A stretch of DNA of 64,000 bases from positions 1 to 64,000 of the forward strand of contig NZ_FOKK01000005.1 of NCBI RefSeq assembly GCF_900112005.1, written 5' to 3'. Below the pieces are notes generated by a model that was not told where the DNA came from, made no database searches, and saw nothing but the letters and a program-made list of their open reading frames with translations. Source of the DNA: Algoriphagus aquimarinus. GTDB lineage: Bacteria > Bacteroidota > Bacteroidia > Cytophagales > Cyclobacteriaceae. This document shows positions 1 to 64,000 of this stretch, in pieces. The stretch's first letter is position 1, and each line of letters starts with the position of its first letter. The position numbers were made by a program, and so were the translations under genes.

Positions 1-235
1 GACCTTAGTACGAGAGGACCGGGTTGGACTGACCGCTGGTGTACCGGTTGTGATGCCAATTGCATTGCCGGGTAGCTACGTCGGGAAGAGATAAGCGCTG
101 AAAGCATCTAAGTGCGAAACTCCCCTCAAGATGAGACTTCCAAATAGGGCCGTCAGAGACGATGACGTTGATAGGCTATAGGTGTAAAGGCAGTAATGTC
201 ATAGCCGAGTAGTACTAATTGCCCAAAAGCTTACG
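1..235 (+). rRNA. 23S ribosomal RNA, 3' end (5' part outside window)
   Basis: The first bases carry the conserved large-subunit 3' domain, including the sarcin/ricin loop core AGTACGAGAGGACC at 8-21 and the closing CGAGTAGTACTAATTGCCC near 205-224. Only about the last 235 bases are present. The 3' boundary is estimated, because mature ends cannot be read directly; sequence after about 235 no longer looks ribosomal. A 5S gene follows on the same strand, the normal 23S-5S order. Confidence 0.95.
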
Positions 236-276
236 CTACGTTTGTTACAGTTTCTGCAAAAACATGTTATTAAAAA

Positions 277-307
277 GTCCGAAGTCGGAAGACCGAAGAC
301 CGAAGAA
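277..307. repeat. GTCGGAAGACCGAAGACCG short tandem repeat in the 23S-5S spacer
   Basis: The spacer carries a repeat built from GACCGAAG units. A related repeat of GACCGGAGA units lies near 18690, upstream of glutaminase. The rest of the spacer (308-395) has another low-complexity run, CTTGCTACTTGCTACTAGC, at 369-383 and beyond. These look like dispersed intergenic repeats rather than rRNA processing signals, since a similar one occurs at a locus without rRNA. Confidence 0.5.
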
Positions 308-399
308 CTTAAAATATTAGACGCAGCATGCGAGTCAAGGACTAGTTGAGATACGAAAGAGATCTTGCTACTTGCTACTAGCTACTGAAGTCTTACAAT

Positions 400-509
400 T
401 TAGGCGGCCTAGCGCAGGGGTCCCACCTCTTCCCATCCCGAACAGAGAAGTTAAGCCCTGCAGCGCCGATGGTACTGGGGTTACACCCGGGAGAGTAGGT
501 CGCCGCCTC
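400..509 (+). rRNA. 5S ribosomal RNA
   Basis: About 110 bases with the 5S hallmarks: a GGCGGCC 5' strand able to pair with GGTCGCCGCC at the 3' end, the internal CCCATCCCGAACAGAGAAG loop region, and the GGTACTGGGGTTACACCC arm. The length is typical. It lies about 165 bases after the 23S end and directly before a terminator, so it closes the rRNA operon. The exact ends are estimated from helix I. Confidence 0.95.
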
Positions 510-517
510 ATTTATTC

Positions 518-548
518 AAGCCCTTTGGTTCATTCCAAAGGGCTTTTT
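518..548 (+). terminator. Rho-independent terminator of the rRNA operon
   Basis: Perfect 11-bp stem AAGCCCTTTGG / CCAAAGGGCTT with a 6-base loop, running into T residues, about 10 bases after 5S. Confidence 0.9.
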
Positions 549-569
549 GGTTTTATAGCCTTTTTATAG

Positions 570-963
570 ACCATCCTCCCACCAACGCAGCCTACCTTAA
601 CTAACGAAAATACACTCGTTTACTCCAACATGTGGGGTAATGGCCAGGGGATTTGAGGGTTTTATGAGTCAATTCTTCTAATTCCTTTTAGGAAACCTGT
701 TGTGATATATTGCTTTAGCAGAATCACTTAGTATCTTAGCGCTATGAATCCAACACCAAGAACGTTCGTACATCATTCTTACTACCATCTTCGATGAAGG
801 GATAGGATGACTATGGATTTTTGGTAAAAAATAATATAGAGGCCTATTCCTAATCGGAATGGGTCTTTTTTGCTTTCAGGACCGTTATACTGCTTCTCGA
901 GAAGTGGGACAACATAAGTAGAACTTAAGAGTTAACCAGAATACAGAATACAACCCAAATACC
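570..963 (+). other. Gene-free stretch with promoter-like box and its own terminator; possible small RNA
   Basis: No convincing protein gene was seen. A terminator hairpin (arms AGGCCTATTCC / GGAATGGGTCT, then T residues) lies at 840-871 with no coding gene before it. A promoter-like TATCTTAG box lies near 730, and a similar leader (CTTAGCG followed by CCAACACC) recurs upstream of the response regulator near 21555. A transcript of about 130 bases from roughly 740 to 871 is possible but unproven. The remaining bases to 963 form the leader of the hydroxylase gene. Confidence 0.3.
840..871 (+). terminator. Terminator-like hairpin before the phenylalanine hydroxylase gene
   Basis: AGGCCTATTCC pairs with GGAATGGGTCT (one G-U pair and one mismatch) around a 5-base loop and is followed by five or more T residues. 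Confidence 0.6.
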
Positions 964-1743
964 ATGAATACAAAACAAAAAAACTGGGTCTTCAGTGACC
1001 TAAGACTCCAAAAGCTGAGGCAGGAGTATGAACTATATACTGCCGAAGACTTCAGTGTTTGGAAGATTCTCTTTGAACGACAAATGCCGAATTTACCTAA
1101 AGCTGCTTCCAAAGCTTATCTGGAAGGAGTAGAGCAAGTCAAGTTCTCTGCAGATAAAATTGCCAATTTTGATGAATTGAATCAGGTCTTGGTAAAAAGT
1201 ACTGGTTGGGAAGTGCAGGTAGTTCCTGGGCTGATTGATGATGATTTGTTCTTTGGCTTGTTGAATAATAGAAGGTTCCCTTCTTCAACTTGGCTTCGCA
1301 CAATGGAACAACTCGATTATTTAGAAGAACCTGATATGTTTCATGATGCATTTGCGCATATGCCTCTTTTGACAAATCAGCCCTATGTGGACTTTCTAGA
1401 AAATTTATCTGGTATTGCACTAAAGCATATTGATAATCCTTGGGCTATCCAATTGCTAAGTAGGATTTATTGGTTTACAATTGAGTTTGGACTCATTAAA
1501 GAAGAAGGAGAGTTAAAAATATATGGTGCGGGGATACTAAGTTCAGCTGGAGAGACTAAATTCAGCCTTTCAAACGAACCGACCCATCTCGTGTATGATG
1601 TTCGGAAGATTCTCAATCAGGAATACTGGAAAGATCGCTTTCAAGATAAATACTTTGTGATTGAGAGTTATAAGCAACTCTATGAATCATTGCCTGAAAT
1701 AGAGGCCGTGCTGGAGGAGATGTTGGTGGATGGAGAGAAGTAA
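964..1743 (+). CDS. phhA: Phenylalanine 4-hydroxylase
   Basis: This predicted cytosolic non-haem iron enzyme hydroxylates phenylalanine to tyrosine using tetrahydrobiopterin and oxygen. At 259 residues it has the size of the bacterial single-domain form, without a regulatory ACT domain. The iron site is visible: EPDMFHDAFAHMP supplies His127 and His132, and YWFTIEFG supplies Glu174. The usual Gly of the HxxxGH motif is Ala here. The ATG at 964 follows an untranslated stretch of about 90 bases after a terminator-like hairpin. The gene is followed on the same strand by hisH after a repeat-filled gap of about 110 bases, so co-transcription is possible but not required. The assignment to the aromatic amino acid hydroxylase family is firm. 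Phenylalanine rather than tyrosine or tryptophan as substrate follows from what is usual in bacteria. Confidence 0.93.
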   Translation: MNTKQKNWVFSDLRLQKLRQEYELYTAEDFSVWKILFERQMPNLPKAASKAYLEGVEQVKFSADKIANFDELNQVLVKSTGWEVQVVPGLIDDDLFFGLLNNRRFPSSTWLRTMEQLDYLEEPDMFHDAFAHMPLLTNQPYVDFLENLSGIALKHIDNPWAIQLLSRIYWFTIEFGLIKEEGELKIYGAGILSSAGETKFSLSNEPTHLVYDVRKILNQEYWKDRFQDKYFVIESYKQLYESLPEIEAVLEEMLVDGEK

Positions 1744-1798
1744 GTAGTAATAGGTAGTAGGTGAAAAGAGGAAGTGAAAAAATAAATGTGGGATGACG

Positions 1799-1849
1799 GA
1801 TGTCCGATGCTGGGTGTTTACATCGGACATCGGACACCTAACACCCGAC
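1799..1849. repeat. CATCGGACATC palindromic repeat between phhA and hisH
   Basis: Perfect 11-bp arms GATGTCCGATG (1799-1809) and CATCGGACATC (1821-1831) flank an 11-base loop. A second nested pair, GGGTGTT / AACACCC, overlaps it. A related element lies at 33068-33096 after sucD. The repeat happens to be open in the hisH frame and creates a false N-terminal extension of 21 codons from position 1793. Confidence 0.7.
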
Positions 1850-1855
1850 AACAAA

Positions 1856-2452
1856 ATGAAAATAGCAGTTATCAAATATAATTCCGGAAATGTACAGTCG
1901 GTGCTTTATGCATTGGAAAGGCTAGGGGCAAATGCTGAACTGACGGATGACCCGGAAGTAATACGTGCCGCGGATAAGGTGATTTTCCCAGGGCAAGGCG
2001 AAGCAAGTACAGCCATGAAATATCTTAAAGAGCGTAAGCTTGATCAATTGATCGCGGATATCAAACAACCTTTTTTGGGTGTTTGTCTCGGCTTGCAGTT
2101 GCTTTGTGAACATTCTGAAGAAAACGATACGGAGTGCTTAGGGATTTTCCCAGTTAGGGTAAAGCGTTTTCTGCCAGAGAACTCTCAGGAGTTCAAAGTG
2201 CCCCATGTAGGATGGAATGAGTTGGAGAATCTGACTGATACTCCATTGCTAAAAGATCTACCTGCCAATCCATTTGTCTATTATGTGCACAGTTTCTATG
2301 CTGAGTTGAGCGAATTCACAATTGCCCAGACACATTATATTCATGATTTCTCAGGAATTCTTCACCGGGATAATTATTATGCAATGCAGGCTCACCCTGA
2401 GAAAAGTGGGCTGGTAGGTGAGAAGATATTGGAGAATTTTCTAAGCTTATAA
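1856..2452 (+). CDS. hisH: Imidazole glycerol phosphate synthase, glutamine amidotransferase subunit HisH
   Basis: HisH hydrolyses glutamine and passes ammonia to HisF, which makes imidazole-glycerol phosphate and AICAR. The 198-residue product is a class I amidotransferase. It has the nucleophile elbow FLGVCLGLQLL with the catalytic Cys and the HPEKS segment with the catalytic His and Glu near the C-terminus. The start is placed at the ATG giving MKIAVIKYNSGN, because this aligns with the family N-terminus; an in-frame start at 1793 would add residues encoded by the upstream palindromic repeat. The gene order hisH-hisA-hisF-hisIE matches Bacteroidota his operons, but hisG, hisD, hisC and hisB are not in the window. 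Confidence 0.96.
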   Translation: MKIAVIKYNSGNVQSVLYALERLGANAELTDDPEVIRAADKVIFPGQGEASTAMKYLKERKLDQLIADIKQPFLGVCLGLQLLCEHSEENDTECLGIFPVRVKRFLPENSQEFKVPHVGWNELENLTDTPLLKDLPANPFVYYVHSFYAELSEFTIAQTHYIHDFSGILHRDNYYAMQAHPEKSGLVGEKILENFLSL

Positions 2453-2458
2453 TTCAAG

Positions 2459-2600
2459 TTATTTACGATTTATGAAATACGATTTACGAGCATATTCGGA
2501 ACTTCAAATGAAATCTTCAAAGGTTTACCACATTGAATTGACGATTGAAGTTCATGTTGATGTCGTAATTCAAAAATCGTAAATCGTAATTTTCCAATCT
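2459..2600. repeat. Inverted TTTACGATTT repeat in the hisH-hisA gap
   Basis: The 177-base gap has a left arm with ATTTACGATTT and TACGATTTACGA (2461-2489) and a right arm with TCGTAATT and ATCGTAAATCGTAA (about 2563-2590), able to fold on each other. After it comes an A/T-rich CAATTTTC run up to the hisA start. The same TACGATTTACGA units fill the hisA-hisF gap. The left arm includes a stretch immediately after the hisH stop. Confidence 0.7.
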
Positions 2601-2629
2601 TTCAATTTTCAAATTTTCCAATTCAAAAA

Positions 2630-3346
2630 ATGCAAATCATTCCAGCCATAGACCTCATCGGAGGCAAATGTGTCCGACTTAGTCAGGGCGATTACAGTAG
2701 CAAAAAAGAGTACCATGACGATCCTTTGGAAATGGCCAAACGCTTTGAAGGCGCTGGAATACGAAGATTGCATCTAGTAGATCTTGATGGAGCTAAAGCT
2801 AAAAAGATTGTGAATGCAGATGTACTTCAGCGAATCAGCTCAGGCACAAGTTTGCAAGTGGACTTTGGAGGAGGAATTCAAGCTGACGAGGAAATTGAGA
2901 AAGCTTTTGAATTGGGCGCTCAGCAGGTGACAGGAGGAAGTATTGCAGTGAAAAATGCAACACTTTTTCAAGCTTGGATTACGAAGTATGGCTCTGATAA
3001 AATTATCCTTGGAGCAGATGCCAAGAATAAGAAAATTGCTGTTGGAGGTTGGGAGGAAACTACTTCGGTAGATTTGATTCCTTTTATCAAAGACTACGTA
3101 GCCAAAGGAATAAGCTATGTGATCTGTACTGATGTAGCTAAAGATGGTTTACTTCAGGGGCCATCTACGGATTTATACAAAGAGATCTTGGAAGAAATTC
3201 CTGGAGTGAAATTGATCGCAAGTGGGGGTGTATCCTCTGTCAAAGACCTCGAAGACCTGGAGAAAATCGGGGTTTATGGGACGATAGTCGGAAAAGCGTA
3301 TTATGAAGGAAGGGTGACGTTGGAGGAACTAGCAGCGTTTGGGTGA
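2630..3346 (+). CDS. hisA: ProFAR isomerase HisA
   Basis: HisA catalyses the Amadori rearrangement of ProFAR to PRFAR, the fourth step of histidine synthesis. The 238-residue protein has standard length for this TIM barrel. The two catalytic aspartates lie in PAIDLIGG near the N-terminus and GADAK in the middle, and the phosphate-binding glycine motifs DFGGGIQ and ASGGV are present. The start MQIIPAIDL is the canonical family N-terminus. The gene sits between hisH and hisF but is separated from each by roughly 180-230 bases of repeats, much wider spacing than in a compact operon. Confidence 0.96.
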   Translation: MQIIPAIDLIGGKCVRLSQGDYSSKKEYHDDPLEMAKRFEGAGIRRLHLVDLDGAKAKKIVNADVLQRISSGTSLQVDFGGGIQADEEIEKAFELGAQQVTGGSIAVKNATLFQAWITKYGSDKIILGADAKNKKIAVGGWEETTSVDLIPFIKDYVAKGISYVICTDVAKDGLLQGPSTDLYKEILEEIPGVKLIASGGVSSVKDLEDLEKIGVYGTIVGKAYYEGRVTLEELAAFG

Positions 3347-3350
3347 TAAG

Positions 3351-3530
3351 GATTTACGAAATACGATAGAGATATTTACGAGTTACGAATGACGATTTAC
3401 GAGGTAAATTAGAACCTCAATCAGAATTTCCGATTCGTAACTTCTAAAAAGGCAAAAGATAGAAATGAGGATAAACGCTAGCAAAGACCTCGTAAATCCC
3501 ATATCGTAAATCGTAATTACGAATAATGAA
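3351..3530. repeat. TACGATTTACGA repeat cluster in the hisA-hisF gap
   Basis: Several direct and inverted copies of TTTACGA / TCGTAAA occur, for example GGATTTACGAAATACGAT at 3350-3367, GACGATTTACGAGGT at 3391-3405 and the opposing ACCTCGTAAATC near 3487-3498, then ATCGTAAATCGTAATTACG. They could form a long cruciform spanning about 150 bases. GAATAATGAA-type direct repeats follow up to about 3558. No open frame here looks like a gene. Confidence 0.7.
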
Positions 3531-3575
3531 TGAAGAACGCCGAATAATGAATAATGAAGTTTTGAATACAAGAAG

Positions 3576-4331
3576 ATGTTAACCAAAAGAATAATTCCCT
3601 GTCTGGATATAAAAGATGGTCGTACGGTCAAAGGTGTGAACTTTGTAGAACTGCGGGATGCTGGTGATCCGGTGGAGCTAGCGAAGATTTACTCTGACGA
3701 AGGTGCTGACGAATTGGTGTTTTTGGATATCACTGCTACAGTGGACAAGCGTAAGACCTTAGCCGAACTCGTAACCAAAGTGGCCAAAGCTATTAATATC
3801 CCATTTACAGTGGGAGGAGGGATATCTACTGTTGAAGATGTGAAGTTTCTACTCAATGCAGGAGCAGATAAAATCTCCATCAATTCGGCGGCCGTACACA
3901 ATCCTCAAATCATCAATGAAATGGCTGCTGAATTTGGTTCGCAGTGTATAGTAGTGGCGATCGATACAAGAAATATTGACGGAATTGACTTTGTGCATAC
4001 CCACGGAGGTAGAAAAGCGACTTTGCTAAGAACTCAAGCTTGGGCTCAGGAAGTTTGTGATCGAGGTGCTGGAGAAATTCTTTTGACGTCAATGGATCAT
4101 GACGGAACCAAAGCAGGTTTCTCAAATGAGCTTTTATCAGAGATTTCATCTGCGCTTTCTATTCCAGTGATTGCCTCTGGCGGTGCAGGAAGTATGGAAC
4201 ATTTCAAAGATGTGTTTACCTTCGGGAAAGCGGATGCTGCATTGGCGGCGAGCATTTTTCACTTTAAAGAAATAGGTATCCCGGAATTGAAGGGGTATTT
4301 GGTGGATGAAGGTGTGAGTGTTAGGAAGTAA
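3576..4331 (+). CDS. hisF: Imidazole glycerol phosphate synthase, cyclase subunit HisF
   Basis: HisF accepts ammonia from HisH and converts PRFAR to imidazole-glycerol phosphate and AICAR. It has 251 residues, the usual size. The N-terminal [16 protein letters not shown] contains the first catalytic Asp, and [11 protein letters not shown] contains the second. Phosphate-binding loops TVGGGIST and ASGGAGSM are intact. The start is the standard family start. The stop codon at 4329-4331 runs directly into another repeat (ACCTTTGAGG type) that fills the gap to hisIE. Confidence 0.97.
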
Positions 4332-4491
4332 CCTTTGAGGTGTTATTTTGAAGGAGGCACGACTGAAAAATCTCCTCGAAGGTTTAAATAGTGATTGATA
4401 GTTTTTCCATAAAGTTTTCTCAGCCAATAAGTGAAAACAAATAGTAATTTAAAAATCAAAACCTTCGAGGTTTTGAAAACCTCAAAGGTTA
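4330..4491. repeat. AACCTTCGAGGTTTT palindromic repeats between hisF and hisIE
   Basis: Two elements are present. The first has AACCTTTGAGG at about 4330-4340 opposed by CCTCGAAGGTTT at 4374-4385. The second, at 4458-4490, is a compact hairpin ACCTTCGAGGTTTT / AAAACCTCAAAGGT. Two further elements of the same family lie at 49992-50080. The second copy is open in the hisIE frame and extends that frame falsely upstream to 4431. Confidence 0.75.
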
Positions 4492-4499
4492 TCATAGAC

Positions 4500-5099
4500 A
4501 TGAATATAGATTTTAAGAAAATGGACGGTTTGGTGCCAGCAATAGTTCAGGATGCGATCAGCGGAAAAGTGCTGATGCAGGGTTACATGAATGAAGAGGC
4601 AGTTGCTAAAACCAAAGAATCAGGAATGGTGACTTTTTTCTCTCGTAGTAAAAACAGACTTTGGACTAAAGGGGAGACTTCTGGCAATTTCATCGAGTTG
4701 GTAAGCATGACTTCAGATTGCGATGGTGATTCAATTTTGGTGAAAGCCAATCCAAGAGGCCCTGTTTGTCATACGGGTTCAGATACCTGCTTTGAAGAAG
4801 TAAATACTTCCAAGACCGGTTTTATCGATCAATTGAGAGCTATCATCAAGGATAGGAAAACCAATCCAACTGACACCTCTTATACAGCATCTCTTTTTGC
4901 CAAAGGCATCAATAAGGTAGCCCAAAAGGTAGGAGAGGAAGCCGTGGAGATTGTGATCGAAGCAAAGGACGATAATAAAGAACTCTTTATGGGTGAGGCG
5001 GCAGATTTGCTATATCATTATCTTGTGCTACTTGAAGCTAAAGGCTATGAATTGGATGAGGTGATGGATGTGCTGATAGATAGACATAAGAAAAAGTAA
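4500..5099 (+). CDS. hisIE: Bifunctional phosphoribosyl-AMP cyclohydrolase / phosphoribosyl-ATP pyrophosphatase HisIE
   Basis: This protein performs steps two and three of histidine synthesis: hydrolysis of PR-ATP to PR-AMP and ring opening to ProFAR. The 199-residue product has an N-terminal HisI domain with the zinc/metal-binding segment SDCDGDS and CHTGSDTC, and a C-terminal HisE domain with GEEAVEIVIEAK and ELFMGEAADLLYH. The start is placed at the ATG of MNIDFKKMDGL; an in-frame upstream start would translate the palindromic repeat. It is the last his gene here and is followed by a terminator. Confidence 0.95.
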   Translation: MNIDFKKMDGLVPAIVQDAISGKVLMQGYMNEEAVAKTKESGMVTFFSRSKNRLWTKGETSGNFIELVSMTSDCDGDSILVKANPRGPVCHTGSDTCFEEVNTSKTGFIDQLRAIIKDRKTNPTDTSYTASLFAKGINKVAQKVGEEAVEIVIEAKDDNKELFMGEAADLLYHYLVLLEAKGYELDEVMDVLIDRHKKK

Positions 5100-5157
5100 G
5101 CATGTTTGATGGTCTTTGTTGACAGAGGCCAGCTTGGTAAAGGTTATAAAAGCTCTA

Positions 5158-5183
5158 GGGTTGAAGATAATTCAACCCTTTTT
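5158..5183 (+). terminator. Terminator after hisIE
   Basis: Perfect 8-bp stem GGGTTGAA / TTCAACCC around GATAA, followed by TTTTT, about 60 bases after the hisIE stop. Confidence 0.9.
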
Positions 5184-5451
5184 CTTTGTGGCAAGTAGAA
5201 TTCCTTAACTTTTTATTTCATTCCCTATATCGAGATAATTGCATATATGATTATCCGTAATGATGCCAGTCACAAAAATCTCTTTGCTTGCCCGGCAGGA
5301 AGACCGAAGTGTCCCTAGATGCTAGTGTTTACCAAATTCTGTAATGCTTTAATTACTTTACTAGCAGAAAAGCGGATATACAGAATTACATAAATCGATA
5401 AGCACAAGATTCACTTGAAAGTGCTTTTTAAACTAATAGAATTTTCAGCTT
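5184..5451 (+). other. Leader/promoter region of the BCCT transporter gene
   Basis: 268 bases without an open frame worth calling. An inverted pair AGCACAAGATTCACTTGAAAGTGCT (imperfect) lies shortly before the transporter start, near 5401-5426, and could be a regulatory hairpin. No confident -7 box was identified. Confidence 0.3.
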
Positions 5452-7053
5452 ATGAAAAACAAGTACGTAGACATCCATAATCCTGTATTTTTCCCAACGG
5501 TCATTTTGTTGGTTGTATTTATGGCGGTAACCATAATTGTGGGGGAACCCATGTTGGTTTTATTTGATTCCTTTAAAACTTTTGTGACAGAAAAGACCGG
5601 TTGGTTATTCATTTTGGCAGTCAACTTTTTTATAATTTTCTGCCTCTATCTAGGCTTTAGTAAGTATGGATCCATCAGATTGGGTGGAAAAGACGCTAAG
5701 CCGGACTTTTCTACCAGTTCTTGGTTCTCCATGCTTTTTAGCGCTGGGATGGGAATTGGCTTGTTATTCTATGGTGTGGCTGAGCCAGTTTCTCATTATG
5801 CCAAACCTCCAGTAGCAGACCCCTTTACTGTTGAATCAGCCCAAGATGCGATGAGTTTTACATTCTTGCATTGGGGAATCCATGCTTGGGCCATCTATGC
5901 TGTGGTAGCATTGTCCCTGGCATTTTTTGCCTTTAATAGAAATATGCCTTTGACTATGCGGTCAGTTTTTTATCCCGTACTGGGTGACAGGATTTATGGC
6001 TGGATGGGTGATGCGATTGATATTTTCTCTGTATTAGCTACCATATTCGGCTTGGCTACTTCTTTGGGAATCGGCGTACGACAAGTGAGCGGGGGACTTT
6101 CCTATGTATTTGGTACACCAAATAACGTGTGGGTTCAGGTAGCCTTAATTGCTGGGATTACTGCCATAGCGACCATCTCAGTCGTATCTGGAGTAGATAA
6201 AGGGGTGAAGTTCCTAAGTGAATGGAATGTGCGAATAGCAGGCTTACTCTTATTATTCGTGTTGATTTTCGGCCCAAGCCTATTTGTATTTAAGTCATTT
6301 ATACAGAACATGGGTGTCTATGCCAATGAACTGGTAGAATTGTCAACTTGGACTGAAGCTTTTGTCAATAAGGATTGGCAGGGAGACTGGACAGTGTTTT
6401 ACTGGGCTTGGTGGATTTCCTGGTCACCTTTTGTTGGAATGTTCATTGCCCGAATTTCAAAAGGGAGAACGATTCGTGAGTTTATTTTTGGGGTATTATT
6501 AGCGCCTAGTATTTTGACTTTCTTCTGGATGACGACTTTAGGCGGATCTGCTATATTTTTAGATATGCAGGACACATTAGCTGGGGGAAATCATGAATTT
6601 GCCAAGGCAATAATCTCAGACGAATCAACCGCCTTATTTGTCTTTCTGGAGAAATTCCCACTGAGAATGGTCGGTTCTGTTTTAGGGATACTATTGGTTG
6701 CCAGCTTTTTCGTGACGTCCTCTGATTCTGGATCTTTAGTGGTCGATAGTATCACTTCCGGTGGTAAGCTCAACACACCTACTCCTCAGCATGTATTTTG
6801 GGCGACGACCGAAGGTGCTGTTGCCGCAGTGTTGTTAGTGGGTGGTGGACTCACTGCTTTGCAGACGGCCACGATTTCGACAGGTTTGCCTTTTCTCTTT
6901 ATCTTGACAGTCATGTGTTATTCGCTGCTGAAAGGGGTAAAAAAGGAATATGCCATGGACAAACAACTGGCAGAAGATATTGATCAAAAATCCTACGCCA
7001 ACCGCCTGACGAAAGTAATAATGAAGCAAATCGATAAAGATAAAAAGCCATGA
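5452..7053 (+). CDS. BCCT-family betaine/choline/carnitine-type osmolyte transporter
   Basis: This 533-residue inner-membrane protein is predicted to import a quaternary ammonium compatible solute (glycine betaine, choline or carnitine) with sodium or protons. It has about 12 hydrophobic segments. The family signature GMGIGLLFYGVAEP lies after the third, and the Trp-rich TVFYWAWWISWSPFVGMFIAR segment marks the substrate site. Its C-terminal tail is short, so a long BetP-like osmosensing domain is absent. The stop codon overlaps the start of a tandem universal stress protein gene (ATGA), implying translational coupling. BCCT membership is firm, but the substrate cannot be read from sequence alone. 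Confidence 0.93.
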   Translation: MKNKYVDIHNPVFFPTVILLVVFMAVTIIVGEPMLVLFDSFKTFVTEKTGWLFILAVNFFIIFCLYLGFSKYGSIRLGGKDAKPDFSTSSWFSMLFSAGMGIGLLFYGVAEPVSHYAKPPVADPFTVESAQDAMSFTFLHWGIHAWAIYAVVALSLAFFAFNRNMPLTMRSVFYPVLGDRIYGWMGDAIDIFSVLATIFGLATSLGIGVRQVSGGLSYVFGTPNNVWVQVALIAGITAIATISVVSGVDKGVKFLSEWNVRIAGLLLLFVLIFGPSLFVFKSFIQNMGVYANELVELSTWTEAFVNKDWQGDWTVFYWAWWISWSPFVGMFIARISKGRTIREFIFGVLLAPSILTFFWMTTLGGSAIFLDMQDTLAGGNHEFAKAIISDESTALFVFLEKFPLRMVGSVLGILLVASFFVTSSDSGSLVVDSITSGGKLNTPTPQHVFWATTEGAVAAVLLVGGGLTALQTATISTGLPFLFILTVMCYSLLKGVKKEYAMDKQLAEDIDQKSYANRLTKVIMKQIDKDKKP

Positions 7054-7916
7054 AGCCATTAAAGAACATTGGGATTTTTCTGGATCTGAGCGAGACGGAT
7101 GAGTTTTTGTTGCACTATTTCAAAAAGCTGGATGATGTATTCGAATTTGATTCACTCACCTTGATACATTTTGTAGCCTTAGAGAGCGATTCTGCAGATC
7201 TAGCAGCTTTGACTCAGCAGCTTCCCAAGCCACTGGAGGAAGTCTTGGAAGATGAGGTTATGGAGTTAGTCGAAAAAGTTTTTGGCAAAAAGAAATCCAG
7301 TATTCACATTAAAATAGCTCTGGGTGGAAAATTGGATGCACTCATCAAGTGGGTGGATTCGCAGTCTTTCAATATGTTGGTGCTCGGGAAAAAAGCCAAG
7401 GAAGAAGGTACTGGCGTATTTAGTAGCAAAGTAATTCGACTGACTGATTCTGATTGCTTGTTTGTGCCGGAAGGCGCCAAGACAGAATTTAAAAGCATCG
7501 TATTGGCGCTGGATTTTTCTGACTATTCAGAGAAGGTAATCGTGCGCGGCTTGAACTTGTCTAAGAATCTTTCTTCGAAATTGATGCCTGTACATGTGCT
7601 TAAAGCTGGTTTTCAATATTTTCCCTACTTCATAAATCAAGAGAAATATCAAAAAACGCTTCGTGCGAAAGCTGAGAGTACTTTTAAGAAAATTCAAAAG
7701 AAAACTGGACTTGCCGAAGAATTGATTTGTGTGGAAGACAGTGGTAACCATATTAGCAGGTCTATACATGAATATGCTGCAGAGCATCAAGCCAATTTGA
7801 TCATCATTGGAAACAAAGGTAATGCAGATGCAGATGATCTACTGATAGGTAGTGTAGCAGAGCGATTGACTTATGCTGAGCGGAAAGTTCCTATATTGAT
7901 TGTCAAGCCCAATTGA
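7050..7916 (+). CDS. Tandem universal stress protein (two UspA domains)
   Basis: The 288-residue cytosolic protein has two Usp folds, roughly residues 3-140 and 145-287. The second keeps the ATP-binding pattern G-2x-G-9x-G-S: GNKGNADADDLLIGS near residues 255-270. The first lacks a clear match, so only one nucleotide site is expected. The start ATG overlaps the BCCT transporter stop by four bases, so both proteins are probably made from one message at matched levels. Usp domains are linked to transporters in several families, so a role in sensing energy or stress state for osmolyte uptake is plausible, but this is inference. Confidence 0.9.
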   Translation: MKPLKNIGIFLDLSETDEFLLHYFKKLDDVFEFDSLTLIHFVALESDSADLAALTQQLPKPLEEVLEDEVMELVEKVFGKKKSSIHIKIALGGKLDALIKWVDSQSFNMLVLGKKAKEEGTGVFSSKVIRLTDSDCLFVPEGAKTEFKSIVLALDFSDYSEKVIVRGLNLSKNLSSKLMPVHVLKAGFQYFPYFINQEKYQKTLRAKAESTFKKIQKKTGLAEELICVEDSGNHISRSIHEYAAEHQANLIIIGNKGNADADDLLIGSVAERLTYAERKVPILIVKPN

Positions 7917-7964
7917 CCAGATTTAAATTATTTATTTAACCAACATTTGAGCATTATTTTATCT

Positions 7965-9416
7965 ATGAAAATTAAAAACACCATAACAGTTCTCCTGTTT
8001 TTGCTGTCTATAATTCCAGCAATTGCGCAAGAGAAAAACTACTATCAAACGGATTTCTCAAAAGAAGAATTTGCTACCAGAAGAGCAAAGATTTTTGATG
8101 CTATAGGAAATCAATCCATTGCAGTCATCCAAGGAGCAGGCGGTACTCCAGGCGTCAGCGTTTTTCGCCAATCCAATTCCTTCTATTATTTGACAGGAAT
8201 AGAGTCCCCACACGCATACCTTCTTATCAACGGCAAAAGCAAGAAATCGACATTATATCTTCAGCATAGAGATGAGGGTATGGAACGAAATCAGGGTAAG
8301 GTTCTTTCAGCAGAAGATGCAGAGTTGGTAAAAGAACTTACGGGAATCGATGAGGTAAAAGGTATTGAGAAACTGGCTTCAGACCTTTCTGGAGCAGGTG
8401 GCTTAGTCAAACCATCCGGTCCAGCGCTTTTTGTGGAATTTAGTCCAGTAGAAAGTGGAAATGATAGTCGGGACGAACTTTTGTCTAAGCAAATTATGGC
8501 TGCCTCAGATCCTTGGGACGGTGCACCGTCCCGTGAAGCCAACTTTATTGCAAAGCTAAAAGCTACATTCCCACAATTTGAAATCAAAGATCTTACGCCA
8601 ACGCTGGATAACTTGAGACTGATCAAAAGTGAAAAGGAAATAGCTATTATCCGTAAGGCTACTGAGATCGCCGGCTTGGCGATCATCGAAGCAATGAAAT
8701 CTACTAAACCAGGTGTGTACGAATACCAACTTGGTGCAGCGGGTAAGTATGTGTTTTCACTTCATGGAGCAATGGGAGATTCATATCCTGCGATCATAGG
8801 AGGAGGAACAAATGCTTACATGGGGCATTATTTCCAAAAGACAGACCAACTTGTAGATGGAGATTTGGTGCTGATGGATTATGCGCCCGACTACAAGTAT
8901 TATTCTAGTGATGTGACTCGAATCTGGCCTGTGAATGGCAAGTTTACAGATGAGCAAAGAGCGCTTTATGAGTTTATAATAGCGTATAGAGATGCACTTT
9001 TTAGATACATCAAACCAGGAGTTACTTCCAACGAAGTGCTGGATCAAGCTGCTGCAGAGATGAAGAAATATATGGTAGGTAAGGCTTTTGTGAAGCCCGC
9101 TCATCTGAAAGCTGTTGAAGAAGGAATTAAGTTTCGTGGACATTTTCAGCATCCAGTTGGAATGATCGTTCACGATGTAGGACGAGTGCATGGTGTGAAA
9201 TTGGAGCCTGGAATGGTGTTCACAATTGATCCGATGATCTGGATTCATGAAGAAAGGCTATATGTAAGAATAGAGGATGTAGCAGTAGTTACTAAAGACG
9301 GAGTGGAAAATCTGAGTGCATTCGTGCCTACGAGTATAGCAGAGATAGAGCAGACTATCTCTGAAAAAGGGATAATTGATTTTAGCCCTGCCGTTAAACT
9401 ACCTCTTGATAAATAA
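7965..9416 (+). CDS. Exported M24B metallopeptidase (Xaa-Pro aminopeptidase-like)
   Basis: The predicted periplasmic enzyme removes N-terminal residues preceding proline. From the ATG at 7965 it has 483 residues; a TTG at 7947 would add six residues before the signal peptide and is less likely. A signal peptide ends near IIPAIAQ. An N-terminal creatinase-like domain precedes the pita-bread catalytic domain. Metal ligands are visible as LMDYAPD, SSDVTR, HFQHPVG and VRIEDV. The fourth ligand, normally Glu in TIEPG, is Asp here (FTIDPMIW). An M1 peptidase gene follows 12 bases after the stop, suggesting a peptide-degradation pair. Confidence 0.9.
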   Translation: MKIKNTITVLLFLLSIIPAIAQEKNYYQTDFSKEEFATRRAKIFDAIGNQSIAVIQGAGGTPGVSVFRQSNSFYYLTGIESPHAYLLINGKSKKSTLYLQHRDEGMERNQGKVLSAEDAELVKELTGIDEVKGIEKLASDLSGAGGLVKPSGPALFVEFSPVESGNDSRDELLSKQIMAASDPWDGAPSREANFIAKLKATFPQFEIKDLTPTLDNLRLIKSEKEIAIIRKATEIAGLAIIEAMKSTKPGVYEYQLGAAGKYVFSLHGAMGDSYPAIIGGGTNAYMGHYFQKTDQLVDGDLVLMDYAPDYKYYSSDVTRIWPVNGKFTDEQRALYEFIIAYRDALFRYIKPGVTSNEVLDQAAAEMKKYMVGKAFVKPAHLKAVEEGIKFRGHFQHPVGMIVHDVGRVHGVKLEPGMVFTIDPMIWIHEERLYVRIEDVAVVTKDGVENLSAFVPTSIAEIEQTISEKGIIDFSPAVKLPLDK

Positions 9417-9428
9417 CCCTCCTATTTG

Positions 9429-11081
9429 ATGATGTCTACCATAAAATACGGAATACTAAGTCTTACTTTCCTGTGTCTCTTTGTTACTTATTCCTTTGCA
9501 GATAAGTATCCCAAAAACCCTAAAGTCAATATTCTGAATTATCAATTTCAGATCGAACTGTCTGATGACACGGATGAGATCAAGTGTAAAGCGAAAATCG
9601 ATGTCAGTTATTTGGGAGAAGGGGTTCAAGTTCTAAGATTGGATTTGACCAAGGCAAGTGAGGCCTTAGAGAATAAAGGAATGACTGTGAGCCAAGTGAT
9701 GGCTGATGGAAAAGAACTGAGTTTTACCCATGAAGGGGATGCCTTGAAAATTACCTTACCAGCAGCTTCACGCGTTAACCAACGCAGCCAATATACAGTG
9801 GTCTATTCTGGAGTTCCTGCTACAGGGCTTAAGATTGCGAACAATAAACATGGAGATCGTACTTTCTTTAGTGATAATTGGCCAGACAAAGCGAGAAACT
9901 GGCTGGCGGTAGTGGATCATCCCTATGATAAAGCTACGAGTGAGTTTGTGGTGACAGCTCCTGATCATTATCAAGTGGTGTCCAATGGTCTTAAGGTCGA
10001 AGAAACAGATTTAGGAAATGGAAATAGGTTGACTCACTGGAAGCAATCTGTTCCGATAGCCTCTTGGTTATACGTCTTAGGTGTGGCAGAATTTGCGGTA
10101 CAGCATGTAGATGATTTTGACGGAAAAGCTATCGAAACATGGGTTTATCGTCAAGATAGAGATGCAGGATTTTATGATTTTGCAGAGCCCACCAAAAAAG
10201 CACTCGAATTCTACAGTGATTACGTAGGACCTTTTTCCTATGAGAAACTAGCGAATATTCAATCCAATAGCGTGAGTGGTGGTATGGAAGCTGCATCAGC
10301 AATTTTATATTCTGAGGGATCAGTTGTAGGAGATAGAAATGAACGCTGGAGAAATGTAGTGATTCATGAGATTGCACATCAATGGTTTGGCAATGCTGTG
10401 ACAGAATACGATTGGGATGATGTGTGGCTGAGCGAAGGCTTCGCTACTTACTTCACGTCACTGTTCATCGAGCACCAATACGGGCAAGATGCTTTCATGG
10501 AGCAAATGACAACAAGTAAGAAGCGTGTTGATTCTTTTCATGCAGAAAACCCAGGGTATACCATTATTCATGACAACCTGGATGATATGAGTAAGGTCAC
10601 CACCTCGCAGACTTATCATAAGGGATCATGGGTCTTGCATATGCTTCGTGGTATGATTGGCGATGATTTGTTCTGGAAAGGTATTCGAACGTATTATGCG
10701 AAATACCAAGATTTGAATGCTACGACAGCTGATTTCAGAAGAGAAATGGAGGAAGTGTCAGGAGTGGATCTTGGGGTTTTTCTAGAGCAGTGGCTATACA
10801 AGTCAGGAGCGCTTGTTGTGGATGGATCATGGTCTTACGATAAGAATAAAAAAGCATTGAATATCTCATTGAATCAAACTCAGGATGACGGGAGCTTATT
10901 CGTAATGCCAATTCAAGTGGGTATTTATCAATCTGACATTATAAAACCTGTGCTAGAAACGGTGACAATAAATAAAGAGAATAATACATTCTCTCTGCCA
11001 ATAAACTTCGAACCTACCAAGGTGGTTCTGGATCCAGATTCATGGGTTTTGATGGAATCTGCCTTTCAGAAGAAAAAGTAA
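9429..11081 (+). CDS. Exported M1-family metallopeptidase (aminopeptidase N-like)
   Basis: A predicted secreted zinc aminopeptidase of 550 residues. A signal peptide ends near VTYSFADK. The zinc site HEIAHQWFGN and downstream WLSEGFATYF supply the HExxH-18-E ligands, and TYHKGSW carries the catalytic Tyr region. The exopeptidase motif appears as GGMEAASA instead of the common GGMEN. The protein is short and ends after a truncated C-terminal helical part and a small beta domain, as in many Bacteroidota single-unit M1 enzymes. Two adjacent ATG codons (9429, 9432) are possible starts. It follows the M24B gene by 12 bases, so they probably form one transcript. Confidence 0.93.
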   Translation: MMSTIKYGILSLTFLCLFVTYSFADKYPKNPKVNILNYQFQIELSDDTDEIKCKAKIDVSYLGEGVQVLRLDLTKASEALENKGMTVSQVMADGKELSFTHEGDALKITLPAASRVNQRSQYTVVYSGVPATGLKIANNKHGDRTFFSDNWPDKARNWLAVVDHPYDKATSEFVVTAPDHYQVVSNGLKVEETDLGNGNRLTHWKQSVPIASWLYVLGVAEFAVQHVDDFDGKAIETWVYRQDRDAGFYDFAEPTKKALEFYSDYVGPFSYEKLANIQSNSVSGGMEAASAILYSEGSVVGDRNERWRNVVIHEIAHQWFGNAVTEYDWDDVWLSEGFATYFTSLFIEHQYGQDAFMEQMTTSKKRVDSFHAENPGYTIIHDNLDDMSKVTTSQTYHKGSWVLHMLRGMIGDDLFWKGIRTYYAKYQDLNATTADFRREMEEVSGVDLGVFLEQWLYKSGALVVDGSWSYDKNKKALNISLNQTQDDGSLFVMPIQVGIYQSDIIKPVLETVTINKENNTFSLPINFEPTKVVLDPDSWVLMESAFQKKK

Positions 11082-11084
11082 AAA

Positions 11085-11131
11085 TAGTTTTAACCGCAGA
11101 GAATAACGCGGAGGCCGCAAGGCTGAAGTTT
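11085..11131. repeat. CCGCAGAG-type low-complexity intergenic repeat
   Basis: TTTAACCGCAGAG followed by GCGGAGGCCGCAAGG resembles the dispersed short intergenic repeats found elsewhere in the window, though only one clear copy of this type was seen. Confidence 0.3.
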
Positions 11132-11150
11132 CTTAATAGATATAGTGATT

Positions 11151-11181
11151 AGTCCTGCTTCTTCGGAGGCAGGACTTTTTT
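11151..11181 (+). terminator. Terminator after the M1 peptidase gene
   Basis: Stem AGTCCTGC / GCAGGACT with a short loop, followed by TTTTTT, between convergent genes. Confidence 0.85.
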
Positions 11182-11228
11182 GATTTTAACCAATCTGTTT
11201 GGATGATTATCTAAACAACAAACCCAAT

Positions 11229-12548
11229 TCAATAAGCAGGAAACTCCTGCTGTAATCCTTTGAATTGATCGATCATTTCCCATTTGGGTCTGTAGAAAGT
11301 ATTCAACAACCTTCCTCCGACCGATCCATTTTGCAGGACATGCAATACTGCAGCAAAGCGGAGGTCATTTGGGTCGCCCCAGTTGAATTGAGGAGAGTCA
11401 CCGACAGCAAAGTCCGCAGGGAATCCATCGAAATACTCTGCTTTTCCTTCAGAGTTTGCCGTGGCAAATGTGATAGGTACCAGTTCTACGTTATTTTGCT
11501 TTAAGATATCATTGTAGCTGGACAGAGGAAAAGAGCCAACCGGTTTCCCGTAGGTATTATCACCAACTAGCGTGATATCGAAGTAGGGCTCTAAGCAATT
11601 AATAACTAATTCTGAAGCAGATGCGGATCCTCTGGAGGTGATGAAAATCAATTTGTCAAGATTTAAGCTACCAGCCTTCTTGAAATTCACGCTTCTTTGA
11701 AGGCTAGTCTTTAAGGAATTGAGTTTGTTGGTATACATCAATTTGCCAGTATTAGACAATTGAATCAGGTAGTTGTTGATCTGCTCTGCCACTGCAACTG
11801 ACCCGCCGCCATTGTATCGTAGATCTATGATCAGTTCATTGATACCAGCGTCTTCGAAAAATTTCATGGATTCATCCACTTCCAGACTTTTGGTAGGTGA
11901 TTGCCCTGCCGTAGCTTTGAAACTTTGGTAAACCCAGTAACCAACTTTTTTACCATCAAGGTCAATGACTTCTTTATGAAGTACTGAGTTTGACTGGTAT
12001 TCAGCTTTTACGTTTGTACGCGTGCTTGTTGTACCATCGGGTAATTTGAATGTAAAGGAATTTGTAATTCCGGGATCTGAAGTTCCTAATTGGAAATCGT
12101 ATCCCCCTGAGGCGTTTTTGTATGCCGAGATAGCTTTCCCATTAATTTCTATAATCTCCCAACCACGTTGCCAGCCATCTTTTCCCGCAGGGGACTCATC
12201 ATATACAAAAGTCAAGTATAGTCTCTCAGCAGCATCGAACGCAAATCCAAATCCGTGTCCTGCATTTTTGCCGACAAATGCATTGTTAAATGCATCTTGA
12301 GTGGTTAGGTAGGAGAAGCGATCTAATGGCTTAAAGGTGATTGCATTTAGGAATTCTTCGTTCGAAGAATAATTCGCAGAATTTATAGAAGTAGGTAGCT
12401 CTGTGTTCCAGTAGTACCATTCCTCCATAGATTCAAAAATAGCACCTCTCACCTTGTCCGACTGCGGATCAGGTATTATTTCATCTTTTGGACTGCAAGA
12501 CCAGATGAGTAAAATCATTAGTCCGAAAATCCACTTTGCATTATTCAT
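11229..12548 (-). CDS. S41-family serine peptidase lipoprotein
   Basis: A 439-residue predicted lipoprotein (lipobox LLIWSCS, Cys18) of the C-terminal-processing protease family. A small N-terminal helical region is followed by a PDZ-like segment (about 95-180) with GFGFAF and GWEIIEING, then the catalytic domain. The dyad is visible as Ser308 in TSRGSASASE and Lys335 in NTYGKPVG, and LRYNGGGS is the usual substrate-side loop. It acts outside the inner membrane, probably on unfolded or C-terminally exposed protein ends; the target is unknown. It lies 55 bases downstream of the Dabb gene on the same strand. Confidence 0.92.
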   Translation of the reverse strand: MNNAKWIFGLMILLIWSCSPKDEIIPDPQSDKVRGAIFESMEEWYYWNTELPTSINSANYSSNEEFLNAITFKPLDRFSYLTTQDAFNNAFVGKNAGHGFGFAFDAAERLYLTFVYDESPAGKDGWQRGWEIIEINGKAISAYKNASGGYDFQLGTSDPGITNSFTFKLPDGTTSTRTNVKAEYQSNSVLHKEVIDLDGKKVGYWVYQSFKATAGQSPTKSLEVDESMKFFEDAGINELIIDLRYNGGGSVAVAEQINNYLIQLSNTGKLMYTNKLNSLKTSLQRSVNFKKAGSLNLDKLIFITSRGSASASELVINCLEPYFDITLVGDNTYGKPVGSFPLSSYNDILKQNNVELVPITFATANSEGKAEYFDGFPADFAVGDSPQFNWGDPNDLRFAAVLHVLQNGSVGGRLLNTFYRPKWEMIDQFKGLQQEFPAY

Positions 12549-12603
12549 ATTTCAGGATTGACTGTTGTACTAACTACGAGTGAGAGGTGCTTTTGGATCT
12601 TGA

Positions 12604-12996
12604 TTAGATCGCGATGTCGTAAACCTGGACTTTTTTCCACATATGGGAATACTTATCGATAAATTCTAAGTGCAGTGGGTCTGACTGATATACCAATTGA
12701 TCTTCTAGGCTATCAAAGAAAGCCGTACAAGACACTTGGAAGCTATGGTCTACCACTTCTCTGTCTTCAGTAGCCGCAGGCGTGCCAGCGATGAATTTAC
12801 CTACCGTCTTGCAGCGACCCAGCATAGGCACTGCTTCTGTGAGGAACTCTTTAGTATTTGCTTCATCATGAAGCCAAAAGTAAACTTGGTGAATCATTTT
12901 TTGTTTTGCCATTTGGTTAGCGATTGAGGTTATAGGTAAGACAGCTGTGGCACTTGCCACGCCGATTGTTTTGATAAATTGTCTTCTAGATTTCAT
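12604..12996 (-). CDS. Exported Dabb (stress-responsive A/B barrel) domain protein
   Basis: The 130-residue product begins with a twin-arginine type leader (SRRQFIKTIG then ASATAVLPITS), suggesting Tat export. The mature part is one ferredoxin-like A/B barrel: MIHQVYFWLHDEA opens the first strand, FIAGTPAATED and VVDHSFQVSCTAFF follow, and the end HLEFIDKYSHMWKKVQVYDI is typical of PF07876. Members often dimerise and their activity is usually unknown. It precedes the S41 peptidase on the same strand, and the aldo/keto reductase diverges from it. Confidence 0.85.
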   Translation of the reverse strand: MKSRRQFIKTIGVASATAVLPITSIANQMAKQKMIHQVYFWLHDEANTKEFLTEAVPMLGRCKTVGKFIAGTPAATEDREVVDHSFQVSCTAFFDSLEDQLVYQSDPLHLEFIDKYSHMWKKVQVYDIAI

Positions 12997-13163
12997 TTGT
13001 TGAATGGTTTTGGTTTGAGGAGTGATTGGTTTTTTCTAACGGACAAATATCACTTCGAACCGTGATTCTAAAGATAAAAATTTAAATTACTTTTAGATAA
13101 TCAGGCGATTTTTTGCCTTCCTTTTGAATAGCAATTCCCTTTTTTCAATAAAACTGCAGAAGT

Positions 13164-14150
13164 ATGAATTATAGAATCTTAGGTAAGACCGGTTGGAAAG
13201 TATCAGAAATTGGTTTGGGTACTTGGCAAGTAGGAGGAGGTTGGGGTAAAGCTTTTAACCCCAAGGTTGCTGAGGAAATACTTCACGAAGCTTTTGACAA
13301 AGGGGTTAATTTTATAGATACAGCCGATGTGTATGATGGTGGTGCGAGTGAGGCTGCTGTAGGGCAAGCTGTACGAGCTCGATCAGAAAAGATTTTTGTG
13401 GCAACTAAATGTGGCAGAAGGATCCAGCCGCATATCGATGAAACCTATACTATTGATCGGCTGCGACGTCATGTGGAAGACAGCCTTCGCAACACTGGAC
13501 TCAATAGACTGGATTTGATCCAACTTCATTGCCCTCCTACTTCAGTTTATCAACGGGATGATGTATTTGGGTTATTTGAAAAGCTGAGAGCAGAAGGGAA
13601 AATAGCTGCCATGGGAGTAAGCGTGGAAAAAGTGGAGGAAGCCAAAAGTGCGATGGAATACGATGTTGTTTCTAGCGTACAAGTTATTTTCAATATGTTC
13701 AGGCAAAAACCCGCTGATGAGCTTTTTAAACTTGCATCCACAAAAAATGTAGGGTTAATTATTCGTGTTCCATTGGCTAGTGGGTTGCTATCAGGAAAAA
13801 TCACTGCAGAAACCACTTTCTCCAAGGATGATCACCGTCATTTTAACCGTGAAGGTAAAGCATTTGATAAGGGAGAGACTTTTGCAGGAGTTCCATTGGA
13901 TAAGGCCTTTCCAGCAATAGAAGAGCTTCGAGAACTTTTTAAAGGGGATGGCGCTTTAGCAGCTCTTGCACTTCGTTGGGTATTGATGTACGATGAGGTT
14001 AGTGTAGTGATTCCTGGTGCTTCTAAATCATCACAGTTGGAAGCAAATGTAAATGCTGGGCAATTAGCGGCTATTACGCCTGAGCAAATGGATGCTGTGA
14101 AAAAAATCTATGACAAGCATATCCGCTCCGAGGTTCAAGATCTTTGGTAA
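13164..14150 (+). CDS. Aldo/keto reductase
   Basis: A 328-residue NAD(P)H-dependent (beta/alpha)8 oxidoreductase that reduces or oxidises a carbonyl/alcohol pair. The catalytic tetrad is readable: Asp and Tyr in DTADVYDGG, Lys in ATKCGRR and His in IQLHCPP. The cofactor-binding end has VVIPGASKSSQLEAN. It resembles the AKR11/YdhF-type group. The substrate is not evident. The start MNYRILGKTGWKVSEIGLG is canonical. It converges on typA across a bidirectional terminator. Confidence 0.92.
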   Translation: MNYRILGKTGWKVSEIGLGTWQVGGGWGKAFNPKVAEEILHEAFDKGVNFIDTADVYDGGASEAAVGQAVRARSEKIFVATKCGRRIQPHIDETYTIDRLRRHVEDSLRNTGLNRLDLIQLHCPPTSVYQRDDVFGLFEKLRAEGKIAAMGVSVEKVEEAKSAMEYDVVSSVQVIFNMFRQKPADELFKLASTKNVGLIIRVPLASGLLSGKITAETTFSKDDHRHFNREGKAFDKGETFAGVPLDKAFPAIEELRELFKGDGALAALALRWVLMYDEVSVVIPGASKSSQLEANVNAGQLAAITPEQMDAVKKIYDKHIRSEVQDLW

Positions 14151-14154
14151 TAAA

Positions 14155-14187
14155 AAAAATCCCTCAAACTATCGCTTGAGGGATTTC
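14155..14187. terminator. Bidirectional terminator between aldo/keto reductase and typA
   Basis: A-rich stretch, then stem AATCCCTCAA / TTGAGGGATT with an 8-base loop. The flanks carry A residues on the left and T residues on the right, so it can serve both convergent genes. Confidence 0.9.
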
Positions 14188-14213
14188 AATATATTCTTGA
14201 TTCTAAGATTTAC

Positions 14214-16019
14214 TTAAGAATCTTTCTTAGCGTTTCTAGTTCTTTCGCCTTCGTCCAAGAAGATTTTTCTCATTCGGATAGACTTAGGAGTGATCTCTAG
14301 GTACTCATCCTTCTGGATGTATTCCATAGATTCTTCTAAAGAGAATTTCTTAGCTGGAGTGATACGCGCGTTATCATCAGATCCTGAAGCACGCATGTTG
14401 GTCAATTTCTTGCCTTTCTGCACGTTCACCACGATATCATTGTCACGGGAGTTTTCTCCGATCACCTGACCTGTGTATAGATCGTCTCCTGGCTCTACGA
14501 AGAAAGTACCTCTGTCCTGAAGTTTATCGATCGCATAAGCAGTACACTGACCGTTATCCATAGAGATTAATGATCCATTTACTCTGCCTGGAATATTTCC
14601 TTTGAAAGGCTCGTAAGCAGTAAATCTATGGTTCATGATTGCTTCACCTTGAGTAGCGGTAAGCATGTTGTTTCTCAAACCGATCAATCCTCTAGATGGA
14701 ATGTTGAATTCCAAGTGCTGAAGATCACCTTTTGGCTCCATGATCACCAACTCACCTTTACGCTGAGTTGCAAGTTCGATCACCTTACCGGAAGTTTCCT
14801 GAGGAACGTCTACTACCAATGTTTCGATAGGCTCACATTTCACACCGTCGATTTCTTTGAAGATCACCTGAGGCTGACCAACCTGAAGTTCGTAACCTTC
14901 TCTTCTCATCGTTTCGATCAAAACTGACAAGTGAAGGATACCACGACCGTAAACCAAGAACTTGTCTTCAGAATCAGTTGATTCTACACGAAGAGCAAGG
15001 TTTTTCTCAGTCTCTTTCATCAAACGATCTCTCAAGTGACGTGAAGTCACAAATTTTCCTTCTTTACCGAAGAAAGGAGAGTTGTTGATTGTGAAGAGCA
15101 TATTCATCGTAGGCTCATCGATGGAGATTCTAGCAAGAGCTTCTGGATTCTCAGCATCAGCGATAGTATCACCGATCTCGAAATCTTCGATGCCTGTTAC
15201 TGCACAGATATCACCTGCAGTTACTTCCGTAACTCTAAGTTTACCAAGACCTTCAAACGTATGAAGTTCTTTTACTTTCATCTTTTTGATAGAGCCATCA
15301 GCTTTCATCAAAGCGATCTGCTGACCTTCTTTGATTGAGCCTCTTTTCACACGGCCGATAGCTATTCTACCTACGAAATTGGAGTAATCCAATGAGGTGA
15401 TTTGCATCTGAAGTGTACCTTCGTCGATTTTTGGAGCTGGAATGTGTTCCAAGATTGCGTCCAAAAGAGGGAAGATAGTATCTGTAGGGTTTTTCCAATC
15501 AGGACCCATCCAGTTTTGCTTAGCTGATCCGTAAAGCGTCTGGAATTCCAGTTGCTCTTCGGTAGCGTCCAAGTTGAACATCAATTCAAAAACTGACTCA
15601 TGAACTTCGTCTGGGCGACAGTTTTCTTTATCTACCTTGTTTACTACTACGATAGGAGTCAGTCCAAGATCCAATGCTTTACCCAATACAAATCGGGTCT
15701 GTGGCATAGGGCCTTCGAATGCATCCACCAAAAGGATCACACCATCAGCCATTTTCAATACTCGCTCTACTTCACCACCGAAATCGGCGTGACCAGGGGT
15801 ATCGATAATGTTAATTTTAGCGTCTTTGTAGCGAACGGATACGTTCTTTGAAAGAATTGTAATTCCTCTTTCACGCTCCAGGTCATTGCTATCAAGAATC
15901 AAATCTTGAAACTGCTGGTTTTCTCTGAAAATCTGAGAAGCGTGAATGATTTTGTCCACGAGTGTAGTCTTGCCGTGGTCAACGTGTGCGATAATCGCGA
16001 TATTCCGAATATTCTGCAT
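14214..16019 (-). CDS. typA: Ribosome-associated GTPase TypA/BipA
   Basis: A 601-residue translational GTPase that binds the ribosome and aids large-subunit assembly and stress adaptation. G motifs are visible: [10 protein letters not shown] (G1), RGITI (G2), [10 protein letters not shown] (G3) and NKVDKE (G4). Domains II, III and the BipA-specific C-terminus, ending in the basic [17 protein letters not shown], follow. The start at 16019 ([10 protein letters not shown]) is chosen because it matches the family and because a TAnnTTTG promoter box lies at 16039-16046; a frame extension to 16049 would start upstream of that box. Confidence 0.96.
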
Positions 16020-16038
16020 GGTTTGCCTGATTGAGGCG

Positions 16039-16046
16039 CAAAAGTA
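16039..16046 (-). promoter_or_regulatory. -7 promoter box TACTTTTG of typA
   Basis: Minus-strand TACTTTTG matches the Bacteroidota -7 consensus TAnnTTTG, 20 bases before the typA start. Confidence 0.65.
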
Positions 16047-16227
16047 CAAATAAAATTTTGGAGTTGGGTTATCTACCTGTGAAGTTTAACGTTATGTGTC
16101 CTGAAGAGCTTATTTAGTACAAAAAGTGTTTTTTAGTTTGTGGCCACTCTTTATATATATGTGCAAAAAACTGTGTTATATCCGTGGCTATTAGGAAAAG
16201 GGTTGGTTCCAATCGGTCGTTTACTAC

Positions 16228-16926
16228 TCAAGATTCGTAGATCGTCTGTAGCTTTCTGGTTTCATCAATTGATCTGACGAGAACTCGGGGGATTAAAAAG
16301 ATACATATAAAGCAAGCGGAAATAGCCATAACTGATAGCCAAGTCAAAATACTTTGAGGACTAAAGTCAAAAGGATAGTATGGGTTTTCTAATCTGCGCA
16401 TTCCAAACATACTGACTTGCAGCATGAGGTTGAAGAATGTAAATGAATGCACTGAACTTCGGTAGGATACATAGTTCTTCATTGATTTGTTAGCCTTCCA
16501 ATACCTAGCGATGATGAAGATTACCGCTAGTATGGTAAAAGCCCCGCCCCAAACTGGCAAACCTACTTTCTCTCCAAAAAGGAGGCTGTTCATACTTAGC
16601 CAATACAGCATAAATCCCAAAGCTATAGGGTATATCAGTCTAGAACTGGTGAAAATCGACTTAAATTCTTCCCAAAAAAATCTCTGATAGCGCTTCTCTA
16701 TACTTTTGGTGTAAGACTCTGCCAGATCACTGAACCCAAAAATCCCGAATTCCCCATGAACTTTTCGGAAAGCATCGTCAAGTTTCATGTCTGGCTTTTC
16801 TTCCAAAAGCACTTCCACCTTGCAAGCCACATGATCCAGGATCTCGTATTGCAGATCGATCTCAGGATATCCTTTATAGGAAATCAGTTTTTTGAGGGTG
16901 TCAATTTGGGAAGGGGAGAGTTTCAT
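16228..16926 (-). CDS. PadR-associated membrane protein, third paralogue (HAAS-like N-terminus)
   Basis: A 232-residue protein with an N-terminal soluble helical region of about 75 residues, containing YEILDHVACKVEVLLEE, followed by about four hydrophobic segments (roughly residues 95-215). The N-terminal pattern E-[IM]-x-DH-x-A-x-KVE recurs in both genes upstream. It starts within the previous gene (4-base ATGA overlap). This layout, a PadR regulator with membrane proteins that have a small helical N-terminus, resembles the HAAS/DUF1700 group of PadR partners. Family membership is inferred from motif and context; the function is unknown. Confidence 0.75.
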   Translation of the reverse strand: MKLSPSQIDTLKKLISYKGYPEIDLQYEILDHVACKVEVLLEEKPDMKLDDAFRKVHGEFGIFGFSDLAESYTKSIEKRYQRFFWEEFKSIFTSSRLIYPIALGFMLYWLSMNSLLFGEKVGLPVWGGAFTILAVIFIIARYWKANKSMKNYVSYRSSVHSFTFFNLMLQVSMFGMRRLENPYYPFDFSPQSILTWLSVMAISACFICIFLIPRVLVRSIDETRKLQTIYES

Positions 16927-17537
16927 GTTACGCTAAGTTTTTTGGTCTGAAACACTACCTCTGAAAGTCCTGCGATATACAGAAGAGAAAGTAAAAAAGT
17001 GATCAGATAAATAGCGATTTGAGGGGGTATGCCAAGCCATACGATAAAATCAAGATTAAGCACAACTTGTGAAATACAGACAATAAGCCAAAGTGTATTT
17101 CCAGCAGCTACAACTTTTGAATTTTTTAATAGACCTCCCCAAAGCCCCATAAGAGCCCATCCTACGGTAGCACTAATGAATATGGTTTTCACATGCTTTT
17201 CGGATGCCTCAGGGCTTTGGTCAAAATAAATGAAGAATAGGCAAACTGCAAAAAGTGGAATGCTTTTCAATAGTATTGATCCTTTTAGCATATTAGAGAC
17301 AATTGTTTTAAAAAAACCTAAGTGAGAGGCTACCAAAAGCTTCATTTGAAAATTGAAGGGATTAATGTCTTTTTGTGCACTTTCTAAAGCTTCTTCAAAA
17401 GGGATTCCTTGTTCCATCGCGTCTTCTACTTTTGATGCAATATGATCTACCATTTCAGCTCTGATATCATCATAATAGATCTTTCCTCCAGACAGAGAGG
17501 ATTGAATTTGGGAGATTTGTTCACTAGTTAGTTTCAT
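16923..17537 (-). CDS. PadR-associated membrane protein, second paralogue (HAAS-like N-terminus)
   Basis: A 204-residue protein: helical N-terminal region with IRAEMVDHIASKVEDAMEQG (residues about 24-43), then about four hydrophobic segments between residues 85 and 195. It overlaps both neighbours by four bases, so all three membrane proteins are translationally coupled. It is the closest of the three to the consensus DH-x-A-x-KVE motif. No catalytic motif is visible. A role as an inner-membrane regulator or envelope-stress component controlled by the PadR repressor is plausible but unproven. Confidence 0.75.
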   Translation of the reverse strand: MKLTSEQISQIQSSLSGGKIYYDDIRAEMVDHIASKVEDAMEQGIPFEEALESAQKDINPFNFQMKLLVASHLGFFKTIVSNMLKGSILLKSIPLFAVCLFFIYFDQSPEASEKHVKTIFISATVGWALMGLWGGLLKNSKVVAAGNTLWLIVCISQVVLNLDFIVWLGIPPQIAIYLITFLLSLLYIAGLSEVVFQTKKLSVT

Positions 17538-18196
17538 ATAGCAGTTCTTTGAGCAGGTAAATCAGAGGCAATGGCCAATAAGCTAATTGAGTACATAACA
17601 CTAAAGATGGTAACTATTGCCGTTGCCCAAACAAATAGGGTATTTGAATGAATCTCACCCCTAGTTAATACACTTGGTATAACATAAATCCACATAAATA
17701 TTGTGTTCAATATCCCAACTCTTTTGATGATAGTAGCAGAAGAGATGGAGACCGTTTTGTGACTGAGCCTAAAGGAAAGAGCATCTCTTTTCATGAAAAA
17801 CACTCCAGCTGTGGTAATGAGAATAATAACTAAAAATACGAGGATTAATTCTGAAGCAGGGATGATGAAAATGGCTATTGCTAGTAACGCAAATCCTATG
17901 ATGCTTGCCAACAACCCTTTAAACCCACGGTTCCAAAACTTCAGGAAATCAAGTTGTGCTACCCATATTTGCTTTGATACATTTTTTTCTAATTCCTTAT
18001 CCATTCCTTTCACCACTGACCAAGAAAAAGTATCATTGAGTTTGGCGATGATTGAAGGAGAATCGATCTCTGTAGAATTCTCTAACGTAGTACAGTAATG
18101 ATCAAAAATCTCTTCATACACTTCAGTATAGCGGATATGGAGGCTTTTCTGCCTAGAATGGATCCATAGAAGTTCCTGTTCTGTAAGTTTTCTCAT
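17534..18196 (-). CDS. PadR-associated membrane protein, first paralogue (HAAS-like N-terminus)
   Basis: A 220-residue protein with the same architecture as the two genes after it: N-terminal helices with YTEVYEEIFDHYCTTLEN, then about four hydrophobic segments from residue 90 on. The motif is more divergent here (FDHYCTTLE in place of DHIASKVE). It begins 19 bases after the PadR stop. It is probably co-transcribed with PadR and its two paralogues, and the three may form a hetero-oligomer. Function unknown. Confidence 0.75.
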   Translation of the reverse strand: MRKLTEQELLWIHSRQKSLHIRYTEVYEEIFDHYCTTLENSTEIDSPSIIAKLNDTFSWSVVKGMDKELEKNVSKQIWVAQLDFLKFWNRGFKGLLASIIGFALLAIAIFIIPASELILVFLVIILITTAGVFFMKRDALSFRLSHKTVSISSATIIKRVGILNTIFMWIYVIPSVLTRGEIHSNTLFVWATAIVTIFSVMYSISLLAIASDLPAQRTAI

Positions 18197-18215
18197 AGCT
18201 TCTTGAGTTAAAAAA

Positions 18216-18563
18216 TCAGATATTAAAACCAGGTTTAAGGTCTGGAGTCAGGATTCGTTGGAGGTTTTCTACGAATCCTTGCAACTCAGACATTTTGCTG
18301 GTGACTTCCTTTTGCCCGTCCTTGGTCAGCCTATAGTATTTCCGCACGCGGTTATCCACTTGTTGTATCTCGGTGCTGAGCAACCCTTCGGCTTCCAGTT
18401 TGTGCAGCGCAGGGTAGAGCGCGCCTTCGGTGATTTTGATTTCACCCGCAGTCAGTTCTTTGACACGTTGGGTAATCTCATAGCCATACATTTTTTCATT
18501 TTCTTCCAAGAGTTTGAGGATGATAGTCTGCAGAGAGCCTTTGATAAGATTGTTGTTCGACAT
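18216..18563 (-). CDS. PadR-family transcriptional regulator
   Basis: A 115-residue winged-helix regulator: MYGYEITQRVKELT and KITEGALYPALHKLEAEGLL are the typical PadR recognition-helix region, followed by DNRVRKYYRLTKDG in the wing and a short C-terminal dimerisation helix. PadR proteins commonly repress their own operon and respond to small ligands. It is the first gene of a four-gene unit with three membrane proteins. An AT-rich imperfect palindrome with a promoter box lies about 30 bases upstream and is the obvious autoregulatory site. Confidence 0.93.
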   Translation of the reverse strand: MSNNNLIKGSLQTIILKLLEENEKMYGYEITQRVKELTAGEIKITEGALYPALHKLEAEGLLSTEIQQVDNRVRKYYRLTKDGQKEVTSKMSELQGFVENLQRILTPDLKPGFNI

Positions 18564-18589
18564 GGTTTTGCTGTATTACCTAGCTTCTT

Positions 18590-18613
18590 CAAATATATAA
18601 AAATATTATATAC
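18590..18613 (-). promoter_or_regulatory. Promoter and candidate operator of the PadR operon
   Basis: On the minus strand TATATTTG (18590-18597) matches the -7 consensus TAnnTTTG. It merges with an AT-rich imperfect inverted repeat, TATATAAAAATATTATATA on the plus strand (18594-18612). Overlap of box and palindrome suggests repression by the encoded PadR; this is inference. Confidence 0.5.
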
Positions 18614-18687
18614 ATAAGATTCTGAGGCATGTTTTTTTTTTCTGGAAATTAGTTTGAACTGATGGGTATCTGCGTTTACTAATTAAG

Positions 18688-18742
18688 ATGAGACCGGAGA
18701 CCGGAGACGGGAGCTTCTGTCTTCGGTCTCCCGTCTTCCAGC
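18688..18742. repeat. GACCGGAGA repeat with opposed TCTCCCGTCTTCC arm
   Basis: Tandem GACCGGAGA units and GACGGGAG are opposed by CGGTCTCCCGTCTTCC, giving a GC-rich hairpin about 50 bases before the glutaminase gene. A related element is in the 23S-5S spacer. It is followed by a pyrimidine/A-rich run to the start codon. Confidence 0.65.
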
Positions 18743-18793
18743 TTTTCTCACAAAACTCTTTCATTCTCTCTCAATTTTCCACAAATTTCTCAA

Positions 18794-19708
18794 ATGGACT
18801 ATCAGGGACTAATTGAAGAAGTGTATCATGAGGTACAGGCAGAGAATCTCAAAGGTAAAGTCGCTGACTACATACCTGAAATCGCGAATGTAGATCCCAA
18901 TCAGTTTGGGATTGCTTTGGTGGATCTCAAAGGGAATGTATATGGTGTAGGTGATCACCAGGTTCCGTTCTCTATCCAAAGTATCAGCAAAGTGCACACG
19001 CTGACCATGGTATTTAATGTGTTCAATACGAAGCTTTGGTCTCGGGTGAACGTGGAGCCAAGTGGAGATCCATTCAACTCTATCGCTCAGTTAGAGTATG
19101 AAAAAGGTATTCCTAGAAATCCTTTTATTAATGCAGGAGCGTTGGTGATCACAGATGCCCTGTGCAGCAAATTTGAAAACCCGATAGATCAACTTTCAGA
19201 GTTTATCAATGAACTAGCAGGTGAAACCTGTGTGAAAATCAATCCGGATGTCATGAATTCTGAAAAAAATCATGGGGAACGCAATACTGCATTGGCATAT
19301 TTTCTGAAATCTTACAAAAACTTTAATAACCCCATCGAAGAGGTGCTCAATGTGTATTTTTCTCAATGTGCTATTGAAATGAGCTGTGTAGACCTAGCCA
19401 AATCCTTTTCATTTTTAGCCAATGACGGCTTTTCTATTTTTGCCGATAGACAGATCTTATCAGAAAGCAGCGCCCGACGTATCAATGCACTCATGCTGAC
19501 CTGTGGGTTTTATGATGAAGCAGGAGAATTTGCCTATAGAGTTGGGCTTCCTGGGAAAAGTGGGGTAGGTGGAGGAGTGGCTGCAGTGATGCCGCATAAG
19601 TTTAGTATTGCGGTGTGGAGTCCTGAACTTAACGAAAAGGGCAATTCAATTAAATCAATACGGGCTTTGGAACTGTTAACCGATAAGTTGTCATTCTCTT
19701 TATTTTAA
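18794..19708 (+). CDS. glsA: Glutaminase A
   Basis: This predicted cytosolic serine-dependent enzyme hydrolyses glutamine to glutamate and ammonia. It has 304 residues, the normal size. The beta-lactamase-like Ser-x-x-Lys pair is in FSIQSISKVHT, and the NPFINAGALV, YFSQCAIEMSCVDLA and GKSGVGGGV segments are standard active-site and fold motifs. The start at 18794 matches the family. The gene stands alone between a repeat upstream and a gap of about 190 bases without visible features downstream. Confidence 0.95.
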   Translation: MDYQGLIEEVYHEVQAENLKGKVADYIPEIANVDPNQFGIALVDLKGNVYGVGDHQVPFSIQSISKVHTLTMVFNVFNTKLWSRVNVEPSGDPFNSIAQLEYEKGIPRNPFINAGALVITDALCSKFENPIDQLSEFINELAGETCVKINPDVMNSEKNHGERNTALAYFLKSYKNFNNPIEEVLNVYFSQCAIEMSCVDLAKSFSFLANDGFSIFADRQILSESSARRINALMLTCGFYDEAGEFAYRVGLPGKSGVGGGVAAVMPHKFSIAVWSPELNEKGNSIKSIRALELLTDKLSFSLF

Positions 19709-19899
19709 ATCTGACTACGGTTCAATTTTGGATTAGAGTTAAGTTTTTTGATCAGCGTGTACCTTGATTTTTACAATAAATACCTGCTTTAAACTAAACT
19801 AGGGGAGATTTTTACGTAATTGAATTTCACGTTTTGAGTTAAAAACCATGTGGGGTATTACTCAGAAATATCATTGTCATACCTAAACCTACCGAGGGT

Positions 19900-20355
19900 T
19901 TAAATCTCCACCTTCGCTACTTTGGTGTGCATATCTGACATCAGCATCAGTGCGGCTGATCCATACCATTCCTTTAGATCCATTTTGAGTATGCCAGCCT
20001 TGATTGCTGGATCGGATTCTGTAAGTTTCTGAGCTTCTTCTAGACTTTCTACAGCAAAGAAGAAAAGCCCTCGCAGTTCTTCATTTCCGAAGAAAGGCCC
20101 AGCCATTACCATTTTCCCTTCTCCAGCCAATCGATTGATATTAGCCATATGTCCAGCTTGTATATCGCTTCTTTCCTGCTCTGAATATTGATCCACTTTA
20201 TCTCCTCGATAAAGAAAGGCGATCACATATTTCCTCATTCCATAATCATCTGCTCCAACTTCCTTGGCCAAAGCTTCATCGTAAGATATTTTTTGAGCCA
20301 AAGTATATGAGGTAGCGGAACAAGAAATGAGTAGTAAAATCAATAGCTTTTTCAT
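19900..20355 (-). CDS. Exported YciI-like (YCII-related) domain protein
   Basis: The 151-residue product has a signal peptide (about 20 residues, ending near SYTLAQK) and a YCII-type ferredoxin-like domain. The core has YVIAFLYRGDKVDQ, the HMANINRLAGEGKMVMAGPFF segment characteristic of the family (with the conserved His and Asn/Gly region), and LRGLFFFAVESLEEAQKL. YciI-like proteins have uncertain catalytic roles; a few act as dehydrochlorinase- or muconolactone-like enzymes. Export is common for Bacteroidota members. It is a single gene with no evident partners. Confidence 0.82.
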   Translation of the reverse strand: MKKLLILLLISCSATSYTLAQKISYDEALAKEVGADDYGMRKYVIAFLYRGDKVDQYSEQERSDIQAGHMANINRLAGEGKMVMAGPFFGNEELRGLFFFAVESLEEAQKLTESDPAIKAGILKMDLKEWYGSAALMLMSDMHTKVAKVEI

Positions 20356-21597
20356 ATCAGTTAGGTTATGCTCGGATTATAGTTTTAGACAATTTAGCTT
20401 TTTTCAGACTATGGAAAAGTTGATTTCCTTCTTGATTTTAAAATCATTTATGAAGTAGATCAAGATCTTTACAAGAAGGAAAGTTGCCTAAGGAGGAAAC
20501 TAAAGTTGATTGAAAACCGAAGAAAATGCCTGATCTAAAGTTCGAATTAGATCTGGAAAATTCGATAATAGCTTGGTGAATTCATGAGTTCAAACATGCG
20601 GCTATTGCCAAGAATGAGGTAGTATCCACTTGCTCTTTTCTACCGTATGAGAGTGTTCAAAAGTGGTTCAAAAAGTGGGTGATCAACGCACACCTAATCC
20701 AAATTATATTGGGGTATTTTGCTTGTGTAAATCATTATCTATAAAGTGGGAGTGAAGCGATTTTTCTCGGTAAAAAAGGTAGAGGAAATTGACGATTTCG
20801 GGTTGCTGTATTAGGGGCGTTGTAAGTCGTATTTGATATTTTTTCCAGCCTTTTTGATCCCCATAATGGGACTCATCGCGGGCAAAATGTGCAAGGCGTC
20901 CACCCACATAATTGTACAGATTATAGAATGGCGGGCGTATTTTGATGAAAGTAAAATGATCAGCAGTCGACAGTTTGATCCTTTATATCTCATGTTTTTG
21001 CGGATGTCTTCTGTCTTCTTTAGCTCACATTCTTGGTCTCTATCCAATCCAAAATGAGTTTAGGGATGTTGCATAAATCGAATTTTTTGGTCAGAGTTTT
21101 TATTTCTGAGCTCCAGCTTTTTCAAATTAAACAGGAAAATTAATAGGGGCGAAATTCCTGAAGGTCAGCCCTGATTTCGGTGATAATATCTCTTGTAAAA
21201 CTGCAGAACAATCTATTGTTAATGAAAATGGGGCGTGACCAGCGCATTCGCCAAAATCATTTAAACCGTCTAGTACTTCAGTAAGCTATACTTTATTGTT
21301 TTGATACTAACTAATTGATTTTATAGCTTTTAATACTGGTTTAGGGTTCACGTAATTTGTCTAGGCTAAAAAGATTAGGCTAGACTAAAATAAGTAGTTG
21401 ATGTAAAAAACTATAGGGCTGGCCAATGCCGCCGCAAGAATTGGCGCTTAATAGAATTTGACTGAAGTAAAGTCCATTCAAGACATATACAGAACGAACT
21501 CTTGATTGTGACCTTCTGGGCAAGACTGGGATTTTGATCTAGATTTTTTTAATCTTAGCGTTATCAAACCAACACCTTCTCTCCGACATTTCTCAGA
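20356..21597. other. 1.2-kb gap without an intact gene; possible decayed coding sequence
   Basis: No open frame here has recognisable protein features. On the minus strand, roughly 20704-20960, a continuous frame reads YNYVGGRLAHFARDESHYG and then KGWKKYQIRLTTPL, a composition more protein-like than noise, but it opens without a convincing start and is preceded by stops. On the plus strand a frame from 20527 (MPDLKFELDLENSIIAW, then a stop, then IHEFKHAAIAKNEV) also looks like broken coding sequence. No terminal inverted repeats were found. Remnants of deleted genes are the best guess, with low certainty. The last about 60 bases form the response regulator leader. Confidence 0.3.
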
Positions 21598-21969
21598 ATG
21601 AAATCTACCCAGATCAAAAAGATACTTTTACTTGATGACGACAGGATTCAAAAGATATTAGTGGAGAAGCGACTTTTGAAAATTAATTCAGGAATCGAAT
21701 TTGTTTATTTTGACACGCCTAGTAAGGCTTTAGATTATCTCAAATCCGACTCTGTGGATATGCTTTTGGTTGATCTCAATTTACCAGAAATGACTGGATG
21801 GGAATTCGTAGATGAGGTAGAAAAAGTGAGTCCAGATTCGGTCGTTATTTTGCAGTCTGGATCTGTTGAAAATGAGCAAATACAACGGGCAAATTCCGAC
21901 AAGAGAATCAGTGAAATTTTTGAAAAACCCTTAAGTGAATCAGACTTAAGATCAATCCTCGGACTTTGA
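21598..21969 (+). CDS. Single-domain response regulator (CheY-like)
   Basis: A 123-residue stand-alone receiver domain. The acidic pocket is DDD (residues 13-15), the phosphoacceptor is Asp59 in VDLNLPEMTGW, Ser87 in LQSGS is the switch residue, and Lys110 in EKPLS is the conserved lysine. There is no output domain, so it must act through protein contacts. It precedes the mlaE-type gene by 60 bases on the same strand, but a functional link is not shown. Its cognate kinase is not adjacent. Confidence 0.92.
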   Translation: MKSTQIKKILLLDDDRIQKILVEKRLLKINSGIEFVYFDTPSKALDYLKSDSVDMLLVDLNLPEMTGWEFVDEVEKVSPDSVVILQSGSVENEQIQRANSDKRISEIFEKPLSESDLRSILGL

Positions 21970-22029
21970 AGTATATTAGAACTATCCTTTTGAATAATTT
22001 AATTAATTTCGAGCCATCAGAAAGAATGT

Positions 22030-22827
22030 ATGACTGAAAAAGCAGAAGACAGAAAGCCCCTGCTTTCAAAGAAAATAGATAAGTTTTTTACCGGACTGGC
22101 GGACGCTTGGAATTTTGTAAGGCGATTCTTCAAAGAGGTATTTGTACCGCCTTATGAATTTAGGGAGGTCATTCATCAGTGCTACCGGATAGGTGTAGAA
22201 TCTCTGCCTTTGATATCCCTTACTGGGTTTATCGTGGGTATAGTTTTTACTAACCAGTCGAGACCATCTCTTTCGGAGTTTGGAGCGACTTCTTGGTTAC
22301 CATCATTGATTTCGATCGCTGTAGTAAGGGCTATGGGACCACTGGTAACGGCACTAATTGCAGCGGGAAAGGTGGGTTCTAGTATAGGAGCGGAAATAGG
22401 CTCCATGAAGGTGACAGAGCAAATCGATGCGATGGAGGTTTCGGCGACCAATCCATTTAATTTCTTGGTTGTTACGCGGGTCATTGCTACCACCCTAATG
22501 ATTCCACTGCTAGTGATGTACACTGATTTTGTAGCGCTCATTGGATCATTTCTCAGTGTGAGTGCAAATGAAAAAGTGAGTATGACTACCTTTTTTGTAC
22601 AGGTGTTCGAGTCGATTTCCTTTCTGGATATCACTTCCTCAGTGCTCAAGTCGATTTTATTTGGCTTTACTATAGGAATCGTGGGCTGTTACAAGGGGTA
22701 TAATTCATCCAAGGGAACAGAAGGCGTAGGCCGTGCAGCGAATGCTGCGGTAGTTATGGCCATGTTCTTAATATTTATTGAAGAGCTCTTGGTACTTCAA
22801 ATCGTAAACGCAATCCGAGCATTTTAA
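22030..22827 (+). CDS. mlaE: MlaE-family lipid ABC transporter permease
   Basis: A 265-residue inner-membrane permease of the MlaE/DUF140 group, which moves phospholipids between inner and outer membranes. It has a cytosolic N-terminal stretch, about five hydrophobic segments, and the conserved core LVTALIAAGKVGSSIGAEIG followed by MKVTEQIDAMEVSA. The next two genes encode the matching ATPase (start 2 bases after the stop) and the MCE-domain protein, giving the complete inner-membrane complex. No MlaA or MlaC homologue is in the window. Confidence 0.93.
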   Translation: MTEKAEDRKPLLSKKIDKFFTGLADAWNFVRRFFKEVFVPPYEFREVIHQCYRIGVESLPLISLTGFIVGIVFTNQSRPSLSEFGATSWLPSLISIAVVRAMGPLVTALIAAGKVGSSIGAEIGSMKVTEQIDAMEVSATNPFNFLVVTRVIATTLMIPLLVMYTDFVALIGSFLSVSANEKVSMTTFFVQVFESISFLDITSSVLKSILFGFTIGIVGCYKGYNSSKGTEGVGRAANAAVVMAMFLIFIEELLVLQIVNAIRAF

Positions 22828-22829
22828 TT

Positions 22830-23582
22830 ATGGAAGATAAGGTTGTAGAAATTCGCGGTTTGATGAAGTCTTTCGGAGACTTAGATGTATTGAAAGGAGT
22901 CGATCTAGATCTGCACAAAGGTGAAAACCTGGTAGTGTTAGGTAAATCTGGCTCTGGAAAGTCCGTTTTGATCAAAATCATGGTGGGTCTGCTGAAACAG
23001 GATGCGGGAACCATGACTGTGCTTGGCAAAGAGGTTTCAACTCTTAGAACCAAAGAGTTGAATGCGTTACGATTGAGGATTGGGTTCTCTTTCCAAAACT
23101 CAGCGCTTTACGATAGTATGACTGTCAGAGAGAACATGGAATTTCCTTTGGTGAGAAATATTAAAAACCTCACTAAGAAGGAGATTACTATGAAAATAGA
23201 AGGCTTGTTAGATAGTGTAGGACTTCCTCAGTCTATCAATCAGATGCCTTCAGAGCTTTCCGGTGGTCAAAAGAAAAGAATCGGTGTGGCACGGACCTTA
23301 ATCTTGGAGCCTGAGATCATGCTTTACGATGAGCCTACCGCTGGTTTGGACCCGATTACATGTGGTGAGATCAACACCCTGATTAACCAAGTTCGAGAAG
23401 AATACAATACATCATCCATCGTGATTACGCACGATTTGACCTGTGCCAAAGATACAGGAGATCGTATGGCAGTGTTATTGGATGGACAGTTTGACGCTGT
23501 CGGAACTTTTGAAGAGGTATTTCCTCATGCAGAAGACAAACGCATAAAATCATTTTACGATTATAATTTTATCAACTCATGA
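22830..23582 (+). CDS. mlaF: MlaF-type ABC transporter ATP-binding protein
   Basis: A 250-residue ATPase for the Mla-type lipid transporter. Walker A is GKSGSGKSVL, the signature is LSGGQKKRIGVART, Walker B is EIMLYDEPTAGLD, and ITHDL carries the H-loop. The DPITCGEI segment after the D-loop is typical of the MlaF group. It lies between the permease and MCE genes, overlapping the latter by four bases (ATGA). Confidence 0.95.
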   Translation: MEDKVVEIRGLMKSFGDLDVLKGVDLDLHKGENLVVLGKSGSGKSVLIKIMVGLLKQDAGTMTVLGKEVSTLRTKELNALRLRIGFSFQNSALYDSMTVRENMEFPLVRNIKNLTKKEITMKIEGLLDSVGLPQSINQMPSELSGGQKKRIGVARTLILEPEIMLYDEPTAGLDPITCGEINTLINQVREEYNTSSIVITHDLTCAKDTGDRMAVLLDGQFDAVGTFEEVFPHAEDKRIKSFYDYNFINS

Positions 23583-24556
23583 GAGGCGAAAATAAAAGAT
23601 CAGTCATAGTAGGCATATTTGTCTTCCTAGGCATTGCAATCCTCGTGGCCGGGGTGTTGACTTTAGGTGGTCAGCAAAAGAAGTTTGTAAAAGCTATACA
23701 GTTAAAAGCTGTTTTCGATGATATCGGAGGACTTCAGACAGGAAATAACATCTGGTTTTCCGGTGTGAAAATCGGTACGGTTAGAAAAATCAACTTCTAT
23801 GGAGATTCTCAGGTGGAAATCGAAATGAATGTGGAGGAAGAAGTGGTCGAATTCATTAGAAAGGATTCTAAGGCCACTATTAGCTCTGATGGGTTGATTG
23901 GTAACAAGATTATCATAATCTACGGAGGAACTACCTTGGCGCCCCCTGTAGTGGACGGAGACAGGCTAGAATCTGTCATGCCGCTAGATACGGACAAGAT
24001 GATGGAAACACTTCAGGTAAATAATGAAAATCTGGTCGAAATCACTGGAAATCTTAAAAACTTGACGAGCAAACTAGCTGAGGGAGAAGGTATGGTAGGA
24101 GCAGCACTGACTGATTCTCTTCTAGCAGAAAGTTTCCGTGCTATTGTGAAAAACCTCAATCAAGCTTCAGTCAATAGTAATAGAATGATTAATGAATTGA
24201 ACAGCTTCACCTCTAAATTGAATCAAAAAGGCAATCTATTCAATGACTTGGTGACAGATACTACGATGGCTGCTGACCTAAGACAATCAATGGAGAGTCT
24301 GAAAGAAGCTGCTGCCAACTCTGAGGAAATGACTCAGAAACTAAGTACTATCACCGATAAATTTAACGATCCTAATAATTCCGTAGGAATGCTTTTAAAT
24401 GATCCTGAATTTGCAAAAAGCCTTAAAAGTACCCTTGAGAATGCTGATTCAGCTACCTATAACTTAAACCGTGGAATGGATGCCCTTGAGTACACTTGGC
24501 CATTCAATAAAGGATTTAAGCGTAAGAAAAAGGAAGAAGCTAAGGAGAATAACTAA
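23579..24556 (+). CDS. mlaD: MlaD-family MCE-domain protein
   Basis: The 325-residue protein is anchored by one N-terminal membrane helix (VGIFVFLGIAILVAGVLTLG) and carries a single MCE domain at about residues 38-120 (FDDIGGLQTGNNIWFSGVKIG then DGLIGNKIIIIYGG). It continues into a long helical region (140-300) that probably forms the periplasmic tunnel or needle of the hexamer. It completes the permease/ATPase/MCE operon. A hairpin terminator follows, inside the end of the convergent gene. Confidence 0.93.
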   Translation: MRGENKRSVIVGIFVFLGIAILVAGVLTLGGQQKKFVKAIQLKAVFDDIGGLQTGNNIWFSGVKIGTVRKINFYGDSQVEIEMNVEEEVVEFIRKDSKATISSDGLIGNKIIIIYGGTTLAPPVVDGDRLESVMPLDTDKMMETLQVNNENLVEITGNLKNLTSKLAEGEGMVGAALTDSLLAESFRAIVKNLNQASVNSNRMINELNSFTSKLNQKGNLFNDLVTDTTMAADLRQSMESLKEAAANSEEMTQKLSTITDKFNDPNNSVGMLLNDPEFAKSLKSTLENADSATYNLNRGMDALEYTWPFNKGFKRKKKEEAKENN

Positions 24557-24562
24557 TAGCTA

Positions 24563-25621
24563 TTAATCTTCATCATTGAGCCCGCGGGAAATTTTTTCGC
24601 GGGCTTCTTCTTTTTCATCCCCGTTTGCTTTCATCGTGTCTGTGTCGTTTCTCTTTGTCAAAACGGCTTTGATGGAGATAGGGAAGTGATCTGAGCCTAT
24701 TCCTTTATGAACTTTTATTCCTCCTAGTCCAAAATGTTCGCTCAAAAAGATATGATCAAGTGGCCATCTGAAGAATGGGACTTTCGCATGAAAAGTGTTG
24801 AACAATCCTCTTCCTCTGCGAGGGTCAGCCATTTCTGAGTTTTTCAAAAACAGCTCAGTAGTATAACTCCAAGCCACATCATTCAGGTCTCCTATTACCA
24901 AAGAGGGCAAGTGATTTTCTTTAGATTTTTTACCGACTAAAAGAATTTCCGCATCACGGTCTGTACTTTTTTCATTCTCTCCAGGGACTGGTGGGGTCGG
25001 ATGAATCGCGTAAATGGTAATTAATTCCCCGTTTCGAAGTTTTATGTCAAGCTCCAATGAAGGGATTTCCTCATCAATTAAGTAATTGATAGCTTTTCTC
25101 TGTATTTCCAACTTGGAATATAACAGCAGTCCGTAGGTATTATCCATTGGAAGCTTTATCTGCGTAGGGTAGTCTTTTTCGATTTCGGAAAGCCCTTTTT
25201 CCCAGGCTTTATCTGTTTCTACAAAAAAGATAAGATCTGGGGAAGTTCTCTGAACAAGGCTTACAGCTTTATGATAATTCTGGTTGTATTGGTACACATT
25301 ACCAACCAGAATATGAATCCCGTTATTTTCAACATAAGGCACAGAATCAATCATTTTTTTTGCCCATGGAGTAAATGGCCAGACCTTATTGGCCAGATAG
25401 ATAGCACAGGTGAGTAGCAGTACTGACCATATAATAGACTCAGTGTCCAAAGGAAAAGTGTACGGATAAATCCATACAGCCAATAAGCAAAGCGTGATAA
25501 GTAACTTTTGCAGTCTTGGATAATCAAAAATTCGGACCCACCAGAAGTCTAGTTTGATTAAGGGGAAAAATGTCGCTAGAATAAAAAATGCGCTAAAGAA
25601 TCGAAGTATGTATAGCCCCAT
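24563..25621 (-). CDS. Membrane-anchored endonuclease/exonuclease/phosphatase (EEP) family protein
   Basis: A 352-residue protein with about three N-terminal hydrophobic segments (residues 3-85) followed by an extracytoplasmic EEP domain. Metal and catalytic residues appear as Glu in FFVETDKAW, Asp and Asn in VIGDLNDVAW, and Asp-His in GSDHFPI near the end. Relatives hydrolyse phosphodiesters or phosphomonoesters; the substrate here is unknown. Its last codons (REKISRG) are encoded by a GC-rich hairpin that also looks like the terminator for the convergent mlaEFD operon. Confidence 0.87.
   Translation of the reverse strand: MGLYILRFFSAFFILATFFPLIKLDFWWVRIFDYPRLQKLLITLCLLAVWIYPYTFPLDTESIIWSVLLLTCAIYLANKVWPFTPWAKKMIDSVPYVENNGIHILVGNVYQYNQNYHKAVSLVQRTSPDLIFFVETDKAWEKGLSEIEKDYPTQIKLPMDNTYGLLLYSKLEIQRKAINYLIDEEIPSLELDIKLRNGELITIYAIHPTPPVPGENEKSTDRDAEILLVGKKSKENHLPSLVIGDLNDVAWSYTTELFLKNSEMADPRRGRGLFNTFHAKVPFFRWPLDHIFLSEHFGLGGIKVHKGIGSDHFPISIKAVLTKRNDTDTMKANGDEKEEAREKISRGLNDED
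24580..24609 (+). terminator. Terminator of mlaEFD lying inside the 3' end of the EEP gene
   Basis: Stem GCCCGCG / CGCGGGC (24580-24586 and 24598-24604) with a T-rich loop, then a pyrimidine/T-rich tail, 24 bases after the mlaD stop. Confidence 0.75.
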
Positions 25622-25777
25622 GTAGAAGTTTGATTTTCTTAAGTTAAATTAAAGATGATAATTCTCTTTGGTCTTTTGGCAAGACTTTGGGACTCAAATT
25701 AGCAGCCAATGGAATTCAAACTCCCAATTTAGAGTTATTACTTTGATTCCTTTTTTTTACTAAATCCCCTTTTTATC

Positions 25778-28555
25778 ATGGACCAAGACCCATACCAGAT
25801 TAAATCTACTCTTAAAACTTCTGAAGGAGATCATACCTTTTGGAGCTTGGAAAAGCTTGAAGCTTCAGGGCATCCTGTAAAGCATTTGCCTTTTTCTATC
25901 CGAATTTTATTGGAGAATGCGTTAAGGAGTTTTGATGATTTTGCGATTACAAAGGAGCATCTGCAGACCTTAATGAATTGGTCACCTAATCCTTCGGATA
26001 AAGATATTCCTTTTAAGCCCGCACGAGTGCTGATGCAGGATTTTACCGGTGTTCCGGCTGTAGTAGATATAGCTTCTTTACGTTCTGAAGCGCATCGAAA
26101 AGGTAAGGATGCAAGTACGATCAATCCACTTATTCCAGTAGATCTTGTGATCGATCACTCGGTGCAGGTAGATTACTTTGGAACAAATTATAGCTATCAA
26201 AAGAATGTAGAAAAGGAATATGAGCGAAATTCTGAGCGATACAAATTCCTCAAATGGGCTCAGAAGACCTTTAATAACTTCGCAGTGGTTCCTCCAGGAA
26301 TGGGTATATGCCACCAGGTAAATTTGGAATACCTAGCTCAGGGCGTGATCAAACGCGATGGTATGGTCTTTCCAGATACGCTAGTTGGTACAGATTCGCA
26401 CACACCGATGGTGAATGGGATCGGAGTAGTAGGCTGGGGAGTAGGAGGAATCGAAGCGGAAGCTGCAATTCTCGGTCAGCCAATTTACTTTATCATGCCA
26501 GAGGTAGTTGGATTGAAACTGACTGGTAAACTGCCAGCGGGAACCACAGCTACGGATATGGTTTTGACTATTACCGAGTTGCTTAGAAGGAATAGCGTAG
26601 TAGGGAAATTTGTGGAGGTATTTGGCCCAGGTCTGGACCACCTTTCAGTGCCTGATAGAGCTACGATTGCGAATATGTCCCCAGAGTTTGGTTGTACAGT
26701 GACGTATTTTCCAATTGATGACCGTACGCTGGACTACATGGGCAAGACCAATCGCTCCAAAGAGCAGATCAAATTGGTGGAGGATTATTGCAAGGCTAAT
26801 ATGCTTTGGAGAAAAGATGAGGATCTGATCAAGTATAGTTCTGTGGTGGAATTGGACTTGGGGACCGTAGAAGCTACTGTCTCTGGCCCAAAACGTCCTC
26901 AGGATAAAATTTTGGTGAGAGATTTTAAGCCAAAATTCGGTGAATTACTGGAGTCGGTTCACGGTCGTCAGTACATTCCCATTGATAAAAGAGAAGAGTT
27001 AGGTCGATTCCTGGAAGAAGGTGGTGGACAAACTGAAGATCAATCAGGAGTACAAGCTCCTGCTGAAACAGAGATAAAAACCAAGATTAAAAATGGTTTG
27101 AAGTCCGTTTCTGTCGATCTGCACAATGAGAAATTTGAGTTGTACGATGGTTCTATCGTCATAGCAGCGATCACTTCCTGTACGAACACTTCCAATCCTT
27201 CCGTAATGCTTGGAGCTGGCTTAGTGGCTAGGAAAGCGCGTGAATTGGGATTGGATGTGAAGCCCTGGGTGAAAACTTCTCTGGCACCAGGTTCCAAAGT
27301 GGTAACGGATTACCTAGAAAAGGCTGACTTGCTTGAGGACTTGGAGGCCTTGAAATTCCATACCGTCGGTTATGGCTGTACTTCCTGTATTGGTAACTCA
27401 GGCCCGCTTCCTAGGCACATTGCGCAAGCCGTTGAAGACAATGACTTGGTCGTGGCATCAGTGCTTTCTGGAAATAGAAACTTTGAAGCTCGGGTGCATC
27501 CACAAGTAAAAATGAATTACCTCATGTCACCTATGCTGGTGGTCGTATATGCCATCGCAGGTCGAGTAGATGTGGATTTGTATAACGAGCCAATCGGTTA
27601 TGATCCAAATCTCGAACCGGTATTTATGAAAGATATCTGGCCTACCGACGCGGAGATCGCCGAGGTAGCGAAAAAAGTCCTTACTCCAGATGATTATGAG
27701 AAAAGCTATGGAGAGATCTTCGAGGGCAATGATATCTGGAAAGAGTTGGAATCTGGAGAAGGAGAAATCTATCCTTGGGATGAAAGCAGTACCTACATCA
27801 AGGAAGCGCCATTCTTTAAGGATATTTCTACCGAAGTGCCAATCGCAAAAGACATTTTGAATGCGCGAGTTCTGTTGAAACTCGGTGATTCGATCACTAC
27901 GGATCATATTTCACCAGCGGGATCATTCAGGCCGGATTCTGCAGCAGGCAAATACCTGAATGGACGAGGAGTGGAGCGTCCGGACTTTAATTCCTACGGT
28001 TCGAGAAGAGGAAATGACGAGGTCATGGTTAGAGGTACTTTCGCCAATGTTCGTATCAAAAACCAATTGAGTACACAAGAGGGAGGTTTTACAACTTATA
28101 TTCCTAGCAATGAGGAAATGTCTGTATTCGAAGCTTCGGAGAAATATCAGGCAGCACATGTGCCTCTGGTAGTCTTGGCGGGCAAAGAATACGGTTCGGG
28201 ATCTTCCCGTGACTGGGCAGCAAAAGGCACAACCTTATTAGGAATCAAAGCTGTGATTGCAGAAAGCTATGAGCGTATTCACCGAAGCAATTTGGTGGGT
28301 ATGGGCGTCTTGCCACTTCAGTTCTTGCCAGGAGAAACTGCCGAGAGCTTGGGCTTAACAGGCAAAGAGGAATTCAGCATTGTTGGAATTGAATCAGGAT
28401 TGACTCCAGGTCAGAAATTCGAGGTGATTGTCACTTCTGACTCTCAGGAGAAGAAAATTCAAGTACAATCAAGATTGGATTCAGAAGTCGAGATTGCTTA
28501 CTACAAGCATGGCGGCATTTTGAATTACGTGCTGAGGGACTTCTTGAAGGAGTAG
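25778..28555 (+). CDS. acnA: Aconitate hydratase A
   Basis: A 925-residue AcnA/IRP-type aconitase that interconverts citrate and isocitrate in the TCA cycle using a [4Fe-4S] cluster. Cluster cysteines are in ITSCTNTSNPSVM and GYGCTSCIGNSG. The swivel domain has GDSITTDHISPAG and KEYGSGSSRDWAAKG with substrate-binding Ser/Arg residues. The start MDQDPYQIKSTL is consistent with homologues. It is flanked by the divergent EEP gene and a downstream terminator, so it is probably transcribed alone. Confidence 0.96.
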   Translation: MDQDPYQIKSTLKTSEGDHTFWSLEKLEASGHPVKHLPFSIRILLENALRSFDDFAITKEHLQTLMNWSPNPSDKDIPFKPARVLMQDFTGVPAVVDIASLRSEAHRKGKDASTINPLIPVDLVIDHSVQVDYFGTNYSYQKNVEKEYERNSERYKFLKWAQKTFNNFAVVPPGMGICHQVNLEYLAQGVIKRDGMVFPDTLVGTDSHTPMVNGIGVVGWGVGGIEAEAAILGQPIYFIMPEVVGLKLTGKLPAGTTATDMVLTITELLRRNSVVGKFVEVFGPGLDHLSVPDRATIANMSPEFGCTVTYFPIDDRTLDYMGKTNRSKEQIKLVEDYCKANMLWRKDEDLIKYSSVVELDLGTVEATVSGPKRPQDKILVRDFKPKFGELLESVHGRQYIPIDKREELGRFLEEGGGQTEDQSGVQAPAETEIKTKIKNGLKSVSVDLHNEKFELYDGSIVIAAITSCTNTSNPSVMLGAGLVARKARELGLDVKPWVKTSLAPGSKVVTDYLEKADLLEDLEALKFHTVGYGCTSCIGNSGPLPRHIAQAVEDNDLVVASVLSGNRNFEARVHPQVKMNYLMSPMLVVVYAIAGRVDVDLYNEPIGYDPNLEPVFMKDIWPTDAEIAEVAKKVLTPDDYEKSYGEIFEGNDIWKELESGEGEIYPWDESSTYIKEAPFFKDISTEVPIAKDILNARVLLKLGDSITTDHISPAGSFRPDSAAGKYLNGRGVERPDFNSYGSRRGNDEVMVRGTFANVRIKNQLSTQEGGFTTYIPSNEEMSVFEASEKYQAAHVPLVVLAGKEYGSGSSRDWAAKGTTLLGIKAVIAESYERIHRSNLVGMGVLPLQFLPGETAESLGLTGKEEFSIVGIESGLTPGQKFEVIVTSDSQEKKIQVQSRLDSEVEIAYYKHGGILNYVLRDFLKE

Positions 28556-28618
28556 GGGAGTTGGGTGTTTGATGTCATGTGATGGAAGTAGCTTTCCGCT
28601 AGAGTTGAGCGGTGAATA

Positions 28619-28671
28619 CGTCATTGCGAGGCACAGCCTGCCCCGATAAATCGGGGAAGCAATCTCATTGC
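28619..28671. repeat. CATTGCGAGG...CCCCGATAAATCGGGG dispersed-type repeat
   Basis: TCATTGCGAGGCACAG is followed by the palindrome CCCCGAT-AA-ATCGGGG (28641-28656) and GAAGCAATCTCATTG. The outer parts TCATTGCGAGG and CAATCTCATTG are imperfectly complementary. This form is familiar from intergenic DNA of many Bacteroidota; no coding function. Confidence 0.65.
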
Positions 28672-28707
28672 CTATTGTTTCGGTTTTTAATCTAGCCTTT
28701 AACTAAC

Positions 28708-28733
28708 AAAACCCGTCAGTAATGGCGGGTTTT
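28708..28733 (+). terminator. Terminator after acnA
   Basis: AAAACCCG / CGGGTTTT stem with a 10-base loop. The tail is short on T residues beyond the stem, but the A-rich left flank means it may also serve the convergent minus-strand gene. Confidence 0.7.
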
Positions 28734-28755
28734 GTTCTTTACCAAAGTCTAATTC

Positions 28756-29511
28756 TCAGCGATAGTTAATCCTTATTGGATATCTCAATACAGATGCTTT
28801 TGGATTGCCTTTGATGTCTAATGCTGGTTCGAATTTGAAATCATAAGCATTAAAAACATCTAAAACTTCTTTTGCCATATAATTAGGCGCTTCTCCATAA
28901 TTAAGGCATTCTATTTTTGTTACATCTCCTTTCTCATCAGTATGAATACCGACAAGCACAAAGCCAGATTCACGTTGTTTAGAATGTACATATCTTGAAT
29001 CAAAGAAATTTAAAAAATGTTTTCGGTCGGGAATAAAGCTGGGATTAAGCGGGTTGGTGGTGGAAATTATAGGTGTTTCTCTACCCACAATATCGAACCT
29101 GTACATCTTATTTCCGCTGTATTGTAACCTAGAAACCTCTTCCCCATTCTCAAAGAAAACTTCCATCCACATATCATTTTCCACATTTTTAAATCGTGTA
29201 GAAGTATGGTTAGAAAGCGAATCAAAATTTTGTGTTACGGCTTCAATGTATCCCAAATCAGGATTGTAGCTCTCTCTTGTTGTGCTTCTCAGCTGGTTGT
29301 CAAGTGTGTAAACCTTTTCAATCTTAACTTTATCAGGGGCATAAGTGACTATTTTATTATAGGTATGTACTTCCAACTTCTCTTTATCCAAGGGCCCTCT
29401 ATATTGATTCAATGCGATAATTTCTCTGTCTTGAGCAAAAAGGCTTAGGCTTAGAAAGGAGCTGAGAATAGTAAAGAGGATGGTTGTTCCTAATCTCATG
29501 GGAGTAATCAT
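28756..29511 (-). CDS. Exported TonB C-terminal-like protein, second of a tandem pair
   Basis: The 251-residue product has a signal peptide (ending about SLSLFAQD), a central region of about 120 residues shared with the gene upstream (TYNKIV, YNPDLGYIEAV, VEVFFENGEEVSRLQY-like), and a C-terminal TonB-like fold (SGFVLVGIHTDEKGDVTKIE, then FKFEPALDIKGNPK). The shared RFP/RIRINY-type ending is typical of these domains. It lacks the membrane anchor and Pro-rich linker of true TonB, so it is more likely a periplasmic protein. Function unknown. It starts 30 bases after its paralogue. Confidence 0.7.
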   Translation of the reverse strand: MITPMRLGTTILFTILSSFLSLSLFAQDREIIALNQYRGPLDKEKLEVHTYNKIVTYAPDKVKIEKVYTLDNQLRSTTRESYNPDLGYIEAVTQNFDSLSNHTSTRFKNVENDMWMEVFFENGEEVSRLQYSGNKMYRFDIVGRETPIISTTNPLNPSFIPDRKHFLNFFDSRYVHSKQRESGFVLVGIHTDEKGDVTKIECLNYGEAPNYMAKEVLDVFNAYDFKFEPALDIKGNPKASVLRYPIRINYR

Positions 29512-29541
29512 ACTTGAAATTCTTTACGATTTTTAAATGAT

Positions 29542-30306
29542 TTAGCTCAGTTTGAATCGTATGGGCACTCTTGCCATGGTGGATGTTTTATTTCCATAGA
29601 TGTCAATAGGCGCAATGAAACTTGGATTAAAAGCTTTTACAACACGTATAGCTTCATTAATCAATGGTTTGTAAAGTTCGTTCTTATTAAGGCAGGATAT
29701 TTCTGAAACTTCCCCTGCTTCATTGATGTCAAGCTTGAGAAGTACTGTTCCCATTTCTTTCCTTTCTCTTGCTTGTTGCGGGTACTTTAAGTTTTGAGCT
29801 AAAAACCTATTGTATTCACTCATCTCATAATTAGCCTGAAGCACCATTGGGTTCTTCTCGCTCTCAATAGTTGGCGTTTCAGACTCACCAAGATAAAATT
29901 TGTAAACTTGACCTGAGAAATATTCCAAGCGGGAAACCACCTTCTCCTCATCCAAGAAAACCCTTACAAAGCTGCCATTGTCCACGTTTTTAATTTCACT
30001 GGAAATTAAATTCTGTAGGGTGTCATACTTGGATATAATAGCCTCATTATACCCCAATTCCTCATTGTATTTCTCTTTGGTTTGACTAAAAAGTCGGTTT
30101 TTGAGATCGTATATTTTGGATATAGAGGAGCTGTCTGTTCCGGTTGTTATAATTTGATTGTATTTATGTGTTCCAAAGTTTTCATTAAGAACTGGAGTCA
30201 TTCCTCCATCTAACTTGATGATTACTCTTTCTTGGGCGATAAGGCTTTGCGTCACTAAAGACGTATAAAAGAACAGGCTTATTAGCACTTTACACTTGAA
30301 AACCAT
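29542..30306 (-). CDS. Exported TonB C-terminal-like protein, first of a tandem pair
   Basis: The 254-residue product has a signal peptide (ending near SLIAQER). Its middle part parallels the next gene (HKYNQIITTG, YNEELGYNEAIISKYD, DEEKVVSRLEYFSGQVYKF). The C-terminal TonB-like domain is clearest here: LKYPQQARERKEMGTVLLKL followed by DINEAGEVSEISCL. No N-terminal transmembrane anchor remains after signal cleavage. The pair arose by tandem duplication and has diverged strongly. They may be periplasmic adaptors; this is inference. Confidence 0.75.
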   Translation of the reverse strand: MVFKCKVLISLFFYTSLVTQSLIAQERVIIKLDGGMTPVLNENFGTHKYNQIITTGTDSSSISKIYDLKNRLFSQTKEKYNEELGYNEAIISKYDTLQNLISSEIKNVDNGSFVRVFLDEEKVVSRLEYFSGQVYKFYLGESETPTIESEKNPMVLQANYEMSEYNRFLAQNLKYPQQARERKEMGTVLLKLDINEAGEVSEISCLNKNELYKPLINEAIRVVKAFNPSFIAPIDIYGNKTSTMARVPIRFKLS

Positions 30307-30440
30307 GATTGGGCTTGAATAGTATGTTTCTCGAAACTAATTAATCTTTTTAAAACTTGAAATAGTTTTTCAGTATTCAAGCATTCAAGAGCGCTAATAG
30401 GCAAGAAGTATAAAAGCCTTTTATCCCTGAAGATAAACCT

Positions 30441-30448
30441 TATTTTTG
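30441..30448 (+). promoter_or_regulatory. -7 promoter box TATTTTTG of pgi
   Basis: TATTTTTG matches TAnnTTTG and lies 26 bases before the chosen ATG. The alternative GTG start at 30448 overlaps the box, which argues against it. Confidence 0.65.
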
Positions 30449-30474
30449 TGACTCATTCCTATCAAAACAAACCA

Positions 30475-32118
30475 ATGAACGCAATTAATCCTACGACCAC
30501 GCCAGCCTGGGCAAGATTACAGCAACTTGCTGAAGATACTAAAGACATGACCATTCTTTCTCAATTCGAGGAGCGGGAGCGCTTTGATAGATTGAGCATT
30601 ACGATGGAAGATATTCTGGTGGATTTTTCTAAAAATAGGCTGAATCCTGATATTCTGGATGCACTTTTTGATCTAGGGCGTGAGTGCAAACTGCATGTCG
30701 CAATCGAGGATATGTTTACAGGAAAGCCTATCAATGTCACCGAGGGAAGAGCTGTATTGCACACCGCGCTAAGAAATCCAGCTGATGAATCAGTCTATCT
30801 CGATGGACATAATATAGTGGAGGATATATCGGCAGTCTTGAAAAAGATGAAGGCTTTTGCAGACAAAATTCAAAATAAAGAGTGGGTAGGTTATACTGGA
30901 AAACCAATTAAATCACTCGTAAACATCGGTATCGGTGGATCTGATCTTGGTCCGGTGATGGTAACTGAGGCATTGAAGCCATTTAAGAATCCAGATATTG
31001 AAATCTACTTTGTGTCTAATGTGGATGGGACGCACATCGCAGAGACTTTGAAGAAGGTAGATCCTGAGACGACTTTGTTCTTTATCGCTTCCAAGACTTT
31101 CACTACACAGGAAACTATGACTAATGCGCATACGGCGCGTGATTGGTTCTTGGAGCATGCGAAAATTGATTCCGCTGTAGCCAAGCATTTCGTAGCGCTA
31201 TCTACCAATGCCAAGTCGGTAGCCGAATTTGGAATTGATACTGCCAATATGTTTGAGTTCTGGGACTGGGTAGGAGGTAGGTATTCTCTTTGGTCAGCTA
31301 TTGGTTTGCCGATTGCCTGCACCATAGGATTCGACAATTTTGAGAAACTACTTGCCGGTGCTCATGCGATGGATAAGCATTTCCGTAATTCTCAATTTGA
31401 TAGAAATATCCCGGTTGTCTTGGCGATGATTGGCATCTGGAATACCAATTTCCTTGGAGCAAGTTCTGAGGCAATCCTTCCGTACGATCAGTACATGCAT
31501 AGATTTGCAGCCTATTTCCAGCAGGGAAATATGGAAAGCAATGGCAAATACGTCAGCCGCTCCGGTGAAAAGGTGAATTATACTACTGGACCTATTATCT
31601 GGGGAGAACCTGGAACTAATGGACAACATGCTTTTTATCAATTGATCCACCAGGGCACACATTTGATTCCTTGTGACTTTATCGCTCCAGCGATTTCTCA
31701 TAATCCTATTGGAGATCATCATCAGAAGTTGCTCTCCAACTTCTTTGCGCAGACAGAAGCCCTAATGAAAGGAAAGTCTCTGGAAGATGTGAAAGTCGAA
31801 ATGAAAGCTGCGGGTAAGTCTGATGAGCAGATAGAGGAGATTGCTCCACATAGAGTTTTCGAAGGCAATCGACCTACCAATTCAATTTTGGTGAAGGAGA
31901 TTACACCATACACACTTGGTCAACTACTTGCGATGTACGAGCATAAAATCTTCGTGCAAGGAGTGGTTTGGGATATATTTAGCTTTGACCAATGGGGAGT
32001 GGAGCTAGGTAAGGTTTTGGCTTCTGGCATTCTTCCTGAGCTTCATGGCAACGAAGAAATCACTGCTCACGATGGATCTACGAATGGCTTGATCAATGCG
32101 TATAAGAAAATGAGATAA
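30475..32118 (+). CDS. pgi: Glucose-6-phosphate isomerase
   Basis: A 547-residue glycolytic isomerase that interconverts glucose 6-phosphate and fructose 6-phosphate. Signature segments are [57 protein letters not shown] and, near the C-terminus, [13 protein letters not shown]. The catalytic Glu region is [18 protein letters not shown]. The ATG at 30475 is preferred over an in-frame GTG at 30448 because a promoter box ends at that GTG. A terminator follows the gene. Confidence 0.96.
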
Positions 32119-32130
32119 CTCTCTCTGTTG

Positions 32131-32357
32131 TCTGTGGAGACACAGAACGAAGCAGGCGTAAAAATCAAAATCCCGACTTTGCAAAGAGTCGGGATTTTTT
32201 TTAGTCGTATGCCTTAGTACTAAATTGTCAGCGGGTTGCCTTATCAATCATTCTCGCAACCGTGGTCTGTGTCCTCACAGGCCACTAATTTCGCTGTATT
32301 ATGTGTCTCTACTGCCTACTGTTGTTTGTAATAATTCCGGTCTGTGAAGGCACAGAC
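32131..32357. repeat. Three TCTGTG-N4-CACAGA palindromes
   Basis: TCTGTG-GAGA-CACAGA at 32131-32146; GTGGTCTGTG-TCCT-CACAGGCCAC at 32262-32285 (10-bp arms, one G-U); GTCTGTG-AAGG-CACAGAC at 32340-32357 (7-bp perfect arms). All have 4-base loops of different sequence, so the stem is conserved rather than the loop. The first overlaps the leader of the pgi terminator. Confidence 0.8.
32167..32202 (+). terminator. Terminator after pgi
   Basis: Stem AATCCCGACT / AGTCGGGATT with an 8-base loop, followed by seven or more T residues. Confidence 0.93.
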
Positions 32358-32388
32358 AGGGGGAGAGGATAGCCGGTTGATTACTTTA

Positions 32389-32901
32389 TCAATCAGTCTC
32401 CATTTCCAACTTCCAATTGTATAAGATTTCAGTTTCTCCGATTTTAGTAAACTTGTTTTTTTCGAGCACTTTAAAAGATGCCGTGTTTGATTTCTCAGTA
32501 GAAGCAAGGATTGATTTTACTTGTGATTGGGTTTTAGCCCAAGTAATAATTCCAGCAACAATCTCTGTCATGTATCCTTTGCTCTGAAATTCCTCATACG
32601 TTCCATAACCAATTTCTATTTCACCCTCAGAGTTTGGCTCGCCAACTATACACAAGTCACCAATCATCTTATTCTCGGCTTTTGAAATAGCTGTCCAGAG
32701 AGTTGAATAGAGATAGTTTTTGCTTTCGTCGGCTACATTCGGAAGTATTGTTTGTTCAAATGCCTCCTTTAGTTCTGGCGAAATTGTTCTTGACGTTTCA
32801 TTCAAGTTAAGCTCCTGCTCGAGTGAGTTGTCACATTTTGTGTATTTCACCAGTTGATCATAGCTCAATGGCTTTATAATAAGCCTTTCTGTTTCTATCA
32901 T
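32389..32901 (-). CDS. GNAT-family N-acetyltransferase
   Basis: A 170-residue acetyltransferase of the RimJ/RimL-like group (Acetyltransf_3). It starts MIETERLIIKPLSYDQLVKY, a typical opening. The core has MIGDLCIVGEP, EIEIGYGTYEEFQSKGYMTE (motif A with the acetyl-CoA pyrophosphate loop) and SILASTEKSNTASFKVLEKN, the motif B end. The substrate is unknown; relatives acetylate ribosomal protein N-termini or small molecules. It is a single gene between repeat-rich gaps. Confidence 0.9.
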   Translation of the reverse strand: MIETERLIIKPLSYDQLVKYTKCDNSLEQELNLNETSRTISPELKEAFEQTILPNVADESKNYLYSTLWTAISKAENKMIGDLCIVGEPNSEGEIEIGYGTYEEFQSKGYMTEIVAGIITWAKTQSQVKSILASTEKSNTASFKVLEKNKFTKIGETEILYNWKLEMETD

Positions 32902-33030
32902 TTTGATTGTTTTTTTCTCAATTGTAAGCTGTTACAGATTTGAGAGGAGGAATGTCGATGAGTTTCAACAAGTTTAATCAAATCTTTGAAGCCATGTTCA
33001 GAGTCATTTTAAATCCCTGTTTTTTTCAAA

Positions 33031-33066
33031 AAAAAACCGCGCCGAAATTAATCGAAGCGGTTTTTA
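33031..33066 (-). terminator. Terminator of sucD
   Basis: On the minus strand AAAACCGC pairs with GCGGTTTT across a loop with an inner CGA/TCG pair, then runs into T residues, about 40 bases after the sucD stop. The plus side also has flanking T residues. Confidence 0.8.
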
Positions 33067-33067
33067 A

Positions 33068-33096
33068 ACACCCGACATCTAGCATCGGGCATCTAA
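33068..33096. repeat. CCCGACATCTAGCATCGGGCATC repeat (second copy of the CATCGGACATC family)
   Basis: ACACCCGACATCTAGC followed by ATCGGGCATCTAAC. Its minus strand shares CCGATGCT and GGGTGTTTA with the element before hisH (1799-1849). It sits between the sucD stop and its terminator. Confidence 0.55.
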
Positions 33097-33102
33097 CAAT
33101 TA

Positions 33103-33984
33103 TTACGCATTCACGCCCAAGACTTTTGCCATGGTAGCTCCGATCTCCGCTGGAGAATCTACTACGTGAATTCCATTTTCTCTCATGATTCTCATTTTGG
33201 CAGCAGCAGTATCATCAGCTCCACCGATGATAGCACCAGCGTGACCCATTCTACGTCCAGCAGGAGCAGTTTGACCAGCGATGAATCCTACTACAGGCTT
33301 TCTGTTACCAGTTTCTTTGATCCACTTAGCTGCTTCAGCTTCGTAGTTACCACCGATCTCACCGATCATCACGATCGCGTCAGTATCTGGATCTTCCATT
33401 AGCAATTGTACAGCTTGCTTAGTAGATGTTCCGATGATAGGATCTCCACCGATTCCGATTGCAGTAGAAACTCCCAAGCCAGCTTTTGCTACTTGATCAG
33501 CTGCCTCGTAAGTCAACGTTCCGGACTTAGATACGATACCGATTCTACCTGATTTGAATACGAAACCTGGCATGATACCAACCTTAGCTTCACCTGGAGT
33601 GATTACTCCTGGGCAGTTAGGGCCAATAAGCGTTGCGCCTCTTTCGATAATATATGGCTTAGCTTTCATCATATCAGCTACAGGAATACCTTCAGTGATA
33701 GCGATGATTACTTTGATGCCAGCATCAGCAGCTTCCATGATCGCGTCAGCAGCAAAAGCTGGTGGTACGAAAATGATAGATGTGTCTGCACCAGTTTTTT
33801 GAACTGCTTCTTCTACAGAATTGAATACAGGCTTCTCCAAATGAGTCGAGCCTCCTTTACCAGGAGTTACACCGCCGACTACGTTTGTACCGTATTCGAT
33901 CATTTGCTGTGCGTGGAAAGAACCTTCAGACCCGGTGAAACCTTGTACGATCACCTTGGAATTTTTATTTACTAGTACACTCAT
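33103..33984 (-). CDS. sucD: Succinate-CoA ligase, alpha subunit
   Basis: This subunit, with SucC, couples succinyl-CoA cleavage to ATP or GTP formation in the TCA cycle. It has 293 residues. The CoA-binding Rossmann domain has [16 protein letters not shown]. The phosphohistidine loop is in [13 protein letters not shown] (His within the GHAGA motif), and [14 protein letters not shown] is standard. The start is set at [10 protein letters not shown]; an in-frame extension to 34008 would start inside the TATTTTTG promoter box. SucC is not in the window, so the two subunit genes are unlinked here. Confidence 0.96.
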
Positions 33985-34007
33985 GATGCGATTTCTATAG
34001 TTTGGCA

Positions 34008-34015
34008 CAAAAATA
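34008..34015 (-). promoter_or_regulatory. -7 promoter box TATTTTTG of sucD
   Basis: Minus-strand TATTTTTG matches TAnnTTTG, 23 bases before the chosen sucD start. Confidence 0.65.
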
Positions 34016-34089
34016 TAATAAACCCACCACCCACAAAAGAAAAGAAGAACAATATGCAGGGAATTCGACTATTCTTTGATAATGACTGC

Positions 34090-34150
34090 ATTCTCATGAA
34101 GGGCGGTAAATGAGAATAATAGAGTGGGGTAGATGAAAAGCTGCCCCACT
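34090..34150. promoter_or_regulatory. Two hairpins between sucD and the histidine kinase operon
   Basis: ATTCTCAT / ATGAGAAT (34090-34097, 34110-34117) and AGTGGGG / CCCCACT (34123-34129, 34144-34150) lie in tandem in the divergent gap. Neither is followed by a long T-run in either direction, so they may be operator or leader structures. Role unknown. Confidence 0.4.
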
Positions 34151-34249
34151 TTCATTCCTTTTGTAAAGCAATTGACCTGTTTCGGCTTGCCAGACGCATA
34201 TTTTTTATATTTTCGACTATAATTAGATTTATCACATTCATTTTGATCT

Positions 34250-35425
34250 ATGTTTAGCCTTAAAATTCTCATCGTTGAAGATGACGCAGTGTCAGCACTT
34301 TTGCTTCAGCGAGCCCTCGAGAAAAACAGACACGAAATTCTTGGAATAGCAGATTCTGGAGAAAAAGCACTTGAGATTTTGTCTGAAAATTACGCCGATA
34401 TGGTGATGATGGATATCAATTTGTCCGGTGAATTGGATGGGATAAAAACCACCGAAATCATCAATGAGAAATATGATATCCCTGTGGTCTATCTAAGTGC
34501 AAGTTCTGATGCTGAGACGCTTAACAAGGTTGTTGGGACCAATCCTAGTGCTTATGTCATCAAGCCATTCAATATTCGAGAGCTGAACATGGTGATCGAA
34601 TTGGCGATCTATAAGGACCGGAAGGAAAAGGAACTTCAGAAGCTCAATAATGAACTCGAAGAAAAAGTAGAACAGCGTACAATTGAGCTATATAACGCCA
34701 ATAGGGAGCTTACCAAAGCACTGGAAAAGGAAAGGGAAATCAATGAATTGAAGTCTAGAATTGTGTTGAATGTCTCTCATGGATTCAAAACACCCCTGAC
34801 TTCTATCTTGAGCTCAGCCCAATTGCTTCAGATCTATGCGGAAAAAGATCATCCTTTTAAGCCGAAGATTACAAAGCATGCTTTTAAGATCGAGAATTCT
34901 GTGAGAGCATTGAATAATCTGCTGACCAGCGTACTGTTTTTTGGGAAAGCGGATGCAGATAAGATTGAGTTCAAGCCTAAAAAGATGTTCCTAGGAGCTT
35001 TCGTCAAAGAGGTGCTGGATACAGTAAAAGCAGGAATGGAAAATGAGGTGACAATCAAATCTGAATTGATCAATCTTCCCAAAGTGATTACCTCAGATCC
35101 TGAACTTTTATATCAGATTTTCGAAAACCTTCTGTCCAATAGTGTGAAATATTCTAAGGATGGGCAAGAAGTGAATTTCAAGCTGGAATTTAAGGATAGC
35201 AAGCTTATAGGTGTAGTTGAGGATTCCGGTATCGGTATTCCAGTTTCCGAGCAAAGCCAGCTATTTGATCGCTTTTTCCGTGCCAAGAATGTGGGAATTG
35301 TAGAAGGCTCTGGATTAGGTCTTTCTATAGTGAAAAAATGCATGGACGTATTGAAGGGCGAAATTACCTTTGAAAGTAGCTCTAAGAATGGTACTACATT
35401 TAAAGTAGAAATCCCGGTACGTTAA
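34250..35425 (+). CDS. Receiver domain / histidine kinase fusion
   Basis: A 391-residue soluble two-component protein. Residues 4-122 form a receiver (EDD at 10-12, phosphoacceptor Asp55 in MMDINLSG, Lys105 in IKPF). A coiled-coil linker (125-170) leads to a HisKA domain with His177 in NVSHGFKTPL and a HATPase domain with NLLSNSVKYS, DSGIGIP and GSGLGLSIVKK. There are no membrane or sensor domains, so the input must come through the receiver from another kinase or a partner. It starts the operon; the ABC ATPase begins two bases after its stop, suggesting that it controls or responds to that transporter. Confidence 0.9.
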   Translation: MFSLKILIVEDDAVSALLLQRALEKNRHEILGIADSGEKALEILSENYADMVMMDINLSGELDGIKTTEIINEKYDIPVVYLSASSDAETLNKVVGTNPSAYVIKPFNIRELNMVIELAIYKDRKEKELQKLNNELEEKVEQRTIELYNANRELTKALEKEREINELKSRIVLNVSHGFKTPLTSILSSAQLLQIYAEKDHPFKPKITKHAFKIENSVRALNNLLTSVLFFGKADADKIEFKPKKMFLGAFVKEVLDTVKAGMENEVTIKSELINLPKVITSDPELLYQIFENLLSNSVKYSKDGQEVNFKLEFKDSKLIGVVEDSGIGIPVSEQSQLFDRFFRAKNVGIVEGSGLGLSIVKKCMDVLKGEITFESSSKNGTTFKVEIPVR

Positions 35426-35427
35426 TT

Positions 35428-36060
35428 ATGCTTTTTGAATCAAGAAATTTAGAATACAATCACCCTGGCCAAAAAACGTTGGTTTTTCCAGATATTTCCT
35501 TGGCGTCAGGAGAAAGTTTGCTCGTGCTTGGTAAATCTGGATCAGGGAAAACTACACTATTGAATTTATTGGCAGGACTGCTCAAGCCTAAGGCTGGAGA
35601 GGTTGTTTTAGCTAATAAGGACTTTTCGCAAATGAAAGGGCAGGAAATGGATTTGTTTCGGGGAAAAGAGATCGGAATAGTTTTTCAAAAGCCACATCTT
35701 CTCGCTGCTCTGAATGTGAAAGAGAACCTTCAAATGGCTCATTTTTTCAGTAAGAAAAAAGGACAAGATATTGGGCAGTTGTTGGCGGAGTTGGGTTTAA
35801 GTGAAAAGGCTAAATCTTCCGTTTTGACCCTAAGTGAAGGAGAAGCGCAGCGTGTTTCCATAGCTAGAGCGTTGGCAAACAGTCCAAAGTTAATTCTCGC
35901 AGATGAACCTACTTCTAGCTTAGATGATGAGAATACAGAGAAAGTCATTCAGCTGTTGAAAACTCAAGCGGCCAAGATCGGTGCAGCATTGATCATTGTC
36001 ACACATGATCAGCGAGTCAAAGCGCATATCCCCAACTTTGTAGAAGTCAACCCATCATGA
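35428..36060 (+). CDS. LolD/MacB-type ABC transporter ATP-binding protein
   Basis: A 210-residue ATPase that pairs with the FtsX-type permease encoded next. Walker A is GKSGSGKTTLLN, the Q-loop is in IVFQKPHLL, the signature is LSEGEAQRVSIARAL (Ser-Glu-Gly in place of the usual SGG), Walker B is LILADEPTSSLD and the H-loop is VTHDQRV. It lies two bases after the kinase gene and overlaps the permease by four bases, so all three are probably on one message. Confidence 0.93.
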   Translation: MLFESRNLEYNHPGQKTLVFPDISLASGESLLVLGKSGSGKTTLLNLLAGLLKPKAGEVVLANKDFSQMKGQEMDLFRGKEIGIVFQKPHLLAALNVKENLQMAHFFSKKKGQDIGQLLAELGLSEKAKSSVLTLSEGEAQRVSIARALANSPKLILADEPTSSLDDENTEKVIQLLKTQAAKIGAALIIVTHDQRVKAHIPNFVEVNPS

Positions 36061-37319
36061 ATTTATTTAAACTAAGTTGGAAATATTTGACTTTTAGACC
36101 TCTTTCCACAGGTTTAAACGTGTTTTTGCTAGCACTAGGATTAGCTATTATTACGGTGTTGCTATTGATTCAGGATCAGTTCGAGAAGAAAATGAGTCAG
36201 GATGCAGCTGGAATAGATTTGGTCGTGGGCGCAAAAGGAAGTCCGCTTCAATTGATACTTGCGGGAGTTTATCACATAGATTTCCCGACAGGAAATATCC
36301 CGATGGATGAGGCGCAGAAGCTCTCCAGAAATCGTTTGGTGAAGAACATTATCCCTATGGCTTTGGGAGATAATTACCAAGGCTTCAGAATCGTAGGTAC
36401 AAATCACGATTATCCTGCACTTTACGAGGCCGAGTTGCAAAGTGGAGCGCTATGGATAAAGCCATTTGAAGTTGTTTTGGGAGCTGAAGTCGCTGTTAAG
36501 TCTGGCTATAAAGTTGGCGATGAATTCTTAGGTAGCCATGGTATCAGCGTAGGGAGCCATGAGCATGATGCTAATAAATTCAAAGTCGTGGGCGTATTGG
36601 ATAGAAAAGGAAATGTGCTGGATCGATTGATTTTGACGAGTGTGGAATCTATCTGGTATACACATGATGAAGGAGAAACAGAGCCTGCTGATTCTACAGC
36701 TAACCACGAAGAGCACCATATGGTCAATCTTCAGGATTCAGTTGCTGTAATAGGTTTTCCAAAAACGATCGAATCCAGGGATTTAACTACACTACTGGTC
36801 CAATACAGGAATCCGATGGCAGCCATACAGCTTCCTCGATTAATTAATTCTGGCACTTCTATGCAGGCAGCTTCTCCGTCTTTCGAGATGTCTAGACTTT
36901 TTGAATTACTTGGTGTGGGAATTACTTTGCTGCAAGGACTTGCTGTGGTGATTATTGGGATCTCGGGACTTGGGATTTTCATTGCATTGTATAATTCACT
37001 TAAGGAGAGAAAGTACGATCTAGCGATTCTGCGAGCTATCGGTGCTTCTCGAGGACAACTTTTGTTGTTGATATTTCTGGAAGGAATCATGTTGACATTT
37101 ATGGGAGCAGTTCTTGGTATTTTACTGGGACACACCTTCCTTTCGGTTATTATTTCGCAGAATGAGCAAGGTGTAGTAGGCTCACTTCAGCCTTGGATTT
37201 TCCTTAAGCAAGAACTTTGGATAGTAGTTTATGCGTTAACGGTGGGAGTTCTGGCTTCTATTATCCCGGCTGTTGCAGCTTATCAAACAAGTATTGCAAA
37301 GCAATTAACAAAGGCTTAA
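36057..37319 (+). CDS. FtsX-type ABC permease with His-rich extracytoplasmic loop
   Basis: A 420-residue permease with the MacB/LolE topology: one N-terminal membrane helix (residues 21-38), a large periplasmic domain (about 45-275), and three C-terminal helices (about 287-412). The segment VVGAKGSPLQLIL followed by VYHIDFPTGN marks a specific subgroup that I associate with DUF3299-containing, metal-linked operons. The periplasmic domain has histidines at 161, 168, 170, 203, 217, 220 and 221 within acidic sequence (SVGSHEHD; ANHEEHHM), suggesting zinc or copper binding. The exported DUF3299-like protein follows. Metal linkage is inference. Confidence 0.88.
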   Translation: MNLFKLSWKYLTFRPLSTGLNVFLLALGLAIITVLLLIQDQFEKKMSQDAAGIDLVVGAKGSPLQLILAGVYHIDFPTGNIPMDEAQKLSRNRLVKNIIPMALGDNYQGFRIVGTNHDYPALYEAELQSGALWIKPFEVVLGAEVAVKSGYKVGDEFLGSHGISVGSHEHDANKFKVVGVLDRKGNVLDRLILTSVESIWYTHDEGETEPADSTANHEEHHMVNLQDSVAVIGFPKTIESRDLTTLLVQYRNPMAAIQLPRLINSGTSMQAASPSFEMSRLFELLGVGITLLQGLAVVIIGISGLGIFIALYNSLKERKYDLAILRAIGASRGQLLLLIFLEGIMLTFMGAVLGILLGHTFLSVIISQNEQGVVGSLQPWIFLKQELWIVVYALTVGVLASIIPAVAAYQTSIAKQLTKA

Positions 37320-37345
37320 CTAGCGGCAGATTTAAAAACCCGAAT

Positions 37346-37786
37346 ATGAAAAAGTTAAAAATAGTCGTCTTAGCGGTTCTAGTGATGATTTTGGGACAGG
37401 TTTCCCTTTTGGCCCAAAGCACGAATGTATGGAAAAACCTTACTGAGGTGACCTATAAAATCTCCGAAGATCAGTACGGTGAGCTTTATGTTCCAGTTTT
37501 TTCAGAGAACATCACCAAGATGGAAGGCAAAGTAGTGGAGGCTGACGGTTACATTATCCCCTTCGAGGGAATGTTCAAACCTGAGCACATTATCCTATCG
37601 AGTTTGCCTTTGGCAGAATGTTTCTTCTGTGGCTCTGGTGGACCAGAAACCGTCATGGAAGTGGATATGGCTTCGCCGATTAAGTATACTTCTAATAGAG
37701 TTCGCGTTCGCGGTACACTTACTTTGAATAGCAAGGATCCAGAGAAGCTGATGTACATCATGAAGAATGCTACGCTGGTGAATTAG
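37346..37786 (+). CDS. Exported DUF3299-like protein
   Basis: A 146-residue predicted periplasmic protein with a signal peptide ending near SLLAQST. The mature part has VVEADGYIIPFEG, LPLAECFFCGSGGPE with a Cys-x-x-Cys pair, and the C-terminal VRVRGTLTLNSKDPEK. This is the pattern of the small DUF3299 OB-like family, where the motif sits after the IPFEG strand. The start is set at MKKLKIVVLAV because an upstream frame extension (from 37217) merely reads through the permease 3' end out of frame. It completes a kinase/ATPase/permease/exported protein unit. The molecular role is unknown; metal handling is suspected. Confidence 0.75.
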   Translation: MKKLKIVVLAVLVMILGQVSLLAQSTNVWKNLTEVTYKISEDQYGELYVPVFSENITKMEGKVVEADGYIIPFEGMFKPEHIILSSLPLAECFFCGSGGPETVMEVDMASPIKYTSNRVRVRGTLTLNSKDPEKLMYIMKNATLVN

Positions 37787-37843
37787 TAAATAGAGTTGTT
37801 TTGTCCACGGTGACCACCGAGGGCGCTATGCGTTTTGCTCAAC

Positions 37844-37871
37844 TTGGTTCAAGTCTCATGACTTGGACCAA
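37844..37871. repeat. TTGGTTCAAGTC / GACTTGGACCAA palindrome
   Basis: Near-perfect 12-bp arms (one mismatch) around TCAT, in the 199-base gap between convergent genes. No T-run follows, so it is not a typical terminator. No second copy was noticed in the window. Confidence 0.7.
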
Positions 37872-37985
37872 ACGAATGCATTCTTTAGACTGCCATCCAG
37901 CTCGCACAGATGAAAATCCTTTAAGTAGCTTAGCGTATAAATTGCGTATTGGTTAAACTTCCAACTTCCCGACTTCCATTCAATT

Positions 37986-38807
37986 CTAGTAACAAATTTC
38001 CCTCTCCAACTTCCTGAATTTTTCTAAAAGGTCCAATGAAACAGGCCCTGGTCTTCCAGTTCCGATTTCATGTTCATCGATTTGCGTCACAGGAAGTAAT
38101 ACCTTTGTAGTACTGGTGATAAAGGTCTCATCCGCATTTAGCGCTTCCTGCATGCTTACAGGTCTGATTTGTACGTTTCCAGCTAACTCTATCACGTTTT
38201 TACGAGTAATCCCCATAAGCACATGAGCATCAGGAGTGCTGATGACTCCATCTTTTACGATGAAAAAGTTGCTTCTGGAACTCTCGCTGATAATACCATT
38301 CATATGATAAAGTACATCTTCAGCACCTGCGTCTTTCCATCGCATACTATCCCAAACAGGTAGTGCGTAATTGGTCGTTTTGATCTCAGCAATTGGTCGT
38401 ACGTACTCGAGCGAGAGCAATTTGATTCCCTTGTCATATTTCTCCTGAGCAGGGAAAATCAGAGACTCTGCAAAGATGAATAACTTTCCTTTGGCAGGGG
38501 AAAAGTGATTTGATGAAACTCCGCCACTTAATACCATTCGGATTCCACCTTCTTTGAGATGGTTTTTTTCGATCAAATCCTGAATAACGGCTTTCAGTTC
38601 TGCCCTAGAATAATCTAGAGGAAGGAAGGTTTTTTCCGCAGATGCAAAAAATCTATCTAAGTAACTATCTAGGAAAAGAGCTTGGAAATTGACTGTTCTG
38701 AAAAAATCAAAAATCCCATATCCACGGATTAATCCTAAATCCATCGGGTGAATGCTGGCTTTTTCTGTAGAGATAATTTGCCCATCGGCAAAGCAAAATG
38801 GTTTCAT
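37986..38807 (-). CDS. Class IV aminotransferase (branched-chain/D-amino acid/ADC lyase group)
   Basis: A 273-residue fold-type IV PLP enzyme. The PLP lysine is in EIKTTNYALPVW, and the C-terminal PLP-binding segment is NGIISESSRSNFFIVKDGVI followed by LMGITRKNVIEL. The group includes IlvE, D-alanine aminotransferase and 4-amino-4-deoxychorismate lyase. The sequence does not settle which, although the length fits the D-amino-acid/PabC side better than full-length IlvE. It is a single gene, convergent with the DUF3299 gene. Confidence 0.88.
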   Translation of the reverse strand: MKPFCFADGQIISTEKASIHPMDLGLIRGYGIFDFFRTVNFQALFLDSYLDRFFASAEKTFLPLDYSRAELKAVIQDLIEKNHLKEGGIRMVLSGGVSSNHFSPAKGKLFIFAESLIFPAQEKYDKGIKLLSLEYVRPIAEIKTTNYALPVWDSMRWKDAGAEDVLYHMNGIISESSRSNFFIVKDGVISTPDAHVLMGITRKNVIELAGNVQIRPVSMQEALNADETFITSTTKVLLPVTQIDEHEIGTGRPGPVSLDLLEKFRKLEREICY

Positions 38808-38906
38808 AGTGTGGGTATTAAAGAGCTTCTAAAATTAACAGCTCTGGTCGAATAAATCACCTTCTCATGTCATCTTAGTTTATAATACTATCTTTAGATA
38901 AAATAT

Positions 38907-38914
38907 TAACTTTG
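38907..38914 (+). promoter_or_regulatory. -7 promoter box TAACTTTG
   Basis: TAACTTTG matches TAnnTTTG, 21 bases before the ATG at 38936; an in-frame TTG start at 38912 falls inside it and is therefore rejected. Confidence 0.6.
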
Positions 38915-38935
38915 CCATGTATTAAACGAGTAATC

Positions 38936-39355
38936 ATGAAAAGAACCATTCTATTTTTAATTTTAACCTCATTTTTGCTAATAAACGCTTGTGGTCCTAG
39001 CGGTCCAAGCGACAATGAAAAACTCAGAGCTGAGGTAATTGCCGTGCATGATGAAGTAATGCCAAAAATGGGACAGCTTAAATCACTTGAACGAAAAGCT
39101 CTCGAAAAAGCGAAAGAGTTGGAAAGTCAAGAAGAAGCAAATTCAGCTGCAGTAGAAGAGTATAAAGCACTTGCATATGACCTCAATCACGCACATGAAT
39201 CAATGTTTGCCTGGATGCGTCAATATGAGCAAAAGGATGGTGAAATGAAGGAAGCTGAAGTCAAAGCATATCTGGATAAGCAGATGGAGTTAGTGACCGA
39301 AGTCAATGTGGAGATGAAAGCTGCTTTGGAAAAAGCCGACAAGCTTCTGAAATAA
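38936..39355 (+). CDS. Small helical lipoprotein
   Basis: A 139-residue predicted lipoprotein (lipobox LLINACG, Cys about 18). The mature part is almost wholly helical and charged, with likely coiled coil (LKSLERKALEKAKELESQEE and KAALEKADKLL), and a central MFAWMRQYEQ. Similar small lipoproteins are common in Bacteroidota without assigned role. It converges on the cytochrome c gene: its stop codon immediately abuts that gene's stop, with no space for a separate terminator. Confidence 0.75.
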   Translation: MKRTILFLILTSFLLINACGPSGPSDNEKLRAEVIAVHDEVMPKMGQLKSLERKALEKAKELESQEEANSAAVEEYKALAYDLNHAHESMFAWMRQYEQKDGEMKEAEVKAYLDKQMELVTEVNVEMKAALEKADKLLK

Positions 39356-39796
39356 TCAGAATTCAGGTTTTTCCTGCAGGTATTTTTCCACTTGTTTTGA
39401 AGTGATTTTTCCCTCGCTCATTCCCCAGATATTGTATAAGTACGTGCTGATCTGGGAGATTTCTAATGCAGTGAGTTGCGGACTCGGAGGCATGGGCTGA
39501 TTATAAACCTGCCCATTTACTACGATTTCACCTTCCTGCCCGTGCTTCATGATCCAAACGGTACGATGGACACTTTTTTGGAAATAATCTGCGTCTCGTA
39601 AGGGTGGGATTAATTTCCCAAGTCCCAAGCCATCATTTTGGTGGCAATTCCCACAGTGGTTTTCGTAGATAGTTTTGCCATCTACGGCATATTTCATCAC
39701 CTCAGGGTTTTCAATTTGAGATAGTGTATTCTCATCATTAGAGTTTTTTGGGCTGCATGCTGCAGCTAACAGCAAGATGATCAGATACTTTTTCAT
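39356..39796 (-). CDS. c-type cytochrome lipoprotein
   Basis: A 146-residue predicted lipoprotein (LLLAAACSP) with one haem c site, CGNCH, at about residues 49-53, and a likely distal Met in the MPPSP segment. It is a class I monohaem cytochrome that would carry electrons in the periplasm. The start overlaps the Sco gene stop by four bases. The Sco/cytochrome pairing suggests a role in respiratory oxidase assembly or electron delivery. Confidence 0.9.
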   Translation of the reverse strand: MKKYLIILLLAAACSPKNSNDENTLSQIENPEVMKYAVDGKTIYENHCGNCHQNDGLGLGKLIPPLRDADYFQKSVHRTVWIMKHGQEGEIVVNGQVYNQPMPPSPQLTALEISQISTYLYNIWGMSEGKITSKQVEKYLQEKPEF

Positions 39797-40443
39797 TGTC
39801 CAAGAAGCGTTGGAATGTCCTTGATCAATTGATCTACTTGATCTGTTTTTGTACCATCGTAAACACCACGTATATGACCGTTTTGATCTACTAATATGAA
39901 AGCTCCACTATGTAGAAATCCTCCAGCGGCAGTTTGATCGGCTTGGGCAGTGGTGATATAGCTGGTTTGTCCTAATTCATAAATCTTCTCGGCATCCCCA
40001 GTTAAGAAGCTCCAGGCGTTAGAATTGTCTATTCCTAACTTCTGTGCATAATCCTTCAATACCTCTTCTGTGTCATAGTTTGGGTCTATGGTATGACTCA
40101 GAATTTTGAAATTCGGATTTTCTCCAAATTTCTCATATACTCTAAGCATTTCCTTTTTCATGATCGGACAGATAGTCGGACAAGTTGTGAAAAAGAAATC
40201 CGCTACGTAAACTTTGCCCTCTACAGATGCATTAGTGATAGTTTCTCCTTCTTGATTTGTAAGGGAAAAATCTGCGATTTTGTGATAAACTGTATCCAGT
40301 ACCACTTTCCCATCCACTGTTTTTTCGTCTACATGCCAATTCCCAAGTTTTGGAAGTGGGGTGCTATTTTCTCCCGCAGGTTTACACTGAGAAAATAATA
40401 ATGAAATCAGAAGAAGAGAGAGAATCGAAAACCTCGTATGCAT
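39793..40443 (-). CDS. SCO1/SenC family copper chaperone
   Basis: A 216-residue predicted lipoprotein (LLFSQCKP) with a thioredoxin-like fold. It has the copper-binding CPTICPIMKKEM (Cys-x-x-x-Cys) and the conserved His in GFLHSGAFILVD. These proteins deliver copper to, or reduce the CuA site of, cytochrome oxidase. It overlaps the downstream cytochrome c gene by four bases, and HemJ lies 12 bases upstream, giving a haem/copper respiration gene set. No oxidase subunit is in the window. Confidence 0.93.
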   Translation of the reverse strand: MHTRFSILSLLLISLLFSQCKPAGENSTPLPKLGNWHVDEKTVDGKVVLDTVYHKIADFSLTNQEGETITNASVEGKVYVADFFFTTCPTICPIMKKEMLRVYEKFGENPNFKILSHTIDPNYDTEEVLKDYAQKLGIDNSNAWSFLTGDAEKIYELGQTSYITTAQADQTAAGGFLHSGAFILVDQNGHIRGVYDGTKTDQVDQLIKDIPTLLGQ

Positions 40444-40455
40444 GCTAATTAAGAG

Positions 40456-40986
40456 TTAATTTCTAAATTTTTTGTAAAGTCTGATAGCGAGCATCAGGGT
40501 CACTCCAAGTGTGATCAGCCCTGCCAAACCCCAAACCATACTCAAGGTGCTTTTCAATACAATCAGAAAAACAATGGCGAATAGCAGGAGTGTGGATGCT
40601 TCATTCCATATCCTCAACTGTGTGGATGTCCATCGAGTTCGTCCAGCCTGCAGTTCTTTGAAAAGTTTGTGACACCAGCCGTGGTAGCAATAGAGAAGGA
40701 ATACGAATGCAAGTTTGGCGTGCATAAAGCCCATTTCCAAATAGCCCATGCGCTGACTCAAAACCAAAGTGCCGAAGATCAACGTCAGTACAGCAGAAGG
40801 CCAAGTGATGATGTACCAGAGACGTGAAGCCATCATGTCTAATTGTGGCTTGAGTATTTTTTGCTCCGCCTCAGGGCGTTCCATTGCTTCAGTCTGATAG
40901 ATGAATAATCGAACGATATAAAATAGCCCTGCAAACCAGGTGACTACAAAAATGATGTGAAGTGCTTTTAGGTACTCGAAAGTCAT
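40456..40986 (-). CDS. hemJ: Protoporphyrinogen oxidase HemJ
   Basis: A 176-residue membrane protein with about four or five helices, which oxidises protoporphyrinogen IX to protoporphyrin IX in haem synthesis. The conserved His lies in LKALHIIFVVTWFAGLFYI and another in the MGFMHAKLAFVFLLYCYHG helix, followed by the conserved Arg region WNEASTLLLFAIV. It leads the sco/cytochrome c operon, consistent with matching haem supply to cytochrome formation. It diverges from the gene at 41039 across only 52 bases. Confidence 0.9.
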   Translation of the reverse strand: MTFEYLKALHIIFVVTWFAGLFYIVRLFIYQTEAMERPEAEQKILKPQLDMMASRLWYIITWPSAVLTLIFGTLVLSQRMGYLEMGFMHAKLAFVFLLYCYHGWCHKLFKELQAGRTRWTSTQLRIWNEASTLLLFAIVFLIVLKSTLSMVWGLAGLITLGVTLMLAIRLYKKFRN

Positions 40987-41038
40987 TCTCGGAATTTTGG
41001 GCTAAATTAAGGCCTTATCTTTATAACCACACTAGTTT

Positions 41039-41446
41039 TTGAAAACCTCTAAAATCATTTTCTGGATTATCGCCCTAATAGTGGCTGGACTTGTAGTTTA
41101 TATTTCCATGGATTCTCTTTCACAGCCCGGAATCGAGCGATTTGAAGGGAAGTACAAGGAGTTGTCAACCTTTAGAAATGAGAATAATACCGGGCCAGTT
41201 GTTCGAGTTTATGCTGTAGCTGCATTGGATCCTTCTAAGGATTGGATGAGGGAGTACGGAGATGCTATGCCGCATACTAAATATGGTAGAACGGTGGTTT
41301 TCTTTTTCACCAAAGAAGTGAATCAGGAGATCAGTTTATCTCCGACTGACCCCTATTTCATACAAAGTTTACATACTTCTGTGATCGCTACCTATCAAAA
41401 GAGTCCTATGGGAGATGTGAGTTTTACTGATGGCTACGCAAAATGA
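41039..41446 (+). CDS. Small membrane-anchored protein of unknown function
   Basis: A 135-residue protein with an N-terminal membrane helix (IIFWIIALIVAGLVVYI) and a periplasmic part containing VVRVYAVAALDPSKDW, PHTKYGRTVVFFF and PYFIQSLHTSVIATYQ. I do not recognise the family. The start is a TTG, because there is a stop two codons upstream and the next ATG would remove the membrane helix. A promoter-like TATCTTTA lies only about 15 bases upstream. It overlaps meaB by four bases (ATGA), so it is translationally coupled to it. Confidence 0.7.
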   Translation: MKTSKIIFWIIALIVAGLVVYISMDSLSQPGIERFEGKYKELSTFRNENNTGPVVRVYAVAALDPSKDWMREYGDAMPHTKYGRTVVFFFTKEVNQEISLSPTDPYFIQSLHTSVIATYQKSPMGDVSFTDGYAK

Positions 41447-42438
41447 GAAAACGTTTCACGCTGCAGGAATACAAAGAAGGAGTTCTTTCTGGCGATAGAA
41501 CGAAGCTCAGTCAGGCAATCACGCTTGCTGAAAGTTCATTGGAAAGTGACTTGAATCTGGCCTCTGACTTAGTGCAAGAGGTTTTGCCCTATACAGGGAA
41601 TTCAATCAGGATTGGAATCACCGGAGTTCCTGGAGTTGGGAAAAGCACATTTATAGAAGCTTTCGGTCAGCTACTTGTAGACCAAGGGAAGTCGGTTGCG
41701 GTTTTAGCTGTAGATCCTTCCAGTCAAAAAAGCAAAGGCAGTATCCTTGGTGATAAAACACGCATGGAAAAGTTGGCGGGAGATAAGCGGGCTTTTATCC
41801 GTCCTAGTCCAACAGGTACAACCTTGGGAGGGGTGACGTCTAAGACTAGAGAAGCGATGCTACTTTGCGAAGCAGCAGGTTTTGATGTGATTTTGATTGA
41901 GACAGTGGGAGTGGGACAATCTGAAACTGCTGTGAAAAGCATGGTGGATTTCTTTCTTTTGCTAATGCTGGCTGGAGCTGGAGACGAATTGCAGGGAATC
42001 AAAAAAGGTATTATGGAAATGGCCGATGGCCTAGTGATTCACAAGGCTGATGGCGAAAATCAAATCAATGCTAAGAAGGCAAAGTCAGCTTATCAAAATG
42101 CCCTGCATATTTTTCCACTAGGACAAAATAACTGGTCAACTCCAGTTATGACCGCTTCTTCAACGACCAAGGAAGGGTTGAGCGAAGTTTGGGGCATGAT
42201 TCAGAAATACAATCTCCAGATGCAAGCGTCGGGGTTTTGGGCTTCAAATCGTGCTTCGCAAAGACTCAATTGGCTGGATGAGAACCTACAGTTTCTGTTG
42301 GGGAAATTCTTTCTGGAGCATCAGCGAGTGCAGGAAATACTTCAACAAAATCGTCAGCGAGTTGAAAGTGGTGAGCTTAGTCCTTTATCTCTGGCGAGGG
42401 ATTTGATTACTACATTTTTTAATCCAACCAAAAATTAA
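41443..42438 (+). CDS. meaB: Methylmalonyl-CoA mutase-associated GTPase MeaB
   Basis: A 331-residue G3E-family GTPase (ArgK/MeaB) that guards loading and rescue of the B12-dependent methylmalonyl-CoA mutase. Walker A is GVPGVGKSTF, switch regions are VDPSSQKSKGSILGDKTRM and DVILIETVGVGQSE, and the base-recognition segment is VIHKADG. The mutase genes are not in the window. It lies between a small membrane protein and a DUF3298-type lipoprotein, with a B12 uptake locus about 1 kb downstream. Confidence 0.94.
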   Translation: MRKRFTLQEYKEGVLSGDRTKLSQAITLAESSLESDLNLASDLVQEVLPYTGNSIRIGITGVPGVGKSTFIEAFGQLLVDQGKSVAVLAVDPSSQKSKGSILGDKTRMEKLAGDKRAFIRPSPTGTTLGGVTSKTREAMLLCEAAGFDVILIETVGVGQSETAVKSMVDFFLLLMLAGAGDELQGIKKGIMEMADGLVIHKADGENQINAKKAKSAYQNALHIFPLGQNNWSTPVMTASSTTKEGLSEVWGMIQKYNLQMQASGFWASNRASQRLNWLDENLQFLLGKFFLEHQRVQEILQQNRQRVESGELSPLSLARDLITTFFNPTKN

Positions 42439-42440
42439 AA

Positions 42441-43178
42441 ATGAAATACATAGTCATTTTAGCTTCTATTTTATGTTTCGCGTGCAGCAAGTCAGAGCAA
42501 ATTGAGGCCCAACTTAGCTTCAGTACCAAAACCTTTACTTCTGAAAGGTGCGTTGATGACAATTGCGCCGAAGTTAAAGTTAGTTGGCCAGTAGCTGAAA
42601 ATGTACCAGCAGCTTCCTTAATTAATGAGGAAATAGGGCTTCAATTGTTAGCATACTTTCAGCAGGATAAAACCTACGACAACCTAGATTCTGCCGCCAA
42701 TGATTATTTGAATTCTTACGAGGAATTTAAATCTGATTTCCCAGATGCTCCTGGTGGTTGGTCCATTGAGGTGAACGTAGAGAAGACTTATGAGTCTGAT
42801 AGTACGTTGAGTTTTAAGTTTACAGAATTCAATTTCTCTGGAGGAGCACATCCGAATTCCAGTGTTTACTACATGAACTTTGATGCCCAATCAGGGGAGT
42901 ATCTCAGTATTGATCGAGTGGTTTTGGATGAAAAAAAGATGCTGGAAATTGCCGAAAAGGCATTCCGAAAACATCATGGGGCAGAAGAAGGAAAGTCATT
43001 GGAGGAAGCTGGATTCTTTTTGCCAGAAACAGGTTTTTTTCTCCCAAATGCGATGGGATATGAAGACGAGAAATTTCATTTGACCTATATACCCTACGAG
43101 ATTGGGCCTTATGTGATGGGATACACTGAGCTGGAATTTGAGCTGCAGGATTTGAGGGGGATCGTGAGGTGGAAATAA
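42441..43178 (+). CDS. DUF4163/DUF3298-type lipoprotein
   Basis: A 245-residue predicted lipoprotein (ILCFACSK, Cys about 15). The mature part shows the DUF4163 region (VKVSWPVAENVPAASLINEE) followed by DUF3298 (FNFSGGAHPNSSVYYMNFD, then YIPYEIGPYVMG), the layout of RsiV-like extracytoplasmic proteins. A short internal duplication, GFFLPETGFFLP, lies at about residues 193-204. It starts two bases after the meaB stop. The function is unknown; it has no sigma-factor neighbour. Confidence 0.82.
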   Translation: MKYIVILASILCFACSKSEQIEAQLSFSTKTFTSERCVDDNCAEVKVSWPVAENVPAASLINEEIGLQLLAYFQQDKTYDNLDSAANDYLNSYEEFKSDFPDAPGGWSIEVNVEKTYESDSTLSFKFTEFNFSGGAHPNSSVYYMNFDAQSGEYLSIDRVVLDEKKMLEIAEKAFRKHHGAEEGKSLEEAGFFLPETGFFLPNAMGYEDEKFHLTYIPYEIGPYVMGYTELEFELQDLRGIVRWK

Positions 43179-43231
43179 GTGATACTTGGGTGAGCTTTAG
43201 GTGACTTTTATGGATCGTAATCCACAAAAAG

Positions 43232-43280
43232 CCGTCTTTTTATGGAATACAATCTATAAAACACCGTCTTTTTATGGAAT
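43232..43280. repeat. Direct repeat CCGTCTTTTTATGGAAT
   Basis: Two perfect 17-base copies at 43232-43248 and 43264-43280 (period 32) in the 3' gap. Function unknown. Confidence 0.8.
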
Positions 43281-43311
43281 GTAATTTTGGAGAGTTTTTG
43301 ATATTAAGCCC

Positions 43312-43345
43312 AAAAGCCGTTGAGAAATCAATCCCAACGGCTTTT
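43312..43345. terminator. Bidirectional terminator between the DUF3298 and DUF5074 genes
   Basis: Perfect 11-bp stem AAAAGCCGTTG / CAACGGCTTTT with a 12-base loop between convergent genes. An A/T-rich TTTTCAATTTT run (about 43395-43425) follows and resembles the tail of the hisH-hisA gap. Confidence 0.9.
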
Positions 43346-43426
43346 GAATAAATAGAATTTGAAGTAAATTGATTAACACTAGGTGTCATTAATCTTCAAA
43401 TTTTTCAATTTTAAAATTTTCCAATC

Positions 43427-44476
43427 TTAGTAAACCAAGAAGCCAGAAGGGCCTCTTCCTACTTCGAAACTTCTGATTACTGAACCTGTTTCAGAAAGAA
43501 CAGTTACCGTTCCGTTACCCTGAAAACCATTTGAATTAGCGACATACACTTGATTTAAGTTGTCGTCAAATCCAATTCCGTAGAAGCCTGATCCAGTCAT
43601 CAATTCAGTGGCAGTAGCGGTGTTACCTTCAATATCAATACTAACTACCGCATCATTATAATTTGGCCATCCCGAGCTAGTCAAAATATACATTTCGTCG
43701 TCCCCGTCGAATGCAATTCTGCTCGTAGCATTTGCTACAGGAACTGAATAAGTATTTCCTAAAGTAAGACTACTAAGGTTTACAGTGTAGAAAATGACCT
43801 CATCTGCTCCCACGGCATATACCCAAAGAATCCCGTCTTCAGCATAGAACTGACGAGGAGAAGCCTCTAATTGGAGCGTTTTTGTCACAGTCTCCTGAGT
43901 TGCGTCGATGATTTCGATTTTGTTTTCCTCAGAACCCGCTACGAGGATGTAATTCCCATAGGAGAAAAGATCTTCCGGCTTGTTAGAAACCTCGATTTTC
44001 TTAGAAACCACACCTCCATCAAGACCATTTACCACAGCTACATAAGAATCTGGCGTAGCATAACTGGCGTCATAAGGGCCGTAATCAGAGATGAAAAGCT
44101 TGCTTCCGTTCACAGCCAAAGATCTTGGTTGATCCAATTCAGCAGAAACAGCTCCTGAACTTTTGAAATCAGCAGGATTCACTATTTCTACTTTTCCAGT
44201 GTTTGCTACCAGATACAATCTGTCTGCCTCAAACACCATGTCTTCCAATAAACCTGCGAAAGGTCTAAGATTCTCAGTTTCGAAAATATTAGGAAGGAGC
44301 TCCTCCGTATTTGGATTTAAGTGATAGACTTCGCCATCATTAGTGCCAAAGTTACCTTCGTTCATGATCAAAATACCGTTGTTGTATTTGCCTAAAGGTT
44401 TTTCCTCACCATTGTCAGAACAGGCAAAGGATGCAGAGATAAGGGCTAAAGCCCCGAGTAGTTGGTTTAATTTCAT
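43427..44476 (-). CDS. DUF5074-type beta-propeller lipoprotein of the B12 uptake locus
   Basis: A 349-residue predicted surface or periplasmic lipoprotein (ISASFACSD, Cys about 19). It is a YncE/NHL-like propeller with repeated blades, for example LFISDYGPYDASY, VAVVNGLDGG, EIIDATQETV and YVANSNGFQGNG. In Bacteroidota such DUF5074 lipoproteins often accompany BtuB-like receptors, as here. It is downstream of the receptor gene by 86 bases on the same riboswitch-led strand, so it is likely a cobalamin-regulated accessory to uptake. Confidence 0.82.
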   Translation of the reverse strand: MKLNQLLGALALISASFACSDNGEEKPLGKYNNGILIMNEGNFGTNDGEVYHLNPNTEELLPNIFETENLRPFAGLLEDMVFEADRLYLVANTGKVEIVNPADFKSSGAVSAELDQPRSLAVNGSKLFISDYGPYDASYATPDSYVAVVNGLDGGVVSKKIEVSNKPEDLFSYGNYILVAGSEENKIEIIDATQETVTKTLQLEASPRQFYAEDGILWVYAVGADEVIFYTVNLSSLTLGNTYSVPVANATSRIAFDGDDEMYILTSSGWPNYNDAVVSIDIEGNTATATELMTGSGFYGIGFDDNLNQVYVANSNGFQGNGTVTVLSETGSVIRSFEVGRGPSGFLVY

Positions 44477-44562
44477 ATGATTATAATTTGTTTTTTAAAG
44501 GCCATATGGAATCACGCATGGTTAATATTCAACAGTGTTTGCTGACTGTGTCATGCTCGATT

Positions 44563-46422
44563 TCATAATAGTATGGATAAGTTAAATTGATAGGATCTTC
44601 CAGGCATAGCTCTCAAATAGAGCACTTGATAGTCTGTGTTGAGAACATTGTTGATTTGAAAACTTAGAGGAAAGTGAAGCTTGCCAAGCCTAAGTTGGTC
44701 GTAGCCTAATCCAAAGTTGAATAGCTGAAATGAGGGCATCATACGAGGATTGTCGGCAGTGACGGATCTTTCTCCCACGAAGAATGTTCCGATCGAGCTG
44801 GTGAATCCTGATTTCTTCACTTGCACCTTCGCATTGGCTTGGTGCTGCGGAGTATAGGGTAGTTGCTTTCCTATGGACTTATCATTCTCGTCCGTGCCTT
44901 GCGTTGTAATAGCTTTGGAGTAAGTATAGGATGTGGTCAGCTCCCAATTCCAAGTTCCAACAGCTCCATCCAAACTCCCTAGATATTCTATGCCTTGATT
45001 GCTGACTTTCTTGATGTTTTCTGGAGTCCAAAAGCTTCCTTTTGGTAGCCAAAGGATCCAGTTGTCCACCGACATTTTGTAATAAGTCAAGCCTTGAGTC
45101 CAATTCAGGTTTCCTTTTTTACTCCAAGTTAAGCCTGCTTCTCCACTCAGACTTTCTTCAGGAAGTAAGTCTGGATTGCCGCCTGGATTCCAATATCGAT
45201 CATTCAGCGTTGGGACTTTGAAGCCTTTTCCAAGGGAAGTTTTGAGTTGCAAGGATTGAGAATTTGTGTTCCAAAAGTTCCAGTCCATTCCTAGGTTTGG
45301 AGTGAATGGAGCAAAAGTGCCGGAGTATACTAACTGGCGAAGGTTTAGAGCAAATGACAGATTCTCTGTGGCTGAAAATTTAGTGCTATGATACAATTCG
45401 ATTCGTTCATCATCAGCTTTGTAAGTGCTTAGATCTCCTTTCGTCAGCGTGTATCTAGCACCTAGTTTTGAGGTCCATTTGTCAGAAATCTCCTGATCCC
45501 AATCACCAGCGAGGAAGTATTGCGTGCTGTTGTTTTGGCTAGCATTGAAAAGCTGCTCGTTTTTCACAAACCCTGTTTTCAGATTCCAAACTGACTTTTC
45601 TTCAAAATGGAAGAAGTCAAGGACCGCTCGAAAAGATTGATCTTCCTGAGCATCGTTTGTGTTTGAACCCATCACAGGCTGAACATCCCGATTGGTTTTA
45701 TTCCACCACAAGGCAGTTTTTATCTGATTGCTGGAATTGAGGTTCCAAGCCAAATTATGAACAACTCCGATCTGCTCGAACTGCGCATGATCTTCTTTTA
45801 TTTCCGGCGTGCCGATTTGCCCGAGGTCTTTGTATGGGAAATTGTTCTTAGAAAACTCACGGTAGACTTTGGTGTTGCTACTGAAATTTTTCGAGGAGAA
45901 ACCTGCAAATAGGTTGGTGTTGACCAGGCCGAAACTTCCGATCTGCTGAGAAATGCCTGCTTGAAGTCCTTTTCCAAACTCAGTATTTGTGCCCAAATGG
46001 ATCGAGCCACCGATGGCTTCATTTCCGAATAGTGCACCTGCATTTCCAAACTGTAAGCTTACTTCTTCGATAGCGGAAATAGGCAGAATAGATAAATCAC
46101 TTTGCCCAAGCGATGGGCTATTGATCGGAAGGCCATTCCAAAAAACTGCTGTATGCCCAGCAGATGTGCCACGAAAAGATGGAGATGCGATCATTCCAGC
46201 CCCGTATTGCCTGACGAAAACTGGAGATTGCTCTTGTAGGATGTCTCCAAGTGAACGGCCTTGGAAATCTGTCAACTCTGCTTTTTTCCAGCTGATCACT
46301 TTTTGCCCTTGGGCAAATCGATCCAAAGCTGGCGCATACACTTCCACTTCCGCCAAGGGAATTGTATCCTGGCTGACCGGATAAAAGCCGACAAAAGTGT
46401 AAACCCACAAAAACAAAAACAT
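44563..46422 (-). CDS. btuB: TonB-dependent receptor, BtuB-like
   Basis: A 619-residue outer-membrane receptor predicted to import cobalamin. After a signal peptide, IPLAEVEVYAP contains the TonB-box-like start, followed by the plug (RSLGDILQEQSPVFVRQYG, SPSFRGTSAGHTAVFWNGLP, IEEVSLQFGNAGALFG) and a 22-strand-type barrel with a terminal aromatic/hydrophobic strand. The size fits BtuB rather than larger siderophore receptors, and a cobalamin riboswitch lies in its leader. No starch-utilisation partner is present. Confidence 0.9.
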   Translation of the reverse strand: MFLFLWVYTFVGFYPVSQDTIPLAEVEVYAPALDRFAQGQKVISWKKAELTDFQGRSLGDILQEQSPVFVRQYGAGMIASPSFRGTSAGHTAVFWNGLPINSPSLGQSDLSILPISAIEEVSLQFGNAGALFGNEAIGGSIHLGTNTEFGKGLQAGISQQIGSFGLVNTNLFAGFSSKNFSSNTKVYREFSKNNFPYKDLGQIGTPEIKEDHAQFEQIGVVHNLAWNLNSSNQIKTALWWNKTNRDVQPVMGSNTNDAQEDQSFRAVLDFFHFEEKSVWNLKTGFVKNEQLFNASQNNSTQYFLAGDWDQEISDKWTSKLGARYTLTKGDLSTYKADDERIELYHSTKFSATENLSFALNLRQLVYSGTFAPFTPNLGMDWNFWNTNSQSLQLKTSLGKGFKVPTLNDRYWNPGGNPDLLPEESLSGEAGLTWSKKGNLNWTQGLTYYKMSVDNWILWLPKGSFWTPENIKKVSNQGIEYLGSLDGAVGTWNWELTTSYTYSKAITTQGTDENDKSIGKQLPYTPQHQANAKVQVKKSGFTSSIGTFFVGERSVTADNPRMMPSFQLFNFGLGYDQLRLGKLHFPLSFQINNVLNTDYQVLYLRAMPGRSYQFNLSILL

Positions 46423-46544
46423 CCCTGATCGAATTAGTTTAAATTCGATTCGGGCTTGAAGAGAAATAGGAAGAAGGGATCGGAGCCGATTTATCGGTTC
46501 TGGTACATTCTTCGTAGCCTTTCCTCCGAAAGCACAGAATCACT

Positions 46545-46735
46545 GGAAATAGGTAGGTCTCCTGGCTCACCTTAATTTGCCGCCTTCTCATTCCGAATTC
46601 GTTTCGGAACAATGGCATTTTTGACAAATTATTTGCGGAAAAATCCGCTCGGCTTACAGTTGCGGGGACAGCTTTGGTTTTACACCAAATTCCCTTTTAA
46701 TCCCAAGAGCTCTGGTACGAGATTGGGAACCTATT
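46545..46735 (-). ncRNA. Cobalamin (AdoCbl-type) riboswitch in the btuB leader
   Basis: On the minus strand the B12 box reads GAGCCAGGAGACCTACC (46552-46568), and the conserved core GCTGTCCCCGCAACTGTAAG lies at about 46653-46672. The 5' domain has GGGATTAAAAGGGAATTTGG, typical of the class. Ends are approximate. A further hairpin CCGATAAATCGG at 46485-46496 between the aptamer and the receptor start is a candidate expression-platform element. The opposite strand does not encode a riboswitch for btuF. Confidence 0.95.
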
Positions 46736-46742
46736 TCGGCTG

Positions 46743-46750
46743 CAAAAGTA
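46743..46750 (-). promoter_or_regulatory. -7 promoter box TACTTTTG of the btuB riboswitch transcript
   Basis: Minus-strand TACTTTTG matches TAnnTTTG just upstream of the riboswitch 5' edge. Confidence 0.65.
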
Positions 46751-46848
46751 GATCGGGAAAGCTTAGAAAAAAAATCTGTTTATGGACAAATTTTGGAAGT
46801 GGCGAAAACCCGCGCTTATTTTGGCTTTCAATATCTCTAAGAAATTCT

Positions 46849-48009
46849 GTGAAAAACCTTCGATTCAGCCTCTTTATTACTTCAGTTTTTCTGATGTTAA
46901 CATTTTCTTTTTCAGGATGTAATGAAAAGAAAAGTGATGATGCACAGGAACTCGAAAAAGTAGCCTTGAGCTATGCTTCTGGATTTACTATTTCTCGGGG
47001 AAATGATTTTTGGGAGTTGGAAGTGACTCAGGCTTGGTCAGGAGCGGATAGAGTTTTTAAGTATTTGATTTTGGAAGAAAATGCTAAAAAACCAGCAGGG
47101 AATTTCGATGCAATTATTCAGCTTCCAGTAGAGAAAATCATTATGACTTCGACCACGCATATCCCACATTTGGACATGCTAAATGCCAATGAAAAGTTAA
47201 GTGGTTTTCCCAATCTCAATTTGATTTCTTCGGACAAAACTTGGAAGCAAATTGATGCTGGAAAGGTGGAGGATTTGGGAGCTGGGCCTTCGGCAAATAC
47301 AGAAATGGTCATTGATTTAGCGCCTGATTGGATCATGATTTCTACGCTGGGAGATGATCTGAAGTACTTGGATTTGCTGGCGCAAGCCGAGATTCCAGCA
47401 GTAATCAACGGCGAATATGTGGAGCAGCATCCACTCGGAAGAGCTGAGTGGATCAAGTTTACGGGCGTGCTTTTAGGGAAATACGAGGAAGCTAACCTTG
47501 CTTTTGAGCAAGTGGAAAAGGACTATTTGGAAGCGGAGAAATTGAGTGAGGCAATCATCGATTCCCTTCGTCCAACGGTACTAAGTGGAGTGCTTTATCA
47601 GGACATTTGGTATGCACCGGGAAGTGAAAGCTGGGGAGCAAAAATCCTTCAAAATGCTGGAGGAAATTATATTTTCGAAGATCAAATAGGGACTGGAAGT
47701 GCCCAGTTGAATTATGAATTTGTGCTTGAAAATGCTTTGGAGGCTGATTTTTGGATTGGTTCTGCTGATTTTCCTGATTTGCAAACCATGGGAAATGCAG
47801 AGCCTAGATATAAGACTTTTAAGGCTTTCAAATCTGGGAATGTATACTCTTATACTCAGAAGCGCGGTAGAGCTGGAGGATTGGAATACTTTGAGTTGGG
47901 CTATATGCGTCCGGATTTGATTCTAAAAGATCTGATCAAAATCCTTCATCCCGACTTACTTCCAGCATATGAGTTGTATTTTTATCAACAACTCGATGAA
48001 AAAAAGTAG
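46849..48009 (+). CDS. btuF: Cobalamin-type ABC transporter substrate-binding lipoprotein (BtuF-like)
   Basis: A 386-residue type III periplasmic binding protein, expected to capture B12 in the periplasm. It has a lipobox (FSFSGC) and lobes joined by a long helix, with segments typical of the family: VEDLGAGPSANTEMVIDLAP, LLAQAEIPAVINGEYVEQHP and YAPGSESWGAKIL. The start is set at GTG 46849; a much longer frame from 46612 would translate the antisense of the riboswitch. An ATG at 46894 is possible but truncates the signal peptide. It overlaps the permease gene by 14 bases. Confidence 0.87.
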   Translation: MKNLRFSLFITSVFLMLTFSFSGCNEKKSDDAQELEKVALSYASGFTISRGNDFWELEVTQAWSGADRVFKYLILEENAKKPAGNFDAIIQLPVEKIIMTSTTHIPHLDMLNANEKLSGFPNLNLISSDKTWKQIDAGKVEDLGAGPSANTEMVIDLAPDWIMISTLGDDLKYLDLLAQAEIPAVINGEYVEQHPLGRAEWIKFTGVLLGKYEEANLAFEQVEKDYLEAEKLSEAIIDSLRPTVLSGVLYQDIWYAPGSESWGAKILQNAGGNYIFEDQIGTGSAQLNYEFVLENALEADFWIGSADFPDLQTMGNAEPRYKTFKAFKSGNVYSYTQKRGRAGGLEYFELGYMRPDLILKDLIKILHPDLLPAYELYFYQQLDEKK

Positions 48010-49027
48010 TTCAATTCTTCTTCTTTCGGCCGCAGGGATTCTACTGGTTTTGAGCTTTCTGCTCAATCTCAGTCTAGGTTCTGTGTCTATTTCTCCTGGT
48101 GAAATTCTGTCAGGGATTTTCACAGGTGATTGGACAAAAGCGTCTCGTGAACAGATTATTCTGAACTATAGATTTCCAAAAGCGCTGGTTGCAATTTTAG
48201 CAGGAATAGGACTAAGTATCAGCGGACTTCAGATGCAGACATTTTTTAGGAACCCACTTGCAGGGCCATTTGTACTAGGAATTAGTTCAGGTGCTGGATT
48301 GGGAGTGGCGATATTGATGTTGGCCGGTTCAGCGTTTGGATTGTCCACTTTTGGAGGAGCGATCAACCCTTGGGCAATTGCCATCGCCGGAACTTTGGGC
48401 GCAAGTTTAGTTTTGCTTACGGTGAGTTTGGCGGCTTGGAAAGTTAAGGATAGCATGACGCTTTTGATCGTTGGATTGATGTTTGGCTCGGCCGTATCGG
48501 CGGTTATTTCTGTCCTTTCCTACTTTTCAGGGGCCGAAGCATTAAAGCTTTTTACCATTTGGTCTATGGGCAGTTTGGGAGGCTTGGTTTGGGATCAGGT
48601 TTGGGTGCTAGGGCTGGTGATTTCTATTGGGATCATTCCCGTGATCGCCTCCGTCAAATCTTATAATGGAATGCTTTTAGGAGAAAGCTATGCGAAAAGT
48701 ATGGGGATCAATCCTGATCGCTTGCGTTGGCTGATGATTCTAAGCACAGGTTTGTTAGCTGGGAGTATCACTGCCTTTTGTGGGCCGATAGCTTTTATTG
48801 GAATTGCCGTGCCGCATTTGGCTAGGATGGTCTGGAAAACTTCGGATCATCGAATCCTCTTTCCCGCAACGGCTCTGATAGGAGCGAGTTTGTTGCTCCT
48901 ATGTGATGCAGTTGGTCAGCTACCTGGTTCAGCTCAGACCTTGCCTATTAATGCGGTGACTTCACTCGTTGGTGCTCCGATAGTGATCAGTTTGGTGCTT
49001 CGCAAAAACTTCAGCAAAGAATTCTAG
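47996..49027 (+). CDS. btuC: FecCD-family ABC permease (BtuC-like)
   Basis: A 343-residue inner-membrane permease with about ten hydrophobic segments. The family core is visible: NYRFPKALVAILAGIGLSIS, FFRNPLAGPFVLGISSGAG, TIWSMGSLGGLVWDQV and the cytoplasmic coupling region SITAFCGPIAFIGIAVPHLA. The start is placed at MKKSSSILLLS, which overlaps the btuF stop by 14 bases; an in-frame ATG nine codons earlier (47969) is less likely. The ATPase gene follows after 3 bases. Confidence 0.9.
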   Translation: MKKSSSILLLSAAGILLVLSFLLNLSLGSVSISPGEILSGIFTGDWTKASREQIILNYRFPKALVAILAGIGLSISGLQMQTFFRNPLAGPFVLGISSGAGLGVAILMLAGSAFGLSTFGGAINPWAIAIAGTLGASLVLLTVSLAAWKVKDSMTLLIVGLMFGSAVSAVISVLSYFSGAEALKLFTIWSMGSLGGLVWDQVWVLGLVISIGIIPVIASVKSYNGMLLGESYAKSMGINPDRLRWLMILSTGLLAGSITAFCGPIAFIGIAVPHLARMVWKTSDHRILFPATALIGASLLLLCDAVGQLPGSAQTLPINAVTSLVGAPIVISLVLRKNFSKEF

Positions 49028-49030
49028 GCT

Positions 49031-49993
49031 ATGGGAAAAGCATCAATAATCGGTAAAGACCTAACCATAGGTTACAGCAAAGGCAAAGTTCAGAAGGAGA
49101 TTCTGAGCGGATTGGATTTTGAGCTTTTTGAGAGAGAAATGTGCTGTTTGCTTGGGCCAAATGGTGTGGGCAAATCAACCTTGGTAAAGGCTGTTTTGGG
49201 ACAGTTGAAGCCTTTTACCGGAGAGGTTTTGCTTAGAGGAAAACCTATTTCATCTTACTCAAGTGAAATGTTGGCCAAAGAACTTTCGGTTGTGTTGACT
49301 GAGCCATTTTTACCAGGAAATATGACTGTGGGGCAATTGGTAGCGATGGGTAGAATTCCACATACAAGTTGGACTGGGAAGCTGGAGGAAACTGATCGGG
49401 AAGTAATTCAAAATGCGCTTTCTGCTACGAAAATAGAATACTTGCGCGATGAGCGCCTTTCTGAAATAAGCGATGGACAGCGACAAAAAGCTTTGATCGC
49501 TCGTGCGCTAGCACAGGACGGGAAGGTAATGGTGTTGGATGAGCCTACTGCACATTTGGACCTTGTGAATCGCTATGAAATCATGCACTTGCTTCGGGAA
49601 ATCTCCAAAAGTCAAGGGAAGTCAATCCTTGTGGTAACTCATGATTTGGAGATTGCTCTGGAAACAGCAGATCGATTCTGGTTGCTGAATTGTGGAACGC
49701 CATTGATATCAGGTTTGCCAGAGGATCTGGTAATTACTGGTCAAATCAATCAATTATTGCCGGGAGAGAATTTTAGATTTAGTGTGGAGAAGGGAAGGAT
49801 AGAATCTAAGATTGGAAGTTTGAAATTTGATGTTTCAGGGCCAGGTGAATATACTGCATGGGTCTCAAAAGCTCTTGAAAAAGCTGGGATTAAAGAGTTA
49901 CCAGAACCGATTGAAGTTAGCAAAGATCCATTTTTGGTTAATTACGCAGGAAAGGAATTCTTGAGTTTGGAGGATTTTATCTTGGCTTTGTGA
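49031..49993 (+). CDS. btuD: ABC transporter ATP-binding protein (BtuD/FepC-like) with C-terminal extension
   Basis: A 320-residue ATPase with Walker A GPNGVGKSTLVKA, a Q-loop region VVLTEPF, signature ISDGQRQKALIARAL (Ser-Asp-Gly), Walker B VMVLDEPTAHLD and VVTHDLE. The ABC domain ends near residue 240; the remaining about 80 residues form an unusual extension with ISGLPEDLVITG and FDVSGPGEYTAW, of unknown role. It is the third gene of the btuFCD unit. A palindromic repeat pair starts directly at its stop codon. Confidence 0.87.
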   Translation: MGKASIIGKDLTIGYSKGKVQKEILSGLDFELFEREMCCLLGPNGVGKSTLVKAVLGQLKPFTGEVLLRGKPISSYSSEMLAKELSVVLTEPFLPGNMTVGQLVAMGRIPHTSWTGKLEETDREVIQNALSATKIEYLRDERLSEISDGQRQKALIARALAQDGKVMVLDEPTAHLDLVNRYEIMHLLREISKSQGKSILVVTHDLEIALETADRFWLLNCGTPLISGLPEDLVITGQINQLLPGENFRFSVEKGRIESKIGSLKFDVSGPGEYTAWVSKALEKAGIKELPEPIEVSKDPFLVNYAGKEFLSLEDFILAL

Positions 49994-50080
49994 CCTTTGA
50001 GGTTTAGAAAACCTCGAAGGTTTTAGTTTATTAAACTTTTGATAAAACCTTCGAGGTCAAAAAAAGACCTCAAAGGTTAG
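49992..50080. repeat. Pair of ACCTTTGAGG / CCTCGAAGGT palindromes after btuD
   Basis: Two hairpin units: ACCTTTGAGGTTTAG / AAAACCTCGAAGGT (about 49993-50024) and AAAACCTTCGAGGTC / GACCTCAAAGGT (about 50043-50079), in opposite orientation with respect to each other and separated by about 20 A/T-rich bases. They belong to the family found twice between hisF and hisIE. Orientation lets the units also pair with each other. Confidence 0.85.
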
Positions 50081-50106
50081 CGTAGAAATTCCTTTCCATT
50101 TTAAAA

Positions 50107-50445
50107 TTACAGATCCAAAATCGCCTTCACTTTACTTCTAAGCTCAGCAATTTCCTTTTGCCCTAACTCGCCAAGCTTTTCCAAAAACCTTCGATTGTCC
50201 AAAGCCTTGATTTGATCGATAAGAATCTCAGAGTCTTTTTCTAGTCCATAATTTCCTTGAGAGATGCGGACTCGAAGAATATTTTTCTTTGGCGTAAGCT
50301 GAGTGGTGAGTGGGCAAACAAGCGTAGAAGGATGGTCAACTTGATTGAGAAGGTTAGTTTGTATAATCACAACTGGCCGAATCTTGCCGGGCTCAGTTCC
50401 TTTTGAGGGATTTAGATTTGCTAGCCAGAGCTCAAACTGCTTCAT
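50107..50445 (-). CDS. mazF: MazF/PemK-family endoribonuclease toxin
   Basis: A 112-residue type II toxin predicted to cut mRNA. It has the canonical strands: FELWLANLNPSKGTEPGKIRP with the conserved Gly-x-x-x-Arg-Pro loop, VVIIQTNLLN, STLVCPLTT with the conserved Thr region, and SEILIDQIKALDNRRF. The start lies inside the antitoxin gene (14-base overlap), the usual toxin-after-antitoxin coupling. Confidence 0.92.
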   Translation of the reverse strand: MKQFELWLANLNPSKGTEPGKIRPVVIIQTNLLNQVDHPSTLVCPLTTQLTPKKNILRVRISQGNYGLEKDSEILIDQIKALDNRRFLEKLGELGQKEIAELRSKVKAILDL

Positions 50446-50671
50446 CTTCTTCGATTAAAGCATCAAATTCAGCGAGAATTTCTGATGAGCTTTCTTTGGC
50501 CAAGTTTGAGGCTTCGGCAAATGCAGCACTTAATTTCTTCCGCTTTTGAAACTTGTTGTAAAATTCAAGCGCCTGATTGATGTAGCGGTTTCGAGCTACT
50601 TTTTTGTCCTTAAGAATCTCTTCTGTTTCCTCAAAGATATCTTTGTCTAGTTTTAAAGAGAGTGTTTTCAT
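50432..50671 (-). CDS. Antitoxin of the MazF-type toxin (ribbon-helix-helix-like)
   Basis: A 79-residue partner of the toxin. The N-terminus MKTLSLKLDKDIFEETEEIL followed by RNRYINQALEFY fits a ribbon-helix-helix DNA-binding fold, and the acidic C-terminal tail FDALIEEDEAV would wrap the toxin. It is not MazE/AbrB-like. A perfect 8-bp inverted repeat lies 10 bases upstream of the start and is the likely autoregulatory operator. Confidence 0.85.
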   Translation of the reverse strand: MKTLSLKLDKDIFEETEEILKDKKVARNRYINQALEFYNKFQKRKKLSAAFAEASNLAKESSSEILAEFDALIEEDEAV

Positions 50672-50680
50672 TGTCCCGTG

Positions 50681-50703
50681 AGTATATACTTTAAATATAT
50701 ACT
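50681..50703 (-). promoter_or_regulatory. Operator of the toxin-antitoxin pair
   Basis: Perfect inverted repeat AGTATATA-CTTTAAA-TATATACT immediately upstream of the antitoxin start; overlaps the expected promoter. Bound by the antitoxin by inference. Confidence 0.65.
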
Positions 50704-50813
50704 AAATCTAAAAGGTTCATATGATTTCGTGTAGATTCAATCCATATTTATGGATTCTTAAGCGAAAAATCCTGTAGCTTTCCCTATATTTTGAGTTGAA
50801 ATTAGACCCTACT

Positions 50814-50821
50814 TACTTTTG
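50814..50821 (+). promoter_or_regulatory. -7 promoter box TACTTTTG of the DUF5687 operon
   Basis: TACTTTTG matches TAnnTTTG and ends only 7 bases before the ATG, predicting a near-leaderless message. Confidence 0.6.
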
Positions 50822-50828
50822 AGATTGT

Positions 50829-52313
50829 ATGTTATTTGAATTGATCCGATTGGAATTTCTGAAAAGTTTCCGATCCACGGCCTTTGCAAAAAGCGTGATG
50901 GTTGCCATTTTCCTTGGTTTTCTGGCTGTTATGCTTTTGGGGTATTTGTTGGTTGCGGGCTTATTTCTGACCAGAATTATAGAGCAACTTGCTGAAGGAC
51001 AAGACCCTATTCAAGTACTGAATTCAGGTTTGATTTTCTTCTTTTTAGTAGAATTTATGTATAGGTATTTTCTGCAGAAACTGCCTGTTATAGAGCTAGA
51101 AAGTCTATTGCATCTGCCTATTTCCAAGAGGAAAATAATGCACATGCTACTAGGAAGGTCCTTTTTCTCCCCGTTAAGCATCATCGCTTTAATCCTTTTC
51201 ACTCCTTTTGCATTCACCGAGATCTCCATTCAATATGGAGTTTCCGGTTCAATTTTCTGGTTAGGAACTATCCTGTTTATCAGCTGGACTTTGCATTGGT
51301 TTATGCTGTGGTTCAAGCAGCGCTTTGAAGATAGCCTGATCGGAGTAGTTATTGTGCTCATTGTTCTCCTTTTGGGTGGAGGATCTACCTATATGGGTTG
51401 GTTTAATTTGGGTGAACTAGTCGCTCCATTCTTCAATTTTGCTATGACTAGCTTTATTCCAGTGGCAATCATGTTTGTCATGTGTAGTTTGGGCTATTAT
51501 ATGGCATTCTCCTATTATCTAAATAACGCCTACCTGGAAGATTTGGCAGAGGAAGAAGAGGTTCGATTTGTTAATCAATCGGTTGGCTTCTTTTCCAAGT
51601 TTGGAATGGCAGGGGAGTTGGCAAATTTGGAGTGGAAGCTGATTATTCGCCACAAAAAAAGTAGAACCTTCCTTATGCTAAGTGCATTGTTTTTGTTGTA
51701 TGGGACGATTTTCTATGATAACCCAGCTTATCAGTCCGGGCCAATGCGGAACATTTTTATTTTTGTTGGGATATTCATCACAGGCATATTTATGATTCAG
51801 TATGGGCAGCTGTTCCTAAGCTGGAATTCCGGCTATTTTGATTTCTTCCTTGGACGAAAAGATGGAATAAAGAATTTAGTAAGAGGGAAGTACTTACTGT
51901 TGTTGTCTATCTCTTTGTTGTGCTTTTTGCTGTCAATTCCATACGTCTATTTTGGCTGGTCATTCTTATTGATTCATTTAGCTACTTTCCTGTTTAATGC
52001 AGGTGTAATGATTCACCTGATTATCTATTTGGCTCTTTGGAAGCCAAAACCTATGGATCTCAACAAGGGAGCAATGTTCAACTACGAAGGGGTAGGAGCA
52101 GCACAGTTTCTAATGATTATACCGATGATGGTGGCTCCTTATCTGGTTTACTTGCCTTTTGCGCTCCTTTTCAATTTCTATGCAGGATTAGCAGCCCTTG
52201 GCACGGTAGGGATCGTAGGGATTTTATTCTTCGAAAAGCTGTCCACTATTAATATTAACAGGGTTTTAAAAAACCGATACGAAATTTCATCTTCATTCCG
52301 TCAAGAGTTATGA
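50829..52313 (+). CDS. DUF5687-family ABC exporter-like membrane protein
   Basis: A 494-residue integral membrane protein with about 12 hydrophobic segments and a cytosolic loop around residues 238-270 (LEDLAEEEEVRFVNQ). Family features include the opening IRLEFLKSFRSTAFAKSV, LPISKRKIMHMLLGRSFFSP and the LEWKLIIRHKKSRTFLML segment. It overlaps an ABC ATPase gene by four bases, so it is the permease of a two-gene exporter. The transported substance is unknown. A decayed copy of its 3' end lies at 53510. Confidence 0.82.
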   Translation: MLFELIRLEFLKSFRSTAFAKSVMVAIFLGFLAVMLLGYLLVAGLFLTRIIEQLAEGQDPIQVLNSGLIFFFLVEFMYRYFLQKLPVIELESLLHLPISKRKIMHMLLGRSFFSPLSIIALILFTPFAFTEISIQYGVSGSIFWLGTILFISWTLHWFMLWFKQRFEDSLIGVVIVLIVLLLGGGSTYMGWFNLGELVAPFFNFAMTSFIPVAIMFVMCSLGYYMAFSYYLNNAYLEDLAEEEEVRFVNQSVGFFSKFGMAGELANLEWKLIIRHKKSRTFLMLSALFLLYGTIFYDNPAYQSGPMRNIFIFVGIFITGIFMIQYGQLFLSWNSGYFDFFLGRKDGIKNLVRGKYLLLLSISLLCFLLSIPYVYFGWSFLLIHLATFLFNAGVMIHLIIYLALWKPKPMDLNKGAMFNYEGVGAAQFLMIIPMMVAPYLVYLPFALLFNFYAGLAALGTVGIVGILFFEKLSTININRVLKNRYEISSSFRQEL

Positions 52314-53005
52314 TTCAAGTTACTAACCTGAAAAAACAATATAAAGAAACAGTTGTCCTAGATGTGGAGAAACTGGAAATCCCAAAATCTGAGTGCTTTG
52401 GGTTGGTGGGGAATAACGGAGCTGGAAAAACAACCCTGTTCAGGATTATGCTTGATCTCGTACGAGCAACCGAAGGAAAAGTGGAAATCGATTCTAGGGA
52501 TGTAAGTAAATCTGAAGAATGGAAGAGAACGACAGGAGCTTATCTGGATGAGCATATGCTCTTGTCCTACCTGACGGCAGATGAGTATTTCCAGTCCCTA
52601 CGCAAAATTTATGGTTTATCAGAAGCTGATTTGCAACTTCACCTTGGCAAGTTTACTGAGTTCTTTAACGATGAGATTGTAGGGAAAAAGAAATACATCC
52701 GAGATCTGTCCAAAGGTAATTTGAAGAAGGTAGGTATAGCCGCTGCACTTATGGGGGATCCTGATGTAGTGTTCTTGGATGAGCCGTTTGAAAATTTGGA
52801 TCCAAGTTCTCAGATACGATTGAAGAAATTGATTCTTCAAGTAAAAGAAGCGTCTCAAGTTACTTTTTTGATTTCCAGTCATGATCTGAATCATGTAACG
52901 GAAATTTGTGATCGTATAGTTTTATTGGAAAAAGGTAAGATTATCAATGATTTGAGAGATAGATCGGCCATGCTCGCTGAGCTGGATGCTTATTTCACTG
53001 GGTAA
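52310..53005 (+). CDS. ABC transporter ATP-binding protein, partner of the DUF5687 permease
   Basis: A 231-residue ATPase with Walker A GNNGAGKTTLFRIM, signature in DLSKGNLKKVGIAAAL (Ser-Lys-Gly), Walker B VVFLDEPFENLD and ISSHDLNH as the H-loop. The DEPFENLDPSSQ sequence in place of the usual DEPTxGLD is typical of this Bacteroidota group. It is translationally coupled to the permease. A second, deletion-damaged copy of this gene lies 500 bases downstream. Confidence 0.92.
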   Translation: MIQVTNLKKQYKETVVLDVEKLEIPKSECFGLVGNNGAGKTTLFRIMLDLVRATEGKVEIDSRDVSKSEEWKRTTGAYLDEHMLLSYLTADEYFQSLRKIYGLSEADLQLHLGKFTEFFNDEIVGKKKYIRDLSKGNLKKVGIAAALMGDPDVVFLDEPFENLDPSSQIRLKKLILQVKEASQVTFLISSHDLNHVTEICDRIVLLEKGKIINDLRDRSAMLAELDAYFTG

Positions 53006-53020
53006 ATGGATTTGGAATAG

Positions 53021-53377
53021 TCACCGTAGGAAAAAAGTTACATCGTCACAGACCCTTATTGTCTTGGATAAGATGCAACCTTTAAAAATGTATTCTCCTG
53101 GCTGACTCCCTTTGAATTTCTGAAGAGATGAGATCCTTCCTGCCTTTCCGGTTACCTCCTCTGTAAACACCACTTGACCATTGACTTCCCAAATCATATC
53201 CCATTTGTTGGTGGGAGGGAGGCCTCTGACCACAAGCAAAAGTCCAACACTGTCTTGGAAACTTTGATTAGGCCCTCCAATCACGCTTACCTCTTCCACA
53301 GTATAATCAGACGGTTCTGGCGGAATAATATTGCAGCCAAATAGAACTAAAAAAAGTAGAGGTAGCATTTTCACCAT
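53021..53377 (-). CDS. Small lipoprotein of unknown function
   Basis: A 118-residue predicted lipoprotein (LFLVLFGCNI) from ATG 53377; an in-frame start further upstream (53473) would add 32 residues before the signal peptide and is unlikely. The mature part looks beta-rich: VSVIGGPNQSFQDSVGLLLV, WEVNGQVVFTEEV and GEYIFKGCILSKTIRVCDD with two cysteines that may pair. It sits, reversed, between the DUF5687/ATPase pair and its decayed copy. No family recognised. Confidence 0.65.
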   Translation of the reverse strand: MVKMLPLLFLVLFGCNIIPPEPSDYTVEEVSVIGGPNQSFQDSVGLLLVVRGLPPTNKWDMIWEVNGQVVFTEEVTGKAGRISSLQKFKGSQPGEYIFKGCILSKTIRVCDDVTFFLR

Positions 53378-53509
53378 GCTATGACTCGAATTAAGCTTGT
53401 TTGCACGTAAAATGATGAGCATGGAGGAAGGTGAATTTGTTGACCAAAGAAATAAGAATTGTGGTAAAAACAAAAAAAACTCTCCGTTGATTTAGAGAGG
53501 TCTTTTTGT

Positions 53510-53928
53510 GGAGCCGCACAGTTTCTAATGATTATACCGATGATGTTGCTTCGGATTAGTGGGGAACAATGGTGCCGGTAAAACAACTTTGTTTAGAATA
53601 ATGCTCGACCTTGTTCGTGTTACTCATGGAAAAGTGGTAATCGATTCCAGGGATGTGAGCAAAACTGAAGAATGGAAAAGAACTACCGGAGCATATTTTG
53701 GATGAGCCGTTTGAGAATTTGGATCCCAGTTCTCAGATACGGTTGAAGAAATTAATCCTTCAAGTAAAAGAAGCGTCTCAAGTCACTTTTTTGATTTCCA
53801 GTCATGATCTGAATCATGTCACGGAGATTTTTGACCGCATCGTACTGCTTGAAAAAGGTAAGATTATCAATGATCTGAGAGATAGGCCAGCTACGCTCGC
53901 TGAGCTGGATGCTTATTTTACGGGTTGA
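53510..53928 (+). pseudogene. Decayed tandem copy of the DUF5687 permease/ATPase pair
   Basis: Three blocks match the upstream operon in order. 53510-53551 matches the permease at about 52094-52135; about 53552-53697 matches the ATPase N-part at about 52396-52545; 53698-53928 matches the ATPase C-part from the Walker B region to the stop. The permease 3' end and the middle of the ATPase are lost. The second junction falls on TGGATGAG, which occurs at both edges of the missing segment (52545-52552 and 52776-52783). The middle block differs mainly at synonymous sites, so the copy was functional before it broke. A 76-residue ATPase C-terminal peptide remains open from a TTG but lacks the Walker A and signature parts. 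Confidence 0.88.
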
Positions 53929-54072
53929 GTTATCGAGCTGAAAATCTTTTTATTTGTTGGAATAAGGTTAAACTATAAAGAGCCTCGACATTTCTCGGCC
54001 ACCGGGTTTGTGTGGTTTAGAAGGACGGGGATAGGTTTTATAGCCAGTCTGATTTTGGCAGACTTCTGTCGG

Positions 54073-54102
54073 ATGGTCTATCGAGCGCAGTCGAGATGCC
54101 AT
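54073..54102. repeat. ATGGTCTATCGAGCGCAGTCG dispersed-type repeat
   Basis: An imperfect palindrome around TCGAGCGCAGTCGA, ending GATGCCAT. It is a form common between genes of Flavobacteriia and Cytophagia; one copy was seen here. The rest of 53929-54330 shows no gene. Confidence 0.5.
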
Positions 54103-54336
54103 CTTAATTAAATTGTGCCCTCAATGTAATCCTTGGCTAGTGAGCCTGTCTAACGCCAAGTGGTCCTGCTGATCTACTATGCTCCTCAGTTTAAAAAACC
54201 TGTTCATTTTAGCTCGTCAAGTGAACATATACTAAGAAAAGCTACTATTTCTGGACAAGGCTTGAGTACATGTCCATTTTTATTAAAAAATTGGATATGT
54301 GCTAGTTGTGTACCTATTTTCTGGACATATAATAGC

Positions 54337-54371
54337 AACATGTTCATATTAATAAATAATATGAACATGTT
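54337..54371. promoter_or_regulatory. Perfect 14-bp inverted repeat upstream of the Fic-domain gene
   Basis: Arms AACATGTTCATATT and AATATGAACATGTT flank AATAAAT. A further half-site CATGTTCAT lies at 54380-54388, next to the promoter, and looser TGTTCATT / GTGAACATA sites occur at about 54205-54231. Position suggests an operator for autoregulation by the winged-helix Fic protein. Confidence 0.75.
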
Positions 54372-54396
54372 ATTTATGTCATGTTCATTTATTTGG

Positions 54397-54404
54397 TAAA
54401 TTTG
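54397..54404 (+). promoter_or_regulatory. -7 promoter box TAAATTTG of the Fic-domain gene
   Basis: TAAATTTG matches TAnnTTTG, 22 bases before the ATG and just after the CATGTTCAT half-site. Confidence 0.65.
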
Positions 54405-54426
54405 GACGTTATAAACGAAGTATTCT

Positions 54427-55539
54427 ATGCCGTACGACCAAAATATTCCCTTTAATGACCTGCCATTCCTTCCCGTGTCCAAGGAAGTGGAAGAGGATAT
54501 TACAGTTCTGAAAAAACTGGTAACTGCATCGAGGGCATTGGCCTCTGTGAATGCGAGTGTACTTCGTTTGCCCAATCCAACGATGCTGGTGAATACGATA
54601 GCGTTGCAGGAAGCAAAAAGTTCTACTGCTATTGAGAATATTTTCACGACAGAAGAGGAGTTGTATAAGGCTGTTTCTGACTTAATTCAGGAAGAAAGAG
54701 CGGACTCGGCGACAAAGGAAGTACTACGATATAGAGAGGCACTTTGGGAAGGATATGCAACGATGAAAGACAAGTCTAGGATCAATCAAGAAGTGATCTT
54801 GGGTGTATTTAGAGAAGTGAAAAACACGAATGCAGGCATTAGATCTCCTGCTACACAAACGATTATCAAGAGAGGAAATAGTGAGTTTCGATCAGGGGAG
54901 ACAGTTTATACACCACCGAGAGGAGAGAAGATACTTCAGGATTTAATGGATAATTGGACGGAATATCTCGGGAACGACACAGATTTCCCTACTGATCCGC
55001 TGTTGAAAATGTGTATTTCCCATTATCAATTTGAAGCGATTCTCCCATTTGCAGATGGAAATGGGAGAACTGGCAGAATATTGAATCAGCTTTACTTGGT
55101 CAATAAAAGGCTTCTGGATCTTCCAGTGCTGTATCTATCCAAGTATATCATTGTCCACAAGGAAGACTACTATTATCATCTTGGCGCAGTGACTCAGCGA
55201 GGAGACTGGAAGTCTTGGATCTTATTTATGCTGGAAGCGGTGGAGAAAACGTCCAAATTGACAGAGGACTTGATCCATGAAATCATCGTGCAGATGGAAG
55301 CTACTTTAGCCCATGGTAAATCAAAAATCAAGTGGTATTCGAAAGAGGTCAACGAGCTGATTTTTTCACAACCTTATCTCAAGTCAAAAACACTTGGTGA
55401 GCTGATGGGAGTGAGTTCCAGAACAACTTTGACTAAGTATTTCTCAGAGTTGGCGGAGGCGAAAATTCTCTTTCCTAAGAAGGATGGTAAGGAGGTGTAC
55501 TACGTAAATGAAGAGCTTGTCAGAATTTTAGGGGATTAA
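54427..55539 (+). CDS. Fic-domain protein with C-terminal winged helix, catalytic His replaced
   Basis: A 370-residue protein of the SoFic-like group. The N-terminal region carries the inhibitory motif STAIEN (Ser66-Glu70-Asn71) of class II Fic proteins. The Fic core is at about 110-245. The active-site loop reads ILPFADGNGRTGR, where the standard motif is HPFADGNGRTGR: the catalytic His is Leu206 (CTC at 55042-55044; His would be CAC). The Arg and Gly of the phosphate-binding part are kept. The C-terminus (about 310-370; TLGELMGVSSRTTLTKYFSE) is a winged-helix DNA-binding domain. An inverted repeat with a promoter is upstream. AMP transfer should be abolished; a purely regulatory role is plausible. 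Confidence 0.9.
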   Translation: MPYDQNIPFNDLPFLPVSKEVEEDITVLKKLVTASRALASVNASVLRLPNPTMLVNTIALQEAKSSTAIENIFTTEEELYKAVSDLIQEERADSATKEVLRYREALWEGYATMKDKSRINQEVILGVFREVKNTNAGIRSPATQTIIKRGNSEFRSGETVYTPPRGEKILQDLMDNWTEYLGNDTDFPTDPLLKMCISHYQFEAILPFADGNGRTGRILNQLYLVNKRLLDLPVLYLSKYIIVHKEDYYYHLGAVTQRGDWKSWILFMLEAVEKTSKLTEDLIHEIIVQMEATLAHGKSKIKWYSKEVNELIFSQPYLKSKTLGELMGVSSRTTLTKYFSELAEAKILFPKKDGKEVYYVNEELVRILGD

Positions 55540-55541
55540 AA

Positions 55542-55569
55542 AAGTCCCTCCAAACGCTCAGAGGGACTT
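55542..55569. terminator. Bidirectional terminator between the Fic-domain gene and the efflux operon
   Basis: Perfect 9-bp stem AAGTCCCTC / GAGGGACTT with a 10-base loop. The minus strand has the better T-run, so it mainly ends the efflux operon. Confidence 0.88.
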
Positions 55570-55627
55570 TCGAAAATGCTATCCATACCATTAAATGGAT
55601 AGACGTTCAACCTTTAATCAACCAATT

Positions 55628-57067
55628 CTATTTCCAACCGCCACCAAGGGCTTGGTAAATATTTACTTTGGCATTCATTTGTTTCATCTTAGTTTCAATC
55701 AAGTCGAATCTAGATTCCAGTGCATCTCTTTGTGTCAATAGAACTTCCATATAATCTGCTCTTGCTGAATTGAAGAGCTCAGTAGAAATGTCAACTGATT
55801 GAGTAAGGGCTTGTACTTCCTGGGACTTCAAGTCATAGGTTTTTTCCAAATTGCTGATGTTGGATAGCTGATTTGCTACTTCTATATAAGCGTTTAAGAT
55901 GGTTTGCTCATAGTTGTAAATTGCCTGAATCTGCTTAGCGTTAGCCATCAAATACCTCGCTTTTATCGCATTTCTATTAATCAGAGGAGCTACCAGTTCA
56001 CCGGTAAGTGAATAGATCAGCGACTGAGGAGAAGTGAATATGTAGCTTGGGTTAAAAGCATTATAACCAAGACCTGCTTTGATCTCCAAGGAAGGGTAGA
56101 AGTCAGCTTTGGCTACATTGATGTCAATCTTAGAAGCCGCTAACTCTAGCTCAGCTTGTCTGATATCAGGTCTGTTTGCCAATAATTGAGAAGGAATACC
56201 TGCATGGATTGTTTCTGGAATTAGTTCTCCAAATGCATTTGCATCCCTTTCTACCTTCTGTGGGAATCTACCTACAAGAAAGTTGATTCTGTTCTCGATT
56301 TCTATGATATCCTGCTGTATGCCAAATTGAAGACTCTTAGTGTTCAGTACCTGAGCTTCAAATCTGCGTACTGCCAATTCGGTAACTCGTGCAGCTTGCT
56401 TTTGGTATTTCACTATCTCGTAAGCATTGTTTTGAATCTCAATGTTCTGCTTGACGATGTCAAGTTGATTGTCAAGAGCCAGCAGCTCATAATAGGAATT
56501 GGCGATCTCTGAAATCAGATTGGTTACCATGAAGTTTTTGCCTTCTACACTGGCCAAATACCTGGTCATTGCAGATTTTTTAGCATTACGCAGCTTGTGC
56601 CAAATATCGACTTCCCAAGTAGCGTAGGCTCCCAGCATGTAGTCTTGCAGCGGGTCAGGCATTTCTTTACCTGGCTTGATGTCAGTATTTGCATCATTCG
56701 CGCCTTGACTGGTATATCTACCTACTTTGTCTACTCCAGCTCCAGCTCCCAGACCAACAGAAGGAAGAATCTCACCTTTGCGGACTCTTACTTCATTTTG
56801 GGCTATCTGAATTTCCTGTAATGTAATATTCAACTCCTGATTGTTGCTCAAGGCAGTGTCAATCAGAGCTTTCAAGTATGGATCGGAAAAATAATCCATC
56901 CATACTACGTTTGCCGCTGTATTTGTAGAATCCTGAGAGCTATTAGAATAGCTCTCAGGTACTGCGTCATTTACGTTTTTTTGTATTAGCTCAGGAGTTT
57001 TGCAACCAGACACTGCTAGTGTGATAGCCGTCGCTCCTAAGCATATATATATGATTCTCTTAAGCAT
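55628..57067 (-). CDS. TolC-like outer-membrane efflux lipoprotein (NodT/OprM type)
   Basis: A 479-residue outer-membrane factor that completes an RND pump. It has a lipobox (LAVSGCKTP), and the two-fold OEP repeats are evident, with long coiled helices (ELNITLQEIQIAQNEVRVRK and YIEVANQLSNISNLEKTYDL) and the conserved LLANRPDIRQAELELAASK. The start MLKRIIYICLG is preferred; an in-frame extension to 57109 would translate the end of the pump gene in another frame. It overlaps the RND stop by 8 bases. Confidence 0.93.
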   Translation of the reverse strand: MLKRIIYICLGATAITLAVSGCKTPELIQKNVNDAVPESYSNSSQDSTNTAANVVWMDYFSDPYLKALIDTALSNNQELNITLQEIQIAQNEVRVRKGEILPSVGLGAGAGVDKVGRYTSQGANDANTDIKPGKEMPDPLQDYMLGAYATWEVDIWHKLRNAKKSAMTRYLASVEGKNFMVTNLISEIANSYYELLALDNQLDIVKQNIEIQNNAYEIVKYQKQAARVTELAVRRFEAQVLNTKSLQFGIQQDIIEIENRINFLVGRFPQKVERDANAFGELIPETIHAGIPSQLLANRPDIRQAELELAASKIDINVAKADFYPSLEIKAGLGYNAFNPSYIFTSPQSLIYSLTGELVAPLINRNAIKARYLMANAKQIQAIYNYEQTILNAYIEVANQLSNISNLEKTYDLKSQEVQALTQSVDISTELFNSARADYMEVLLTQRDALESRFDLIETKMKQMNAKVNIYQALGGGWK

Positions 57068-60000
57068 GTGAGTGGTGTTTTTGTTCGGATAATGGAGTTT
57101 CATCTTCATTCTTAATCAGGTGACGGCCATCAGCCATACTACCGAATATGTAGTACAAGCCTGGGACAATGATCACCCCGAAAATGGTTCCGAATAGCAT
57201 GCCTCCAAGAGCTGAAGCACCAATGGTTTGGTTACCGATTGCTCCTGCACCTGATGCGATAATCAATGGAATCAAACCTGCGATAAATGCAAAGGATGTC
57301 ATCAAGATAGGTCGGAAACGAACTCGCGCGCCTTCAATGGCTGCTTCTAGGATACTTAATCCTTCCTGACGCTTTTGTACCGCAAATTCCACAATCAGTA
57401 CGGCGTTTTTACCTAATAGTCCGACGAGCATGATAAGTCCGATCTGAGCATAGATATCATTGTCGAGCCCCATCATTTTCAATAAGAAGAAAGATCCGAA
57501 TACCCCTGCCGGAAGCGAGAATACTACCGCAAGAGGAATGATAAAGCTTTCATATTGCGCAGCGAGTACGAAATACACGAATACCAATACTATGAGGAAT
57601 ACATAAAGCGCTTCATTACCTCTATTTGATTCATCGTATGATAAGCCTTCCCACGCAATGTCATAGCCCTTAGGCAATGTTTGGGCAGATACCTCTCTAA
57701 TCGCCTGAATAGCATCAGCGGTGGTAAATCCCTCTGCTGGAAGACCACGGATAGATGCTGAATTGTACATGTTGAAACGAGTAACCTCATTCGGTCCCTG
57801 AGTTTTCTTCATCGTCATGAAAGCTGAATAAGGAACCATTTCTCCCGCTTCGTTTTTCACAAATAGATTCAGGACATCAGAAGGGAGTCTTCTAAATGCA
57901 GGGTCTGACTGCACATAAACTTTGAAGAATCTACCAAATCGAATGAAACCCTGCTCATAAGTACTACCGATAAGAATGTTCAGGTTTTCCATTGCTGTTC
58001 CTATAGAAACTCCTTTTTGCATCGCCTTATCGTTGTCAATTTCCAGCTCATACTGAGGGTAATTGGCGGCGAAGAAGGTGAAAAGGCCTGATAACTCTTT
58101 ACGCGCACCGAGATCATCCATGAATTTCTTGTTGATCTTGTCAAAATCCTGATAATCAGTGGTTGTGGTTTTGTCCAGTAATCTCAAGGAGAAACCACCT
58201 GATGAACCGAAACCTGGAATTGCTGGTGGTTCGAAGAATTCCACTACGGCTCCAAGGCCTCTGGATTCTTCTTCCAATTCTTCCATGATTTCTTTTACGG
58301 TGTGCTTACGATCGCCCCAAGGCTTCAAGTTGATCAAACAAGTACCTGCGTTAGAACCACGACCCTCTGTCATAATTTCATATCCTGCCAAAGAGGAAAC
58401 AGATTCTACTCCGTCAATCTCTTCACATATTTTCTGAAGCTTCTGAGAAACCTGGTTAGTTCGCTCTAGCGTAGAACCTGGAGGTGTTTGGATAATGGCG
58501 TAGATTGTTCCCTGATCTTCACTTGGGATAAATCCAGCAGGTAGTATTTGGTTTTCGAATACAATACCGGCTCCGAAAAGTAAAAGAATTCCGAAGGTGA
58601 GCCATTTTCTACTTACCATAGATCTAAGTAGGCTTACATACTTTCCTGTGAGCTTATCAAAACCGCTGTTGAAGCCATCTAGAGCCTTCGTTAGAATATT
58701 TCTCTTCTTCTCTTTTCCATGGTTATTTTTCAATAACATAGCACAAAGCACCGGTGTCAGAGTCAAGGCAATGATTGCTGAGATCACAATCGAACTAGCC
58801 ATGGTGATAGAGAACTGACGGTAGAATGTACCTACCGGTCCACTCATAAATGAGATCGGTAAGAATACAGATACCATTACTGCAGTGATTGCGATGATAG
58901 CACCAGAAATCTCACCAAGTACTCTTTTTACCGCTTGATACGGTGTCAGGTGAGGCATTTCCTCCATCTTGGCGTGAACTGCTTCCACTACCACAATCGC
59001 ATCATCGACCACAATACCAATAGCAAGAACTAAGGCAAATAGTGTTATGATGTTGATAGAGAGGCCAAACATCTGAAGGACGAAGAATGCTCCAATTAGA
59101 GAAACCGGAACTGCTATAATTGGGATCAAAGTTGATCGCCAATCCCCTAAGAAGATAAACACAACTAAGGCTACCAAGATGAAAGCGTCCCGTAGTGTAT
59201 GGATCACCTGCTCGGTAGATGCATCCAAGAATCGGGAAACATCATAACTGATATTGTAATCCATTCCCGGAGGGAAAGAAGCTTTCATTATTTCCAGCTC
59301 CGCTTTTACTTCCGCAATTACGTCACTTGCATTACTACCATAGTTTTGCTTCAATACAATTGCAGCAGATGGCTTACCGTCCAGATTGGAGTAAATATCA
59401 AAGAATTCACTTCCCAATTCTGTCTTGGCAATATCCTTTAAGTGAATACTTTCACCTTCAGCATTTGCACGGATAATAATGTTGTCATATTCCTCTGCCT
59501 TACTGAATCGCCCTTTATAGGTCAATACATATTCTAGAGATTGTGCTTCTATACCAGAGCTTTGGCCTATTCTACCTGGACGGCCTACAATACTCTGCTC
59601 TTTCATGGCCTCCATCACCTCATCTACTGAGATATTGTATGCACGCATACGATCAGGATTTAACCAAACACGCATGGCGTAAGTACGGCTACCTAATATT
59701 TGAGATCGTGCTACCCCTTTGATCCGGTTGATTTCAGGGATCATATTCACGTTAGCGTAGTTATATAGGAATTTTTCATCCATGCTTTCGCTAGTTGAAT
59801 ACAGGTTGACATACATCAACATACTAGGTTGTATAGGTGTAATAACTACACCTTCACGCTGTACAAGCTCTGGGAGGAGTGGCATCACCTGATCCACCCT
59901 TGTCTTGACACGAATTACTGCCTGATTGGGATCCGTGCCGGGTTCGAAGATGATATTAATCGTGGCTTCACCCGCAGAGGTAGCATCCGTTGCCATGTAT

Positions 60001-60227
60001 CTCATGTCCTGCACACCATTGATGGCGTTTTCCAACGTAATCAAAGTGGACTTCACAAGTACATCTGCACTTGATCCGGGATAGGCTATGAAAATACTTA
60101 CTGTAGTAGGGGCAATCGGAGGGAACTGAGATATAGGCAGCTGGTTAATAGATAACGAGCCTATAAATACGATAATGATCGAAATGACAATCGCGAGGAC
60201 TGGTCTTTTTATGAATGTGCTAAACAT
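57060..60227 (-). CDS. RND efflux transporter, HAE-1 family (AcrB-like)
   Basis: A 1055-residue trimeric proton-driven drug or lipophile exporter. It has 12 membrane helices in two halves and large periplasmic porter loops. The proton relay is present: Asp-Asp in GIVVDDAIVVVEA of helix 4 and Lys in LGKNAVLIVEFA of helix 10. Typical motifs include PISQFPPIAPTTVSIFIAYP near the N-terminus and GQ-like porter segments. It lies between its adaptor and outer-membrane partner. Substrates are unknown. Confidence 0.95.
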   Translation of the reverse strand: MFSTFIKRPVLAIVISIIIVFIGSLSINQLPISQFPPIAPTTVSIFIAYPGSSADVLVKSTLITLENAINGVQDMRYMATDATSAGEATINIIFEPGTDPNQAVIRVKTRVDQVMPLLPELVQREGVVITPIQPSMLMYVNLYSTSESMDEKFLYNYANVNMIPEINRIKGVARSQILGSRTYAMRVWLNPDRMRAYNISVDEVMEAMKEQSIVGRPGRIGQSSGIEAQSLEYVLTYKGRFSKAEEYDNIIIRANAEGESIHLKDIAKTELGSEFFDIYSNLDGKPSAAIVLKQNYGSNASDVIAEVKAELEIMKASFPPGMDYNISYDVSRFLDASTEQVIHTLRDAFILVALVVFIFLGDWRSTLIPIIAVPVSLIGAFFVLQMFGLSINIITLFALVLAIGIVVDDAIVVVEAVHAKMEEMPHLTPYQAVKRVLGEISGAIIAITAVMVSVFLPISFMSGPVGTFYRQFSITMASSIVISAIIALTLTPVLCAMLLKNNHGKEKKRNILTKALDGFNSGFDKLTGKYVSLLRSMVSRKWLTFGILLLFGAGIVFENQILPAGFIPSEDQGTIYAIIQTPPGSTLERTNQVSQKLQKICEEIDGVESVSSLAGYEIMTEGRGSNAGTCLINLKPWGDRKHTVKEIMEELEEESRGLGAVVEFFEPPAIPGFGSSGGFSLRLLDKTTTTDYQDFDKINKKFMDDLGARKELSGLFTFFAANYPQYELEIDNDKAMQKGVSIGTAMENLNILIGSTYEQGFIRFGRFFKVYVQSDPAFRRLPSDVLNLFVKNEAGEMVPYSAFMTMKKTQGPNEVTRFNMYNSASIRGLPAEGFTTADAIQAIREVSAQTLPKGYDIAWEGLSYDESNRGNEALYVFLIVLVFVYFVLAAQYESFIIPLAVVFSLPAGVFGSFFLLKMMGLDNDIYAQIGLIMLVGLLGKNAVLIVEFAVQKRQEGLSILEAAIEGARVRFRPILMTSFAFIAGLIPLIIASGAGAIGNQTIGASALGGMLFGTIFGVIIVPGLYYIFGSMADGRHLIKNEDETPLSEQKHHSHA

Positions 60228-60257
60228 TATTGCTTCTGGTTTTTATGAGAGAATGGA

Positions 60258-61346
60258 CTACTCTGCATATAAGTCTAACTGAGACAATGCTGTATGAGGC
60301 TGGACGAATTCATAATGAATCTCCTCATTCTCTCTTACTAGACGAAGACCTTCAAGAAGGATTTTGTCGGTCTTCTCTAGGCCTCCAGAAATCACAAAAA
60401 TGTGTGGTATCTCTGCTGCGATGGTGATTTCTCTTGAGCGAATTTTATTTTCTTCATCCACTACATAGACGTACTTTTTGTCAAGTACTTCGAACGTTGC
60501 TTTTTGAGGGATCAATAAGGCATCCTTAAGCGGAATTCTCATTTCAATATTCCCCGTTTCCCCGTGTCTTAATAGACCATCAGGGTTTGGGAAAGTAGCT
60601 CTAAAGGCGATGTTACCAGTTTCATTATTGAAATCAGATAAGATAGTCTCTACGACTCCCTGGTAGGCGAAATATTTATTGTTTGCCATTAAGAGGTGGA
60701 CAATTACATCGTCATTACTCGCCACTTCAGCTTTGTATTCTAAGTATTCTGCTTCAGGAACGTTGTAGTAAACCCACATTTTGCTGTTGTCTGAAAATTC
60801 AGAAAGCAATTCCCCTTCGTCAAGCAAACTACCTTCTCTTACGTGGAACCGACCGATAATCCCATCAAATGGAGCTCGGATCTCAGTAAACTGTAAGTGA
60901 ACTTCGGCTAATGCCAGTTCAGCACTTGCTTTAGCCAATTTTGCTTTAGCCATTGCTAGCTCGTTAGGAGCCACAATATTTCTGTCAGCAAGCGTTTTTG
61001 TGTTTTGATATTCGATCTCAGCAAAATCTACTTCTGCTTTGGCACTTTGCTGTTCTGCCTCGTAAAGCTTAGGCATGATTTTAAACAAAAGCTGGCCTTT
61101 TCTTACAAGTTGGCCTTCATCTACATAGATCTTCTGCAGATATCCTCTTTCCTGAGCACGAAGCTCAATATGTTGGATGGAATGAATTTGGGAGACATAA
61201 TCTTTGGTGATTAATGTGTCCATTGTCAAAGGGCTAGTGACCAGAAAGGTGGTTTCACTTTCCTTATGCTCTTCTCCATGTGAGTTACAACTAGCAATCC
61301 ACAATGAGCCGCACAGGCTCAAGAGCATGAAAATTCGATTTTTCAT
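60258..61346 (-). CDS. RND efflux periplasmic adaptor lipoprotein (AcrA-like)
   Basis: A 362-residue membrane-fusion protein (lipobox LWIASCNS) linking the RND pump to TolC. Its lipoyl halves are around VDEGQLVRKGQLLFKIMP and IRAPFDGIIGRFHVREGSLL, separated by a helical hairpin (about 85-130), then beta-barrel and membrane-proximal domains. A short N-terminal SHGEEHKESE stretch after the lipid Cys is His/Glu-rich. It starts the three-gene efflux operon with the pump 30 bases downstream. Confidence 0.94.
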   Translation of the reverse strand: MKNRIFMLLSLCGSLWIASCNSHGEEHKESETTFLVTSPLTMDTLITKDYVSQIHSIQHIELRAQERGYLQKIYVDEGQLVRKGQLLFKIMPKLYEAEQQSAKAEVDFAEIEYQNTKTLADRNIVAPNELAMAKAKLAKASAELALAEVHLQFTEIRAPFDGIIGRFHVREGSLLDEGELLSEFSDNSKMWVYYNVPEAEYLEYKAEVASNDDVIVHLLMANNKYFAYQGVVETILSDFNNETGNIAFRATFPNPDGLLRHGETGNIEMRIPLKDALLIPQKATFEVLDKKYVYVVDEENKIRSREITIAAEIPHIFVISGGLEKTDKILLEGLRLVRENEEIHYEFVQPHTALSQLDLYAE

Positions 61347-61505
61347 AGGTTGATTTTTAAAAACGAGACTTTTTCCAGGTGATTTTGGGTGTTTGTGTAT
61401 AGCAAATACACGAAGCCCTAATAGCTTGACGCTAATGGTTTTAGAGCTGTAAAATAAATAGGGGGAGGTGGGGCAAAAGAAAGATTTGCCTCAAAAAAAA
61501 GGGTA

Positions 61506-61916
61506 TTATATTCTAAATACTTGTATTACGACGTGTAAGCGAAGTGCTTTAGTATCGGGAATGAACTTGCTGAAATGCAAGTCTTCTGGTAAGTCCTGAA
61601 ATAAAAATCCGAAAATACGGGTGAAATGAAGCGCATTGAAATAATGAGCGTCTAAAAAGTTACTGCTACTAACAAAGTCATCATCTTCCTCTTCAATCTT
61701 GGAATTATTGACGGTGAAAATGTCACTTCCATGTTCTTTGGATGCAGAATAAGATAAGGGATGCTGGCGTGTATTGTTGACTCCAATGGTGTTCTCAAAG
61801 GAAGCACCATAGCTGTCAATAGTATTATCCGTATCAATGTTAGCATAGATTGCACTATACCCACTTGAGATGAGAATACTTAGAGATAAAAGGAACCTGA
61901 CTAAATACGTTGCCAT
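61506..61916 (-). CDS. Exported hypothetical protein preceding the RND operon
   Basis: A 136-residue protein with a signal peptide (LVRFLLSLSILISSGYSAI) and a short polar mature part. The middle is acidic (KIEEEDDDFVSSS) and the conserved-looking tail is aromatic and basic (LDAHYFNALHFTRIFGFL, then KALRLHVVIQVFRI). I do not recognise a family, but small exported proteins of this kind often precede Bacteroidota RND operons. A promoter box lies 7 bases upstream of the start. It is on the same strand as the pump genes, 159 bases before the adaptor. Confidence 0.6.
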   Translation of the reverse strand: MATYLVRFLLSLSILISSGYSAIYANIDTDNTIDSYGASFENTIGVNNTRQHPLSYSASKEHGSDIFTVNNSKIEEEDDDFVSSSNFLDAHYFNALHFTRIFGFLFQDLPEDLHFSKFIPDTKALRLHVVIQVFRI

Positions 61917-61923
61917 TTGGGCA

Positions 61924-61931
61924 CAAACTTA
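61924..61931 (-). promoter_or_regulatory. -7 promoter box TAAGTTTG
   Basis: Minus-strand TAAGTTTG matches TAnnTTTG and ends 7 bases before the ATG at 61916, predicting an almost leaderless transcript. Confidence 0.5.
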
Positions 61932-62345
61932 TATAAGACTTCTATTATATTCAAACACTTTTGGTTAAATATTCTCAATGATAGGGCTGTTTTGTTGAAA
62001 AAAATTCATTACATGCCTCTAGTAAGTAGAAATGCGGCTTTGAGCTTAGTAAAAAAAGATAGAGTTCTTTGGTTATATCACTTAGTGAAAAGTATTTTCC
62101 TTGAATGACTTCAGAATTCTGAACTGTTCCATTCTTCGGGTTTTCTTTCAACTAAATGTAGATAGCTTTCCATGGGGAGATGAAGAGGGTTTATTCTCTA
62201 ATGTGGTTGCCGTTATTTATTTTCTGTTATAAGATAAAGTTTTCTGCAAGGAGATTTTTGGAGGGTATTTCAGATCATTTTCCTCAAAGAATTTTGAAAT
62301 GCTGTTTCAAATTGTGTTTTTAGATTTTTCAAAAAAAATAGACTT
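61932..62345. other. Gene-free divergent gap between the exported hypothetical and sulfatase genes
   Basis: About 410 A/T-rich bases in which I see no gene, no palindrome of note and no terminator. It holds the sulfatase promoter, which I could not place with confidence. Confidence 0.4.
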
Positions 62346-63812
62346 GTGTTAAGAAAATATATAGGAATTACTGCGGTATCAGGACTGCTACTGATAGGGT
62401 GTGGCTCACTTTTAGGAAGTTGTAAAAGTTCTCCCAGATCTGACATAGCCCAGCAGGAAAATGGAGAAAGACCGCCTAACATTATTCTGATTATGGCAGA
62501 TGATCAAGGATGGGGAGACACAGGTTACAATGGTCACCCAAACCTACTTACTCCCAATCTGGATAAGATGGCAGCTAGCGGAGCTGTTTTTGAACGTTTT
62601 TATGCGGCTGCACCAGTTTGTTCTCCTACCCGTGGAAGTGTAATGACAGGAAGACACCCTCTTCGATATGGGATATGTCATGCCAACTGCGGGCATATCA
62701 AGCAAGAAGAAATAACGCTTGCAGAGTTGGTGAAGGAAAAAGGATATGCCACGGGGCATTTTGGAAAATGGCACTTAGGAACTTTGACTCGTGATACTTT
62801 GGATGCAAACCGAGGAGGTCGAGCAAAATTTGACGGTGATTATGCGCCACCTTGGGACAATGGCTTCGATGTGAGTTTTGTGACGGAGTCTAAAGTTCCT
62901 ACATGGAATCCGATGATAACTCCTCCTAAATCAGCGGAAGATGTGAGTGATAAGTTGGTGGAAGGAGAGTCGTTTCAGACTTTTTATTGGACAGGCCCAG
63001 GTGAGATAGTTACTGACAATCTGGAGGGCGATGATTCCCGTGTTATTATGGATCGGGCGATTCCTTTTATTGAAAATTCAGTCAATCAAAAAATGCCATT
63101 TTTGACAATCATCTGGTTTCACACCCCACATTTGCCGGTGTTAACTGGCGAGGAATATAAGAAGCCTTATGCTGACCTGTCTGAGGATCAGCAAAATTAT
63201 TATGGTGTAATGTCCGCTTTGGATCTGCAGGTAGGTAGGTTGAGAGAAAAGTTGGAAGAACTGGGAGTAGCAGAAAACACGATTTTGTTTTATACAAGTG
63301 ACAATGGCCCAGAGGGCAAATCTGTAACTGGTCGTACTCAGGGACTGACCAAAGGTCTGAAAGGGAGAAAGAGAAGTTTGTACGAAGGAGGGATTCGAGT
63401 GCCGGGTATCGTAGAGTGGAAGGGCAGGATAGCTCCGGGTACAAAAATTACTGCTCCGAGTTATACCTCTGATTATTTCCCAACGATAGCTAACTTATTG
63501 GGAGTGGATATTCAGCAAAATAGCCGGCCTTATGACGGAGTTGATCTATTCCCTTTTATATCTGGGAATCAGACCCAAAGAGAGCAGCCTTTGGCTTTTA
63601 ATTTTGAGTCACAATCGGCTTTGATTGAGGAAGATTATAAGATTTATAGAAAAGGACCCAACTCGGAATTTGAGTTGTATCATATCAAAAATGATCCGGG
63701 AGAAACTGTTGATCTAGCCAATAAGGAACCTAGAAAGCTCGAGGAAATGGTTAAGTACTGGGAAGAATGGAATGCTTCTGTAAAGCGAAGTGAGGCTGGG
63801 GAGGATTATTGA
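62346..63812 (+). CDS. Type I sulfatase lipoprotein (arylsulfatase-like)
   Basis: A 488-residue predicted exported sulfatase. The formylglycine site is CSPTRGSVMTGRHP (Cys92), the Cys-x-Pro-x-Arg form activated by a maturase, not encoded here. Metal ligands lie in IILIMADDQGWGDTG and YTSDNGPEGK. The N-terminus holds two possible lipobox cysteines (LLIGC at 19 and LLGSC at 26). The start is GTG (62346), in keeping with the hydrophobic leader; no closer ATG precedes it. The substrate is a sulfated polysaccharide or ester by family, unknown here. It stands alone, outside a polysaccharide utilisation locus. Confidence 0.92.
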   Translation: MLRKYIGITAVSGLLLIGCGSLLGSCKSSPRSDIAQQENGERPPNIILIMADDQGWGDTGYNGHPNLLTPNLDKMAASGAVFERFYAAAPVCSPTRGSVMTGRHPLRYGICHANCGHIKQEEITLAELVKEKGYATGHFGKWHLGTLTRDTLDANRGGRAKFDGDYAPPWDNGFDVSFVTESKVPTWNPMITPPKSAEDVSDKLVEGESFQTFYWTGPGEIVTDNLEGDDSRVIMDRAIPFIENSVNQKMPFLTIIWFHTPHLPVLTGEEYKKPYADLSEDQQNYYGVMSALDLQVGRLREKLEELGVAENTILFYTSDNGPEGKSVTGRTQGLTKGLKGRKRSLYEGGIRVPGIVEWKGRIAPGTKITAPSYTSDYFPTIANLLGVDIQQNSRPYDGVDLFPFISGNQTQREQPLAFNFESQSALIEEDYKIYRKGPNSEFELYHIKNDPGETVDLANKEPRKLEEMVKYWEEWNASVKRSEAGEDY

Positions 63813-63867
63813 GTTATCGCATGGATCGCAAGACTATCTGTACTAAAATTTTTAACCTTCAAAATGG

Positions 63868-63894
63868 AAGCTCCGGTAGAAGTCACCGGAGCTT
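63868..63894 (+). terminator. Terminator after the sulfatase gene
   Basis: Perfect 10-bp stem AAGCTCCGGT / ACCGGAGCTT with a 7-base loop and a short T-run, about 55 bases after the stop. Nothing is seen from here to 64000. Confidence 0.85.
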
Positions 63895-64000
63895 TTCTCA
63901 TTGGTTGATATAGGTTTGGATCTTAATGTTTGGTGATCAATTTCACTCAGGCCAGCCGAGAGCTTAGTAGTCCATTTTAATAGGATTTACTTGATTTTGA

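Follow-up and report, generated by a model that had tools for sequence, protein, structure and literature searches.

A SoFic-type Fic gene of Algoriphagus with a private His-to-Leu change and an upstream half-site array that follows the recognition helix across the family

A SoFic-type Fic gene in the 64,000-nucleotide stretch of Algoriphagus aquimarinus DNA analyzed here (the window) encodes a protein with leucine in place of the catalytic histidine and is preceded by an array of eight exact half-sites. The explanation we favor, with reasonable confidence, is that this gene is an Algoriphagus SoFic orthologue recently disarmed by H206L that has kept its fold and winged helix, and that the enzyme of this family probably controls its own gene through the array.

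The open reading frame at 54427-55539 (+ strand) starts with ATG and encodes 370 amino acids with no internal stops, bearing out the initial annotation of an open, full-length frame. Its assignment as a SoFic-type Fic gene draws on the frame itself, Pfam, PADLOC, and a structure match. Pfam placed Fic_N at residues 28 to 110, Fic at residues 147 to 224, and SoFic-like_C at residues 301 to 364 (55327-55518, + strand), all above the curated cutoffs, and the C-terminal winged helix, also seen in the AlphaFold2 model, was correctly described as intact. PADLOC named the protein SoFic (329.8 bits), and the best solved structures by sequence were protein adenylyltransferase/SoFic entries. The AlphaFold2 model (mean pLDDT of 82, with residues 67 to 92 poor) matched the fold of SoFic 3zcn over its whole length (Z of 38.1; 346 aligned residues; 2.4 Å). 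The NCBIfam SoFic equivalog NF046030 matched the window protein at 359.7 bits, below its cutoff of 550, and we therefore place the protein in a distant subfamily of the SoFic kind; all 18 members of alignment A2, the window protein included, matched this model at an E value of ≤0.001. The N-terminal inhibitory motif, (S/T)xxxE(G/N), is present as STAIEN at residues 66 to 71 (54622-54639, + strand), as first read. Alignment and model together predict that the recognition helix of the winged helix is SRTTLTKYFSEL, residues 331 to 342 (55417-55452, + strand). Four further Fic-domain matches were observed in the same genome (G000:C27, C37 [two], and C24).

At codon 206 (55042-55044, + strand), where the catalytic His is expected, the window has CTC, or Leu, and the active loop reads FEAILPFADGNGRTGR. 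The same codon is CAC in all five nearest orthologues (88 to 95% identity), in agreement with the single-base change from CAC to CTC that the initial annotation had proposed. Residues 206 to 217 of the loop (55042-55077, + strand) are intact apart from Leu206, as had also been stated. With that residue, the loop, LPFADGNGRTGR, departs from the Fic signature HxFx(D/E)GNGRxxR, and we therefore file the protein as a SoFic-family descendant and not as a working member. Among 87 distinct full-length homologues, which are the best matches to the window protein among the loci listed and not a random sample, 86 have His at residue 206, and the window protein alone has Leu. Broken copies (L050, L014, L015, and L052), a copy at a contig end (L053), and one with an internal stop (L021) had been dropped before this count. 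The His bearers include six Algoriphagus orthologues (78 to 95% identity), and no His-less clade was found among the homologues listed. Because nearly all of these homologues carry His, Leu206 is not a clade trait, and its conservation in a clade, for which an alignment of homologues had been suggested, is ruled out. Breaks of any kind in the Fic signature were found in 3 of the 87 homologues, and all three were different. Those other than the window's are private to two SoFic-type proteins, L112, with Asp to Ala (HPFPAGNGR), and L034, with Arg to Gly (GNGG).

AMP transfer is very likely lost in the window protein, because by analogy with characterized Fic enzymes the signature His is critical for deprotonation of the target hydroxyl (PMC3667792) and the H194A form of EcSofic is called catalytically dead, colony numbers not being cut by it, unlike by the wild type (PMC12249575, section 2.1). 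It is very improbable, indeed the most remote of the readings considered here, that Leu206 instead leaves another activity, such as deAMPylation or binding of an AMPylated target, making the protein a changed enzyme and not a dead one. In favor of this, the protein retains the inhibitory Glu and an otherwise unaltered signature loop, and in CbFic2, whose tested variants included H205A, deAMPylation relies on that Glu (PMC10628234); however, none of the other homologues among the 87 has Leu at this position. The allele is most likely an ordinary loss-of-function mutation that disarmed an AMP-transferase recently.

Pairwise dN/dS against the window gene was 0.02 to 0.04 in four of the five nearest-orthologue pairs (those for which it was computable), indicating strong constraint on the gene for nearly all of its history, and H206L is therefore either recent or an error. 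A strain-specific mutation or sequencing error had been named as the alternative to a repurposed Fic scaffold, and it has become the better reading. An error of a single base in sequencing or assembly, the real protein being an ordinary His206 SoFic enzyme, would be consistent with a change of one base private to one assembly and with the strong purifying selection on the gene. However, the window protein also has Gln at codon 5 (54439-54441, + strand) and Glu at codon 77 (54655-54657, + strand), two positions at which all 30 other proteins of its class carry Arg and Asp, respectively. R5Q, D77E, and H206L are thus private changes at three sites that do not vary among those 30 proteins, and no such change is seen in any of the five closest orthologues. 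The share of private changes falling at invariant sites was 3 of 6 in the window protein versus 0 of 29 in the orthologues (Fisher's exact test chosen post hoc; P = 0.003), and the difference remains when H206L itself is left out (2 of 5 versus 0 of 29; 10/561 = 0.018). The adjoining TolC gene shows no excess of private changes in the window (7, versus 7 to 13 in the others), which likewise argues against error; the ABC neighbor, which weighs the other way, also has 4 (0 to 5 in the others). The breakage or loss of related loci in the genus, described below, again points to a real allele. We therefore regard the constraint on the window protein as apparently relaxed from the departures at R5 and D77, favor a genuine relaxed allele over a sequencing error, and consider the error unlikely. 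Position 77 of the window aligns with Asp77 of PDB 9vjc, which from its residue numbering we infer to be EcSofic, and by the same numbering it would correspond to EcSofic D77 of the interface with the C-terminal domain. In EcSofic, D77 bonds to Y306 of that domain, and the interface mutants Y306A and R308A largely relieve toxicity (PMC12249575). D77E is, however, a conservative substitution.

Upstream of the gene, the alternating half-sites TGTYCA and TGRACA form a predicted operator array (54201-54427). Their exact copies number 8 in 270 bp, whereas dinucleotide shuffles gave a mean of 0.41 and a maximum of 3 in 300, and the array is far from chance. From its distal end, the array consists of half-sites TGTTCA at -226 (54201-54206, + strand) and TGAACA at -205 (54222-54227, - strand), paired units TGGACA-N13-TGTCCA at -175/-156 (54252-54276) and TGGACA-N13-TGTTCA at -105/-86 (54322-54346), and half-sites TGAACA at -65 and TGTTCA at -45, 20 bp apart (54362-54387). 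Alignment further revealed an eroded unit, TGGATA/TACCTA, at -135/-116 (54292-54316) and an eroded half-site, TGGACG, at -24 (54403-54408, - strand), where the five nearest orthologues read TGGACA. Within the array lies a perfect 15-bp inverted repeat (54337-54371), so the possible operator of the initial annotation was understated, the repeat being one part of an eight-half-site array. Its promoter fared less evenly: a consensus match is present, but the sigma-70-like sites in 54100-55700 were not clearly in excess (7, versus 4.4 in shuffles; standard deviation of 2.2). The element TAAATTTG (54397-54404, + strand), seen in sequence and alignment, overlaps the half-site at -24 and resembles TAnnTTTG, which we take to be the Bacteroidota -7 box. 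No Rfam family matched at gathering scores in 53000-55700. The ABC gene is separated from the array by a lipoprotein-like open reading frame (53021-53473, - strand); frames related to it were observed in L039, L040, and L052 and were not found in the other eight loci searched.

Half-site distances from the start codon match within a base across six gene-bearing Algoriphagus loci (the window, L036, L037, L009, L038, and L039), defining a grid at -226, -205, -175, -156, -135, -116, -105, -86, -65, -45, and -24, with -5 in one locus. Each of the six loci lacks some of these half-sites, and up to 11 are present in an orthologue. The recurrent pair is TGRACA-N13-TGTYCA, with N14 at -65/-45, the half-sites standing on a 19/21-bp grid, and the left members of pairs are spaced 30 or 40 to 41 bp apart, close to whole helix turns. 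Over the six loci, columns were invariant at 46 of 65 positions of the half-site core (a set that includes the grid places -186, with a half-site in none of the six loci, and -5, with one in a single locus) versus 33 of 149 spacer positions (P = 2 × 10−11), and in most pairs of the Algoriphagus orthologues compared, synonymous positions are close to or beyond saturation. Searching 117 genomes for the double-unit pattern with up to 3 mismatches returned 11 genomes, all of the same genus. Eight of these hold real-looking arrays (six fic loci, G021, and G067), and the matches in G028, G064, and G026, which have 2 to 3 mismatches and hardly any half-sites besides, appear fortuitous. The window array itself gave no double-unit match within 3 mismatches.

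Across the SoFic-type family, the half-site word follows the recognition helix. In 250-bp stretches upstream of 87 genes, the excess of a single word over shuffles averaged 1.83, compared to 0.40 in 61 control stretches, which lie upstream of other genes and come from loci L036 to L055 only (Mann-Whitney P = 2 × 10−12). In a blind word scan, which has little power at the level of one locus, 39 of the 87 stretches beat all 20 shuffles versus 2 of the 61 controls. Counted as genes that carry the word at least twice, the pairings are SRTT, the helix class of the window protein, with TGTYCA (30 of 31 genes), AENTA with TTAAKGT (28 of 30), AEKTA and KTxG both with GGTAAA (2 of 2 and 6 of 7, respectively), KRQTA with TCGACA (7 of 9), and NTAKK with TGACAG (2 of 2). 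In the two AENTA-class exceptions (L103 and L104), Ala or Gly replaces the helix Asn, as was noticed post hoc. Among 46 representatives sharing less than 75% identity, 41 had the word of their own class and 5 did not, against a mean of 11.5 and a maximum of 21 in 5,000 label permutations, and wrong words gave 1 positive in 184 cells; these counts are to be read with the words having been chosen on the very loci then counted, with the sample being one of best matches, and with the classes being mostly clades, so that independent switches are few. Six additional full-length genes, whose helices fall outside these classes, have none of the five words twice. Away from the stretch just upstream of fic, whether downstream or farther upstream, these words are rare, except in the KRQTA class, in which three of eight genes were observed to carry at least two TCGACA half-sites downstream as well. 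Despite their unrelated words, the SRTT, AENTA, and KRQTA classes are dominated by opposed pairs at 19 (to 20) and 21 to 22 bp, while KTxG arrays are spaced at 17 and 23 bp and NTAKK arrays at 18 and 21 bp. Such a pairing would amount to a code that links helix to half-site and so far comprises five words.

The pairing also recurs across branches of the family tree. In a tree of residues 1 to 295, which excludes the winged helix, L102 (AEKTA and GGTAAA) groups with two AENTA/TTAAKGT genes (100/97), and the KTxG/GGTAAA clade stands apart across a 100/98 branch. The lysine and GGTAAA have therefore come together at least twice. Before 11 loci outside Bacteroidota were fetched, we fixed the prediction that KRQ helices would go with TCGACA. 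Both intact KRQ genes agreed with it, Rhizobium lusitanum L137 having three sites and Pantoea L139 four. The former is 86% identical to L107 of the set from which the rule was derived, and therefore only Pantoea L139 (56%) counts as a fresh lineage. Of the remaining fetched loci, L138 has a stop, leaving its helix unread, and four sites; eight loci with other helices have 0 to 2 TCGACA sites, among them L145, whose two sites are an unpredicted positive. Four ATGGTAA sites upstream of Ilyobacter L141, with the helix TRKTM, were noticed post hoc.

These patterns bear on whether the array is read by the Fic protein or by another factor, such as a host or defense-island regulator. Related loci of the genus are often broken or deleted: the same gene is frameshifted in Algoriphagus oliviformis (L050, 5001-6102) and lacks its 5′ part at this place in A. 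alkaliphilus (L052, 5001-5717), L082 (7800-8200; G021:C1 near 3888032) has no fic between the corresponding ABC and TolC neighbors but an almost intact array, and L083 (G067:C53 near 18760) has no fic beside the same TolC gene and a decayed array, perhaps as a later stage of the same loss as in G021. Persistence of the array in G021, in whose genome no close fic reader for this orphan array was found, would favor a reader other than Fic. Compared to AGSA1, the G021 array has changes in 5 of 55 half-site and 24 of 121 spacer positions, resembling those of a fic-bearing pair (5 of 55 and 27 of 121), and its persistence may reflect recency as well as selection. Against another reader, half-site and Fic recognition helix change together, including beyond Bacteroidota, and Lys preceding Thr in the helix is paired with GGTAAA on separate branches of the tree and, post hoc, with GGTAA in Ilyobacter. 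We consider another reader quite unlikely. Tracking of the recognition helix by the operator arrays suggests, from sequence comparison, that the SoFic-type family at large, its His-bearing members included, likely consists of DNA-binding regulators.

The initial annotation had further suggested that the window protein is a Fic scaffold kept as a DNA-binding regulator. That part of the idea which concerns DNA binding appears to hold for the family at large; the part in which a His-less form is kept by selection as a pure regulator does not, and we judge it highly improbable. The frame, winged helix, and eight array half-sites are intact, and the regulatory and toxic activities of CccR, a Fic protein of Yersinia, are described as independent (PMC9755527), as this reading would have it. 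Nevertheless, Leu is found in none of the 86 relatives, the proximal half-site at -24 is eroded in the window, and exact TGRACA-N13-TGTYCA units occur only twice in the 5.1-Mb assembly, both within this array. Exact units being confined to its own promoter, no wider regulon is therefore seen in this assembly; with up to one mismatch allowed, 48 sites were found, compared to 40 for a reversed control pattern, and nothing stands out.

Under the preferred explanation of a recently disarmed, self-regulating SoFic, a Fic dimer would use its two C-terminal winged helices to read the opposed half-sites that cover the promoter and, once bound, would repress its own transcription; EcSofic is dimeric in solution (PMC12249575). 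Such autorepression may keep a toxic enzyme scarce until it is needed, with repression presumably relieved during infection. The H206L protein has most likely lost the ability to modify or poison its target, and by analogy with CccR the window allele should remain able to bind its own promoter and repress it, but unarmed. The codon, its privacy, the array with its conservation, and the covariation of half-site with helix are observed, whereas we infer that the protein is inactive, binds DNA, acts as a repressor, and is released from the promoter in infection. In Escherichia coli, a separate small antitoxin of 47 amino acids encoded downstream, AS1, counteracts Sofic (PMC12249575), and control by an array alone is therefore not the rule there. 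No AS1-like antitoxin gene lies directly downstream in the window, where 88 bp separate the fic stop (55539) from the TolC gene, which ends at 55628, and 47 codons would not fit; this agrees with promoter-based control here, without proving it. A broader proposal is possible, if on balance doubtful: SoFic-type AMP-transferases in general would read their own operator arrays with a near-fixed dimer geometry and a fast-evolving helix, coating the promoter, the array being a built-in control, beside or instead of a separate antitoxin, and this control would be lifted when a phage takes over host DNA or transcription, and the window allele would be a natural "regulator-only" mutant. Autoinhibition of Sofic is said not to hold fully and its mechanism of activation to be unknown (PMC12249575, discussion). 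A self-matched operator array would offer a testable transcriptional answer to how Sofic stays harmless before infection and is set off during it, and the Leu206 allele would provide a naturally occurring protein that may uncouple regulation from catalysis.

In the open-licence literature on Sofic and Fic autoregulation, operators, and promoters, the titles and abstract openings among the matches listed mention no arrays upstream of SoFic genes, and CccR is the one self-binding Fic among them; the array upstream of SoFic appears to be new, while a self-binding Fic is already known from CccR. CccR of Yersinia pseudotuberculosis is, like the window protein, a class II Fic with a C-terminal helix-turn-helix and inverted repeats in its own promoter. 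It binds those repeats via the helix-turn-helix, and autorepression has been shown for it, a reporter rising 3.3-fold on deletion (PMC9755527). Autoregulation in the window would resemble that of CccR but act through a multisite array: CccR, which is a T6SS effector, has one pair of 10-bp repeats with a 26-bp spacer, in contrast to the 8 exact half-sites on a 19/21-bp grid in the window (PMC9755527). CbFic2 of Coxiella burnetii resembles the window protein in its domain makeup, a Fic domain with a DNA-binding winged helix-turn-helix; its binding was measured on random DNA, with no specific operator in the text, where DNA binding by SoFic is given as undemonstrated as of 2023 (PMC10628234). BepC/Bep8 of Bartonella (PMC8401265) and Fic2 of Campylobacter fetus (PMC5651007) have, as described in those reports, also lost a signature residue on a kept fold; they belong to other Fic classes and have lost other residues, whereas the window has a private allele at His. 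Closest of all are SoFic (SO_4266; PDB 3eqx/3zcn and 9tb0) and EcSofic (PDB 9vjc), antiphage class II Fic AMP-transferases with which the window protein shares its domain order, inhibitory motif, and whole-length fold, and from SoFic it differs in having Leu for the catalytic His and an SRTT instead of a KRQTA recognition helix.
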